Shown here: positions 1 through 43,773 of the stretch, in pieces | How positions within the stretch are numbered: position 1 is the first letter of the stretch | Layout: every line of letters begins with the position of its first letter | Source: a virus | IMG/VR virus record: IMGVR_UViG_3300009108_000017 | Coordinates: 1-43,773 of that record | Reading direction: 5' to 3' (one strand) | DNA: 43,773 nucleotides | Notes under the pieces: generated by a model | Database searches by the model: none | Told to the model about the DNA's origin: nothing | What the model saw: the letters and a program-made list of their open reading frames with translations, nothing else | Translations under genes and position numbers: made by a program

Positions 1-439
1 CACGTTGAATGATACCTTTCTTTTCAAACTTATATTCTTCCTGTGATAAACGACCCGTATTAAATTGAGTACAAAGTTCTTGATACTCAGCTACCATACG
101 TTGAACATCTGCTTTCCATTCGACACCAGAACTATGTCCAATTTTAATCTCAGGTCCGAAGCCCCACATCAAACCACCGAACTTCCAACCAAGTGCAAGA
201 GTATCATCTTCCTTTCTCATAATTGAACAATCTTGTTTATCCAATTCTACTGTTGTTGTATGTGACCTATCAGTATAGATTCTAATCTTTCCTGATGGTA
301 ATTCACCAACAACAATATTATTTTGTGCATAAACTTCATTACGTTCAATCTCTGTTTTGTTTGGTGCAACACCGATCTCTGCGTAAACAGGACCGGTGTA
401 AGTTAACATCAATACTAATACATAATAAATAAAACTCAT
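1..439 (-). CDS. Secreted protein of unknown function, C-terminus cut by window edge
   Basis: The frame is open from an ATG at 439 to the window edge (146 codons seen, no stop). The start has an AAGGAG ribosome site directly upstream and lies 10 bases after the AAA+ gene stop, so it is probably the next gene of that operon. The first 20 residues (MSFIYYVLVLMLTYTGPVYA) look like a signal peptide ending in a Y-A cleavage site. The mature part has a Trp/Gly-rich segment (LGWKFGGLMWGFGPEIKIG) and a C-terminal helix with ELCTQFNTGRLSQEEY. I do not recognise a named family. Export to the periplasm or envelope of the infected cell is inferred from the signal peptide only. Confidence 0.75.
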   Translation of the reverse strand, partial: MSFIYYVLVLMLTYTGPVYAEIGVAPNKTEIERNEVYAQNNIVVGELPSGKIRIYTDRSHTTTVELDKQDCSIMRKEDDTLALGWKFGGLMWGFGPEIKIGHSSGVEWKADVQRMVAEYQELCTQFNTGRLSQEEYKFEKKGIIQR

Positions 440-449
440 TTTACTCTCC

Positions 450-1751
450 TTAGAATGGGACTTTTTCTTCATCTACTTCTTCAATCTTAACTTCACCCTG
501 CTCTTCATCACTTACATTTAAATCTTCCATTGACACACCAGCATCAATCTTAGTATAAAGGTCCGTGAATGATTCTTTTGTTTCATCATCAAATCGTTCA
601 AGACACATTGCTACTGCCTTCAACTTATCATTAAAGATAGAGTAAGACTTCGTAATGTCAATCAGGCGTCGAGTGGTAACGATATCGTCAACAGCACCTT
701 CTTTAAAAGACCTACGAATAACATCAGCCCAACGAACCAACTTATCAACAAACTCATCTTCATTCAACTCATACAGAGCAAACTGCTTCTTGAGTATCTT
801 AGCTTCCATCTTAGTAGTTGGGTACTCTTGATAGAACGTAGCAGAGAACCTGTCCAAGAATGCCTCATTCAATATGTTAGTACCAATGAAACGGCCATCA
901 TCAGAACCCTTGCCCTTAGTATTAGCAGTTGCTATTACATTGAAACCTGGTTCTGGATAAACCACTTCATTAATCTTTTTAAGATAGATTGGTTTGCCTT
1001 CAAGCACGGGTTGTAGACACATGATCTTATGAGAAGCCAAATCAATTTCATCTACCAATGCAATAGAACCACGACGCATTGCGTTAATAATAGGTCCGTC
1101 TTGCCAAACAGTTTCACCATCAATTAAACGAAAGCCACCAAGCAAATCGTCCTCATCAGTTTCAACTGTAATGTTTACACGAACCAAATCACGTTTCAGT
1201 TTAGCACAAACTTCGTGAATCATAGAAGTCTTGCCGTTACCAGAAAGTCCCGTAACAAATACTGGATAGAAAATCTTGCTTCCAATAATAGTTTTAATAT
1301 CTTTAAAGTGTCCCCAAGTTACATATTGAGGGTCGCTCTTTGGAATAAGAGATATGGTAGATGATTTGGTTTTAGCTACTGGTTTTGAAACAGTTTTTGG
1401 TTTTTCAAAAGAGGCCTTAGCTTCTTTTGCTTTCTTTTCCCATTTCTCAGCAACTTCATCAGTAGCAGAAATTACATCCATATCACTTTTAAGTGTTTTC
1501 TTCTTCTCAGCTTTCACAACTGCCGGAGAAGCTTTAACTGTTTTCTGACCGGAACCAAAAGTATGATCTTTTGGAAAGGCATAAATACCTTTGGCAACTT
1601 TCACATGACGCATCACATGAGTATAGATAGTTTTGTATTGACTATCTGTTAAACCAATTTTCGTACAAACTGCTTTTGCGTCATCAGTTGTAAATTGGCT
1701 ATCGTCAAATATCTTGACTATTGCTTCTTTGAATCTTTCACGATTGTTCAT
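450..1751 (-). CDS. MoxR/CobS-like AAA+ ATPase
   Basis: 433 residues. An N-terminal helical, possibly winged-helix domain (about 1-60) is followed by a Lys-rich linker (65-140) and an AAA+ core. The core shows Walker A GLSGNGKT (168-175), Walker B ALVDEID (231-237), sensor-1 ATANT (274-278) and a candidate arginine finger in LDRFSA (299-304). This is the MoxR/CobS branch; CobS-like genes are common cargo in marine T4-like phages. The neighbouring upstream gene is a VWA-domain protein, the usual partner of MoxR ATPases, so a chaperone or remodelling complex is more likely than cobalt chelation. It has its own promoter (1787-1823) and an AGGAG site before the ATG. The N-terminal extension is not typical of cobaltochelatase CobS. 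Confidence 0.85.
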   Translation of the reverse strand: MNNRERFKEAIVKIFDDSQFTTDDAKAVCTKIGLTDSQYKTIYTHVMRHVKVAKGIYAFPKDHTFGSGQKTVKASPAVVKAEKKKTLKSDMDVISATDEVAEKWEKKAKEAKASFEKPKTVSKPVAKTKSSTISLIPKSDPQYVTWGHFKDIKTIIGSKIFYPVFVTGLSGNGKTSMIHEVCAKLKRDLVRVNITVETDEDDLLGGFRLIDGETVWQDGPIINAMRRGSIALVDEIDLASHKIMCLQPVLEGKPIYLKKINEVVYPEPGFNVIATANTKGKGSDDGRFIGTNILNEAFLDRFSATFYQEYPTTKMEAKILKKQFALYELNEDEFVDKLVRWADVIRRSFKEGAVDDIVTTRRLIDITKSYSIFNDKLKAVAMCLERFDDETKESFTDLYTKIDAGVSMEDLNVSDEEQGEVKIEEVDEEKVPF

Positions 1752-1786
1752 AATGTATGCTCCTAATTATCAATTAATATACTACT

Positions 1787-1823
1787 ATTATAGCAAAATT
1801 TCTCCCTAAATACAAGGAAAAAG
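1787..1823 (-). promoter_or_regulatory. Box-type promoter of the AAA+ gene
   Basis: On the minus strand: CTTTTTCCTTGTAT (1823-1810), 17 bases, then TATAAT (1792-1787) preceded by TGC, an extended -10. The predicted start is near 1780, giving a leader of about 29 bases with an AGGAG site before the ATG at 1751. The same box and spacing occur at 4225, 13688 and 14548. The box begins 8 bases after the VWA gene stop. Confidence 0.75.
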
Positions 1824-1830
1824 GTGGCTT

Positions 1831-4194
1831 CTAAACCGTTGTATTCTCAGTAATTAGATCAATGAATCTGCTCAGTATGATCCTATTGGTCTTAAATGAG
1901 TTGTTTTTCTTCATAAAATTCTGAGCCATTCTATGTGCTGTCATATCTGGCTTAACATTCAGATCATCAATAAAAGTATCTTTTAAACCTTCTCCTTTGA
2001 TAACATAATATTCATCATAACCAGATTGCTCTTTAATAAAGTAACCATCTTTCTTAGCTTTCTTAACCCAATCATGAAAGTATACTTGTCCAGCTTCATA
2101 AGTAACATGCTTTTGTTGTGGAACATACCTCCATAATTGACTATTAGTAAAAGTATTAAGAATGAAGAAACCAACTATGTTAATACCAAGTCTACCTTTT
2201 ACGATATCCAAACATGCTGGCGTCACACCATATCCGCGTCTGCTGTAACCACCTTTCATAATAAGATGATTCTTTTTCGTCTTAGTATCTTTAATATAAA
2301 TGTTAGTTTTTTCTTTATACATATCTTGCCGACCTGCCATTTTGGATTCTTCATTTGGTTGTGTTACATCATATCTATAACACGAACCACTTGATTCACC
2401 ATCGGTCAAGAAAACTGCATTTACATTATGAAGATTGTTATCCTTTTTAAACTTACGAATAACATGCTCAGATAAAAGTATTGCACCGTTCAATGGAGTA
2501 CATCTAAGCTCATCATCTTTTGGACATGGATAATGAGAAAAACGATCATAATTACCTTGACGTTTATAACGATTTGCAAGAATACACATATTTAACAAAC
2601 CATTATTATAGTCTTTGGCATTCATACGACTTGACAAATAGTTTCGTAAACGCACTCGACAATCTGTAACTAAATCACCATTTTTATATTGAAATGAAAC
2701 TGGTTGGCGATGATATTTACCATCACTATCTTGATGATCTCTATCACCTTCCATAAAACTATACACTTCAAATGGAATGTTTACTTTCTTACAAAAGAAT
2801 GAAAGCTCCATCACTTGTTTGATACAACCATAGATATTATCCGTCATTGAACCAGACCAATCTATAATCATTACCAAACCATGATTCTTGCCTTCGGGCA
2901 ATCGAACGCTCTTCTTAAAAACATCTTCATTATACTTAGCAGAAAATAACTTGTTGGTATCTAAAACACCAGTTTTGGTTATCATTACTTTCTTATATAC
3001 ATCAGCTGCCTTCTTACGTTCAAACTCCATAGCAATATGGTTGACCGTCTTAACAGATTCTTTCTTAAACTTAGAAAGAGTATTGTTTGCACGTTCATAT
3101 ACAGTTTTCTTCAAAGCTTTAAACTGATCGTCATCATAATAATCCCAATCTGTACTACTCTCTTTACCACAATAGAATAAGTTAATGTTGGCATGAACAT
3201 CTTTATAATCAACTACAGCATCTTTCAAGTTAGCTTTATCTGGAATAGTTAAATAGACGTTTTTAGTTTCAATATCAGCCAACTGATTCAATCGTTCCTG
3301 AAAATGTTCATAAGTAGTACTACGAACTTCATCTTTTGTTTTTTCATCTTGCTCTGGTTCTAGTTGATCTTCAACAGTTGAAGGTGATTCTGGAATTTCA
3401 TCATCATTCATATAACGATCAAAAGCATCTTGATCTTCATTAATTGGACATTCATCACCTTCACCTTCTGCTTTTTCTGTTTCATCTATATCGGCATCAC
3501 CATCTTCTTCATCTTCTCCGTAATCACTTTCACTATCATCAGCTTCCATTTCATATGAATCTTCAAAATCACCATCAGCTTGTTCATCAGAAAATTGTGG
3601 TTGAGAATCTTCATCATCATCACCAGCTTGTTCATCTTTCTTTTTTTCTTCTTTTGCATAATAATAAATTTCTTCAGCAATTGCTTCCACATCTTTAAAA
3701 GACTTTGCAACTTCTATCCTATCAATAAAATGTTGCTCAATATCAGTAAAGTTAATATTGACTGCGTTTGGAATTTTGAAATAGAGATTGATCTTATCTA
3801 AGATGTTCATTTCAGAAATAGGTCGTTTAGATAGACCAAAGAAATCTTGTTCGACAAGATGTTGGTAGCCAGAAAAGAATTGCTTTCTCAAACCCGGATA
3901 TCGTTTCTTAACTAGTTTTTCGATTCTTGCATCTTCTATTATATTGATACAAGCTTTGGAAGTTTTTTTGTAGGCTTTTACTAATCGTTCTTGACTAGTA
4001 GGTGTGAATAATGCGTGTCCAACTTCATGGCCTACAAGAAGATCATAAAGATGGTCTGGCATATCCTTCCACGTTGGAAGAATAAGAGTTCGTGTTTTTA
4101 CATCAAAGTAAGCTGTTTCAACTTGTTGATGCTGAACATCCAAGTCCTCAACTGCTAACAATTTTGCAAGTTTTTCTTTTGATTCAATTTTCAT
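1831..4194 (-). CDS. VWA-domain protein with HExxH metallopeptidase-like N-terminus (CobT-like)
   Basis: 787 residues. HEVGH at 56-60, followed by EDAR at 77-80, resembles a zinc-metallopeptidase centre with a downstream Glu ligand. A very acidic Asp/Glu/Ser segment covers about 190-285. A C-terminal von Willebrand A domain starts with the MIDAS motif DWSGSM (445-450) and has a later TDGES segment that fits the fourth MIDAS loop. VWA proteins with acidic linkers pair with MoxR/CobS-type AAA+ ATPases, and the next gene is such an ATPase. Inference: the pair forms a metal-dependent remodelling or maturation complex; substrate unknown. The two genes have separate but matching promoters. Calling it cobaltochelatase CobT would go beyond the evidence. 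Confidence 0.85.
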   Translation of the reverse strand: MKIESKEKLAKLLAVEDLDVQHQQVETAYFDVKTRTLILPTWKDMPDHLYDLLVGHEVGHALFTPTSQERLVKAYKKTSKACINIIEDARIEKLVKKRYPGLRKQFFSGYQHLVEQDFFGLSKRPISEMNILDKINLYFKIPNAVNINFTDIEQHFIDRIEVAKSFKDVEAIAEEIYYYAKEEKKKDEQAGDDDEDSQPQFSDEQADGDFEDSYEMEADDSESDYGEDEEDGDADIDETEKAEGEGDECPINEDQDAFDRYMNDDEIPESPSTVEDQLEPEQDEKTKDEVRSTTYEHFQERLNQLADIETKNVYLTIPDKANLKDAVVDYKDVHANINLFYCGKESSTDWDYYDDDQFKALKKTVYERANNTLSKFKKESVKTVNHIAMEFERKKAADVYKKVMITKTGVLDTNKLFSAKYNEDVFKKSVRLPEGKNHGLVMIIDWSGSMTDNIYGCIKQVMELSFFCKKVNIPFEVYSFMEGDRDHQDSDGKYHRQPVSFQYKNGDLVTDCRVRLRNYLSSRMNAKDYNNGLLNMCILANRYKRQGNYDRFSHYPCPKDDELRCTPLNGAILLSEHVIRKFKKDNNLHNVNAVFLTDGESSGSCYRYDVTQPNEESKMAGRQDMYKEKTNIYIKDTKTKKNHLIMKGGYSRRGYGVTPACLDIVKGRLGINIVGFFILNTFTNSQLWRYVPQQKHVTYEAGQVYFHDWVKKAKKDGYFIKEQSGYDEYYVIKGEGLKDTFIDDLNVKPDMTAHRMAQNFMKKNNSFKTNRIILSRFIDLITENTTV

Positions 4195-4224
4195 AATATA
4201 TATTGCTCCTCAATTATTGTAATA

Positions 4225-4261
4225 ATTATAGCAAATTGAGGGTAATTATACAAGGAAAAAG
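4225..4261 (-). promoter_or_regulatory. Box-type promoter of the VWA gene
   Basis: Minus strand: CTTTTTCCTTGTAT (4261-4248), 17-base spacer, TATAAT (4230-4225) with the extended TGC. The predicted start is near 4218. A GAGGAG site lies upstream of the ATG at 4194. The box is identical to the one before the AAA+ gene, which suggests co-expression of the two partners. Confidence 0.75.
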
Positions 4262-4322
4262 TTGGTCTATAAGTGGTTGTTTTATAAGAGGTTATAAAGA
4301 TATTTGTAACTCATTATAAAAT

Positions 4323-4354
4323 AAGGGGTTACAGATATGTGTCCATAACCCCTT
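4323..4354 (-). terminator. Hairpin terminator after hsp20
   Basis: AAGGGGTTA (4323-4331) pairs with TAACCCCTT (4346-4354): a 9-bp stem with a 14-base loop. On the minus strand the stem is followed by ATTTTAT, a weak U-tract. It lies 17 bases past the hsp20 stop and before the VWA promoter, so it separates the two transcription units. Confidence 0.75.
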
Positions 4355-4370
4355 TATTTATAAGAACTTA

Positions 4371-4796
4371 TCACTTAATGTCTATCGTTTTGGCCTTGTT
4401 CGGCTCTTTCTTTGGAAGAACAATAGACAAGATGCCTTCTTTCATCTCGGCTGATACTTTCTCAGCATTGACTGCTCGTGGAAAGTTTCTGAAAGCCTGC
4501 TCAGTTTTCACACCAAGAAATTGCTGGTCATCACCAGATACATCTTTCTTACACTTGATAGTAAGTGTACCATCTTTAAATGTAAGATCAATATCTTTCT
4601 TAGTCATTCCCGGCATAACAATATCCAATGTATAAGAATCATCAGTTTCATTCCAACGATACTTATTATTTGGCCGACTTGCTACACCAGTAGTCCACGG
4701 GTCATTATTAAAAAGATAGTTATCAAACCGATCCCAATTTGCCCATGTTGGAAAGATATCATTAAAAAAATCATTGTGCTTTACTAAATTAGTCAT
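4371..4796 (-). CDS. hsp20: Small heat shock protein, Hsp20/alpha-crystallin family
   Basis: 141 residues, normal for the family. A short N-terminal arm with aromatic residues (DIFPTWANWDRFDNYLF) precedes an alpha-crystallin domain (about 47-135). The domain shows the family pattern: YTLDIVMPGMTKKDIDLTFK, then the strand-loop ending in GILSIVLPKKE, where I-x-V/L anchors the fold. Hsp20 genes are a known shared feature of marine T4-like phages; an ATP-independent holdase role for virion proteins or host proteins is the usual proposal. It has a strong consensus promoter and its own terminator, so it looks like a single-gene unit at its 3' end. The start codon follows a GGAG with 8-base spacing. 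Confidence 0.95.
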   Translation of the reverse strand: MTNLVKHNDFFNDIFPTWANWDRFDNYLFNNDPWTTGVASRPNNKYRWNETDDSYTLDIVMPGMTKKDIDLTFKDGTLTIKCKKDVSGDDQQFLGVKTEQAFRNFPRAVNAEKVSAEMKEGILSIVLPKKEPNKAKTIDIK

Positions 4797-4820
4797 TTTT
4801 CATACTCCAGTTAAAGTTAT

Positions 4821-4836
4821 CGGCAGTTCTCTGCCG
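4821..4836 (-). promoter_or_regulatory. Hairpin at the 5' end of the hsp20 mRNA
   Basis: CGGCAG (4821-4826) and CTGCCG (4831-4836) form a perfect 6-bp stem with a 4-base loop. The stem starts about 3 bases after the predicted transcription start (near 4839), so it would cap the mRNA. It does not cover the GGAG ribosome site. mRNA stabilisation, a repressor site or part of a temperature-responsive leader are all possible. Confidence 0.5.
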
Positions 4837-4845
4837 TCTATATAT

Positions 4846-4874
4846 ATTATAAGATCGACAATCGCGTTTGTCAA
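4846..4874 (-). promoter_or_regulatory. Perfect-consensus sigma-70 promoter of hsp20
   Basis: Minus strand TTGACA (4874-4869), 17-base spacer, TATAAT (4851-4846). Both hexamers and the spacing match the sigma-70 consensus exactly. A 5-bp inverted repeat (GACAA 4857-4861 / TTGTC 4868-4872) overlaps the -35 and could be an operator. The promoter lies in the gap between the hsp20 start and the stop of the 55-residue membrane gene. Confidence 0.85.
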
Positions 4875-4880
4875 GGTTTA

Positions 4881-5048
4881 TTAAAAAAAATTAATTCTCC
4901 CTGTACACCTGGGATAAAGTGACATTGGAGAACATGGTTTACCAACCTCAGTCAACGGCCACCAATTATAAGGATCAATCACAAACCAAATACCAGCTAA
5001 CAATACTAAAACAACAATAATTATTTTCTTCCAACCCCAAGTTGTCAT
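4881..5048 (-). CDS. Small single-span membrane protein (55 aa)
   Basis: A 55-residue frame starting with ATG at 5048, sharing an ATGA overlap with the stop of the lipoprotein gene. The N-terminus MTTWGWKK is followed by a strong hydrophobic segment (IIIVVLVLLAGIWFVI, residues 9-24), then a short polar tail with DPYNWWPLTEVG and two cysteines (C39, C49). Positive charges before the span suggest the tail faces the periplasm. Function is unknown. Translational coupling to a lipoprotein resembles the layout of some two-part lysis (spanin) genes, but the tail lacks a clear coiled coil. Confidence 0.65.
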   Translation of the reverse strand: MTTWGWKKIIIVVLVLLAGIWFVIDPYNWWPLTEVGKPCSPMSLYPRCTGRINFF

Positions 5049-5242
5049 AAATTCCAATCTAGTCCTAAACGAACTTGTTGAATTTCAGTATCATCCCTTG
5101 TATCATTGTTGATATCAGGGTTTACATGAAGCTGCATATTCAACTTATCAGGTGTTAAAATTTGTTGTACAGTTCTTTTATTTCGTTCACTAGCACATCC
5201 TACAAACATCAACATCAATAATATATACATAAAATATTTCAT
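5045..5242 (-). CDS. Small lipoprotein (65 aa)
   Basis: The N-terminus MKYFMYILLMLMFVGC is a lipoprotein signal with lipobox FVGC, Cys at residue 16. The mature part is about 50 polar residues (SERNKRTVQQILTPDKLN, then a Asn/Asp-rich stretch) with no domain I recognise. Its start overlaps the FmdB-like gene stop by 4 bases and its stop overlaps the start of the 55-residue membrane gene. Envelope location is supported; role unknown. An outer-membrane spanin subunit is one possibility. Confidence 0.75.
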   Translation of the reverse strand: MKYFMYILLMLMFVGCASERNKRTVQQILTPDKLNMQLHVNPDINNDTRDDTEIQQVRLGLDWNL

Positions 5243-5457
5243 TCTTCCTTCTTCTCCTCTTTTGATTTTTGTTGCTTCTTACTATAACCATCTTTATACC
5301 AACCACCACCTCTTAATTGAAATGCAGCTAAATCTATGATTCTATCACAAGCACACAAACAATGCCCACAAGGATGTAATTTATCTCGGTTCTTAACTGA
5401 ACGCATGACTTCTTGTACAAGTCCACACTCATAACATTGATATGTATATAACGGCAT
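5239..5457 (-). CDS. FmdB-family zinc-ribbon protein
   Basis: 72 residues. The N-terminus MPLYTYQCYECG, the second Cys pair in HPCGHCLCAC, and the C-terminal FQLRGGGWYKDGY match the FmdB/CxxC_CxxC_SSSS regulatory protein pattern. Four or more cysteines can form one zinc site. The tail is Lys/Glu rich. Proteins of this family are small putative regulators, often found in phages, with no firm biochemical role. It overlaps both neighbours by a few bases, so it is translated as part of the same string. Confidence 0.85.
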   Translation of the reverse strand: MPLYTYQCYECGLVQEVMRSVKNRDKLHPCGHCLCACDRIIDLAAFQLRGGGWYKDGYSKKQQKSKEEKKEE

Positions 5458-5666
5458 TACTTAATCCTATTAAAACATCTTCGTACAATATATATTCTAA
5501 TAACAGATGTAACAGTAAGTATCATTACTATCTGAACATTCTGAAACAAAGTAATATCTATATCATATAATGGAAAAATCAATAACTGAACAGCAAGAGC
5601 CACAAAAAACCCCGAACCAACTGTAACAAATGATTCAACTAAACTTTGCAATTTACTCTGTTTCAT
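5457..5666 (-). CDS. DUF7220-like two-span membrane protein
   Basis: 69 residues. MKQSKLQSLVESFVTVGSG followed by two hydrophobic segments (about 14-33 and 41-59) and a basic C-terminus (YIVRRCFNRIK). The pattern QSxxxSLVES, the central FPLYDI and the terminal RRxF match a small phage/prophage membrane family I know as DUF7220. Role unknown; a holin-like role is possible because of size and topology but not shown. The start overlaps the gp46 stop by 4 bases. Confidence 0.75.
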   Translation of the reverse strand: MKQSKLQSLVESFVTVGSGFFVALAVQLLIFPLYDIDITLFQNVQIVMILTVTSVIRIYIVRRCFNRIK

Positions 5667-7363
5667 TCTCTAGTCACCTGTGTAAAGTTTTTCACTTTCT
5701 CAACCACTAATTTATCTGGAAACTTATCGTCAAGTATATCTAATTTATGTGATATGATAAACAAGTTAGTATTCTTTAATATATTAAACAACTTCATCAG
5801 GTCATCCACACCAGCTTGATCTAAACTTGCATCAAATACTTCATCTAATATAAGAAGATTCACATTAACTGAATTTCTCATAGATGCTATATCTCTCCAT
5901 GTCAACAACAAAGCTATGTCAATTCGTTTCTTCTCTCCTTCTGAAAAAGAGTAATAAGAAAAATGATCTCTATGTCTGCTCTTAATTGTTTCTTGAAAGT
6001 TCTCATCTAACTGGAAGTTCACAAAGAAATCCATATCTTTCAGATAATCATTTACATGCTTATTGATAACTGGTAGATACTTCTTAATGATTCGTGTCTT
6101 AATTCCCGTATCATTTAATATATTACTCAAAACATCATAATAAAATTTCTGATCTACATACTGAAATCTTGTTGCCTTAGAACCATCTAATTCTTTTGTT
6201 AAAATGTTCATGGAATCTTTTTGAACTTCCACTTGTAATGATTCCATCTCATGGCTCAACTTTTCTATAAAAGAATTATGAGCTTGTATATTACTCTGCT
6301 TCTGTACTACCTGTGATTCTTCTTTCTGTATCTCCTGAGTACTCTTGGATATCTCTCCTATTCTATCATATACTTTTGTGACTTCCTTTTCTATTTGACT
6401 CAGACCATAATTCATTTCATCAATGCCTTTACCAACTTCTACTAATTTATTCTTTTTAAATTCTTCATCAATCTCTTGTTCACAAGTAGGACAATTCTCT
6501 TTCTCATCAAAGAACTTTTTATCTTTACAAAACTTTCTTAAATTTTTAGATATCTGAGAACGATACTTGTCTAACTCCTGGTTCTTCTTTTCAATAGTAG
6601 CCTTATCTTTGATAGACTTTAACAAAACATCTATTCGCTCTTGATGGTCATCTATCTCTTTATTTAATTTTACAATCTCCTGTTCTGTTTCTTTAATCTT
6701 ATCCAGATCAGATTTTCGTTTCTGTTTAGATTCTTCTTCCAATGCCTTCATATGTTTTTCTTGTAACGTAATCTTTTCTTGAAGAAGTTTTATCTCATAA
6801 TCAATTTCAGTCATTTCTTCTTTTAAAGTTATTACTCTATCTTTCAACAAACTTTTCATTACAGAAAATATACCAATGTCTAATATATCTTCTATAATGA
6901 TTCGTCTATCATTAGCTGTTAGTTGCATGAATGGAACAAACGAAGCAGAACCCAATACAACAATCTGTGTAAAAGACTTAAAGTTTAACTTCAGTACTTT
7001 TTCCTCAAGATACTTTTGATAGTCCATAGACTTGGCATCTTGATTAACTAGAGTATCATTGTGATAAATCTCAAACACATTTGGTTTGATACCACGGCGT
7101 ACTTTCCACTCAGCCGTACCAACAGAAAATTCAATCTCTGTTAATGTATCTCTCTCATTAACTGAATTGACTAGTTGACCTTTATTAACTTTTTTGAATG
7201 GCTTTCCAAACAAAGAAAAGGTAATAGCATCAATCAAAGTAGATTTACCAGCACCATTTTTACCAACGACTAACATCATTGCTTCTTGGTCTAGTTTTAC
7301 TTCAATGAACCTATTACCAGTTGCTAGAAAGTTTTTCCATCTAACAGTTTTCAGTTGAATCAT
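5663..7363 (-). CDS. 46: Recombination endonuclease subunit gp46 (Rad50/SbcC-like)
   Basis: 566 residues, the T4 gp46 size. Walker A GKNGAGKST (34-42), a long coiled coil (about 170-390) broken by a zinc hook CPTC (291-294), ABC signature FSEGEKKR (473-480) and Walker B LLILDEVFD (503-511). With gp47 it forms the Mre11/Rad50-type complex that resects DNA ends for recombination-dependent replication and helps degrade host DNA. The usual gp47 neighbour is separated from it here by a small HAD gene that overlaps gp46 by 23 bases. Confidence 0.97.
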   Translation of the reverse strand: MIQLKTVRWKNFLATGNRFIEVKLDQEAMMLVVGKNGAGKSTLIDAITFSLFGKPFKKVNKGQLVNSVNERDTLTEIEFSVGTAEWKVRRGIKPNVFEIYHNDTLVNQDAKSMDYQKYLEEKVLKLNFKSFTQIVVLGSASFVPFMQLTANDRRIIIEDILDIGIFSVMKSLLKDRVITLKEEMTEIDYEIKLLQEKITLQEKHMKALEEESKQKRKSDLDKIKETEQEIVKLNKEIDDHQERIDVLLKSIKDKATIEKKNQELDKYRSQISKNLRKFCKDKKFFDEKENCPTCEQEIDEEFKKNKLVEVGKGIDEMNYGLSQIEKEVTKVYDRIGEISKSTQEIQKEESQVVQKQSNIQAHNSFIEKLSHEMESLQVEVQKDSMNILTKELDGSKATRFQYVDQKFYYDVLSNILNDTGIKTRIIKKYLPVINKHVNDYLKDMDFFVNFQLDENFQETIKSRHRDHFSYYSFSEGEKKRIDIALLLTWRDIASMRNSVNVNLLILDEVFDASLDQAGVDDLMKLFNILKNTNLFIISHKLDILDDKFPDKLVVEKVKNFTQVTRE

Positions 7364-7670
7364 TGTCTACATCAAAAAAAGTTTTATCATTAATAGCCTT
7401 ATCATCTACCCATATATCATACAATGGTTTTCCACAATGTATAGAAGTAGCCTTACAACCCCAATCTTCTAATTGTTGTTTAGTAAATTTTCTCCAATCT
7501 TTACCTGAACCACTTCCACGAGCTGTCCAATAATGTATCTCATGTCCCTCATCATATAACTTATTTAATTTTTCTATTCTTTCTTTATGTGGTTTATGAT
7601 TTGGATAATCTGGTTTGGGTCTAATCTGTGTACATATAGTTCCATCAATATCAACCATATATTTACTCAT
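7341..7670 (-). CDS. HAD-superfamily phosphatase-like protein
   Basis: 109 residues. Motif I DIDGT (7-11), motif II threonine at WTAR (48-51), motif III Lys81 and motif IV DIWVDD (85-90), so all catalytic positions of a small HAD fold are present. The type without a large cap acts on sugar phosphates, nucleotides or polynucleotide ends. It sits between gp47 and gp46, overlapping them by 8 and 23 bases, so it is co-translated with the end-processing nuclease. A DNA-end 3'-phosphatase role would fit that place but is inference; a nucleotide phosphatase role is equally open. Confidence 0.8.
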   Translation of the reverse strand: MSKYMVDIDGTICTQIRPKPDYPNHKPHKERIEKLNKLYDEGHEIHYWTARGSGSGKDWRKFTKQQLEDWGCKATSIHCGKPLYDIWVDDKAINDKTFFDVDNDSTENC

Positions 7671-8745
7671 CAGAATTTAATGCCTCCTCATGCAAAATTT
7701 GCAATAATCGTTTTACTTTATTTCTTTCTATACGTTTCTCATGGTCTATCGGCATACTATCCACATACTCTTGTAAGAATGTAGATGTATTACCAATTTC
7801 AACATCTTCACTTTCTTCCAGATTAGAATATCTTGCTGTATATTCAGACAAGTCCTCAAGTATAATTAAATCTATTGGATTTGATTTGTACATACGATCT
7901 AAAAATGTTTCAAACTCTGGTATCTTAGTTTTATTTTCTACAATCAATTTAACAATCTTATCTGTATAAAAACTAGTATCCAATGATCTAAAATTATTTT
8001 CCCAATTCTCATCATCATAATATATCTTTTCAAACAAACGATACTTATTTGTTATAAACTCAGCTTCTCTGGTTTCTGTATCAAATACATGAAACCCTTT
8101 TGGGTCATCATAGTCATTCCAAGTTATTTCATATGGAGCTCCAAGATAATGTATATTACCCTTACTAGACTTATGATGATAGTGTCCCGATGCGACAAAC
8201 TCATATCTATTAAATAGACTTGGTTTCAATCCAGTACCAGCTACATAATTTTTATACATAGCAAACCCTTCAACTTCCAGATGACCAAAAGCAACCTGAG
8301 CTTTAGAGTTCTTAATAAAGTCTAATGTCCTATCAAAGTTTTCAGAATTAATCCACGGGATCAAATCAATTAATGTACCATCAATAGAGATTGTTGAAAC
8401 TTCTGGATACACTTCTATATTTTCATAATGTCCATATAATAGTTTAGAACTATTCACTCCATTTGTATTTCTATAATAAGTAGAATGATTGCCTACAATA
8501 GAATGTAATGTAATATGATTCTCTCTCATAACATCAAAATAGTATTCGCGTACTCTATCCAGTATCGCAAAATTGACATACTTTCGGCGATCAAAGGTAT
8601 CACCCAAATCTATTACTGTATGAATTTTATTTTCTTTTAGGTATGGAAAAAACTGATTAGTATAAAACTTTTCTATATAATCATTAAAAGATTTACTATC
8701 ACTCTTACCACCAAAATGTTGATCTGTTATCAAAGCTACTTTCAC
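7663..8745 (-). CDS. 47: Recombination endonuclease subunit gp47 (Mre11/SbcD-like)
   Basis: 360 residues, close to T4 gp47. Phosphoesterase motifs are in order: DQH (8-10), GDTFDRR (48-54), GNHST (85-89), a GHLEVEG segment near 165, and SGHYHHK near 195, which supply the two-metal site. The start is a GTG at 8745 that overlaps the stop of the 58-residue zinc-ribbon gene (GTGA); the translated N-terminus MKVALITDQHFGG begins just as in family members. It is the nuclease partner of gp46. Confidence 0.96.
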   Translation of the reverse strand: MKVALITDQHFGGKSDSKSFNDYIEKFYTNQFFPYLKENKIHTVIDLGDTFDRRKYVNFAILDRVREYYFDVMRENHITLHSIVGNHSTYYRNTNGVNSSKLLYGHYENIEVYPEVSTISIDGTLIDLIPWINSENFDRTLDFIKNSKAQVAFGHLEVEGFAMYKNYVAGTGLKPSLFNRYEFVASGHYHHKSSKGNIHYLGAPYEITWNDYDDPKGFHVFDTETREAEFITNKYRLFEKIYYDDENWENNFRSLDTSFYTDKIVKLIVENKTKIPEFETFLDRMYKSNPIDLIILEDLSEYTARYSNLEESEDVEIGNTSTFLQEYVDSMPIDHEKRIERNKVKRLLQILHEEALNSDE

Positions 8746-8918
8746 TTATACTTTTTCTCCCATTTATGATTACATCTTGTACATTCAAAAATTTGTACTG
8801 TTGTTCCATCAGGACCTCGTTCTACATCATAACTACAATTAGTAAATGCATAGTCTGGTTCATGTTCTTTACATCTTGGACATTCTTGCATGGCCATTAT
8901 GTTATAATCATTTGCCAT
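8742..8918 (-). CDS. Zinc-ribbon protein (58 aa)
   Basis: 58 residues from an ATG at 8918 with an AAGGAG site. Two CxxC pairs, CPRC (13-16) and CTRC (46-49), flank a beta-hairpin-like middle, and the end is HKWEKKYK. This layout resembles the C-terminal zinc ribbon of TFIIS-like or RNA-polymerase subunit proteins (final FECTRCNHKW). It is coupled to gp47 by a 4-base overlap. A nucleic-acid or polymerase-binding role is possible; function not known. Confidence 0.8.
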   Translation of the reverse strand: MANDYNIMAMQECPRCKEHEPDYAFTNCSYDVERGPDGTTVQIFECTRCNHKWEKKYK

Positions 8919-8929
8919 TCAACATCTCC

Positions 8930-9541
8930 TTATTTTGTATAATTTAACCAACCAGTTAAAATATATTTTTTATGAGTTTGAGATATTTGTCCTCTATGAG
9001 TATGTGTCCAATCAGATGGCCAAATCAATGTTAATCCTTTTTTTGCTGGTGATGTTATCTTCTGGTACATAAATTCAGTTCCAGCCTCTGATACATCATT
9101 TAAATATGTCATAAAAACTAAACATCTTGTTTGATCTTTTAAACCATTTCGTTCACAATGCCAATTTTTATATCCTTCACTTGGTTCATATTTCTGTAAA
9201 TTAATACCCTCAGTTATATTATATTCTGCTATTAATCCAGCTCTATTATATTTGTATTCATATTCTTTAATACATAAATTTAAATACATTAAATACTCAC
9301 TCAACAACCGACTATCTTCTTCATCTTGTAAAATATCAAAACCAATATCCATACTTTTTTTTCTACTATCATTTACAACTATATCATCCTTCGCATTGAA
9401 AATTGTTCCTCTTATTTGTCTATCGGGATGTTCATCAAAATATTTTATTGCATCATCACAAATATGATCTGGTATATAACAACCATGTATAAAAGAACTA
9501 TCATCAAACTCATGTAGCTTCAATGTTGTTGGTCTAACCAT
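8930..9541 (-). CDS. 2OG-Fe(II) oxygenase (prolyl 4-hydroxylase-like)
   Basis: 203 residues. The double-stranded beta-helix core shows the iron triad H128-x-E130 (WHCE) and a distal His in WTHTHRG (H180 or H182), with a basic residue about 10 further on (K191/K192) for 2-oxoglutarate. The segment WPSDWTHTHRG is typical of the phage and cyanophage members. These enzymes hydroxylate proteins, lipids, nucleobases or small molecules. The HxE rather than HxD iron ligand is a minor departure. The start overlaps the proline dehydrogenase stop by 8 bases, so the two are co-translated. Confidence 0.9.
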   Translation of the reverse strand: MVRPTTLKLHEFDDSSFIHGCYIPDHICDDAIKYFDEHPDRQIRGTIFNAKDDIVVNDSRKKSMDIGFDILQDEEDSRLLSEYLMYLNLCIKEYEYKYNRAGLIAEYNITEGINLQKYEPSEGYKNWHCERNGLKDQTRCLVFMTYLNDVSEAGTEFMYQKITSPAKKGLTLIWPSDWTHTHRGQISQTHKKYILTGWLNYTK

Positions 9542-10436
9542 TCCACATTTCTTTTACGATATTAGAAATTATAAACTTTAAGTTTTTAAATTCACGCAAT
9601 CTTCGTAAAGTGTATGGTAGCCAATCTTCACCAAATGGAACATATAGTCTAACACAATACCCCTGCTTTTGCAAGGAAGAACTTAGATCACGGCGTATCC
9701 CGTATAACATCTCTATAATAAGATCAGTCTTTTCTATATTAAATCTATTTAAATAACCAAGTATATCATCTAACAACTTCTCATCATGTGTACCTATAGC
9801 TGGTGTAGGAGTTGTATCATTCTTATAATGATAATAAGATCGACACCTATCAGACACCAAACGCAAAGCTTGTTTCAAAAACGTATCGTGTAATAAATCT
9901 TTTCTCTTGTATGCTTTTGTAATATGTTCTTTATATGCACCCTTCACTAATCTAACAGACACTCCCTTCTCCATCATTTCTGTTAAATCTTTATCTGTTC
10001 TATATAGATTCGATTGTAATGCTATTCCAATATTAGGAAACTTGGTTCTCAATTTAAGAGCTAGATCAATCGTATCTTGTGTAACAGTTGAATCTTCCAT
10101 GTCCAATCGTACAGTCATTCCATGTAAATAAGCTCTGTGTACAATCTCATTCAAACGTGCATAACAATTCTCTTTATTTAATAACAATCCTAGTTGAGTG
10201 GGTTTAATAGAAATATCCAATGGATAATTAACCATCTCATAATAAAAAATTATATCATTATACTGTGCTAAAGCTTTATCACATTGTTCTTCAGTCTTAC
10301 TGATCTCACCAAGATAATCAATCGTTATATCATAACCATCAGTAATAAGTTGACTGATTACAGGTATAGCGGAATCGAAATCCACACCAGCAATAAATCT
10401 TTTTGCAAACGGGTAAATCAATTTGTCAATATTCAT
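9534..10436 (-). CDS. Proline dehydrogenase (monofunctional PRODH, FAD-dependent)
   Basis: 300 residues, the length of monofunctional bacterial PRODH. Conserved barrel segments are all present in order: SIKPTQLG (76-83), RLDMED (110-115), ALQSNLYRT (139-147), VRLVKGAYKE (161-170), GTHD (215-218), EMLYGIR (242-248) and VRLYVPFGEDWLPYTLRRL (262-280), which holds the Arg pair that binds the proline carboxylate. The enzyme oxidises proline to pyrroline-5-carboxylate and passes electrons through FAD to quinone at the membrane. It overlaps gp55 by 4 bases and the 2OG oxygenase by 8. No P5C-dehydrogenase is present, so the host must complete the path to glutamate. Likely an auxiliary metabolic gene that draws energy from proline. 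Confidence 0.93.
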   Translation of the reverse strand: MNIDKLIYPFAKRFIAGVDFDSAIPVISQLITDGYDITIDYLGEISKTEEQCDKALAQYNDIIFYYEMVNYPLDISIKPTQLGLLLNKENCYARLNEIVHRAYLHGMTVRLDMEDSTVTQDTIDLALKLRTKFPNIGIALQSNLYRTDKDLTEMMEKGVSVRLVKGAYKEHITKAYKRKDLLHDTFLKQALRLVSDRCRSYYHYKNDTTPTPAIGTHDEKLLDDILGYLNRFNIEKTDLIIEMLYGIRRDLSSSLQKQGYCVRLYVPFGEDWLPYTLRRLREFKNLKFIISNIVKEMWNG

Positions 10437-10960
10437 CTCATAAATCTCTCAACACCTTTAATTTTATTTTTTTTCTTTTGTGATTGATAAGGAGATTCAG
10501 CATACTTCTCATGTGTGCGTAGATATTCAATATATGTTGTTACTTGTTTCTGTTGATCTTCACCAGCTGCACTTACTTGTTGTAAAATACCAGATCGTTC
10601 AACATACAAATACTTCAAATGCATCTGCTTCTTTTCTTTCTGTATCCTACGAACAAATGCATGATGAATGATTTGTGTAAAATAAGAAAATGGATTGTGT
10701 GATTTCTCTGGATTAAAATTATGTGCATAGAGTAAACAGTTCTCTATACCATCACTCACTAGATCATCACGAAAAGTATAGTTAATGAAGTTTGGTTTCC
10801 ATGCCAAGTTCTCTGATATCTTGAGAAAACACTCTGCCATATATGGTGTACTAGGTGGATCAGGATCCTCAACTTCTCTTGCATCAAGAACTCGTTGCTT
10901 CCACTTCTTTACTTCTTTAAAAAACTTTTCGTTATCTACATAATGTTTTGGATTAGCCAT
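10433..10960 (-). CDS. 55: Late-transcription sigma factor gp55
   Basis: 175 residues, near the T4 gp55 length. The segment from about 50 to 120 (NFINYTFRDDLVSDGIENCLLY... NPFSYFTQIIHHAFVRRIQKEKKQ) matches sigma-70 region 2, which binds the core polymerase clamp and the TATAAATA late promoter -10. The C-terminus is short and basic, as expected where a sliding clamp coactivator supplies the missing function. TATAAATA sites upstream of several structural genes in this window fit its activity. Confidence 0.93.
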   Translation of the reverse strand: MANPKHYVDNEKFFKEVKKWKQRVLDAREVEDPDPPSTPYMAECFLKISENLAWKPNFINYTFRDDLVSDGIENCLLYAHNFNPEKSHNPFSYFTQIIHHAFVRRIQKEKKQMHLKYLYVERSGILQQVSAAGEDQQKQVTTYIEYLRTHEKYAESPYQSQKKKNKIKGVERFMR

Positions 10961-11388
10961 TACTTCACTCCAGTTGAACCAAGGCCTCCACCTCGATCAT
11001 TATCTTTATTTAACTCATATACTTCTTCAAGTTTTGCTTGAGTCATAGGACTAATAACCAACTGTGCAATACGATCACCCTTCTTTACTTCGTATGCCCA
11101 ATGATGATGATTCATCAATATAACTTTAAGTTCATCACGATAACCAGAATCAATAGTGCCAGGTGAATTTAAAACGTGTACTCCATGCTTGGCAGCTAAT
11201 CCAGACCTCGAACGCATTTGTCCCTCATACCCGAATGGTATAATAATATAAAGACCTGTTCCGATTGTTTCCCAATGAAAACCACGAATTGACACATCTT
11301 CATTTGAACGAATATCCATTCCAGCATCACCATCTTTTTTATACTCTGGTAATGGATTATCAGTTTCTTTATAAATTTTAATTTTCAT
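10960..11388 (-). CDS. dut: dUTP diphosphatase (trimeric dUTPase)
   Basis: 142 residues. All five motifs are visible: AGMDIRS (22-28), RSGLAAKHG, the uracil-binding GTIDSGYRDELKV, GDRIAQLV, and the C-terminal Gly-rich arm RGGGLGSTG. It hydrolyses dUTP to dUMP and pyrophosphate, keeping uracil out of phage DNA and feeding dTMP synthesis. The start overlaps the upstream zinc-finger gene by 11 bases and the stop overlaps the gp55 ATG by one base. Confidence 0.96.
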   Translation of the reverse strand: MKIKIYKETDNPLPEYKKDGDAGMDIRSNEDVSIRGFHWETIGTGLYIIIPFGYEGQMRSRSGLAAKHGVHVLNSPGTIDSGYRDELKVILMNHHHWAYEVKKGDRIAQLVISPMTQAKLEEVYELNKDNDRGGGLGSTGVK

Positions 11389-11608
11389 GGTTCGGCCAGT
11401 CCTTTGCGTTAATTCCTATTGGTGTACATTTTGTCGAACTATAAGAGTATTCTGTTTCAACCTGTGCAGGTCGATTAATTGGAAAACTTTGTATGCGTTG
11501 ACATTCTTCACATTCAAAATAACGATACCACTTATGGTCACTAATACCTTCAGCTATCTGCTTGCAGGTATTCATCTGACAATTCGGACATTTCCTCTTC
11601 ATTTTCAT
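11378..11608 (-). CDS. Zinc-ribbon protein (76 aa)
   Basis: 76 residues: CPNC (8-11) and CEEC (33-36) around a short hydrophobic hairpin (HKWYRYFE), then a polar tail with no known motif. It fits a single zinc ribbon of the kind found in small phage transcription or replication accessory proteins. Function not known. The start lies inside the 3' part of the preceding 57-residue gene in another frame, and its end overlaps the dUTPase start. Confidence 0.75.
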   Translation of the reverse strand: MKMKRKCPNCQMNTCKQIAEGISDHKWYRYFECEECQRIQSFPINRPAQVETEYSYSSTKCTPIGINAKDWPNHEN

Positions 11609-11723
11609 AATCGTGTACCACCTTTTTTAATTCGTTTCTAATTTGAAACTTTTTCCAGATTCGTTTTTGTCTTTTCTTCTGCTTTGACTTATCTGTTGAC
11701 ATCTTTCTGTATGTCTTACCCAC
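11550..11723 (-). CDS. Small basic protein (57 aa) behind uvsW
   Basis: A 57-residue frame from a GTG at 11723 preceded by AGGAG at good spacing; an internal ATG at 11702 is an alternative start. The N-terminal 35 residues are strongly basic (KSKQKKRQKRIWKKFQIR) and the last 20 acidic (YENEEEMSELSDEY). It overlaps the next gene by 59 bases in another frame. T4 also has a small gene (uvsW.1) next to uvsW, but similarity cannot be judged here. Nucleic-acid binding is plausible from charge alone. Confidence 0.55.
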   Translation of the reverse strand: MGKTYRKMSTDKSKQKKRQKRIWKKFQIRNELKKVVHDYENEEEMSELSDEYLQADS

Positions 11724-11738
11724 TTCTCTATCTCCTAT

Positions 11739-13250
11739 TTATATGGTTACTTTTTGAAAATTATAGTCGAATTTTTCGTCAGCATATATCTTAACACGAT
11801 CTCTCCAATGTTTAAGCCCGTAGTTATCTCGTTTTTTCCAATGTAAGTCATCAACTATATCGTACAGTACTGCTTGGTTGTTCTTATCATCTAGTCTTAA
11901 TATTCTACCAATAGATTGCAAGTTTCTAATCTTGGCCTTGTACGGGTGTGCAAATATTAATGATTGCAAATTCTTTATATTAACACCCGTTGATAGAACA
12001 CCAGATGATGCTATGATAACTGCATCTTTACATTTCTCTGTGATAGCACGAATTGATTCTCGTTCTTCCACATCAGTTTCGCCTGCTATAAAAAACACAT
12101 CTCTTGGATATGACTTTCCGGCCACTTCATTAATAGCCATTTTTCTTTCCATCATCTTCTTCAATACTTTACCATGCTTCTCTACATAATTAAATAGAAT
12201 CAAAGTATTGCCTGTTTGATCTAATGCAAGATTACAGATAAAGTTATTTCGTTTTGTATGTGATACAATAAAATCTATTTCTTCTTTATATGTTGATTTC
12301 TTTTGTGAATCTCTTTCTGCTTCTGGATACTGCATCAATAAACATTGTATCTTTAAATCAGATATATGTTTATCTTTCATCAACTGTTTAGATGTTACAG
12401 CCTTATAGACTTGTCCAAACAATCCTTCCAAAACAAATTGATGTGTCTTGGATTCAGTCAATGTTCCAGTAGTTCCAAATCTATATCGACAACTCACCAT
12501 CTTTTCAAGTATGCCTTTCAATGATGTTGCACTACACAAGTGAGCCTCATCACCAACTACCATACCAAACTGTTTAAAGAATGGAACTCCAAGTCTAAAC
12601 AATGATTGCCATGTAGAAATTACAATCTGTTTATCTGTTTTCTTATCTCTACCAGAATAAATCATATGACATTGACTCTTACCATCCCACTTATCATGTG
12701 ATGAATAATCAAGAAAATCATTATACATCTGTGTCACCAGATTGGTTGTTGGCACAAGTATTAGTATCTTATCATTATCTAAAAAATTCTGATGCCATCT
12801 TATTAAAGAGTATATAACCAGACTCTTTCCAGAAGATGTTGGTGAAAGCAAAAGAGCTCTCTCTTTCTTTACACAATGAGTAAATGATTTTATCTGATAA
12901 TCTCTCGGCACAATTGGTTTCTGTTTACAATGAAGATTGAGTGCTTTAAAGAAATCATTAATATTTTCTTCAGATAAACCAGAGGTAGGTGTGATACTAA
13001 CGACATCACTTTTAACTGGATAATGTCGTTGCATAGCAAACTTCATAAGATGATCGTATAGACCAGTATAAAGCTGTTGTGTTTTAATATTGAATAGACG
13101 AATCTTGCCATCCCATATCTTGTTTCGATACTGTGGCATGAATTGAAAGCCTGGGACTTGAAATGAGAAAAACTCATTCAGTTCTTGAGCAATATGTCTT
13201 TCACAGGAAATCATTAAAAATGTTTCGTTCTGTTTTCCAACAGTTATCAT
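11739..13250 (-). CDS. uvsW: UvsW ATP-dependent helicase
   Basis: 503 residues, the T4 UvsW size. A small N-terminal domain (about 1-100) precedes an SF2 helicase: Walker A SPTSSGKS (136-143), DEAH box GDEAH (233-237), motif III GTTGT, and a C-terminal RecA-like domain with motif VI QSIGRILR. UvsW unwinds branched DNA and R-loops, drives fork regression and helps move the phage from origin-dependent to recombination-dependent replication. It follows uvsY with a 2-base gap. Confidence 0.96.
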   Translation of the reverse strand: MITVGKQNETFLMISCERHIAQELNEFFSFQVPGFQFMPQYRNKIWDGKIRLFNIKTQQLYTGLYDHLMKFAMQRHYPVKSDVVSITPTSGLSEENINDFFKALNLHCKQKPIVPRDYQIKSFTHCVKKERALLLSPTSSGKSLVIYSLIRWHQNFLDNDKILILVPTTNLVTQMYNDFLDYSSHDKWDGKSQCHMIYSGRDKKTDKQIVISTWQSLFRLGVPFFKQFGMVVGDEAHLCSATSLKGILEKMVSCRYRFGTTGTLTESKTHQFVLEGLFGQVYKAVTSKQLMKDKHISDLKIQCLLMQYPEAERDSQKKSTYKEEIDFIVSHTKRNNFICNLALDQTGNTLILFNYVEKHGKVLKKMMERKMAINEVAGKSYPRDVFFIAGETDVEERESIRAITEKCKDAVIIASSGVLSTGVNIKNLQSLIFAHPYKAKIRNLQSIGRILRLDDKNNQAVLYDIVDDLHWKKRDNYGLKHWRDRVKIYADEKFDYNFQKVTI

Positions 13251-13252
13251 AA

Positions 13253-13681
13253 TTAAAAGGCACCACCCATAAACTTTTGGTGTTCAAGTGCGTTCTTTAT
13301 ATTAAAAGATTTATTCTGCATAACCTTTCCAGCTTCTACTACTAACTTTAATTTCTCTGTTTGTGCTGTGATTCTATCTTGAATTTCATTTAAGATTAAA
13401 TCTGAATCCAAGAAAACATTAAGATCAGATTTTAAAACTTTATGGTCAAATGGTTCTTTATCATATACATCAGGGTCTGCTTTTCCCATGTAATACATCC
13501 ATCTATTATATCTTGCAACATTATATTCTTTCTCAAGAAATCTCAAACGTAGTGCTTCGTCATGTGCCATTTGTTGATACTTGACTGCTTGCTCAGAAAT
13601 TCTAAGCGACTCAACATCCAGTTGAGTGTGGTCAATCTTTTTATCTTTTTCTAATTGGGTTTTTATATCATCAATTTTCAT
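13253..13681 (-). CDS. uvsY: UvsY recombination mediator
   Basis: 142 residues against 137 in T4. The N-terminus MKIDDIKTQLEKDKKIDHTQLD has the same layout as T4 UvsY, followed by helices with RWMYYMGKADPDVYD and a C-terminal helix that mediates hexamer formation. UvsY loads UvsX recombinase on gp32-covered single-stranded DNA. There is no ribosome-binding site upstream of the ATG, and the predicted transcription start falls on the ATG itself, so the mRNA may be leaderless. Confidence 0.9.
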   Translation of the reverse strand: MKIDDIKTQLEKDKKIDHTQLDVESLRISEQAVKYQQMAHDEALRLRFLEKEYNVARYNRWMYYMGKADPDVYDKEPFDHKVLKSDLNVFLDSDLILNEIQDRITAQTEKLKLVVEAGKVMQNKSFNIKNALEHQKFMGGAF

Positions 13682-13687
13682 GTAACT

Positions 13688-13724
13688 ATAATAACATAAT
13701 AGAAATAGAAATACAAGGAAGAAG
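13688..13724 (-). promoter_or_regulatory. Box-type promoter of uvsY
   Basis: Minus strand: CTTCTTCCTTGTAT (13724-13711), 17-base spacer, TATTAT (13693-13688) with extended TGT. The start is expected 7 bases past the -10, near 13681, which is the A of the uvsY ATG. The box starts two bases after the stop of the tube-like gene. Confidence 0.72.
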
Positions 13725-13725
13725 T

Positions 13726-14259
13726 TTAGCCAATCTTTGCGATGTTAAACATTCCTTTAAAATTAAATGTAGCATCAACAACTATGGGGTCAAGTGCCGA
13801 AACTGTGGTATCAAATTGCATAGCACTAAGAGATGTCGGATATACATCATTAAATGTAAATTGATAATTGGGGTTGGATTTATTTGTTTGTACAAAAACA
13901 TTCATATCAGAAAACATGCTCGCATATTCTGAAGCCTCTGAAGCATCTTTCAATGTTTTAAATTGGTCATACTCTCTAGGAAAACCAAGAGCTGTCATCC
14001 AAGTATATACTTCTTGATAATTTTTCAAATCCTCATCAACAATAAAAGATAAGTTAACAGATTCAAATGAAAGAGTATCACCTTCAACAGGCATATTCAT
14101 AAACGGCATAGGTTGAAATGCTTCTCCAAGAATAACAGCTGGTATGCCAACTCTCTGACAAAAATATTCAACACCGGGTAAACGTGAGAAATTAATTTCA
14201 AAACTAACAACATTTAATTGATTAATGTTTGTTGGTTGTGTATCTATAAGTCTACTCAT
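13726..14259 (-). CDS. Tail-tube-like (gp19-type) virion protein
   Basis: 177 residues. The N-terminal half (VVSFEINFSRLPGVEYFCQRVGIPA... FMNMPVEGDTLSFESVNLSF) follows the T4 gp19 fold pattern of 'F.v.. lPg...fcq.v.iPg......p......G....f..l...f.vde', and the C-terminal half has an LDPIVVDATFNFKG strand like a tube subunit. The standard gp19 is encoded separately at 21555. This shorter paralogue may be a baseplate-tube junction or terminator ring. It follows the 49-residue gene with an ATGA overlap. Confidence 0.7.
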   Translation of the reverse strand: MSRLIDTQPTNINQLNVVSFEINFSRLPGVEYFCQRVGIPAVILGEAFQPMPFMNMPVEGDTLSFESVNLSFIVDEDLKNYQEVYTWMTALGFPREYDQFKTLKDASEASEYASMFSDMNVFVQTNKSNPNYQFTFNDVYPTSLSAMQFDTTVSALDPIVVDATFNFKGMFNIAKIG

Positions 14260-14405
14260 TTATTTTTTTTCTCTTTAAGCATTTCAACATTTTCAATATC
14301 TTCTTCTTTTATATCTTCTATATTTATATCTTCGGATACAGCCATCTTTCGTTTATACCATAAAAAGGCTTCTTTAATTTGTTCTGCTTTATCTTTTACA
14401 TCCAT
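14256..14405 (-). CDS. Small charged helical protein (49 aa)
   Basis: 49 residues from an ATG at 14405 with a GGAG site. It is helical and charged (MDVKDKAEQIKEAFLWYKRK, then alternating Asp/Glu/Ile and a Lys-rich end). It shares an ATGA overlap with the tube-like gene, so the two are translated together. No family recognised; a small chaperone or assembly partner of the tube-like protein would fit the coupling. Confidence 0.65.
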   Translation of the reverse strand: MDVKDKAEQIKEAFLWYKRKMAVSEDINIEDIKEEDIENVEMLKEKKNK

Positions 14406-14427
14406 TTTATTTCTCCATTTTTGAGTC

Positions 14428-14476
14428 GGTGTAGATGATAAGCTATCGTGAGATTATAGTAATTATCATCTACACC
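14428..14476 (-). promoter_or_regulatory. Long stem-loop in the leader of the 49-aa/tube-like transcript
   Basis: A perfect 14-bp inverted repeat (14428-14441 and 14463-14476) encloses 21 bases, which hold a further 4-bp stem (CTAT 14443-14446 / ATAG 14456-14459). It lies between the late promoter (14513-14520) and the ATG at 14405. No U-tract follows on the minus strand, so a leader structure or RNase processing site is likelier than a simple terminator. Confidence 0.6.
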
Positions 14477-14512
14477 ATATATTCAAAAACAGAATCTTTA
14501 GATCCTGTATAG

Positions 14513-14520
14513 TATTTATA
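14513..14520 (-). promoter_or_regulatory. T4-type late promoter
   Basis: TATAAATA on the minus strand (14520-14513), the exact gp55-type late -10, with a start expected near 14506. It is about 110 bases before the 49-residue gene and 28 bases downstream of a box-type promoter, giving a tandem middle/late arrangement for this virion gene pair. Confidence 0.7.
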
Positions 14521-14547
14521 CTACTTGAACCAAGCACGACATAGAAA

Positions 14548-14584
14548 TAATAACATAAAGAAAAGCTCAATACAAGGAAAAAGT
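14548..14584 (-). promoter_or_regulatory. Box-type promoter before the 49-aa gene
   Basis: Minus strand: CTTTTTCCTTGTAT (14584-14571), 17-base spacer, TATTAT (14553-14548) with extended TGT. The box touches the last base of the nuclease stop codon. Box, spacing and TGn match the copies at 1787, 4225 and 13688. Confidence 0.7.
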
Positions 14585-15000
14585 TAAGAATATTTGATAC
14601 CTTTTCTTTTTAAATTCATTCGATTAACTTGATGCTCTAATTGTAGTTCCTCTTTTGACCTTCCATCATACTCAACAGCCATATATTCTTCAATCATTAA
14701 CTGATTTATATTCACACCATCAACAATAATCTCTCCGAGTATTCTGCCATACTTTCCCTTCATATCCAAGTGGGTTTTTAAAGTAATACATGAACTTTTC
14801 TTACATTGATCTTTCAGAAATTGGGCAGCCAATTTGCCGTAAAATTTTTCTTCTTTATCTCTAGTACGGGATTCAGGAGTGTCAATACCATACAATCGTA
14901 TTCGTTGTTTAGCTAATACAATACCAAACCCCAAATCAATATCGACATCTACAGTATCACCATCTATGAATCTTCGTATCTTAGCTTTGTATTCATGCAT
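14584..15000 (-). CDS. Staphylococcal nuclease-like (SNase/thermonuclease) protein
   Basis: 138 residues, one SNase (OB-fold) domain. DGDTV (13-17), RLYGIDTPE (35-43) and KYGRILGE (83-90) place catalytic-type residues Arg35, Asp40, Glu43 and Arg86 almost exactly at staphylococcal nuclease numbering, so activity is expected: Ca-dependent cleavage of DNA or RNA. No signal peptide is seen, so it would act in the cytoplasm unless packaged. It begins one base after the stop of the secreted thioredoxin-like gene, suggesting co-expression. Host DNA breakdown is a plausible role. Confidence 0.92.
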   Translation of the reverse strand: MHEYKAKIRRFIDGDTVDVDIDLGFGIVLAKQRIRLYGIDTPESRTRDKEEKFYGKLAAQFLKDQCKKSSCITLKTHLDMKGKYGRILGEIIVDGVNINQLMIEEYMAVEYDGRSKEELQLEHQVNRMNLKRKGIKYS

Positions 15001-15001
15001 A

Positions 15002-15577
15002 TCAGTTCATCGAGCAGGGCATCCAAACTTTTTCATGTTTGTGGTAATGAATGTTTCCATTACAACCAAACCATATTGAAGCCTTTAATGCTTCTTCTGC
15101 TGTTTTATAAGTATGTGCAAAAATATCTCTTGAGTTAATAACTCCTTCAGGTGGTACTCTAGGATCACCAAACTCATTCATTGGGCCGTGACTTCCTTCA
15201 GGCTTCTTAATTATAATCTTTTCATTTTCTTGTACAAATACACCGATTGATTCATAAAATTTTTCTTTTCCACCATAACCAACAAGTCTAGCAACTTCTT
15301 CATTATTATCCCATATAACAAATGTTGGTGTATTACGAATTGGTGTTAATCGTCTTTCTTCCATAGCCATCTGAATCCACTTCGGCATTTCATCTGTTAT
15401 ATTAATTACTTTTAATGGAAGATATTTTGCATATTCGGTTTTGTGGTATGTTGGTTTAACTTCATTTAAAAACGATTGACAGAAACCACAATGGGGATTA
15501 CTGAACATTAATAACTCTGCAGCTGCAACGGGAAGAGCAACTAATAAAAACAGACATGCTAGTAATAATTTTTTCAT
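15002..15577 (-). CDS. Secreted thioredoxin-like protein with DUF3721-like tail
   Basis: 191 residues from the ATG at 15577, which has a GGAG site. A longer in-frame start at 15613 lies inside the gp23 terminator and would bury the signal peptide. MKKLLLACLFLLVALPVAAAE is a signal peptide. The thioredoxin fold shows CGFC (30-33) and the cis-Pro region NTPTF. The C-terminus (KTAEEALKAS... GCNGNIHYHKHEKVWMPC) matches the DUF3721 pattern of GC-x-G-x-H followed by WMPC. A periplasmic disulfide or redox role, or a virion-associated one, is inferred. It sits directly behind gp23's terminator. Confidence 0.85.
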   Translation of the reverse strand: MKKLLLACLFLLVALPVAAAELLMFSNPHCGFCQSFLNEVKPTYHKTEYAKYLPLKVINITDEMPKWIQMAMEERRLTPIRNTPTFVIWDNNEEVARLVGYGGKEKFYESIGVFVQENEKIIIKKPEGSHGPMNEFGDPRVPPEGVINSRDIFAHTYKTAEEALKASIWFGCNGNIHYHKHEKVWMPCSMN

Positions 15578-15591
15578 AGGGTTCTCCAAAT

Positions 15592-15627
15592 AAAAAAAGA
15601 GGGACAGGGACAAGTCCCCATCCCTCC
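15592..15627 (-). terminator. Terminator after gp23
   Basis: On the minus strand GAGGGA (15626-15621) pairs with TCCCTC (15604-15599) around an inner GGGA-CTTG-TCCC stem, followed by seven T residues (15598-15592). It is a textbook intrinsic terminator 23 bases past the gp23 stop. Confidence 0.9.
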
Positions 15628-15649
15628 AAATTTAAATAAACAACTTAAC

Positions 15650-16915
15650 TTACATCAAGTTGAGTACTTTAACTTTCCTGTAATACACGTTACCAGTTGA
15701 GGTATTCGTGCCAGCTTGACCCTGTGCCACAAATGGATTGTCAGCAATTCCATACCGAGTTTTGAAACCAATCTTCGGTTGGAAAGAGTTTTCACCCATT
15801 GCGCGAACCATCTGTAGAGGAACGTAAGGACAATAGAACATACCAGCATCATATGCACTAGATCCCTTATAACCAACTGTATAGAATTGGTCAGTTGTTC
15901 CACCCCAATATGGATCAATATAAACTTTCATCTTACCATTGAGAACACCAGCAAAAGTTCGCTGTGCATCATCAACGTCAAGACCAGTTGACATTGCCGG
16001 AGCATAGTCAAGAATACCAGCCATTGCCATAGCAGAAGCTACGTCAGATGAACAAATCATAAAGTTACCTTTACCGCGTCGAGTTGTTCGTGCAATAGCA
16101 TTCGCATCTCGCTCGATTTGATATAAAAGACCTTTGAATTTCTCAACCATCCAACGACCATTAGAGTCGGTGTTAAGATCGAAAACGCCAGCAGTCGTAG
16201 TATCAGTAGCTGCACCATAACGTGCATTTTTATAAATTCTACGAATTACTTCCCGGTTAATTTCTGCAAGAATCTCAGTAGAGAGAATATTCGCAAGTTC
16301 CGTTTCAGCATCCAAACCATGTACGGCTTTTAGATCCTGAGCAAGTTCCGTTGAGTACTCTGCTTTGAGAGCTCGAGTTTTAGCAGTAACAGAAGTTTTC
16401 GTGATGGTGAAAGCCATCTGAGAATAATTTGTTCCGCCACCATCGCCGAGAGCTTCACCCTGTGCAGTCGTATGACCAGTACCCGTTGTCCAAGTACCAT
16501 CAAACGGATTGTTAGTATCATCAGTAGCAACATGCGTACCAAGTCCACCACCAGTTGCATCAGTATCAGCTTCGTCAAATAATGCTTCAGCACCAGCTTG
16601 TGAAGTGTAATGTGATTTCATAGCAAAGATCAATCCCGTAGGACCGGTCATTGGCTGAACACCACATACATCATAAGCAATCATCTGAGGCATTGCTCTG
16701 CGAACTAGAGAAATAAGAATCGGATCCCACTTTGCAACTCCACCCGTGTCAGGCATGGTGCCTGAATCATTTGCAGGTTGCTCAGAGAGAAACTTCTCTT
16801 GATTTTCTAGGAGTCGTAGAGTAACATCTCTACGATAAGAATCTTTAATCTCAGGAAGGTCACCATGTTCCATTACTGGTTTCCACTTATCCTGAATAGT
16901 TTCAGATAAATACAT
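15650..16915 (-). CDS. 23: Major capsid protein gp23
   Basis: 421 residues, similar to marine T4-like gp23 and shorter than the 521 of T4. N-terminal IQDKWKPVMEH... RRDVTLRLLENQ is the prohead-core helix removed by gp21. The HK97-type body has WDPILISLVRRAMPQMIAYDVCGVQPMTGPTGLIFAM and a C-terminal EVNREVIRRI-like segment, and ends with the KTRYGIADNPF strand. It forms the hexamers of the capsid. It is followed by a strong terminator and preceded by gp22. A one-mismatch late promoter (TTTAAATA, 16986-16979) lies upstream. Confidence 0.97.
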   Translation of the reverse strand: MYLSETIQDKWKPVMEHGDLPEIKDSYRRDVTLRLLENQEKFLSEQPANDSGTMPDTGGVAKWDPILISLVRRAMPQMIAYDVCGVQPMTGPTGLIFAMKSHYTSQAGAEALFDEADTDATGGGLGTHVATDDTNNPFDGTWTTGTGHTTAQGEALGDGGGTNYSQMAFTITKTSVTAKTRALKAEYSTELAQDLKAVHGLDAETELANILSTEILAEINREVIRRIYKNARYGAATDTTTAGVFDLNTDSNGRWMVEKFKGLLYQIERDANAIARTTRRGKGNFMICSSDVASAMAMAGILDYAPAMSTGLDVDDAQRTFAGVLNGKMKVYIDPYWGGTTDQFYTVGYKGSSAYDAGMFYCPYVPLQMVRAMGENSFQPKIGFKTRYGIADNPFVAQGQAGTNTSTGNVYYRKVKVLNLM

Positions 16916-16978
16916 TTGTACTTCTCCTTTATTAATTTAAAATTTTAATTTAACAAACTTCATTTCACTTTATCCATA

Positions 16979-16986
16979 TATTTAAA
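16979..16986 (-). promoter_or_regulatory. Possible variant late promoter of gp23
   Basis: TTTAAATA on the minus strand, one mismatch from TATAAATA, 63 bases upstream of the gp23 ATG in the only gap between gp22 and gp23. A capsid gene is expected to have a late promoter, but the match is imperfect in AT-rich sequence. Confidence 0.35.
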
Positions 16987-16992
16987 ATAAGG

Positions 16993-18120
16993 TTACTTCT
17001 TTAAGTTAGAAATTGCAGCCATGACACTATCTATACTACCATCACTTTTCCCATCGGTCACTTCTTTGTTAGTTGCTGCCGTATCCTTATTATCTTCCAG
17101 TTTCTTTTCTGATTTAAAGTAACTGTTTTTAATAATGTTCAGTTTTTCTTTGTACTGTTCATCTGATTCGTAATCAACATCTTCAGTTAACTCTTTCATT
17201 TTTTCAATGTCTGTGTCAACCATGCCTTCTACGATATCACGGAATGCGTCTTTAGCTCTATAAGTATTTAAATCTTTCACCGTATCCATGTGCTTCTGAG
17301 TTTGCTCGTCAAGTTTAGTTTCCAGTTCGGCAACTTCTTGTACAAGACTCTCAAAGACATCTTCCTTTTCTTCTGGAACATCAATATAATGTTCCTCAAA
17401 TAACTTCTTCAAACCAGAAATAAAGCTCTCTGTAACTTCGTTGCGAACACCTTGTTCAACAGCGAGTTTATTTTCTTCCATCCATTCTTTAACAACATAA
17501 TTCATATACTCATCCATCTTCTCTGTCATCTCTTTCTGGATGCTTTCTGTTTTTTCTTCCATATCTTTCTTAGATTCTTCACGAACATGCTTACGAATCT
17601 TAGCAATCTTAGACTTAACTGCAGCTTCAAAAATTGTAGCAGCCTTTGTCTTAAATTCTTCAGAAAGTTCTTCTCCATCAATCAATGCAGAAACATCTTC
17701 AGAAACATCAACTTCGATTTCTTTTTCTTCCTTCTTGGCTTTAGACTCGTCTTTATCGTCATCTTCGTCATCATCATCTTTGTCTTTATCCAACCAAGGT
17801 GGTTTGCCTTCTTTTTTAGATTTAGATTCTTTCTTAGACTTAGATTCCATCTCATCTTCATCTTCGTCATCATCATCTTCATAATCATCATCTTCTTCTT
17901 TCTTTGCTTTAGCTTCTTGTTTTGCAGAAGCATTAGACTTTTTAGATTTGGGTGGAGTTTCTTTTTTGGTGCCATCTTCTCCATCAGGCTCTGAATCTTC
18001 TCGGCCTTCTTCATCATCTATATCAGGCATACCTAATTCTTTATTAGCACTTTTCTTCGCTTCTTCCATATCAACCTCTTCAAGTTTTCCATCATCTGTG
18101 AGTGTTTCTTTCTTTGCCAT
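16993..18120 (-). CDS. 22: Prohead core scaffold protein gp22
   Basis: 375 residues, longer than T4 gp22 (269). The first 160 residues are extremely rich in Asp, Glu, Lys and Ser with alternating acidic and KSKKE blocks; the rest is coiled-coil-like (FKTKAATIFEAAVKSKIAKIRK and MEEKTESIQKEMTEKMDEY), then a conserved region (VEGMVDTDIEKMKEL). Place between gp21 and gp23 and composition identify it as the scaffold cleaved during head maturation. The extra length is in the acidic N-terminal part. A late promoter lies 35 bases upstream. Confidence 0.88.
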   Translation of the reverse strand: MAKKETLTDDGKLEEVDMEEAKKSANKELGMPDIDDEEGREDSEPDGEDGTKKETPPKSKKSNASAKQEAKAKKEEDDDYEDDDDEDEDEMESKSKKESKSKKEGKPPWLDKDKDDDDEDDDKDESKAKKEEKEIEVDVSEDVSALIDGEELSEEFKTKAATIFEAAVKSKIAKIRKHVREESKKDMEEKTESIQKEMTEKMDEYMNYVVKEWMEENKLAVEQGVRNEVTESFISGLKKLFEEHYIDVPEEKEDVFESLVQEVAELETKLDEQTQKHMDTVKDLNTYRAKDAFRDIVEGMVDTDIEKMKELTEDVDYESDEQYKEKLNIIKNSYFKSEKKLEDNKDTAATNKEVTDGKSDGSIDSVMAAISNLKK

Positions 18121-18154
18121 TGTTAATCTCCTAAAAGTAATTTATTCGTTATAA

Positions 18155-18162
18155 TATTTATA
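18155..18162 (-). promoter_or_regulatory. Late promoter of gp22
   Basis: TATAAATA on the minus strand, 35 bases upstream of the gp22 ATG in the gp21-gp22 gap, with an AGGAG site between it and the gene. It would drive gp22 and, through it, gp23. Confidence 0.75.
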
Positions 18163-18165
18163 ACA

Positions 18166-18804
18166 TTAAAGATTTTGGAGGAATTTTGCAAAAACATCTA
18201 TCTTTTTTTGTTCCAATTCCCTCATTTTTGCGTTCTCAATAGTTTTCTTCATACTATTAATATCTCGTTCTTTGATAACACCATTCTCCCATACCCATTC
18301 TTTGCCTTCCATAATACCATTAACAAATGCATCTGGTGCTGACGGGTCAGCAACAATATCAACTGTAGACAAAACAAAATCTCCTTGTACTTCATTCACA
18401 CCCTTCTTGTTTGGTTTAACACTTCCCATACCTCTGGAAGATACACCAAGCTTAACTCCTTCGCTGATAAGATTTTTTACAATCTTACCATTTGGAGTAT
18501 CCATAACTTTTGCTTTACCAACAAAATTCTTACCATCTTCTTTTAATTCTTTAATAACATGAGAAACTCGATCCAAGTTAATAATGGGTCCCATTGGATG
18601 TCCAAGTTCTCCAAGAGCTCGACCTTCTGCAACATAACGCTTATTAAAATTATTCACTTCTTTCTTTAAAACAGCATGTGGATATAATCTACCATTCTGA
18701 TTTTTAATATCAGCCTGCATGAAGATACCTTTAATATACTGCTCTTTACCTTTACCCTCAGTAATATATTCAACCTCGTGAGTATGTTCAGTTATTAGTT
18801 TCAT
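18166..18804 (-). CDS. 21: Prohead core protease gp21
   Basis: 212 residues, the T4 gp21 length. The herpesvirus-type serine protease fold is visible: KGIFMQADIKNQNGRLYP, ELGHP (His of the catalytic pair), GKIVKNLISEGVKLGVSSRGMGS (Ser nucleophile region) and DIVADPSAPDAFV. It cuts the scaffold and capsid N-termini before DNA packaging. The start overlaps the stop of the basic 122-residue gene by 4 bases. Confidence 0.95.
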   Translation of the reverse strand: MKLITEHTHEVEYITEGKGKEQYIKGIFMQADIKNQNGRLYPHAVLKKEVNNFNKRYVAEGRALGELGHPMGPIINLDRVSHVIKELKEDGKNFVGKAKVMDTPNGKIVKNLISEGVKLGVSSRGMGSVKPNKKGVNEVQGDFVLSTVDIVADPSAPDAFVNGIMEGKEWVWENGVIKERDINSMKKTIENAKMRELEQKKIDVFAKFLQNL

Positions 18805-19169
18805 TCGCTTTCCCCTCTTTTCTTTAATCGTTCAGCTTCTGCACTACGAACTTTTGGTAATATCTTTTTTGCAATTCTTTTAATTACTGACTTCTTCTTA
18901 CTTAATTGTTTTTCTAATCGTTCTCTACCTGCCAATGATAAATCAGATTTTTTTCTATCTTTTAAAATTCTTTTTGCAATTAAATCTCTTGCCTTTTTCA
19001 ATGCTCTTGATTTTAATTTCTCTGGTGTTGCTCTACGTTTCATAGCAATCTTACGTTTACGAGCAATCTGTTTTGCTTTTGTTCTCATCATTCTTGACTT
19101 CTTCATACGAGTTGATTTACTCATCACCTCATCAAGAATATTGTCAATCATGTCATCAACTATTTTCAT
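18801..19169 (-). CDS. Highly basic small protein, likely prohead core component
   Basis: 122 residues with an extreme Lys/Arg content, especially 17-65 (MRTKAKQIARKRKIAMKRRA and similar), after a short acidic N-terminal helix (MKIVDDMIDNILDEVMSK). Proteins of this kind lie next to gp21 in many marine T4-like phages and may be the counterpart of T4 prohead core gp67/gp68 or an internal DNA-binding protein. The name is inferred from composition and place only. Overlaps both neighbours by 1-4 bases. Confidence 0.75.
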   Translation of the reverse strand: MKIVDDMIDNILDEVMSKSTRMKKSRMMRTKAKQIARKRKIAMKRRATPEKLKSRALKKARDLIAKRILKDRKKSDLSLAGRERLEKQLSKKKSVIKRIAKKILPKVRSAEAERLKKRGESE

Positions 19170-19540
19170 TACTTTTTAGTTTCATCCTTTGGTGTATCTT
19201 GTGATGCTTCCCATTCTTTATGTGTCATGTCAGAATGTACTTTATCACAATCATGGTTCTCAGTTCTTCGACCATCACCACCTGCACACTTACGTCTTTT
19301 ACCATTTGCTTTAATATACTCAGTTACTTTTTGAATGATACTTTCTTTTTTATTTTTAGACATTCGTTTTTCTATTTCTTTTTCTCTATCATCTTGTCGT
19401 TTATCTTGAGCCTTTTCCATATCAGCTCTACGAGCATCATTCTCTTTATCTCTATTGTCTTGACGTAACTTAGTTTCTTTTTTTCTATTTGCTTTTTTAA
19501 GGTCGTCAAGACCTTCTAAGTAAAGTTTAAAAGATTTCAT
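19169..19540 (-). CDS. Charged coiled-coil protein with MKSF N-terminus
   Basis: 123 residues. The N-terminus MKSFKLYLEGL resembles a short helix shared by small marine-phage head proteins. Residues 14-66 are almost only Lys, Arg, Asp and Glu and should form a long helix; the C-terminal part contains KCAGGDGRRTENHDCDK, with Cys and His that might bind metal. It lies in the gp20-gp21 interval where T4 has prohead core proteins. Specific function unknown. Confidence 0.7.
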   Translation of the reverse strand: MKSFKLYLEGLDDLKKANRKKETKLRQDNRDKENDARRADMEKAQDKRQDDREKEIEKRMSKNKKESIIQKVTEYIKANGKRRKCAGGDGRRTENHDCDKVHSDMTHKEWEASQDTPKDETKK

Positions 19541-19743
19541 TTATCTGCCTCTATAGGTTCTGGTGTTGGTGCAGCCTCTGGTGCAGGTGCATCTTTTGTT
19601 GGAAGTTCATATTTAAAAGTTGATTTTAAATCTTCAATGGCTTTAAAAGATTTATCTCTAAGAATCTGTGTCATACCTTCTTTAGCCTTGTTTAATTTTT
19701 TACTTAAAATATTTTTTAATACAGTACTTTTAATGTCAGTCAT
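19537..19743 (-). CDS. Small prohead-region protein (68 aa)
   Basis: 68 residues: a helical N-terminal 50 (MTDIKSTVLKNILSKKLNKA...) then a Pro/Ala/Glu tail (APAPEAAPTPEPIEADK). Overlaps both neighbours by 4-8 bases. No family recognised. Size and place, after the portal gene and before the protease gene, suggest the role of T4 gp67/gp68 in shaping the prohead core. Confidence 0.65.
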   Translation of the reverse strand: MTDIKSTVLKNILSKKLNKAKEGMTQILRDKSFKAIEDLKSTFKYELPTKDAPAPEAAPTPEPIEADK

Positions 19744-19972
19744 TTTTGATCCTTTCTTTCATTACATTTTTGATTGCTTCAATTAATAATTTATCTGTAA
19801 GAGTACCTTCTTTAATTAATTTTTTAATTTGTTTTTCATCATTTCCAACAATATTAATTTCTTCTGTTAATGTACCTTTCATTCTATTTGCTCTATAATT
19901 TTCCAGAAAACTTTGAGTCTTGACTTTTAAAATAGATTTCATAGTAGTTTGCGCTTTAGAAGTCCTCATCAT
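19736..19972 (-). CDS. Small helical protein overlapping the portal gene (78 aa)
   Basis: 78 residues, helical and basic. The first ATG (19972) lies inside the gp20 end and has GGGAG 6 bases upstream; a later ATG at 19942 has no clear ribosome site, so the long form is preferred. It overlaps gp20 by 17 bases. No family recognised; a prohead core or portal accessory role is inferred from place. Confidence 0.6.
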   Translation of the reverse strand: MMRTSKAQTTMKSILKVKTQSFLENYRANRMKGTLTEEINIVGNDEKQIKKLIKEGTLTDKLLIEAIKNVMKERIKND

Positions 19973-21482
19973 CTACATCTCCCATATCATCTTCTTCCTC
20001 TTCTGGTTTTTCTGCTGCCATTTGTTTATCAATTTCTTTAATCTGTTCTTCACTTTGTTGTAGAATATTTTTACGCAGATACTCTGCTGAAATATATTTA
20101 CCAACATACTCCTCAGCCATTGAAACTAACTCAAAACGATCCCTCATTATCTCAGAGCTCTTTAACTCCATGAAATGAGAATCTTTAGCCCAAATATAAT
20201 CAATACGATCTCTAATAGCAATCCAATCTTCTTCTTTGATAATACCTTTAAGAATCAACTGAACTCTCAATAAATCACAAAAGAGATAAGAAAACTTATG
20301 TCGTAAACGATTAATAAACTTTCCAAACTTTACTTCATCTCTTGTAATCTCAGAAGCTCTTCCAAGATTAAATTGTGTCGAATCAGTTCCCTCAATTCTT
20401 GAGATTGGAACATTCAAAGACTTATACAGTTTCTTTCTAAAATATTCTATGTCATCTGTTTCACCAAGATTCTGTCCACCAGGAAGTGTACTGATCTCAG
20501 TACCACGACCACCTTCTCGTCTTGGCAACCAGAAATCTTCCAACATGGAAAGATGTTTACGTTGATCTTCTACTTCTCCCGATGATGCGTTATAAATCAT
20601 TTTCTGTTTATAACGATTCATTACCTGTTGTAAGTACTGCTCTGCTTTCAACTTCGGAAGATTACCAACATCAATATAAAATATTCTTCGTTCCGGTGCC
20701 CTCGCTAATCTATAGATAACAAGTGCATCTTCTATCATTCGTAATTGGTTAAATGGTTTAATTGCTTTATACAAATAACCAATAACAATTTGTTTAGCTG
20801 TATCAATTAATCCTGAGTGAACATATGAAATCGCATCTGGTGCAACACGAACTGCATTTTGACTTCCTGGCATTCCTTGTTGAAATGTACCAGTTGTCAT
20901 TGAGTCTGGTGTGTACACATAATATTCAAGAACATTCTTAATAATTTCTATACCTTCACCAGTTTTTTCTTTTTCAACTTCACGAACTTTACTAATGTTC
21001 ATTGGGTCGATTGGAATTAATTCTTTAATTCCATCTTTAGGCCTACCCTTATCAACAACTATATGGTGATACAATCTTGCATCTATGTACCACTTTCTAA
21101 ACAAGTCTGTACCGTTATGATTAAAATCTAACAAGTCCAGAATTGTAGAGAACTCTGTATGTATCTTATCTTTAATACTATCAGTATAATCTAACTTATC
21201 TAAGTCAAGTGCTACTACTGGTTTTCCTTCTTCGTGAATTACTGCGTCATTAACTACATCTTCTACAGCCCCATCAACTTCTTGAGAAAAACTCATGTCA
21301 CGGTATTTTTGAACTAAAACCTTTTCATCTTTGGCATCAACATCTTGGTTAAGATAATGCCCCATGATGCCACCACCATCAATAACCGTAGTTGCACCAT
21401 CAAGATTCTCTGGTGTGACAAAAGTTTTTTGTTTCTTTTCTTTCTTAGATTTTAATTCAAAACCAAATAACTCAATCGCCAT
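19956..21482 (-). CDS. 20: Portal vertex protein gp20
   Basis: 508 residues, close to T4 gp20 (524). Signature segments include FRKWYIDARLYHHI, ELIPIDPMNISKVREV, GYLYKAIKPFNQLRMIEDALVIYRLARAPERRIFYIDVGNLP and the KFGKFINRLRHKFSYLF stem helix. Twelve copies form the head vertex channel, which serves capsid assembly, DNA packaging and neck attachment. The acidic C-terminus (EEEEDDMGDVDDEDF) is unusual in charge. The ribosome site AAGGA lies before the ATG, just after the gp19 terminator. Confidence 0.97.
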   Translation of the reverse strand: MAIELFGFELKSKKEKKQKTFVTPENLDGATTVIDGGGIMGHYLNQDVDAKDEKVLVQKYRDMSFSQEVDGAVEDVVNDAVIHEEGKPVVALDLDKLDYTDSIKDKIHTEFSTILDLLDFNHNGTDLFRKWYIDARLYHHIVVDKGRPKDGIKELIPIDPMNISKVREVEKEKTGEGIEIIKNVLEYYVYTPDSMTTGTFQQGMPGSQNAVRVAPDAISYVHSGLIDTAKQIVIGYLYKAIKPFNQLRMIEDALVIYRLARAPERRIFYIDVGNLPKLKAEQYLQQVMNRYKQKMIYNASSGEVEDQRKHLSMLEDFWLPRREGGRGTEISTLPGGQNLGETDDIEYFRKKLYKSLNVPISRIEGTDSTQFNLGRASEITRDEVKFGKFINRLRHKFSYLFCDLLRVQLILKGIIKEEDWIAIRDRIDYIWAKDSHFMELKSSEIMRDRFELVSMAEEYVGKYISAEYLRKNILQQSEEQIKEIDKQMAAEKPEEEEDDMGDVDDEDF

Positions 21483-21512
21483 ATATAGTTTCCTTGTTTA
21501 TTTCATAATAAT

Positions 21513-21539
21513 AAGGGGGTGAGAAACTCACCCCCCTTT
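21513..21539 (-). terminator. Terminator after gp19
   Basis: GGGGGTGAG (21515-21523) pairs with CTCACCCCC (21527-21535), a 9-bp GC-rich stem with an AAA loop, extended by flanking A/T bases. On the minus strand it is followed by TTATTATTAT. It lies 16 bases past the gp19 stop. Confidence 0.88.
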
Positions 21540-21554
21540 AATTTCACTAACTAT

Positions 21555-22175
21555 TTAGAAGTTACCACCAATCGTTTCATTTACGCCAATGCTAAATGGA
21601 CCTGCTTGGACTCGGCCTCTAACTCCGATTTCCCAATCATTGTCTTGAGTCGTACTACCATCAAAACCAGACTCTCCACCTGAATGGAAATTATTGACTG
21701 CAAATGTTACTGTATATTCTTCAACAGTATCATTTGAATCCATAGCAAGATCAATCGCACCAACTTCAACTGGATAGATGTCTTGTAACTTATATGAACG
21801 AATTGAATCACCACTTCGACCTAATTGAATTACTTGCGCACTACCATAAAGACTAGTATAATTCAATGTAGATACGTTAGCAGCATGAGCCGTAATCTGT
21901 CCACTCCAAACTTCAAAAGCCTGGCGTGTAGCAAATGTCGGATCACTCAAGACTGTTACAGTCCAATCTGCAAATGTACGATCTCCGGGAACTTTTAATT
22001 GGCGTCCACGAAAAGGTACATCAATATTACCTATGGTAGAAGCTGGAATTTGAGCTCCTTTACACAAGAACTCAATCTCACCAATACCAACATTATGAGC
22101 GATGTTCACACGAAACAGATTCGGTCGAACACCACCACGAAACTTCTGTTTAAAATCGTGAATATTTACTGCCAT
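21555..22175 (-). CDS. 19: Tail tube protein gp19
   Basis: 206 residues. FRVNIAHNVGIGEIEFLCKGAQIPASTIGNIDVPFRGRQLKVPGDRTFADWTVTVLSD is the classic gp19 N-terminal half, and SYKLQDIYPVEVGAIDLAMDSNDTVEEYTVTFAVNNF the C-terminal half. It stacks as hexamer rings to form the inner tube through which DNA passes. It has a late promoter just upstream and a strong terminator just downstream, so it is produced as a high-copy single-gene unit. Confidence 0.96.
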   Translation of the reverse strand: MAVNIHDFKQKFRGGVRPNLFRVNIAHNVGIGEIEFLCKGAQIPASTIGNIDVPFRGRQLKVPGDRTFADWTVTVLSDPTFATRQAFEVWSGQITAHAANVSTLNYTSLYGSAQVIQLGRSGDSIRSYKLQDIYPVEVGAIDLAMDSNDTVEEYTVTFAVNNFHSGGESGFDGSTTQDNDWEIGVRGRVQAGPFSIGVNETIGGNF

Positions 22176-22201
22176 GTTATTACTCCTTTAAGTTTTTATA
22201 G

Positions 22202-22209
22202 TATTTATA
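22202..22209 (-). promoter_or_regulatory. Late promoter of gp19
   Basis: TATAAATA on the minus strand, 27 bases upstream of the gp19 ATG and just after the gp18 stop. An AAAGGAG ribosome site lies between it and the start. Confidence 0.75.
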
Positions 22210-22212
22210 AGA

Positions 22213-23931
22213 TTAACCACCGATTTCTGAGAAAGAAACATCAGTTCTAGCGGCAATAAAGTTTAACTGGATGTAGTTAATTGAACGATTTGGTTTAATA
22301 TATATGTCACCCACAAAATTATTCGTATCAATTACTTGTCCAGTATTATTTGACGTATCACATACAACTTTAAAGTCCGTAATACCACGGCGTCCTTTTA
22401 CCTCTCTCAAGAAAGGCTCAACCATATTCACGAATTGGGATCTTGTAAACTCATCATTGAACTCAAAGAGCATTGCTTTCGCAGCTATTGAGATTGCTTT
22501 TTCCAAAACAATGAACAATCTTCGTACATTAATTCTATCAAATGCACTTGGAACTGTTTGCATTGTCTTATCACCCCAAAGAACTACACCAGCTCCCTTT
22601 TGAGTAATAAGTGGATTTACGCTTAACGGATACAACGTGTCACGATTTGCTTTAGTAGGCTCCCAAGAAAGTTTAACAATATTCTTGACAGTACCTCTAG
22701 TCAAACCAGCAGGTGACCACCATGCATCATTTGTAAAATCTGTTCTCGCACAAAGTCCTGCCATATCACCATTCATCGGAACGTATAAGAAAACATCTCG
22801 ATATCGGTCATACTGATATTTCCATGCACCATCCATTACTGCATAACTGGAAGAACCAAGTGCAGTATTATCTGTGGTAAGTGCTGTAACTTCAGAACCA
22901 GAATTATTAACAACAGATGCTTTCACAGCTGAAACAAAAGCAACACAATCTTTTCGTACAGATGTAATATTATCTACAATCCAACGAGCAGTTGTAGTTG
23001 ATGCAGGTCCTGCCATCACCAACGTAATGTCAACAACTTCTGGTGTTTGATACAATGCATAACTAGCTTGAAGTAATGCATCAGTCTGTACATTATCGTC
23101 AACACCAAGTGTCAATGAACCACCTGGAACTGCTTGAGCAGCAGTTGCACTATTAAAAGTTTTAAATGTTGCACCAGCTTTTGGTTGACCAGCATTTACA
23201 TCTGCACCAGTTGAATTTTCAGTAAACTTAGTTACCAAACCAACCCATGCATATTCAGATTCATTACGCATAACATCTACAACATAATTACTTGAACCAT
23301 CAATTCTTTTTGCATCAGATGCTTTACTTACAAATGCAAATTTTTCTAACACTTGTCCAGGATTTCCTGTCCAAAGTCCATCTTCATCAATAACTATAAC
23401 GTGCATCTCATCCTTAGAACCACCAGCATTAGCAACATCAGTAGATGTTCCGGGAGTCCTATCAAAGTTTGCAAGAAAAACTGCATTAACTGTAGCGTCT
23501 GCCCAACCATCCTGATCTATAGCTTGTACTTTTAAACTATTGCCTAAGGCGCCAGGATACTTTGCAACAAATAATTGGTCTGAAAATGTAAGACCGTCAA
23601 AATGATCTTTGTTTTTTACTAGTATTGCTGTACCAGCATCGCTATCTCCAACGACAGCATTTTTTGCATTTGTACCTACATTTCTAACAACAAGTAAATT
23701 ATTTGCATAAGCAAGATAATTTGCAGCTGTCCAGAAATATTCTGCGGTAGTTGCATCTGGTTTCCAAAACGTACTGACTAAATCATTCTCTGTTGAAATC
23801 TGTACTCTTTCTAACACCGGACCCCATTGGAATCCACCAGCTACGGCTCCAATACTTGTCGCGACGTTAGGAACAACAGTAGTCAGGTCTTGTTCTGTTA
23901 CTACTATTCCGGGTGATACTTGAAATGGCAT
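22213..23931 (-). CDS. 18: Tail sheath protein gp18
   Basis: 572 residues. N-terminal PGIVVTEQDLTTVVPNVATS with SIGAVAGGFQWGPV and C-terminal FEFNDEFTRSQFVNMVEPFLREVKGRRGI, then the last strand DIYIKPNRSINYIQLNF, are the standard sheath segments. The middle (about 120-330) is the variable surface-exposed insert. It contracts on infection to drive the tube through the outer membrane. The ribosome site AAAGGAG lies before the ATG; no late -10 was found in the short gap to gp17. Confidence 0.97.
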   Translation of the reverse strand: MPFQVSPGIVVTEQDLTTVVPNVATSIGAVAGGFQWGPVLERVQISTENDLVSTFWKPDATTAEYFWTAANYLAYANNLLVVRNVGTNAKNAVVGDSDAGTAILVKNKDHFDGLTFSDQLFVAKYPGALGNSLKVQAIDQDGWADATVNAVFLANFDRTPGTSTDVANAGGSKDEMHVIVIDEDGLWTGNPGQVLEKFAFVSKASDAKRIDGSSNYVVDVMRNESEYAWVGLVTKFTENSTGADVNAGQPKAGATFKTFNSATAAQAVPGGSLTLGVDDNVQTDALLQASYALYQTPEVVDITLVMAGPASTTTARWIVDNITSVRKDCVAFVSAVKASVVNNSGSEVTALTTDNTALGSSSYAVMDGAWKYQYDRYRDVFLYVPMNGDMAGLCARTDFTNDAWWSPAGLTRGTVKNIVKLSWEPTKANRDTLYPLSVNPLITQKGAGVVLWGDKTMQTVPSAFDRINVRRLFIVLEKAISIAAKAMLFEFNDEFTRSQFVNMVEPFLREVKGRRGITDFKVVCDTSNNTGQVIDTNNFVGDIYIKPNRSINYIQLNFIAARTDVSFSEIGG

Positions 23932-23970
23932 TTGTTTTCTCCTTTTACATTCTTAATATTGATATAGATT

Positions 23971-25605
23971 TTACTTGTTAAACGTATGTACTGTTTTCCA
24001 GAGATCGCCTTCAGCATCTCTTTCATACACATCAGTCAATCCATCATCAATAATACCAAAAGGGATTGTCATATCATCAATAGTATCCATTTTGTTTTGA
24101 TATAATTTTTCCCGTATATTCTGATTACTCAATTCTTTAAAATACGATTGATCTACTAACCAACCAAACAAAACTAATGTTGTAACCAAATCATCATTTG
24201 CTCCTTCTTCAGCAGCAAATGTATCACCATTGGTTACAAATGTCGTCAACTCAGAAATAATATCATAATCTGGAATAAGTAACTTATCTTCTTCAACTAA
24301 ACTCTTTAGATTTGAACAACCTATCTTTTTAACTTGTTTGGTTGTTCTTACTCCTAATGAAATATCTTTACGATGGCCACTTGATATTTGTTGGCCATGT
24401 CTACCAAACCATGATACTGTTAAGAGATTTTCATATTCTAAATCGTGATGTAGAACGTCTGCTACTTGAGCTCCAATGTCATTGCTTTCAACTAAAATAT
24501 AAGCATCATTATATTTCTTTCCTACAATATTTATAATATTAGGAAAAAGCAGCGGTGCAACAGTATTATTTCTGTATTTAGCTACAATTTTGTATGGAAC
24601 TTCAGTCGTATCAAAAACTGTAAACGTAGAATAATCTAAACCTTGTCCACGAGCTGTATCAACTGTGATAGTATATAATCTATCTTTTTCTGGTTCAACA
24701 TATACATCTAAATCGTCTTTTGTCCAGATGGGTGAACAATAAGATAATTCTTGTAATTTTTCATATGTTATAAGAGTATTGGAAGAACCTAGAAAATCTG
24801 CTTCATACTCCTGTCGAAATGCCTCCTCACCAATATCAGAGATAATCTTCTTACGCCATTCTTGATCTCGTTCTGGAATACTAGTCCAATGAATCTTGAA
24901 TGTCTTAAACTGGTTGTTACCTTCTACAGCATCATTCCAGAACTTATAAAACAAGTTATATCCATTGGGTGTCGATACCATGATAATCTTGGTATCTTTA
25001 CCAGATGAAATCGTTGGATAAACTGATTTGATAAATGCATCAGCAATCGTTCTCTGTACAAATGCAAACTCATCCAAGAACAATAATGAAAAACTGTAAC
25101 CACGAATTGCAGATGATGATGTGGAAGATGCAATTATCTTAGAACCATTCTCTAGTTCTAAGTTTCCTTTGTTCCACTCAACAATACCCTGTTGTAAAAA
25201 CTTTGGTAGATGTTGATAAGCTGTCTGCAATCTACCGAGCAACTCTCTGGATGTAGATGCTTTGTTGGCCAACATACCAACAATCTTTGTCTGGTTAAAT
25301 AATACATAATGTAAAATATAACCAAGACTTGTTACAGATTTACCAGACTGTCTTGCACTCTTTACAATAACATATCTATTATTGTGTAAAGTATTAATCA
25401 AGTCTTGTTGATAATCATAAAGATCAAATGGTACAAGTCCCTTATCAACATGAATAACTTGAACATAGGTCTTTAAAAAATAAACAATGTCATCACGACA
25501 TTTTACATATTCCTTAACTTCTTCTTTCGTAAATTGTTGAGGAACATTAGTTGGTTTTAATAACCTATTTCCTAAATAAGAATCTTCTCTATTTTCCTTT
25601 GCCAT
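23971..25605 (-). CDS. 17: Terminase large subunit gp17
   Basis: 544 residues from the ATG at 25605; an upstream extension to a TTG at 25650 was rejected as lacking support. Walker A SARQSGKS (83-90), Walker B LLFLDEFAF (174-182) and the coupling motif MVSTPNG are present. The RNase H-type nuclease domain starts at TVDTARGQGLDYSTF and contains VESNDIG and DDLVTTLVLF acidic residues. It pumps DNA into the prohead through gp20 and cuts the concatemer. It overlaps the gp16 3' end by 17 bases. Confidence 0.95.
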   Translation of the reverse strand: MAKENREDSYLGNRLLKPTNVPQQFTKEEVKEYVKCRDDIVYFLKTYVQVIHVDKGLVPFDLYDYQQDLINTLHNNRYVIVKSARQSGKSVTSLGYILHYVLFNQTKIVGMLANKASTSRELLGRLQTAYQHLPKFLQQGIVEWNKGNLELENGSKIIASSTSSSAIRGYSFSLLFLDEFAFVQRTIADAFIKSVYPTISSGKDTKIIMVSTPNGYNLFYKFWNDAVEGNNQFKTFKIHWTSIPERDQEWRKKIISDIGEEAFRQEYEADFLGSSNTLITYEKLQELSYCSPIWTKDDLDVYVEPEKDRLYTITVDTARGQGLDYSTFTVFDTTEVPYKIVAKYRNNTVAPLLFPNIINIVGKKYNDAYILVESNDIGAQVADVLHHDLEYENLLTVSWFGRHGQQISSGHRKDISLGVRTTKQVKKIGCSNLKSLVEEDKLLIPDYDIISELTTFVTNGDTFAAEEGANDDLVTTLVLFGWLVDQSYFKELSNQNIREKLYQNKMDTIDDMTIPFGIIDDGLTDVYERDAEGDLWKTVHTFNK

Positions 25606-26011
25606 TATTTTTCTCAAGTAATAAATCTTGCAGTTCTTTTGTACTTCCAATAAATAAAGAATTGTTTACAGTCTTTGGGTCTTTCACTTCTTTTTCAATT
25701 TCTTTTTTTGACTTTTGTAATTCTAAAAGTTCTTTAGTTGTATCAGATAAAGTTCTAACCAATTGTGCAGTTACTTCATAAGCTCGTGCTGATTCTGATT
25801 CTTTTGCAACTGCAAGTAATTCTTCAAGAGCTTCGTTACCTTTCTCTATAAGAGTATGATATTGATCTCTTGAAAAATTATAGTCCGCAGTTAAATCAGT
25901 TGTGTTCGTTTCTACTGTTGGTGCTTTTTCTTTTTTATTTAATTCAACTGGTATCAAATCACCTGTTACATCTATCACTTTATTTAATTTTTCAACAGTT
26001 GATTTCTTCAT
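25589..26011 (-). CDS. 16: Terminase small subunit gp16
   Basis: 140 residues. Helical with a central coiled coil (SRDQYHTLIEKGNEALEELLAVAKESESARAYEVTAQLV and the LLELQKSKKEIEKE helix), like T4-type gp16, and overlapping gp17 at its 3' end. It forms rings that recognise DNA and regulate gp17 activity. Confidence 0.88.
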   Translation of the reverse strand: MKKSTVEKLNKVIDVTGDLIPVELNKKEKAPTVETNTTDLTADYNFSRDQYHTLIEKGNEALEELLAVAKESESARAYEVTAQLVRTLSDTTKELLELQKSKKEIEKEVKDPKTVNNSLFIGSTKELQDLLLEKNNGKGK

Positions 26012-26026
26012 ATAGTTATCCTATTC

Positions 26027-26251
26027 TTATTGTGCATCCCAGAAAGTTTTAGAAAGTTCGCCCCGCTCTATACTATCAGCAACCATTCTACATCTCACAT
26101 AAGTTTCTTGAGCTGGTGTAGCTCCGGGTGGATCAAAAGTTCTTATGCCACCAGAATATGAACCATTTGCATCTGAATATGTATGAGCCGCCGTAGCAGT
26201 ATTTTCGTATGCCCATAGATTCCCTGTTTTAGCAATATTTACCCAAGCCAT
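26027..26251 (-). CDS. Small protein between gp16 and gp15 (74 aa)
   Basis: 74 residues. MAWVNIAKTGNLWAYENTATAA, then GGIRTFDPPGATPAQETYVRCRMVADSIERGELSKTFWDAQ. Tryptophan and aromatic residues near the start suggest a small beta structure. I know similar short proteins in marine T4-like phages at this place without a function. It has its own AAGGAG site and lies in the virion gene run; a minor virion protein is likely. Confidence 0.7.
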   Translation of the reverse strand: MAWVNIAKTGNLWAYENTATAAHTYSDANGSYSGGIRTFDPPGATPAQETYVRCRMVADSIERGELSKTFWDAQ

Positions 26252-26262
26252 TTTATTTCTCC

Positions 26263-27021
26263 TTAATAATAATCCGTTTGTGTTGTAGTATATCCATAAG
26301 CATCATCAGCATCTGCTGTTGTTGGGTCTGGTTTAACATCAGTATTTCTCACTTTTCTAGTTGAAGCAAGATTATCATATTCATTAACATCAACTTCTTT
26401 AATGATACCAACATCTGATGTTGGGCCATACAGATAACCTTGTACTACAAATGTTAATGTATGTATAAGAGCTCGTCTTGTAATATAATCTCCTTCATAA
26501 CTATCTTCAGTAGATAAACCAGTAAAGATAATGGGTATATCTCTTTTAATCCCCATTGTACTCATCTCATTCATAGTTACTTGATACTCTGGTGTAAAGT
26601 AAGGTAATATCTGTTCAAGTATTTGTGTTCCATCATCAGAGTTCTTTACCATAACACTTAATGTAAAATCAAAGTTATATGGTACAGGATTATATATTGT
26701 AGTTAATTTTGTATTGTCAGAAGCATGAATTTTTTTATGTCGTTTAGTAGTCTGTAATTTTCTGGTTGGGTCATAATTAATAGATGTAAATTCAAATGAC
26801 ATTCGTGGTAATGTAATACCAACTTTACCTTTACTAATATCTGTTGCTTGACGTAATCTTACTAAGAATTTTTCTGAAGGGCCATAAGCTATAGGAACTC
26901 TAAATTCTTCTTGTGTCACATTAGATGAATCAACTCGTCTTACAATAATGTCATTAAAGACTGTTCCAAATAGTATAACAATATTGCGTATATTTTTATT
27001 ATAAAAATAAGTACCAAACAT
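26263..27021 (-). CDS. 15: Tail sheath stabiliser and completion protein gp15
   Basis: 252 residues against 272 in T4. MFGTYFYNKNIRNIVILFGTVFNDIIVRR, then RVPIAYGPSEKFLVRLRQ and ITLPRMSFEFTSINYDPTRK, are the T4 gp15 signature. It caps the tail and joins it to the neck proteins. It overlaps the gp14 stop by one base. Confidence 0.95.
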   Translation of the reverse strand: MFGTYFYNKNIRNIVILFGTVFNDIIVRRVDSSNVTQEEFRVPIAYGPSEKFLVRLRQATDISKGKVGITLPRMSFEFTSINYDPTRKLQTTKRHKKIHASDNTKLTTIYNPVPYNFDFTLSVMVKNSDDGTQILEQILPYFTPEYQVTMNEMSTMGIKRDIPIIFTGLSTEDSYEGDYITRRALIHTLTFVVQGYLYGPTSDVGIIKEVDVNEYDNLASTRKVRNTDVKPDPTTADADDAYGYTTTQTDYY

Positions 27022-27875
27022 TAAGTTACCTCACCAAATGGATTTGATTCTGAGAAATCAAGAATAGTATCTCCATCAGTTTCAAATTCTTTATTATCAG
27101 CAAACGGAGTAGTTGGAAGTTCTTGATAATCTGCAGCTGATGCTTGTGACCAAACTGCACCACTACTATCACCTGTAACATTTGTTGAAGCTGCAAAAGT
27201 TCCAGAAGTGTCATTAACTCTTAAAGTTCTTGTTGTAGCATTCCAACTAACAACAATACCTTTACCAGTTGCAGCTGCAAGACTTCCACCTTGATAAACA
27301 GCCTCATCAAGAGTATAAGTTCCTGTACCACCAGCAGTCATAATTAAATCAATAGCTGCAGATTCTTCTCGTTCTATATCATCTATAGATGTAATACCAG
27401 TATCCAATTGTTCTTCAGCATACTGGAACAACTCACAAGTAATATCAAAACTATAATTCTTTCCAGCTTGATAGAATGGTTGTTCATGCTCAACAAACTT
27501 AATTTCAAATAATCCTTTACTCATTGGTAAGAAAAGCAAATCTCCTTCCAATGGTTTTGACATATCTGTTGCAAGTTCAAAACGATCTTTATGAACTGTG
27601 AATATAACTTCATCACGAACATCCAAACCAAATTTACTAACTAAATCACCTTCACCACCAAAGCCTTCTGTGGTTTTAAGATACATCTCTATTTCATACG
27701 CAGTAGAAAATTTAGATAATACATCTTCATCCATAATCAAATCTTCTTTGACTAAAGTTCGTGGTAGATAAAAAACATTCATACCATGAATCTGTATTAC
27801 TTCACTAGTCAAAGAGTTTACTAACTCTTGCTCTGCATGAGATGTTACGTTTTGAAAATATAAATTGGTTGCCAT
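27021..27875 (-). CDS. 14: Neck protein gp14
   Basis: 284 residues. The N-terminus has HAEQELVNSLTSEVIQIHGM followed by VFYLPRT and a conserved KFGLDVRDEVIFTVHKDRF segment. A Gly/Ala/Thr-rich insert (about 180-245) interrupts the fold; the C-terminus is SESNPFGEV. With gp13 it completes the head so the tail can join. Confidence 0.94.
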   Translation of the reverse strand: MATNLYFQNVTSHAEQELVNSLTSEVIQIHGMNVFYLPRTLVKEDLIMDEDVLSKFSTAYEIEMYLKTTEGFGGEGDLVSKFGLDVRDEVIFTVHKDRFELATDMSKPLEGDLLFLPMSKGLFEIKFVEHEQPFYQAGKNYSFDITCELFQYAEEQLDTGITSIDDIEREESAAIDLIMTAGGTGTYTLDEAVYQGGSLAAATGKGIVVSWNATTRTLRVNDTSGTFAASTNVTGDSSGAVWSQASAADYQELPTTPFADNKEFETDGDTILDFSESNPFGEVT

Positions 27876-28654
27876 TATGCTATAAATCCATCAGGTGGAA
27901 GTTCCCATTTAAGATTCATTTCTTCTTCTATCTTATTAATTTCTTCTACAGCCTCATCATAAATTGTCTTACCATTGAGTGTAACACCACCAGGAAGTTG
28001 AACTCCTTCAAACTTCTTTAAGTTCTCTCCCCATTGTCTTTTAATCAATGCCGTGCAATATTTTTTAAGAAACATATCATTATACACATCAGTATATTGT
28101 GTAGGATCTAACATACGATAACATTCAATAATAAGAAGATCATCAACAGTAAATTTACTATCCCAATCTGTTTCTAAATATAATTTATCTTGTTTACGAT
28201 TAAAAAGAACAGAAGCATTGACAGTAAACAAATGGTCTATCATTGAAAAATTTTGTAATGACATCTGCCAATTAATTAAAGAGGAACCACTAAATGTATT
28301 CAAGTCTTGAATCCGTAATTGAAATTCTTCATTAAAGAACCCAGTTTGAAATGCATTGAAATTTGGTATTGGTAAAACTCTGTTAACTCCAATAACCGGA
28401 CCGCCTACTGGACTAGCTGGATCACTCATTGCTATATATTCATTATCAATATCAGTTTGTGTTATAGTATGTTTAAGAAAAACTTTTTCTACACCATCAA
28501 AATGATACTCTGCAAAAAATTCTAATGCATCATTTAATCTATCATCACATTGTTCTTCATCCACATTAATTTCAATAACAGGATGTCCCAATCGTCTTAA
28601 ACAATATTCTTTTAAGAGTGTTCTTGATGTAATTACTGAATCTGGATATGCCAT
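27875..28654 (-). CDS. 13: Neck protein gp13
   Basis: 259 residues. LKEYCLRRLGHPVIEINVDEEQCDDRLNDALEFFAEYHFDG is the conserved N-terminal block, followed by DDLLIIECYRMLDPTQYTDVYNDMFLKKYCTALIKRQWG. It binds the portal and gp14. It overlaps gp14 by one base. Confidence 0.95.
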   Translation of the reverse strand: MAYPDSVITSRTLLKEYCLRRLGHPVIEINVDEEQCDDRLNDALEFFAEYHFDGVEKVFLKHTITQTDIDNEYIAMSDPASPVGGPVIGVNRVLPIPNFNAFQTGFFNEEFQLRIQDLNTFSGSSLINWQMSLQNFSMIDHLFTVNASVLFNRKQDKLYLETDWDSKFTVDDLLIIECYRMLDPTQYTDVYNDMFLKKYCTALIKRQWGENLKKFEGVQLPGGVTLNGKTIYDEAVEEINKIEEEMNLKWELPPDGFIA

Positions 28655-28658
28655 AGTT

Positions 28659-29411
28659 TTATCCTAACGCGATTGCCATTGTTACAGCTTTTGAAGTTGC
28701 TGTTGCTTCTGATACTCCCTCAGTTATCGTTGTAAAACTAAGAGTACCAGAACCATTTGTTTTTAATACTTGTCCACTTGTTCCATCTGAAACATTTAAT
28801 TCTGTTATACCAACTGCATTAGCATCTATTGTAGCATTACCAACAGTACCACCAAGAACACCACCCAATGATGTACCACTTACATTAGTAGAATCTGCAG
28901 CCCATTCAGGTGCTGTTGCACCAGAATTTACTGTTAACACTTGTCCTGCTGTTCCCTTTGCCAATCTTACATAATTAGTACCATTATAATACATAACATC
29001 ACCTGCCGCATCAGAACCAAGTGCGATCTTTGCCCCAGTAACCGTATTATCAGAAGGAGTTATAGTTCCTGTCAATTTACTTGCAGCCATCCCACTAATA
29101 TGAATATCATCTATTGAACCATCAGTATAATGCTCACTATTACAAGCGTTGTCTGCAAGTTTAGTTCCATCAACTGCATCGGCTGCTAACTTAATTGTTG
29201 TTACTGCACCATCTGCTAGTTTAGCTGTAGTTACAGAACCATCTAAGTCCGTCAGACCATGACTTGCAACTATAACAATCGAATTATCAGATTTTCTAGT
29301 ATATACCTTTTGATCTGCAACATTCATACAGATTTCACCAACAGCTAAATCACTTGTCGTTGGTACTGATGATGCTGTTTCACTTTTCTTCGGTTTGAGG
29401 ACTATCGCCAT
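28659..29411 (-). CDS. Fibre-like virion protein with collagen-like/TTAKL repeats
   Basis: 250 residues. A compact N-terminal domain (VGEICMNVADQKVYTRKSDN) of the kind that attaches small fibres, then repeats SVTTAKLADGAVTTIKLAADAVDGTKLAD, then DVMYYNGTNYVRLAKGTAGQVLTVNSGATAPEWA, typical of marine phage fibre or decoration proteins. It lies just upstream of gp13. The start sits within the end of the 63-residue coiled-coil gene (32-base overlap). Confidence 0.8.
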   Translation of the reverse strand: MAIVLKPKKSETASSVPTTSDLAVGEICMNVADQKVYTRKSDNSIVIVASHGLTDLDGSVTTAKLADGAVTTIKLAADAVDGTKLADNACNSEHYTDGSIDDIHISGMAASKLTGTITPSDNTVTGAKIALGSDAAGDVMYYNGTNYVRLAKGTAGQVLTVNSGATAPEWAADSTNVSGTSLGGVLGGTVGNATIDANAVGITELNVSDGTSGQVLKTNGSGTLSFTTITEGVSEATATSKAVTMAIALG

Positions 29412-29571
29412 CTACTGGTTCCTGTTTAGTTTGTTCTAATTCTTCTTTTAATTTTATGATTGTTGCTTCCAACTGAACATTCTGTGCTACACTTTCATTC
29501 AGTCTTGTTTGTAGAATATTAATTATATTCTGTGCATACTTTATTTTATCATCAAACTCATTCTGTTCCAT
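29380..29571 (-). CDS. Small coiled-coil protein (63 aa)
   Basis: 63 residues from an ATG with a perfect GGAGGT site 4 bases upstream. Residues 8-52 form a clear heptad helix (KIKYAQNIINILQTRLNES...). It overlaps the next fibre gene by 32 bases, so translation is coupled. A fibre assembly chaperone (as T4 gp38/gp57A) is possible, inferred from size, coiled coil and place. Confidence 0.7.
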   Translation of the reverse strand: MEQNEFDDKIKYAQNIINILQTRLNESVAQNVQLEATIIKLKEELEQTKQEPVDGDSPQTEEK

Positions 29572-29599
29572 AAAACCTCCATATTAATTATTGTTTTCC

Positions 29600-30772
29600 T
29601 TAATAACTTTGTCCTGCTGGATTAAATTTACCATCAATTAAATCACCTATATCTGTAGCATTTCCGTCTGAAGTAAAGCTATGCTTATCTATTACATTGA
29701 AATAAGAATTATCCCAACCACCATGTGTATATCCAAAAGTAAGAGAGGAAGTACCAGCTAGATTACCTTTTGCGCCTGTTAGATTTCCAACATCTGTAGA
29801 ATTATTATCTGAAGCAAAAGTATATTTCTGAATCGTATTATAAAAATTACTTGCACCCCGATAGTCACCACTAACATAACCATGTGTTGATGAAGAATGT
29901 CCTGCAATTGACTTAGTTGTTGTTAATAAATTTCCTACGTCTGTAGCGTTTGAATCTGAAACATATGGAAACTTGTCAATTATATCATAGAAGGGGGCGG
30001 TTCCACCACCATGACTATAACCATAATCGGCTGATCCTGCCCCTGCTGTATTTGCTCTAGCAACTGTTAGATTTCCTACATCAGTAGCATTTCCGTCTGA
30101 AGTAAAAGAATGTTTATCAATAATATCTGAATTTGCTGACACTTCACCACCAGAAATATATCCATATGACTGAGGACTTGAATTTCCTGCAGCTTTACTT
30201 CTTCCAACAGTTAGATTACCTACGTCGGTAGCGTTTGATGCACTAGCAAATGGAAACTTGTCAATTACATCAACTTTGGGAGTTTCTCCACCTGAAGTAT
30301 AACCATATGTTTTAGAATTAGTACCGGTACAAGCGTCCTGGGATCTTGTCAAATCTGCATAATCGGCAGAGTTTCCATCAGTTGTAAAACTATATCTTTC
30401 TATTACATTTAATCTACCACCCCCGGCAGAATACCCACTAGAACAAAAACCATATTGAGTACCAGCGGGAGTAAAGGGCTCGATATTACCTGAACCTGCT
30501 CCTACGTTAGTCCATACGTTTTCACCAGCAGTTGCATCTGTACATATGTAAACTTCTCCTGAAGTAGTGTTACACCATTCAGTTCCGACACCACCAGAAG
30601 GATTCGTTGATATAGTAGGATCACTTGTTGAATTAGTTACACCAGTAGCTACATTCGTTAATTGACTTGCATCAACCGCAGGAAGATTACCAGAACCATC
30701 ATACACCAAAAGTTTATTGGCAGTTGTTCCTGTGTTCTCCATCAAAGAGATATCTATTTTAGTTAATGCCAT
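29600..30772 (-). CDS. Kelch-like six-repeat tail fibre/adhesin, paralogue A
   Basis: 390 residues. N-terminal adapter (NLPAVDASQLTN), then the block GVGTEWCNTTSGEVYICTD with ATAGENVWTNVGAGSG, then six repeats of about 45 residues of the form YGYxSGG-x-IDKFxFxSDxNATDVGNLT-x-AG. The Gly-Gly, Tyr and hydrophobic spacing is Kelch-like, so a six-bladed beta-propeller is likely. It is the last of five tandem paralogues. A host-receptor binding role is inferred from fibre adapter and location. The ribosome site AAGGA is the same as in its paralogues. Confidence 0.8.
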   Translation of the reverse strand: MALTKIDISLMENTGTTANKLLVYDGSGNLPAVDASQLTNVATGVTNSTSDPTISTNPSGGVGTEWCNTTSGEVYICTDATAGENVWTNVGAGSGNIEPFTPAGTQYGFCSSGYSAGGGRLNVIERYSFTTDGNSADYADLTRSQDACTGTNSKTYGYTSGGETPKVDVIDKFPFASASNATDVGNLTVGRSKAAGNSSPQSYGYISGGEVSANSDIIDKHSFTSDGNATDVGNLTVARANTAGAGSADYGYSHGGGTAPFYDIIDKFPYVSDSNATDVGNLLTTTKSIAGHSSSTHGYVSGDYRGASNFYNTIQKYTFASDNNSTDVGNLTGAKGNLAGTSSLTFGYTHGGWDNSYFNVIDKHSFTSDGNATDIGDLIDGKFNPAGQSY

Positions 30773-30781
30773 TTGTTTTCC

Positions 30782-32065
30782 TTAATAGTTTGCTCCTGTA
30801 TGACCCATGTAGGCTACAATAACTGTCATATCTCCAACATCAGTAGAAGTTCCTGCTGATGCATATGCAATTTTTGAAATAAAATTTTTATAACTACCAG
30901 CTTGTTCTCCACCATGTGTATACCCATGTGTTGTTGATGAAGTTCCAGATCCTCGATTTGGACTATAATTTAAATCTCCCCAATCTGTCGCATTTCCATC
31001 TGATGCAAAAGCAAACCGATCAATAACATTTGATGAAGTAGTACCAGCTGAATAACCATAAGTTTCAGATGAATAACACGAATGACTAAATTTAGTTTGT
31101 GTTAAATCACCAACATCTGTGGCAGTTCCACTACTAATAGTAAAAGGATATTTTTGTATTTGATTTAGACCAGTTCCACCGCTATTATATCCATGTGTAG
31201 TAGAAGAATGACCACCTGAAGAATCAATGTTGTCAAGTAAATCACCACCAGTATCAACCGAATTACCATCAGATGCAAAAGCATTTTTTGTAATTCCAGT
31301 ATTCCCATAATTTGGGGCAGGGGCTCCCTGACCATCAGCCCAAAAAACATATGAATCATTAGAAGAACTTGCTACACCATGTGATTGACCTAGAGCAAGT
31401 GTTCCTACCAATGTAGAATTTCCATCTGACGAATAACTCCATTTTTCAATTTTACCAGTAGATGCATAACCTCCAATATAACCATGAGTAGTTCCTGTAC
31501 CACCACAAGCATAATGTCCTGCTGTTGTTATATCTCCTACGTCGGTAGCATTTCCGTCTGTAGTAAAACTATATTTTTCTATTATATTTTGTGCGCCTGT
31601 TCCTGTATTATATCCACCAGCTCGATAACCATACTGTGTCCCTTGGAATGCCCAAGGTGCTACATCACCTGAACCTGCTCCTACGTTAGTCCATACGTTT
31701 TCTCCAGCAGTTGCATCAGTACATATATATACTTCTCCTGTACTTGTGTTATGCCATTCACTACCAACACCTCCAGAAGGATTTGTTGTTATAACAGGAT
31801 CACTAGAACTCTTTGTTGCACCTGGCATATTTGTTATTTGACTTCCATCAAGTGCAGGTAACTTTGCATTACCATCTAACTGTACAATCTTGTTGGCAGT
31901 TGTACCCGTATCAATACGAGCAATTGGAATCGTACCAGTAGCAATGTTACCAGCTGCAATAGCGGTAACTTGACTTCCATCAACAGCTGGAATCTTTCCA
32001 GTACTGTCTAAGAACAGAAATCTATTTGCTCCTATTGTTGTTCCATCTATAGTTATATCTGCCAT
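30782..32065 (-). CDS. Kelch-like six-repeat tail fibre/adhesin, paralogue B
   Basis: 427 residues with two N-terminal adapter repeats (GKIPAVDGSQVT and AKLPALDGSQIT), the conserved SEWHNTSTGEVYICTD block, and six Kelch-like repeats (for example HGYNSGGTGLNQIQKYPF and YGYSAGTTSSNVIDRFAF). One repeat (SYVFWADGQGAPAPN) is clearly degenerate. The gap to each neighbour is 9 bases, with AAGGAAAACAA before the ATG. Confidence 0.8.
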   Translation of the reverse strand: MADITIDGTTIGANRFLFLDSTGKIPAVDGSQVTAIAAGNIATGTIPIARIDTGTTANKIVQLDGNAKLPALDGSQITNMPGATKSSSDPVITTNPSGGVGSEWHNTSTGEVYICTDATAGENVWTNVGAGSGDVAPWAFQGTQYGYRAGGYNTGTGAQNIIEKYSFTTDGNATDVGDITTAGHYACGGTGTTHGYIGGYASTGKIEKWSYSSDGNSTLVGTLALGQSHGVASSSNDSYVFWADGQGAPAPNYGNTGITKNAFASDGNSVDTGGDLLDNIDSSGGHSSTTHGYNSGGTGLNQIQKYPFTISSGTATDVGDLTQTKFSHSCYSSETYGYSAGTTSSNVIDRFAFASDGNATDWGDLNYSPNRGSGTSSTTHGYTHGGEQAGSYKNFISKIAYASAGTSTDVGDMTVIVAYMGHTGANY

Positions 32066-32074
32066 TTGTTTTCC

Positions 32075-33352
32075 TTAGTATTGTGAACCACAAGGTCCCA
32101 GATAATTTTTAGCAGCCGTTAAATCTCCGATATCAGTAGCATTTGTATCAGAAGCATGAGGCCACTTTTGAATGGTGTTTACTGAGTTTCCACCACCTGC
32201 TCCAGTATCACCGCCACAACTATAACTATGTGTTAGGGATGATATACCAGAACTTACCCAAAGTGCCGCTATTAAATTTCCAATATCAGAACCAGCAGCA
32301 CTTGCCGCAAATGCAAATTTTTGAATATGATCGGTACGACTAGGCGCGGAACCCGCTCCAAAATTATAACCATGTGTAAGTGAAGAACTTCCTCCAGTTT
32401 GACCAGCACCAACGGCAAGATCACCAACATCAGCACCATTTGCAGATGCTTGCATTTGAAAACGCTCAATATATACTGACTGAGCACCACTAACAAAACC
32501 ACCGTGGATATATCCATAACCAGCATCTGTGTCAGAAGATCCGGCCGCATGACCATAGGATACAGTAGAATCACCTACATCAACTGCATTTGATGAAGAA
32601 GCATCAGCAGAACGCTCAATTATGTTTCCCTGACCCATCCAATAACAATGAGTTTCAGAACTACAAGAACCCAGATCCCTTCTAGTTGAAGTGAGATCAC
32701 CCACATCAACAGTATTACCTTCTGCAGCCCAAGACATTCTTTCTATTACATTTGAATTTCCACTAGGAGGATAACCACCCGCACAATAACCATGAGTAGG
32801 AGATGAACAACCTGTCCTCTCTCCTCCTGCTACGAGTATGTCACCGACATCAGTAGCATTTCCATCAGACGTAAGAGAAACTCGGTCAATTGCATTAGTA
32901 GTTGGTACAGTACCTCCCCATATATATCCATAACTAGAGCCTGGAAAATTAAATGGTTGTATATCACCTGAACCTGCACCTACATTAGTCCATACGTTTT
33001 CTCCAGCAGTTGCATCAGTACATATATATACTTCTCCTGAAGTTTTGTTAACCCACTTTGCACCAAGTGTAAGATTTGTATCTATAGCTGGATCACTCGT
33101 ACTTACAGTAGGTCCCGGAGCATTGGTTAAGTTTGCACCACTTATTGCAGGTATCTTTGCATTACTATCCAACTGTAATATTTTTCCTGCTGTAGTACCA
33201 ACATCTATTCTTGCTGTTGCAAGAGAACCAGTACTAAATGCAGAAGCATTCAAAGCAGTAACTTGACTACCATCAATAGCTGGTATCTTACTGTTACCAT
33301 CCAGTACGATAGTATTGTTTGCTCCAACTGTATTTGTTACATTAATCGTCAT
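32075..33352 (-). CDS. Kelch-like six-repeat tail fibre/adhesin, paralogue C
   Basis: 425 residues: two adapter repeats, the block WVNKTSGEVYICTDATAGEN, and six repeats. Residues at predicted loop positions differ strongly from the other copies (YWMGQG, YIHGGFVSGAQS, NFGAGSAPSRTD), while the frame residues VGDL are kept. Loop variation with frame conservation is what would be expected for diversified binding surfaces. Confidence 0.8.
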   Translation of the reverse strand: MTINVTNTVGANNTIVLDGNSKIPAIDGSQVTALNASAFSTGSLATARIDVGTTAGKILQLDSNAKIPAISGANLTNAPGPTVSTSDPAIDTNLTLGAKWVNKTSGEVYICTDATAGENVWTNVGAGSGDIQPFNFPGSSYGYIWGGTVPTTNAIDRVSLTSDGNATDVGDILVAGGERTGCSSPTHGYCAGGYPPSGNSNVIERMSWAAEGNTVDVGDLTSTRRDLGSCSSETHCYWMGQGNIIERSADASSSNAVDVGDSTVSYGHAAGSSDTDAGYGYIHGGFVSGAQSVYIERFQMQASANGADVGDLAVGAGQTGGSSSLTHGYNFGAGSAPSRTDHIQKFAFAASAAGSDIGNLIAALWVSSGISSLTHSYSCGGDTGAGGGNSVNTIQKWPHASDTNATDIGDLTAAKNYLGPCGSQY

Positions 33353-33361
33353 TTGTTTTCC

Positions 33362-34519
33362 TTATTGTTGACTTGTTGCCATATAATATCTTGCGACAGT
33401 TAAATCTGCTATATCAGTAGCATTACCCGAAGATGCCATCTGTAATTTTTGAATTATATTGGTACTTGATCCACCACCAGTTGTCCCACCAGAATGATAA
33501 GCATGAGTCGTAGATGAAGTTCCACCACCAACAGCTTGCGCACTAGCCAAATCACCGACATCAGAACCATTTGATGAAGCTGCAAATTGGAATCGTTCAA
33601 TGTAATTATTTACCCACGGATTACCTCCACCCAAAGCATAGCCATAAGTCAATGAACTACATCCTGCTTCATAAGACCTATTACCTGGCATGTCACCAAC
33701 ATCAGTAGAATTACCATCACTAGAATAAGAAACTCGTTGAATGTGATTTTGATCTGGATTATTACCTCCTGAACCATAACCATAACCTCCATTAATATCA
33801 CTATACCCAGCAATATAAGTAGCATTAGATAACAAATCACCGACATCAGTACTATTTCCATCTGTGCTGTGAGAATATTTTTCTATTCTATTATTTTCAC
33901 CACCAACACTATAACCATGAGTAATAGACGAAAAACCTCCATTACCTCCTAAACTTCCACCAACCAAATCTCCAATACGACTTGCATCTGAAGAACTTCC
34001 AAAAGCAAACTTAAAGATATCATCTGTATATGTTGAGGGCGACCAGCCGCCAGCCCAAAAACCATAAGTTGCAGATGAAGAACCACCACCAGATTGTCTT
34101 GCAAGAACTACATCACCGACATCAGTAGCATTTGAATCACTCGTAAAAGGGAAACGGTCGATTACGTTTGAAGAAGGCCACCCTGACATCTGATAACTAT
34201 AAGATTCACCCGGAAATGTCCAAGGCTGTACATCACCTGTACCTGCTCCTATATTAGTCCATACGTTTGCACCAGCTGTTGCGTCTGTACATATGTATGC
34301 TTCACCTGATGTCTTATTATACCAAACAGAACCAACACCATCAGAAGGATTTGTTGCTATAACAGGATCACTTGTTGATACAGTAAAACCAGTATCAACA
34401 TTAGTTAATTGACTTCCATCTATAGCTGGAAGATTACCTGAACCATCTCGTTGTACGAGTTGGTTTGCAGATGTTCCTACATCTTCCATCATTGTAATGT
34501 CTAATTTATTTACTGCCAT
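33362..34519 (-). CDS. Kelch-like six-repeat tail fibre/adhesin, paralogue D
   Basis: 385 residues: one adapter repeat with the N-terminus MAVNKLDITMMEDVGTSANQ, close to that of paralogue A, then VWYNKTSGEAYICTDATAG and six repeats ending in VARYYMATSQQ. The final repeat ends in Gln-Gln instead of the Gln-Tyr or Asn-Tyr of the others. A and D share the single-adapter N-terminus; B, C and E share the longer one. Confidence 0.8.
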   Translation of the reverse strand: MAVNKLDITMMEDVGTSANQLVQRDGSGNLPAIDGSQLTNVDTGFTVSTSDPVIATNPSDGVGSVWYNKTSGEAYICTDATAGANVWTNIGAGTGDVQPWTFPGESYSYQMSGWPSSNVIDRFPFTSDSNATDVGDVVLARQSGGGSSSATYGFWAGGWSPSTYTDDIFKFAFGSSSDASRIGDLVGGSLGGNGGFSSITHGYSVGGENNRIEKYSHSTDGNSTDVGDLLSNATYIAGYSDINGGYGYGSGGNNPDQNHIQRVSYSSDGNSTDVGDMPGNRSYEAGCSSLTYGYALGGGNPWVNNYIERFQFAASSNGSDVGDLASAQAVGGGTSSTTHAYHSGGTTGGGSSTNIIQKLQMASSGNATDIADLTVARYYMATSQQ

Positions 34520-34528
34520 TTGTTTTCC

Positions 34529-35806
34529 TTAGTATTCTGTTCCACCACCAGATGCAATTCCAGCATCAAGGTCAGCTACATCTACACTATTCCCATCTGT
34601 AGTAAAACTAAATTTTTCAATTACATTTGTATTTCCAGGATAACCACCTATCTCATAACCATAAGCTGTTGCCGATGATGCAGTAGATCCTCCTGTAGCT
34701 GTCAATAAATTACCTACATCAGTACCATTATTACTTGAATCAAATTGAAATTTTTGAATCGTATTTGTCCATCCTGAATTAACACCTGCTGAACTATACC
34801 CATGTGTGGTTGATGATGAACCCGAATTATTATACATAGATTCAAACAAATCTTGTGTTGTATCAACTGAATTACCATCTGACGCAAAAGCATTTCTTTC
34901 AATCTGATTAGTATGAGCACCAGTATATCCACCGACATTATAACCATGAGTTAAAGTAAAACAAGTAGCTCCTGAATGTCTACCCACTGCCATATCACCT
35001 ACATCAGTAGCATTTGAATCTGTTGCGTTTGGATGTTTATCAATAACATTTCTATAACTATTACCACCACCTTCTCCACCATAATTATAAATATGACTAC
35101 TAGATGAACAACTATTGTTCCAGAAAGCACGACCTATAGTTAAATCACCTACATCAGTAGCATTTGAATCTGACGCAAATGGAAATTTATTAATATCAAC
35201 CTTACTTGGTTCGCCACCAGCACCATAACCATAAGATGTAGATTTTCCACCACACATACCCTGCGCACCATATAACATATCTCCTACATCAGTTCCATTT
35301 GAATCTGATGATAACGACCATTTTCCAATACGATTACTTGCACTAGGATTTCCACCTATATAATATCCATAATTAGAACCCTGAACACTCCACGGCAAAA
35401 TATCACCTGTACCTGCTCCTACATTAGTCCATACATTTGCTCCAGCAGTTGCATCTGTGCATATATACATCTCACCTGTTGTACTATTATTCCATTCTGT
35501 TCCAACACCACCAGAGGGGTTTGTACTTACTGTAGGATCACTTGCAGAGATTGTTGCAGATACTATACCAGTTAATAGACTTGCATCAACAGCTGGAAGA
35601 TTTCCAGAACCATCTAGTAATACAAGTTTATTTGCAGTCGTACCAGTATCCAATCGAGCTGATGCAATAGTACCACTAGCAACATTGGTAGCATTCAGAA
35701 TTGTTATCTGACTACCATCTTTTGCTGGTATCTTACTACTACCATCGGCAACCAATATTTGATTGGCACCGTTTACTTGACTATCTGATATAGATATAAT
35801 TGCCAT
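34529..35806 (-). CDS. Kelch-like six-repeat tail fibre/adhesin, paralogue E
   Basis: 425 residues: two adapter repeats (SKIPAKDGSQITILNATN and GNLPAVDASLLTG), the block EWNNSTTGEMYICTDATAGA and six repeats. The stop of the next upstream gene and this start are directly adjacent. It is the first of the five tandem copies in the direction of transcription. Confidence 0.8.
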   Translation of the reverse strand: MAIISISDSQVNGANQILVADGSSKIPAKDGSQITILNATNVASGTIASARLDTGTTANKLVLLDGSGNLPAVDASLLTGIVSATISASDPTVSTNPSGGVGTEWNNSTTGEMYICTDATAGANVWTNVGAGTGDILPWSVQGSNYGYYIGGNPSASNRIGKWSLSSDSNGTDVGDMLYGAQGMCGGKSTSYGYGAGGEPSKVDINKFPFASDSNATDVGDLTIGRAFWNNSCSSSSHIYNYGGEGGGNSYRNVIDKHPNATDSNATDVGDMAVGRHSGATCFTLTHGYNVGGYTGAHTNQIERNAFASDGNSVDTTQDLFESMYNNSGSSSTTHGYSSAGVNSGWTNTIQKFQFDSSNNGTDVGNLLTATGGSTASSATAYGYEIGGYPGNTNVIEKFSFTTDGNSVDVADLDAGIASGGGTEY

Positions 35807-37399
35807 TTAGAAAGTTCCACCATCAATTACATTTGTCCATTCTGGTGTTCCACTATTAGATTTAAGAAAGTAACCATTCGCACCAGCTGCAGTTACATTA
35901 ATTGTACCAGTACCATTACCATATAATATTCCATTAGATGTAAATGTTGATGCACCTGTTCCACCAAATCCAACTGTCAATTGTGCAGGGGTTGTCCAAG
36001 TTCCACTTGTAACTATTCCGACACCTGTTGCACTTGAAGTATTTAAACCAGTTCCACCTTTTGTTGCACTAATTGCTGTTGCGTTCCAAGTACCAGTTCC
36101 AATAGTTCCTACAGTTGTAATTGCAGCTTGACCTGCCCATGCCGTATCAATAACAATATTATCCGATGTAACAGTAATACCAGTACCCGTATTAACATAC
36201 ATGGTATTTCCAGTTTTACTTAAACCATCACCAGTTGTTATTTGTCCTGTTCCAGAAAATTGTGCAAATAAAATTTGTGTCGATCCAAAAGTAATAGCAG
36301 TATCTTGTGTCATTACATAACCATTGTCTGCATTAGTAGTTCCACCTTCACAAAAGAAAAACACACCAGAATTTAATTCAGCAGCTGTATCAGCATCAGT
36401 CGTTCTTGTTAATACCCAATTAGCTGAACCACTACCAACAGTAGTTACTTTGTAAATACCATTTGCAGTATTACCAGTTTGGTCTTTAACCAATACTCTA
36501 TCATTAAGTGAAAGTGCTACACCATCAATATTAATTGCAGCTTGTGTATCACTATTAGTCATAGTTGCACCAACACCACTAACACCATTATTATATGTAA
36601 CAGTAAGATTTGTTGTCGTTGCAACCTTAACTGAATCCTTTACTTCTAGTCCAGTTAAATTATTATCAACATATGTTTTAATTGCTAATGCACTTGCAAG
36701 AGTTGTATGAGTTCCTGCAACAGTTGTTAAATCTGTATCAAGAGCAGTAATACCATCCAACAAATTTAACTCTGTAGCTGATGCTGTAACTTGAGTTGCA
36801 GAACCACTTGCACCAATCCAGAGTTGAGTTGTTTTAACAAGATCAATATGTTTATTACCATCAAGTACAACTGCTCTTCCACCATAAGAAGTTCCAACAG
36901 TTGTATCAACAAAATTTAGTTGTGCTGTTGATGAAGTACAACCATCTAACTTATTAAGTTCAGTTGTATCTAATGTTGCACCATCAAGAATATTTAATTC
37001 TGTTGATGATGAAGTAACACCAGATAATTTATTTAACTCTGCCGCAGTTGCTGTAACTTGAGTTGCAGAACCTGTCGAACCAATATAGAGTGCCGTTGTT
37101 TTAACTGCATCTACATGAGAATTATTATCTGTTAATATTGCTGATGATGCAGTAAGAGTTCCATTAGCATGGTCTAACATTTTGGTAAAATAAGAACCAC
37201 CAATAATTACTGAAGTTCTTGTTCCACCTAAACCATCTGCATGACCAATATAAAGTTTTCCCTGTCCAGCCTCATCACCACTACCATCACTAGCTGAATA
37301 AGAATAACCTAATTCACCAGCAGTTAAAGAACCACCACTAATATTAGAATTAGGTACTGTATTATTTGTTGATCTTTTTATTTGTATTACATTAGCCAT
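35807..37399 (-). CDS. Tail fibre protein with TELN/LDG repeats
   Basis: 530 residues. N-terminal LTAGELGYSYSASDGSGDEAGQGKLYIGHADG domain is typical of marine T4-like fibre or baseplate-attached proteins. Residues about 110-230 hold repeats of ATELNKLDGVTS type (ELNKLSG, ELNILDG, ELNKLDG, QLNFVD, ELNLLDG), which form a trimeric shaft. The C-terminal part (IVTSGTWTTPAQLTVGFGGTGASTFTSNGILYGNGTG) has the GGTG repeats of fibre tips. It probably forms a proximal shaft to which other fibres attach. Confidence 0.85.
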   Translation of the reverse strand: MANVIQIKRSTNNTVPNSNISGGSLTAGELGYSYSASDGSGDEAGQGKLYIGHADGLGGTRTSVIIGGSYFTKMLDHANGTLTASSAILTDNNSHVDAVKTTALYIGSTGSATQVTATAAELNKLSGVTSSSTELNILDGATLDTTELNKLDGCTSSTAQLNFVDTTVGTSYGGRAVVLDGNKHIDLVKTTQLWIGASGSATQVTASATELNLLDGITALDTDLTTVAGTHTTLASALAIKTYVDNNLTGLEVKDSVKVATTTNLTVTYNNGVSGVGATMTNSDTQAAINIDGVALSLNDRVLVKDQTGNTANGIYKVTTVGSGSANWVLTRTTDADTAAELNSGVFFFCEGGTTNADNGYVMTQDTAITFGSTQILFAQFSGTGQITTGDGLSKTGNTMYVNTGTGITVTSDNIVIDTAWAGQAAITTVGTIGTGTWNATAISATKGGTGLNTSSATGVGIVTSGTWTTPAQLTVGFGGTGASTFTSNGILYGNGTGTINVTAAGANGYFLKSNSGTPEWTNVIDGGTF

Positions 37400-37409
37400 A
37401 GTTTATTCC

Positions 37410-37658
37410 TTAGTCCATTAATCCTGCATCAAAAGCTAAATCTGTAAATGCTTTTAATTCATATCTTGATATACCTGAGTTCCAAACTAATAAAGAATTA
37501 TTTGGTGCAGATGATGAATCTACATCTGTTGCAGTATTAACTGTTATTGTTCCTCTAGTTTCTGTAGATTGAACAACAGCAGATGCAGAAATTCCCGGTT
37601 GTGTTACTTTAACAACACTTGAAACATCAGAAGCTGCTTGTACGACAAGATTTGCCAT
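37410..37658 (-). CDS. Small virion protein (82 aa)
   Basis: 82 residues, beta-rich: VSSVVKVTQPGISASAVVQSTETRGTITVN and the tail NSLLVWNSGISRYELKAFTD. The ending resembles short segments in phage fibre adapters (LVWNSGISRYE). It lies between the LamG fibre and the TELN fibre and overlaps the next upstream stop by one base. Likely a structural adapter. Confidence 0.7.
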   Translation of the reverse strand: MANLVVQAASDVSSVVKVTQPGISASAVVQSTETRGTITVNTATDVDSSSAPNNSLLVWNSGISRYELKAFTDLAFDAGLMD

Positions 37659-37996
37659 TACTTAGTTACCTCTGGTCTAATAGTTATTACTCCTTCGATA
37701 ACTCTTGTAACTGTTGAATCAGCAGCAGTTATCTGTAAATCATAAACATATCTACCTGCTTTAAGTGCAGCTGTTTGTACAGCTGTCAATGATATAACAA
37801 TAATACCGCCAGTCGGTGGTGTCTGTATTGTTGCAAGAATTGTTGTATATGCAGTTGATGTATAATTCTTGCGTAACTGTGATGCCGCAGTATATCCAGT
37901 TAAATTCTGAATAGTCGTACCATCATTTTCATATACAGTAATCGACTTTGAATATGTCGAACCTTGATCTATATTTTGATTTAGTATTGATGCCAT
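37658..37996 (-). CDS. Ig-like/BppU-type small virion protein (112 aa)
   Basis: 112 residues. The strand pattern QGSTYSKSITVYENDGTTIQNLTGYTAASQLRKNYTST and AALKAGRYVYDLQIT... RVIEGVITIRPEVTK matches the short beta-sandwich domain at the N-termini of baseplate fibre proteins (BppU-like) and similar marine phage proteins. A fibre-attachment or baseplate adapter role is inferred. Confidence 0.75.
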   Translation of the reverse strand: MASILNQNIDQGSTYSKSITVYENDGTTIQNLTGYTAASQLRKNYTSTAYTTILATIQTPPTGGIIVISLTAVQTAALKAGRYVYDLQITAADSTVTRVIEGVITIRPEVTK

Positions 37997-37999
37997 ATC

Positions 38000-39445
38000 T
38001 TATGCCCAAGCCAATGAAGTTGCGTGTACTCTTGTTTCCTTTGATCCCGATGCCTGATTTGCCCATTCAATTTTATATCTCATATCAGTTCCAGAAGCAC
38101 TATTTGAAAATGCTACGTTGTTTGCAGATACAATCTTTTTAGTTCCACTTCCCCAAGTACCTTTATCCACAAGTGTTGCTTGATCCCATCCAGTTCCACC
38201 ATTACGAGATACATAAGCTTTTAAATCTGTATTCAATGTTGCTGTGCCTGCAAAATTTTCTACCAACATACAAATGTCACCTGTCGTTGGTGCAGACAAT
38301 GCTGTGTTTGCAGTTGATACTACATTACCAGTAGCGTTGGCAGCTGCTACCGGTGGAGTCATTGAAGCACCCGAATATCTTGCAATACCTTTAGAAATTC
38401 TAAGTTCATCCATATAATAACCACTTGTAGCAAACTCACTAGCAGCATGTGAGTTTGCTGAATCAACATGAGCTCCGATTGCTATATCACCACGATCACC
38501 AGATGTCCCAGTTAAACAAGTTTCACTTATTCGTCTTGTGCCATTTATGTAAACATCTATAGTATTCCCACCCCTACGTTGCATAACTACATAATTCCAT
38601 GCAGCTGTATTATAATACTCTCCTGTCGTTGAATGATGTCCTGATTGACCAAATTCCATACGAAACGCATCACTTGGATCAGAAGCAGTTTCAATATCCC
38701 ATTGTCCACCATTGTTATAATGATGATTTGGATGATGATTTACCAATCTATTTTGTCCTACCAATGGATTAGGACAATATACATAAAATTCAACAGTAAA
38801 GTCACCATCAAATTGCAAAGATGCATGCCACGGAACCCAAAAAGCAGTTGACCCAGTAAAAGCCCAACTAGTTGCTCCGATTTTATTTTGTGTTGTTGAA
38901 TGAGTTATTCCCCCAACTCTAGTTATTGTATGTCCGTAAGAAGAGCTGTCGGTGAATGTGGTGCCACCATTTGTTGTATCTGAATGTACGAGCAATGAAG
39001 TGTAAGAATCTGATGTAAATTGACCTGACGACATAGTTGTTAAATATCCAGCAGTTGCAGTTGCACCTGTTTGTAAAACATTTGTTACTGTCACTCCTGT
39101 CCCGTCTTTGTATTCATCAATCACTTGGTCAATCAAATTAAACTTTGCAAGATTATTTGCCGCCTGTGTTTTGAATGCGAGTATAGCAATATTATTTTCT
39201 AATACTGATGTATCAGTTGAAACACCAGTTAAGTTACTACCATCTATTGCAGGTAACGCACCACTAAGATTTGCCGATGCTAAATTTGTTAATGCAGAAC
39301 CATTGAGTGCAGGAAGATTACCAGTTAGTTTAGATGAACTAACACCAGTTTGAATCTTGGCATCTGTTATAGAACCATCAGCTATGTCTGCCGCGACAAC
39401 AGTTTCATCTGCTATGTTACTTGATTTAATTCTTGTTAATGCCAT
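38000..39445 (-). CDS. Tail fibre with LamG/concanavalin-like domain
   Basis: 481 residues. N-terminal adapter repeats (GNLPALNGSALTNL, GALPAIDGSNLTG), a short coiled coil (DTSVLENNIAILAFKTQAANNLAK), a LamG-like sandwich (about 190-360: FTVEFYVYCPNP, IDVYINGTRR, YMDELRISKGIARY) and a C-terminal domain PTTGDICMLVENFAG ending in TRVHATSLAWA. LamG-like domains bind carbohydrates in many phage tail proteins. The same adapter and C-terminal domain occur in the giant fibre next to it, so it is a smaller paralogue. Confidence 0.85.
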   Translation of the reverse strand: MALTRIKSSNIADETVVAADIADGSITDAKIQTGVSSSKLTGNLPALNGSALTNLASANLSGALPAIDGSNLTGVSTDTSVLENNIAILAFKTQAANNLAKFNLIDQVIDEYKDGTGVTVTNVLQTGATATAGYLTTMSSGQFTSDSYTSLLVHSDTTNGGTTFTDSSSYGHTITRVGGITHSTTQNKIGATSWAFTGSTAFWVPWHASLQFDGDFTVEFYVYCPNPLVGQNRLVNHHPNHHYNNGGQWDIETASDPSDAFRMEFGQSGHHSTTGEYYNTAAWNYVVMQRRGGNTIDVYINGTRRISETCLTGTSGDRGDIAIGAHVDSANSHAASEFATSGYYMDELRISKGIARYSGASMTPPVAAANATGNVVSTANTALSAPTTGDICMLVENFAGTATLNTDLKAYVSRNGGTGWDQATLVDKGTWGSGTKKIVSANNVAFSNSASGTDMRYKIEWANQASGSKETRVHATSLAWA

Positions 39446-39457
39446 TCTCTCTCTCCT

Positions 39458-42400
39458 TTATGACCAAGCTAAACTCGTTCCGTGTATTCTTGTTATTTTT
39501 CCTGACTCTGCTGTATATGATGAATCAGTTAAATTACCATCTCCATGAAGTAATAATTGTGTATTTGCATCAGTTGTAAAAGCAGATGTTGCTGGTGTAA
39601 AATTAGATGTATATCGTGCTGTATTAGAAAGTCTAACTTCATCCATGTAACCTATAAAACCATCACCCGAGTTTGCAGGTTTCCACCCAAGAAACGGTGT
39701 ACCAACATTTGCAAGATTTTGTGCCATTGTTGTACTCGCACCCTGAGTTCCATCTATAAATATTTTTACTGTTCCACTACTACGAGAACAAGCTACATGA
39801 CACCAAGTACTTACTGGTACTGTTGATGAAGTACTAAGTTCTGGTGATGGAGGACCATGAAGTTGAAGTCTAAGAGTTCTATTAGGATTAACATCAAAAA
39901 TCCAATCATATGTTTGTGTACCCCATTGGTTACTACCAAATAATTTTTTCTGACTAGAAATAGCTGCTAAGTAAATCCACATCTCCCAAGTAAAATCACC
40001 AGTACCATAATCCCAAGTTGCATTATCTTCTATTGAAAAATAATCTCCGTTAGCAGGAAAAGATAAAGAATGAGTTCCAAATTTCTTTTGAGTTGTTGAT
40101 GTAGTTGCATTTGATACAGCTGATACTGTATATGCTGTACCAACTGCCGCCGTGTAACTCTGATTCTTTGTTTCAATCTTATATCTCATACTAGTCGTTG
40201 CAGCTTCTGCTGGTGTGTTTGCCGTACCACCCATTGATGCATGATTAGAACAATAGTAATATAATGTTGGTGCTGATCCAGCTACAGCAATTTGTGTATA
40301 TGCATTAGCACTTCCAGGTGTTCCACTTTCTGTAACACCAGTTGTATATTGTGTACTACCAGCTGCGTCTGCCGCAGTTGCAAATTTAAATGTATGTCCC
40401 GACAATGTAGCATGAGATGTATCAAACTTATAAGTATATCCTTCAGTCAATTCTAAAGTTGGTTGCTGGTTTGAATAGGATAAAGCAGTCCATCCACTTT
40501 TCCAACTAATATCTGCGTAACTTGCATAAGGACTGCTACCTCCACCACCAGCTCCAAAAAAAATATGCATAGTTCCTGTAATGATATTAGTTGCAGTATG
40601 TTTTAAAGTTCCATTTTGATATACAGTAAGAGTAGAACCTACTCTTTTAAATTTATGAACATCATTATTACTACAAGTATACGCTGCCAAAGAAGAATTT
40701 GAACCACCACAAAGACCTTCTGTTTTGGTATCTCTCGCTTGAGTAGCAATAAACCATGTGTCTGTAAAACTTACCATATTACCATTTTCTTGTGATGAGT
40801 TAAATGATCCTACTTCCGCTGAGTCAAATACACCGAACCAACCAGCAGCAGATTCACCAGCAGTTATTTTAGCTTCTACTTCAAAATCTCCACTAAGAGT
40901 TGCTGTACTGTACATTGCTTTATTATTTGTAGTAGCTGTAACTGTTCCTGAACCATAAGAAAAACTACTAGGACTGCCTGTAAATTCACTTGCTGCAGAT
41001 GGAGTTGTCGAAGTAGACCAACTTGCAGGTGTTTCAACTTCATCAATATGAAACTTTGATGAACGAGCAGTTATTGCTTTCGTAATAGTCCCAGGTATCG
41101 TAACATCATTAGCTGCCCATACATTTTGATTTGTTCCCCATGTACCTTTATTTACTAAAGTTGTATCTACATAATTTAATGCATCTCTACTTACACCAAC
41201 TTTAACATCTGTATTGATTGTTGCTGTTCCCACTTCATCTTCAGTCTGTATCATTATGTCTGCTTTCGTTGGTGCAGTCTGTGCCGTTGTCGTGGTTGAT
41301 ATAAGGGACATACTATCTGAAGCTGCTACGGCAGCTACTGCTCCACCATGAACCAAAAGTTTTGTATTTGCATCTGATGTAAATTGTGTAGGACTAGCAA
41401 TCGTTCCACCTCCTTGACCAAACGCTGTGAAATTAGATGTATATCTTGCTACATTAGAAATTCTAATTTCTTCTAAATAACCTTCAAGATCCCTTGTCGT
41501 TCCTCGCCACGATGTGTTGCCTTGCTGTCCGAGAAAAAGATTATTTGAATTAGAAAAATTAGTACCTACTGTACCTGTCCCATTAGAAGCCAGCGTACCA
41601 TTAATATATAATTTTGATTGATTTGACCCTGATCCCTCTCTAACCCACGCTAGATGATACCAAGTATTTAATGTAGGCACAGTTGCACTATAAAGTGTTC
41701 GTGTGTTCGCCAAATAGACTGCTGGATAAAAATCGTTCATAAGTCCAATCGCCCAAACAGAATTATAACCATTATCACCTATCAATAAATTTTGTGCAGA
41801 TGAACCAGTATTACCATTAAGTACTGTTACGTTATACCAAAATTCAATTGTAAAAGGATTTGTCCCAAAACTAAAATCACTATGTGAAGTAATTTCTACT
41901 CTATCTCCATCTCCATCAAAAGCTATTGAATGTGTTCCAATCTTTTTACTTGCCGTTGATATTACTGCGTTAGTTGCTGTTACTGTATGTGCTGAACTAC
42001 TTGCATCTGTCATAGCAGCAACAGCTGCAACAGCAGTTACTTGTCCCTCATAATATTTTGCACCAGCACTACCTTGTAACTCTGCACTAGTAGAAGAACC
42101 TGTGTTTACTGCGGCAGGTACAGCACTTGGTTGTGGTGTATCAGTTGACCGATCTCCAGAAGTTAAATTAGCAACTGTAAAATCAATATTATTTCCACTC
42201 ACATCATTACCAAGAGCACTACTATCCGCAAAGTCTAAATAAAAACCATTAGTACCATATGTTAATCCCGTAACTGTTTTTGGTTTCCAAACACCAGAAA
42301 CAGTTTGTCCGAATGTACTTGGTGTTAATTGTTGTCCATCTACTGAACGAAAATCAGCCAAATATCCGTCAAAATAAAGTGAAGATGTTTCTCTACGCCC

Positions 42401-43204
42401 AAGATATATTTTACCATTGTTTGCACGAATATCAGAATTTTGACCAACAGCAGCATTAGTATCCCAAGCAGTAATTTCTGAACCATCAATATAAACTTTA
42501 AGACGATCAGCAGCTGTGCCTTGAGAACTATCCCATGCAACTACAATATGAACCCAATCAGTCGTACTCGTAAATGTTTGTGTTGATATTCTTACAGTTG
42601 TATCTCCTTGTTGAATATATATTTTATTAGCTGCTTGCCATCCAACTTGATTTCTAGCAGTAGAACTACCAGAATAATTTGCCCACATTCTTTGGTCTGA
42701 AGAAATTGATGCCCTCTTAAACCACCAACTCTGTGTTCCCTTTGTAGTAGAACCACCAGACAAACTTGCCTTTGACATATCATCTGAACTAGCTCGAGTA
42801 AATCTACAAGAGTATGGAATTGCAGGAATAGCTGGGGAACTATTCTCAGCAGTAATACCCGTAGCGTCCTCATAGTTATCTATTACTTGGTCAATCATAT
42901 TATACTTGGTCAACTGGTCAACAGCACCAATTTGCAAACCAAGTCGTGCTAACTGATTTTCTATTGGATTAAAATCTGTCGTGATACCAGTTAATGCAGT
43001 TCCATCAAGTACAGGTAAAGCACCAGTAAGATTTGCAGCTGTCAGATTGGTTAATGCAGAACCATTGAGTGCAGGTAAAGCACCAGACAATTTACTGGAA
43101 CTCAATGCAGCTATATTGTCATTTGATATTGTGTTATCATCAAAGTCAATACCTGCAATAGTTCCATCTTCAATGTTACTTGCTTTTATAGTATTTAGTG
43201 CCAT
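39458..43204 (-). CDS. Giant multi-domain tail fibre with LamG-like and cupredoxin-like modules
   Basis: 1248 residues. Adapter repeats at 40-75, a helical linker, LamG-like domains at about 130-295 and 430-595, a split small domain starting at 645, a SPRY/concanavalin-like domain (about 725-900), a cupredoxin-like module (914-994) and a final LamG-like domain (1035-1210). The C-terminus TRIHGTSLAWS matches the 481-residue paralogue. The adhesins are probably sugar-binding. The cupredoxin-like module has H937, C985, H988 and M991 in the blue-copper ligand order. A late promoter lies 25 bases upstream of the ATG. It is the largest gene in the window. Confidence 0.88.
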   Translation of the reverse strand: MALNTIKASNIEDGTIAGIDFDDNTISNDNIAALSSSKLSGALPALNGSALTNLTAANLTGALPVLDGTALTGITTDFNPIENQLARLGLQIGAVDQLTKYNMIDQVIDNYEDATGITAENSSPAIPAIPYSCRFTRASSDDMSKASLSGGSTTKGTQSWWFKRASISSDQRMWANYSGSSTARNQVGWQAANKIYIQQGDTTVRISTQTFTSTTDWVHIVVAWDSSQGTAADRLKVYIDGSEITAWDTNAAVGQNSDIRANNGKIYLGRRETSSLYFDGYLADFRSVDGQQLTPSTFGQTVSGVWKPKTVTGLTYGTNGFYLDFADSSALGNDVSGNNIDFTVANLTSGDRSTDTPQPSAVPAAVNTGSSTSAELQGSAGAKYYEGQVTAVAAVAAMTDASSSAHTVTATNAVISTASKKIGTHSIAFDGDGDRVEITSHSDFSFGTNPFTIEFWYNVTVLNGNTGSSAQNLLIGDNGYNSVWAIGLMNDFYPAVYLANTRTLYSATVPTLNTWYHLAWVREGSGSNQSKLYINGTLASNGTGTVGTNFSNSNNLFLGQQGNTSWRGTTRDLEGYLEEIRISNVARYTSNFTAFGQGGGTIASPTQFTSDANTKLLVHGGAVAAVAASDSMSLISTTTTAQTAPTKADIMIQTEDEVGTATINTDVKVGVSRDALNYVDTTLVNKGTWGTNQNVWAANDVTIPGTITKAITARSSKFHIDEVETPASWSTSTTPSAASEFTGSPSSFSYGSGTVTATTNNKAMYSTATLSGDFEVEAKITAGESAAGWFGVFDSAEVGSFNSSQENGNMVSFTDTWFIATQARDTKTEGLCGGSNSSLAAYTCSNNDVHKFKRVGSTLTVYQNGTLKHTATNIITGTMHIFFGAGGGGSSPYASYADISWKSGWTALSYSNQQPTLELTEGYTYKFDTSHATLSGHTFKFATAADAAGSTQYTTGVTESGTPGSANAYTQIAVAGSAPTLYYYCSNHASMGGTANTPAEAATTSMRYKIETKNQSYTAAVGTAYTVSAVSNATTSTTQKKFGTHSLSFPANGDYFSIEDNATWDYGTGDFTWEMWIYLAAISSQKKLFGSNQWGTQTYDWIFDVNPNRTLRLQLHGPPSPELSTSSTVPVSTWCHVACSRSSGTVKIFIDGTQGASTTMAQNLANVGTPFLGWKPANSGDGFIGYMDEVRLSNTARYTSNFTPATSAFTTDANTQLLLHGDGNLTDSSYTAESGKITRIHGTSLAWS

Positions 43205-43228
43205 TAGTTATTTTTTATAATTTTTTAA

Positions 43229-43236
43229 TATTTATA
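43229..43236 (-). promoter_or_regulatory. Late promoter of the giant fibre
   Basis: TATAAATA on the minus strand, 25 bases upstream of the ATG at 43204, in the gap after the partial fibre gene at 43272. It probably drives the fibre run from here downwards. Confidence 0.7.
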
Positions 43237-43271
43237 ATTATGTCTTACTCACTTTGGACTTTTTGTTTTCC

Positions 43272-43773
43272 TTAGTATTGTGCGCCTGTTGGCCCATTAT
43301 ATCTACCACCCGCTGTAACTAAATCTCCGACATCGGTAGCATTAGCATCACTCGCCAGCGTAAACTTCTCAATTATAGTATTGTGTGAATCAGGCCAAAT
43401 ACCTCCCATACAATAACCATATGTTGTTGATGTTACGCCGGTAAGGTCAAATCGAGCAACAGTTAAATCTCCAACATCAGTAGAAGTGATACTTGAACCA
43501 AAGGCAAATTTTCGTATATAATTACTTTGACTGGGTTCTCCTCCTCCAGATTGATAACCATATGTTTCTGTTGATTGATTTGCATGAGAAGCTTGTGGAT
43601 ATATCATATCACCAACATCAACAGCATTAGAAGATGCTTGCATTTGATAACGATCAATAGTATTATTTGTGCCAGGATAACCACCTGTGCAATAACCATA
43701 ACTATTTCCAACATCAGAATTACCACCTGGATAATTTCTCGCAACACTTAAATCACCGACATCAGCAGCATTA
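43272..43773 (-). CDS. Kelch-like fibre/adhesin, paralogue F, 5' end beyond window
   Basis: The reading frame is open from the window edge to the stop at 43272. The visible C-terminal part has three full repeats and part of another (YGYCTGGYPGTNNTIDRY, YGYQSGGGEPSQSNYI, YGYCMGGIWPDSHN; each with VGDL) and ends in GPTGAQY, as in the other copies. It lies upstream of the LamG fibres, so the Kelch-like family flanks them on both sides. Confidence 0.8.
   Translation of the reverse strand, partial: NAADVGDLSVARNYPGGNSDVGNSYGYCTGGYPGTNNTIDRYQMQASSNAVDVGDMIYPQASHANQSTETYGYQSGGGEPSQSNYIRKFAFGSSITSTDVGDLTVARFDLTGVTSTTYGYCMGGIWPDSHNTIIEKFTLASDANATDVGDLVTAGGRYNGPTGAQY

Follow-up and report, generated by a model that had tools for sequence, protein, structure and literature searches.

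Six Kelch-like genes of a marine T4-like phage, here termed K0 to K5, probably encode co-expressed receptor-binding tips of tail fibres, which would be diversified by replacement of propeller cassettes on fixed mounts. Each of the encoded proteins is predicted to consist of an N-terminal fibre-like mount, an adapter, and a C-terminal six-bladed Kelch propeller. In related phages the mounts are conserved, whereas the propellers differ completely. This suggests a modular kit for the recognition of changing hosts.

The Kelch-like array is located in a tail fibre locus

Positions 1 to 43,773 of the IMG/VR record IMGVR_UViG_3300009108_000017, in the following referred to as the window, are part of the genome of a T4-like myovirus with a G+C content of 35%. 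Portal, scaffold, major head, sheath, tube, neck, and terminase proteins match T4-type PHROGs, and the head protein shares 64% identity with those of Methylophilales phage Melnitz and Pelagibacter phage HTVC008M. A first-pass annotation had described five adjacent genes of 390, 427, 425, 385, and 425 residues separated by 9-base gaps. The open reading frames, all on the minus strand, agree with this description, and all four gaps consist of the same nine bases, GGAAAACAA. The array reads from K1 (34529-35806) to K5 (29600-30772). It directly follows the gene of a 530-residue fibre-like protein, and after K5 come the gene of a 250-residue fibre-like protein and then the neck genes. The sixth paralogue, K0, had been overlooked and is cut by the window edge; the window thus contains at least six Kelch genes. 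The genes of this region are as follows.

43272-43773, minus strand: K0, sixth paralogue, C-terminal 166 residues covering about 3.5 repeats, truncated at the window edge
39458-43204, minus strand: 1248-residue protein with LamG/concanavalin-like lectin domains (PF13385, E 2.4e-45)
38000-39445, minus strand: 481-residue baseplate/fibre-like protein (phrog_24074, phrog_13163)
37658-37996, minus strand: 112-residue protein resembling the L-shaped tail fibre assembly family (phrog_3304, E 7.5e-22)
35807-37399, minus strand: 530-residue fibre-like protein (tail fibre PHROGs), directly upstream of K1
34529-35806, minus strand: K1, first array gene, 425 residues, long mount of 83 residues; adapter 35405-35557, propeller 34529-35371
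33362-34519, minus strand: K2, 385 residues, short mount of 44 residues; adapter 34235-34387, propeller 33362-34201
32075-33352, minus strand: K3, 425 residues, long mount; adapter 32966-33109, propeller 32075-32932
30782-32065, minus strand: K4, 427 residues, long mount; adapter 31667-31819, propeller 30782-31633
29600-30772, minus strand: K5, last array gene, 390 residues, short mount; adapter 30488-30640, propeller 29600-30454
28659-29411, minus strand: 250-residue fibre-like protein (tail fibre PHROGs), downstream of the array

This arrangement is collinear with the annotated tail fibre genes of Melnitz that precede the neck genes. The N-terminus of the 530-residue protein resembles that of the 648-residue tail fibre gene product encoded at the same place in Melnitz, and the N-terminus of the 250-residue protein resembles the 517-residue tail fibre of this phage. 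No fibre genes were found at the syntenic place in HTVC008M.

Six repeats per gene and a predicted closed propeller

Exactly six repeats of about 45 residues were detected by a repeat profile in each of K1 to K5, as had been noted from the sequence before. The blade motif is YGYxxGG...IDKF...SDGNATDVGDL. A profile built without any repeat from the window still yielded six repeats per gene (worst per-repeat E 7e-9), while no match better than E = 0.02 was obtained when the residues were shuffled in 1000 copies. Thus, the pattern is far beyond chance, and a chance origin of the repeats was ruled out. Among 34 complete genes of 12 contigs including the window, none deviates from six repeats; these comprise one gene of contig L016 that is identical to K5 and one gene scored with seven repeats due to a spurious partial N-terminal match. 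Both positions of the GG pair are occupied by G in 90% of the repeats and position 3 by Y in 88%, but the strand d tryptophan of Kelch repeats is missing in most cases, with V in 67% and W in 4% at position 30. Pfam Kelch models gave no match at E up to 1. In the PHROG profile search phrog_19111 matched K1, K2, K3, K5, and K0 (E 1.6e-20 to 6.9e-8), while no match was obtained for K4.

The constant repeat number had been taken as a hint of a closed six-bladed propeller, and structure prediction had been proposed as a check. AlphaFold models of K5 and K4, based on alignments of 33 and 28 complete proteins, respectively, comprise 24 propeller strands each (6x4). Together with the constant count in all complete genes they support the closed propeller, and an open solenoid is excluded by both models. 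The mean pLDDT is 85 for K5, where values above 90 prevail in the propeller and the mount is poorly resolved with low confidence, and 78.8 for K4. The third blade of K4 lacks YGYxxGG, yet it is still modelled as a blade. No strand was predicted between the adapter and the first b strand of K5, and a confident terminal strand was found at residues 386-389, which may complete blade 1 and thereby close the ring.

The top structural matches in the PDB are the human Kelch domains of KLHL12 and KEAP1 as well as the designed SAKe6 propellers, with best E-values of 8.8e-20 for K5 and 1.5e-13 for K4 (KLHL12) and a target TM-score of up to 0.94. A search of PDB sequences with a profile of 33 sequences found KLHL12 (E 8e-6) in an alignment that matches the GG pairs; the same search with one single copy gave no match. 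The proteins of the array thus resemble these Kelch domains in the predicted fold, the six four-stranded blades, and the GG pair after an aromatic strand, but differ from them in the lack of a Pfam match, in V in place of most strand d tryptophans, and in their viral, adhesin-like setting.

Conserved mounts and divergent propellers in related phages

The mounts comprise 44 or about 82 residues and are followed by a conserved adapter of 50 residues. Across phages the mounts group into orthologous types with 77-90% identity, whereas those within the window share only 28-66%. The mount of K1 is 90% identical to those of L009:10001 and L010:2035, with 43% and 36% identity of the propellers. For K2 and L010:4513 the values are 79% and 42%. 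The K3 mount shares 84% identity with that of L017:702 and 81% with that of L009:13775 (propellers 39% and 41%), and the mounts of K4 and K5 are 85% and 82% identical to those of L009:11258 and L009:12539, respectively. Propeller identity is 40.5% for the nine mount-orthologue pairs vs 39.8% for other pairs. In a test with 17 genes from five phages, mount and propeller identity were uncorrelated across phages (Spearman -0.02, 102 pairs). On the DNA level, nine out of nine pairs are about 85% identical up to where the adapter ends and about 53% identical thereafter; in bins of 12 codons the identity is 82-89% before this point and 47-59% beyond. In L010, L012, L015, and L017, the neck, sheath-stabiliser, and small terminase proteins share 73-93% identity with those of the window, in contrast to 39-52% for the array proteins.

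The copy number, whose comparison among relatives had also been proposed, varies from three in L010, a fragment, to ten each in G001 and G002, the former being a close relative with 89% identity in the head protein. The order of the adhesin genes in L009 differs from that in the window in that the LamG-like genes come after the array. Contig L016, which comes from another IMG/VR record, matches K4-K5 without differences over 2,152 bases. Its identity to the window extends over about 31732-24900 except for a 65-base gap and a few mismatches near the end, after which it diverges; a recombination junction or an assembly join may account for this.

From these data, we propose that diversity would arise mainly from the replacement of complete propellers, delimited by the conserved adapter on one side and the conserved 3' tag TAAGGAAAACAA on the other, and that the replacement propellers may be acquired by recombination with other copies or phages. 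Propeller swapping is deduced from the decoupling of mounts and propellers, since three propeller-only scans of viral_contigs detected no case of the same propeller on two different mounts. These scans resulted in no matches for K2 and K3 and just the identical L016 copy for K4.

Alternatively, the genes may encode fibre tips in which rapid point mutation and positive selection within each gene, and not cassette replacement, drive the divergence of the propellers. This explanation, which we consider unlikely, would agree with the lack of a donor and recipient pair of propellers in the scans, and fast divergence under selection could look like swapping. Blade position is also nearly unrecognisable between genes, with 38.8% identity at equal vs 38.0% at different positions, a real but tiny excess that was reached in 1 out of 2000 permutations, and blades therefore seem to change very fast. 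However, the sharp end of DNA similarity at the junction of adapter and propeller in all nine pairs speaks against this explanation, and the identity of L016 to the K4-K5 region argues against rapid hypermutation there. A search for RVT_1 in the window and four related contigs, which are fragments, found no reverse transcriptase, and a diversity-generating retroelement was rejected for these sequences.

Single-copy tblastn searches with K1 and K5 in the phage collection found just adapter or weak repeat matches, and a consensus-like relative from L011 had no match there. Bacterial genome contigs were also scanned, and no relative was found. A prophage or host-derived origin is thus unsupported.

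Variable loops and a putative binding face

Strong variation of loop residues between the copies had been pointed out before and was located here in two specific loops per repeat. In 234 repeats the b-c loop (positions 8-13) and the d-a loop (positions 35-40) show a mean entropy of 3.4 bits vs 1.5 bits on the opposite side, i.e. the c-d turn and strand a with the a-b turn (p = 2e-4). The repeats of the window alone gave 3.1 vs 1.4 bits (p = 6e-4), and 175 out of 207 inserted residues are found in the b-c and d-a loops. Judging from blade topology, i.e. a four-stranded meander, rather than coordinates, both loops would share one face of the propeller. Twelve variable loops, two per blade, would thus form the likely ligand-binding face, while the opposite face and the strands would stay conserved. 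In KEAP1 the corresponding side of the propeller binds peptides.

The adapter (consensus SDPxxxTNPSGGVGxxWxNxTSGEVYICTDATAGENVWTNVGAGSG) was also found in other marine viral contigs, where it is followed by a glycine-rich tip, and Gly_rich_2 was detected in the three contig proteins scanned. A more distant adapter copy, likewise followed by a glycine-rich tip, is encoded by Pelagibacter phage HTVC103P. One phage, L009, carries both kinds of tips, the Kelch propeller and Gly_rich_2.

The interpretation of the array as a run of alternative adhesins, already suggested in the first-pass annotation, gains support from the tail fibre locus, from the Gly_rich_2 tips on the same adapter, and from the variation on one face. 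Rather improbable, by comparison, is a role in decoration or as scaffold, in which the Kelch proteins hold other virion proteins or loosely bind sugars on particles instead of specific host receptors and the face varies as its partners diverge. Within cells, Kelch domains act in protein binding, a number of phage Kelch proteins carry no annotation beyond virion structural protein (PMC5259590), and the neighbouring 530-residue protein also matches head decoration and virion structural PHROGs. Such a role would not account for the location of the array in a tail fibre locus or for the occurrence of glycine-rich tips on the same adapter. Moreover, the complete loss of propeller similarity with retention of the mounts is typical of receptor-binding ends. 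Receptor-binding tips of different mount types are probably attached at distinct sites of the fibre or baseplate, because each type keeps its own conserved sequence.

Putative cassette ends and probable co-expression of the array

Each Kelch gene is followed by the same 3' tag.

34520-34528, minus strand: 3' tag GGAAAACAA, with the stop codon TAAGGAAAACAA, after K1
33353-33361, 32066-32074, 30773-30781, 29591-29599, 43263-43271, minus strand: identical copies of the tag, one per Kelch gene

Six copies of the 12-mer TAAGGAAAACAA are present in the window, all of them at the 3'-ends of K0 to K5, and 18 out of 21 genes of close relatives carry it as well. K0 and K5 carry the tag without a following Kelch gene. 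Hence, the 9-base gap seems to belong to the end of the cassette and not only to represent the ribosome site of the following gene. In the second half of the adapter, codons at sites with the same residue are 72% identical between paralogues vs 54% in the propeller. This fits homogenisation by recombination, codon constraint being a possible alternative.

A T4-type late promoter motif was found upstream of the 1248-residue gene, which is the first complete gene of the tightly packed run from 43204 through the array.

43229-43236, minus strand: T4-type late promoter motif TATAAATA, 32 bases before the 1248-residue gene

No further late motif was found directly upstream of any gene from the 1248-residue gene to K5 at the end of the array. 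Late motifs in the window as a whole are not enriched over chance, and sigma-70-like and terminator-like sites are at chance level. The tight packing and the single upstream late motif make co-expression likely, and the products of the array are presumably synthesised jointly as late structural proteins.

The same observations argue against expression of only one copy. In a further, very improbable scenario, a single copy would be active at any given time, with the rest kept as a silent stock to be moved to an active site or converted into it. Serial near-identical adapters with similar codons and 3' tags could serve gene conversion. However, no copy is disrupted, start codons and an AAGGA tag resembling a ribosome site are present, and terminators do not exceed the chance level. 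Moreover, the mounts differ by type, and each type is retained in relatives, for which there would be no need in a silent stock. For the co-expressed fibre tips, we tentatively consider that five to ten propellers may be mounted at once on distinct conserved mounts and exchanged as units from the adapter to the 12-base tag. This would provide combinatorial binding faces per virion without a retroelement or invertase.

Comparison with known systems

A related repeat, represented by phrog_19111 (YGYFGGG...TIDRIDFSNETTS), occurs in several genes of an isolated marine phage, Synechococcus phage S-SKS1, where they are annotated just as hypothetical. These genes differ in having up to eight or nine repeats per frame, some of them split across frames, and lack the adapter. 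Fold matches point to Kelch propellers also in the giant phages vB_PcaM_CBB, PhiPA3, PS119XW, and BcepSaruman. The Kelch protein CBB_552 of vB_PcaM_CBB was detected in the virion by mass spectrometry (PMC5259590), and the array proteins would presumably be virion components as well. Marine long-read viral data show an enrichment of Kelch repeats, which are lost by assembly (PMC9238414). Tandem Kelch arrays with fixed mounts and replaced propellers are not described in the literature searched, which excluded subscription papers.

A similar organisation is found in the branched tailspike complexes (TSP1-TSP4) of the Ackermannviridae. As in the array, several receptor-binding genes, with receptor binding presumed in our case, have type-specific conserved N-termini and variable C-termini. 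The C-termini of these tailspikes are exchanged by recombination at conserved 5'-ends (PMC11414711). In contrast to the array with Kelch propellers, other mounts, and five to ten copies, these phages carry up to four polysaccharide-recognising tailspikes joined by XD/TD domains, and general Pfam and PHROG scans of K1 to K5 gave no match to the XD/TD-type (Gp10-like) branching family. The gp37/gp38 adhesins of T-even phages, which also belong to the T4-like phages, are comparable in that relatives of the array carry glycine-rich tips on the same adapter. T-even phages have a single adhesin site, in contrast to the tandem Kelch array. Their distal tail fibre adhesins are swapped between conserved motifs (Tetart et al. 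1998, as cited in PMC11414711). The array can thus be regarded as a variant of known modular phage adhesin systems, but one with Kelch propellers in arrays of five to ten.

Little is known about the receptor-binding proteins of phages that kill the abundant uncultured bacteria of the sea, and the array offers concrete adhesins that can be tested and for which a binding face is predicted. It also represents a natural example of an evolvable propeller scaffold, in which twelve loops vary while fold and blade number are fixed. If several copies are mounted at once, this would explain how one phage lineage keeps pace with rapid changes of host surfaces in the absence of an element that generates mutations.

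Additional genes and sequence variation in the window

A sixth Kelch paralogue, truncated by the window edge, was found at 43272-43773 on the minus strand, upstream of the LamG gene. The tag TAAGGAAAACAA follows it directly, as it does the other genes of the array. Two further window genes, at 13726-14259 and 21555-22175, matched the tail tube family phrog_45, and the former of these is located apart from the sheath gene.

Positions 1-9115 of L016, a separate IMG/VR record, were aligned to window positions 31732-22640. Between about 31.7 and about 24.9 kb of the window the two sequences are identical, except for one 65-base deletion at the start of a 63-aa ORF. Below about 24.9 kb, within the terminase gene and beyond, they diverge by approximately 15-30%. 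Either recombination at this site or chimeric assembly may account for the break in identity near 24.9 kb.

Related genes in other viral records

Small genes consisting only of the N-terminal mount and the conserved adapter, without a C-terminal tip, occur in L019 (1375-1605) and, as 114-aa ORFs, in five contigs (L027, L029, L030, L031, and L033). All end immediately past the adapter and adjoin full-length adapter-plus-tip genes.

In a different phage group (L011, 2822-12285), seven Kelch genes are arranged in tandem and accompanied by an eighth. Their N-termini are unrelated, their blades are more uniform (63% identity between blades), and the spacer differs (GGATTAA). Synechococcus phage S-SKS1 carries Kelch-like genes at each record end (L037 and L071), annotated only as hypothetical proteins and in some cases split across frames; this array may have been broken by sequencing or assembly. 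In Marine virus AG-345-L05 (L073), unannotated proteins of 900-970 aa show weak matches to Kelch-like repeats, numbering 7, 12, and 16, and perhaps form two or more propellers per chain.

Follow-up and report, generated by a model that had tools for sequence, protein, structure and literature searches.

A split cupredoxin-like domain with a predicted type-1-like copper site in a tail-fibre protein of a marine T4-like phage

The fibre gene and its surroundings

The window (the whole stretch of DNA analysed, positions 1 to 43,773 of the IMG/VR virus record IMGVR_UViG_3300009108_000017) is a fragment of a marine, T4-like, contractile-tailed phage, with PHROG matches for a portal, head scaffold, major head protein, sheath, and terminase. 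Its sheath shares ~50% identity with the sheaths of Pelagibacter phage HTVC008M and other myoviruses, and the nearest relatives of its terminase are from Synechococcus myoviruses. Toward the end of the window, a minus-strand gene encodes a 1248-aa tail-fibre or adhesin protein, whose PHROG matches are to baseplate, tail, and virion structural families. This protein carries the domain considered here. Its features, and those of the neighboring paralogue, are as follows, with residues numbered in the 1248-aa protein and the evidence in parentheses.

39458..43204, minus strand: 1248-aa tail-fibre/adhesin protein, the carrier of the domain (PF13385, LamG-like, in three stretches, E 2.4e-45; PHROG families)
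41093..41344, minus strand: carrier fibre module, piece 1, residues 621-704, directly upstream of the split cupredoxin (paralogue alignment)
41033..41092, minus strand: predicted N-terminal hairpin of the cupredoxin, residues 705-724, GTITKAITARSSKFHIDEVE (hairpin sliding and MAFFT)
40472..41032, minus strand: nested insert, residues 725-911, between hairpin and body (HMM gap and MAFFT)
40205..40471, minus strand: predicted cupredoxin main body, residues 912-1000 (family HMM, 127.5 bits, E 1.4e-41)
40394..40396, minus strand: H937, predicted first Cu ligand (translation and conservation)
40250..40252, minus strand: C985, predicted Cu thiolate ligand (translation and conservation)
40241..40243, minus strand: H988, predicted second His ligand (translation and conservation)
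40232..40234, minus strand: M991, predicted axial Met ligand (translation and conservation)
40151..40201, minus strand: carrier fibre module, piece 2, residues 1002-1018 (paralogue alignment)
39614..40051, minus strand: LamG/ConA-like domain, residues 1052-1197, in the second insertion of the carrier module (best stretch of PF13385)
39461..39505, minus strand: carrier fibre module, piece 3, residues 1234-1248, the C-terminus of the fibre (paralogue alignment)
38000..39445, minus strand: 481-aa paralogous fibre with an uninterrupted carrier module, a natural "empty site" (alignment)

The same strand carries five kelch-like paralogues in a row (29600-35806; 385-427 aa, with best pairwise identities of 41-48%) and part of a sixth (43272-43773; 166 aa), which runs off the window edge. 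All share a short fibre-like N-terminus followed by repeats of the form YGY.xGG...I.k..f.sd.natDvgDl, and they are probably a tandem array of fibre or propeller adhesins.

A cupredoxin-like copper site had been proposed for residues 914-994 (40223-40465) in a first-pass annotation. The strings on which this was based are in place in the translation of 39458-43204 (LELTEGYTYKF at 917-927, SGHTFKF at 935-941, and YYYCSNHASMGG at 982-993), and H937, C985, H988, and M991 are exactly where they were placed. The extent proposed was too short: the body of the domain runs from ~912 to 1000, with its N-terminal hairpin well upstream of it, at 705-724. A family HMM that excluded the window sequence matches residues 912-1001 with its nodes 25-116, and more weakly residues 706-748 with nodes 8-47. 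When 51 homologous hairpins were slid without gaps along the whole protein (~1228 positions), 19 scored best exactly at residue 705. MAFFT alignment of residues 700-1007 with 22 relatives put all 22 hairpins at 705-724, unprompted, with one gap of ~190 residues. The segment at 705-724 is therefore taken to be the first hairpin, standing 187 residues upstream of the body, and residues 725-911 to be a nested insert. This insert is probably a concanavalin-like beta-sandwich, judged by eye. A comparison with Pfam gave nothing below E 0.1, a pattern search of IMG/VR found no relatives of it, and tblastn of residues 705-1015 against phages gave, among the matches listed, the cupredoxin body only. 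The phage homologue copies inspected showed no comparable nested insert. The nearest relative (L001) apparently has its cupredoxin interrupted by a LamG domain at a neighboring loop, also by eye.

The next gene provides a comparison for the carrier. Its 481-aa product is 54% identical to the 1248-aa fibre over the N-terminal 122 aa, and its C-terminal module aligns end to end with fibre residues 621-704, 1002-1018, and 1234-1248. As read from this alignment, the split cupredoxin as a whole is an insertion within a loop of the carrier fibre module. The predicted arrangement of a split cupredoxin with another domain nested in it is new, and the split could not be seen in the first-pass annotation. 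Together with its empty-site paralogue, the nested domain offers an example of fibre genes gaining domains by loop insertion.

Predicted site, fold, and relationship to cellular copper proteins

The pattern C-x2-H-x(2-4)-M occurs just once in the six frames of the window, at C985, H988, and M991. With H937, it gives the window copy the ligand set of the cupredoxin superfamily, His...Cys-x(2-4)-His-x(2-4)-Met. Type 1 copper and CuA-like sites had both been suggested from the order and spacing of these residues. The first reading stands, in the form of a predicted mononuclear, type-1-like site with amicyanin spacing, while the second does not. CuA loops, of the type in cytochrome oxidase subunit II, have two Cys residues and a dinuclear site. 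CuA identity is ruled out here, since C-x2-H-x2-M is a loop of amicyanin length with one Cys, and C985 is the single Cys in residues 912-1000 (the others in the 1248-aa fibre are at 133, 832, 844, 1135, and 1139). There is no T4 gp37-type H-x-H iron motif in residues 912-1000.

An AlphaFold2 model made from a 52-row alignment has a pLDDT of 80.9, with values >90 over most of the core. The first eight Foldseek matches to it in the PDB all have the cupredoxin fold (E 0.009-0.03), with antibodies after them; they include amicyanin in first place, AcoP, an azurin with a CAAHAAM loop, an azurin with a plastocyanin-type loop, and the cupredoxin domain of nitrite reductase. By VIA-align the best match is purple cupredoxin, with a Z of 6.5 over 93 residues (below the caution line of Z 8), followed by laccases, rusticyanin, auracyanin, plastocyanin, and amicyanin. 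These scores are modest, in part because the fragment modelled lacks the split hairpin, and as comparisons of a predicted structure they are insufficient by themselves to settle whether the fold is the eight-strand Greek-key beta-sandwich of cupredoxins.

Amicyanin (PDB 3ie9, 1aaj; Foldseek rank 1, E 0.009, probability 0.98, 17% identity over the alignment) shares with the window domain both the ligand order and the seven-residue C-x2-H-x2-M spacing. Its VIA-align alignments stop at model position 106, opposite amicyanin 105; if they are ungapped there, C985, H988, and M991 would fall on the amicyanin ligands C92, H95, and M98. Amicyanin is a free periplasmic electron carrier for methylamine dehydrogenase, whereas the window domain is split and lies inside a phage fibre. 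The azurin with the CAAHAAM loop (PDB 3fsa, Foldseek rank 3) also has C-x2-H-x2-M spacing, as an engineered protein. Plastocyanin- and halocyanin-like proteins of PF00127 line up with the phage family at both His ligands and the Cys, but their C-x2-H-x4-M loop is two residues longer than that of the window domain.

The phage family was also compared with cellular proteins by profile. HHalign of the phage-family profile against 58 cellular Copper-bind (PF00127) domains, drawn from marine archaeal and alphaproteobacterial genomes, gave E 5.7e-6, a probability of 85%, and a score of 34.6. In this alignment the two His and the Cys pair with their Copper-bind counterparts, and the Met falls at a two-residue gap, as the cellular loop is C-x2-H-x4-M. 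By comparison, 60 column shuffles scored no higher than 16.6 and a reversed version 13.3. Plastocyanin is also at the top of an hmmsearch of the PDB with a phage-only profile, again with H, C, and H in register, though at an E of only 0.068. A related copy from the P-SSM2 tail spike (family HMM E 2.8e-5) goes further on its own: in a single-sequence phmmer search of the PDB its best match is cupredoxin 1 (E 7.5e-4), followed by rusticyanin, auracyanin, nitrite reductase, and amicyanin, and it scores 20.7 bits on PF00127, under the cut-off of 21.2. PF00127 matches nine of 41 relatives, the best at an E of only 0.0022. The window protein does not reach the PF00127 gathering cut-off, no Pfam model matches its copy of the domain, and it is therefore not classed as a member. 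Profiles were needed because the window domain, used as a single sequence against Pfam and the PDB, found no cupredoxin. Overall, the cupredoxin-like reading is backed independently by the fold and profile comparisons, and from its sequence relationships the window domain is considered to descend from blue-copper proteins, with all four predicted copper-holding residues intact.

Conservation of the ligands and distribution of the domain

The first-pass annotation had named variation of the four residues in homologues as grounds for doubt. When homologues were examined, these proved to be among the most conserved positions of the family. Across 18 divergent relatives with identities of 41-87% to the window domain, a G, an F, H937, YYYC(985), H988, and GG are invariant, and M991 is nearly so; in the 52-row alignment, YYC and H988 are invariant and H937 and M991 are present in at least 90% of rows. 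The full H/C/H/M set is found in 17 of 21 aligned phage copies, from records chosen by tblastn and not by motif. The four exceptions have lost the Cys and second His together, and three of them the first His as well.

This pattern of loss was tabulated by pooling the phage records found by tblastn with the first scan. The distant first His is kept in 48 of 48 copies with C..H and is absent in five of six copies without it (Fisher p 2e-6, uncorrected for kinship, and with two of the six degenerate copies near-identical), while the core Phe of the second beta strand is kept in all six. Loss of ligands ~48 positions apart in the same copies, with the scaffold kept, is the pattern expected of a shared metal site. 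Because the IMG/VR profile scan started from YYYC[SA]NH, its 80 contigs were not counted as evidence on the Cys and His, and the tblastn phage records took their place. The earlier suggestion that the site might be a structural relic is unlikely to apply to the window copy, which is complete, since the true relics in this family drop several ligands jointly.

A metal-binding redox domain in a phage adhesin had been regarded as something unusual, but the domain turns out to be widespread among marine phages, in proteins of the tail and virion. tblastn of its 89 residues found 283 of 50,697 phage records at E≤1e-3, rising to 325 with the threshold at E≤0.01, nearly all in phages of cyanobacteria (including Prochlorococcus), Pelagibacter, and Methylophilales. 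In IMG/VR, six patterns found 48 loci, and a profile scan found at least 579 viral contigs with confirmed relatives. Annotated carriers include gp9, a "baseplate wedge tail fiber connector" (P-SSM4, S-RIM2), the P-SSM2 tail spike, virion structural proteins of S-TIM66, and fibres of Pelagibacter phages. The C-terminal domain of gp9 and the related tail-fibre, tail-spike, and virion proteins are direct homologues, with H...C-x2-H-x2-M as in the window (from the P-SSM4, P-SSM2, S-RIM2, and S-TIM5 types, the Pelagibacter phages Baldr, HTVC028P, and Mosig, and the Methylophilales phage Melnitz); their annotations go no further than structural or hypothetical. In the open literature searched, outside of which lay most subscription journals and all preprints, there was no description of a cupredoxin or copper-binding domain in phage tail fibres or cyanophage virions.

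Several further occurrences were observed. The protein downstream of gp9 in P-SSM4 and S-RIM2 (L136, L138) has another intact C-x2-H-x2-M copy as well as one in which the Cys, His, and Met have been lost. A BFVD model from Synechococcus phage ACG-2014e (A0A0E3F583, "Peptidase S8/S53 domain-containing") matches the cupredoxin model with a Foldseek E of 1.6e-4, which suggests that a virion protease may be among the carriers of the domain. On PF25489, a plant domain (At5g54830-like) that may be a related cupredoxin-like one, several cyanophage copies have weak scores (E 0.001-0.015). Among bacterial and archaeal genomes, a scan found four contigs with the phage-type domain. In two marine Euryarchaeota MAGs the same cupredoxin caps collagen-like Gly-X-Y repeats (L131, 2-499; L132, 3161-4279), a stalk-plus-cupredoxin arrangement that resembles the one in phages. 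The L132 protein is lipoprotein-like, with a lipobox-like signal, LTASALSGC, and its genome has a separate, conventional Copper-bind protein too. A MAG named Maricaulis sp. (G002) has five copies of the phage-type domain (L156, L160-L163), possibly on phage contigs binned with it.

Possible roles of the domain

The best explanation of these observations as a whole, and on balance a probable one, is that residues 705-724 and 912-1000 form a cupredoxin with an intact type-1-like site, an exchangeable domain of marine-phage tail and virion proteins that serves as a copper-rigidified knob. Most likely, this swappable fibre module would use copper as a structural or receptor-binding cofactor and not as an electron carrier. 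The candidate site would acquire copper in sea water or as the particle assembles, and this metal would pin both the ligand loop and the beta-sandwich. The result would be a rigid, protease-resistant knob on the fibre, near its C-terminal receptor-binding part, which, shown from a loop of the fibre, could help to present or form the binding surface; less certainly, the metallated loop itself might touch the host surface. The receptor-binding role is one that we infer from position only. The persistence of degenerate copies implies that the scaffold can work without metal, so that not every role of the module depends on it.

Such copies (L044, L046, L144, L146, L149) also lend some weight to the idea that the fold persists purely as an adhesin scaffold of beta-sandwich type, its four residues serving for loop packing, or binding zinc or nothing in vivo. 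Reuse of beta-sandwich folds is common in phage tails, which is consistent with this. Conservation of the Cys, two His, and Met, and their loss together, is a metal-site pattern and not one of generic packing, and C985, the only Cys of the domain body in the window copy, is unpaired there; a scaffold-only role is considered unlikely, though it retains some plausibility. Recognition of the metal by the host is harder to credit. Bound copper might be recognised by a host surface protein for copper uptake or handling, as a copper counterpart of the "Ferrojan horse", and a conserved candidate metal site in marine phage tail proteins would be in keeping with this. There is a precedent for metal in tails, as HxH motifs bind iron in T4 gp37 and have been proposed for alterophage fibres, with the Ferrojan horse hypothesis (PMC11705849). 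There, as in the reading of the window fibre, a metal ion is part of a tail fibre, but T4 gp37 holds Fe through HxH, while the site of the window domain would be built from His, Cys, His, and Met of one chain, within a cupredoxin fold. Related structural proteins keep metal-free copies, and some members of the family are in gp9 connectors or virion structural proteins and not at a fibre tip, so recognition of this kind appears quite improbable.

Type-1 copper proteins are mostly electron carriers, and this is the main attraction of a redox or electron-transfer role, or of an auxiliary metabolic one in copper scavenging for the infected host. Against this, the domain is part of a large fibre protein encoded amid virion structural genes, its relatives are likewise in structural proteins, and no redox partner is evident for a tail fibre. 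Since metal-free copies persist, a redox enzyme fits less well than an adhesin module with an optional structural metal; the window domain is not expected to transfer electrons, and these redox and metabolic roles are given very little credence. Equally poor is the case for a chance motif in a beta-rich fibre domain that is not a cupredoxin and has converged on an antibody-framework-like Y-Y-C-x2-H. Antibody V domains do appear in the sequence and structure searches, ranked below cupredoxins, which head the Foldseek, VIA-align, and profile results with the exception of one search. The first His, Cys, and second His are in register with those of the cellular proteins, and the shuffled and reversed controls fail. 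This reading was rejected on the controls and on the conservation of the H937/C985/H988/M991 pattern across the divergent relatives compared.

The occurrence of the same domain in tail and virion proteins of many ocean phages suggests that these virions may carry copper. A broader version, in which many marine phage virions (of cyanophages, pelagiphages, and others) would bear copper-loaded tail cupredoxins, with the copper aiding host recognition or adhesin rigidity, is tentative and on the doubtful side. If it is true, virions would be a pool of copper ligands in the sea, and the availability or chelation of copper would control adsorption. Cupredoxins themselves are well known, and what is new here is a cupredoxin serving as an exchangeable domain of phage virions. 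Recognizing it would correct the annotation of a domain that is unnamed in Pfam and PHROGs. An intact copper-protein domain recurring in abundant ocean phages would add a second metal to the iron of phage tails, and a fold usually tied to electron transfer would gain a place there.
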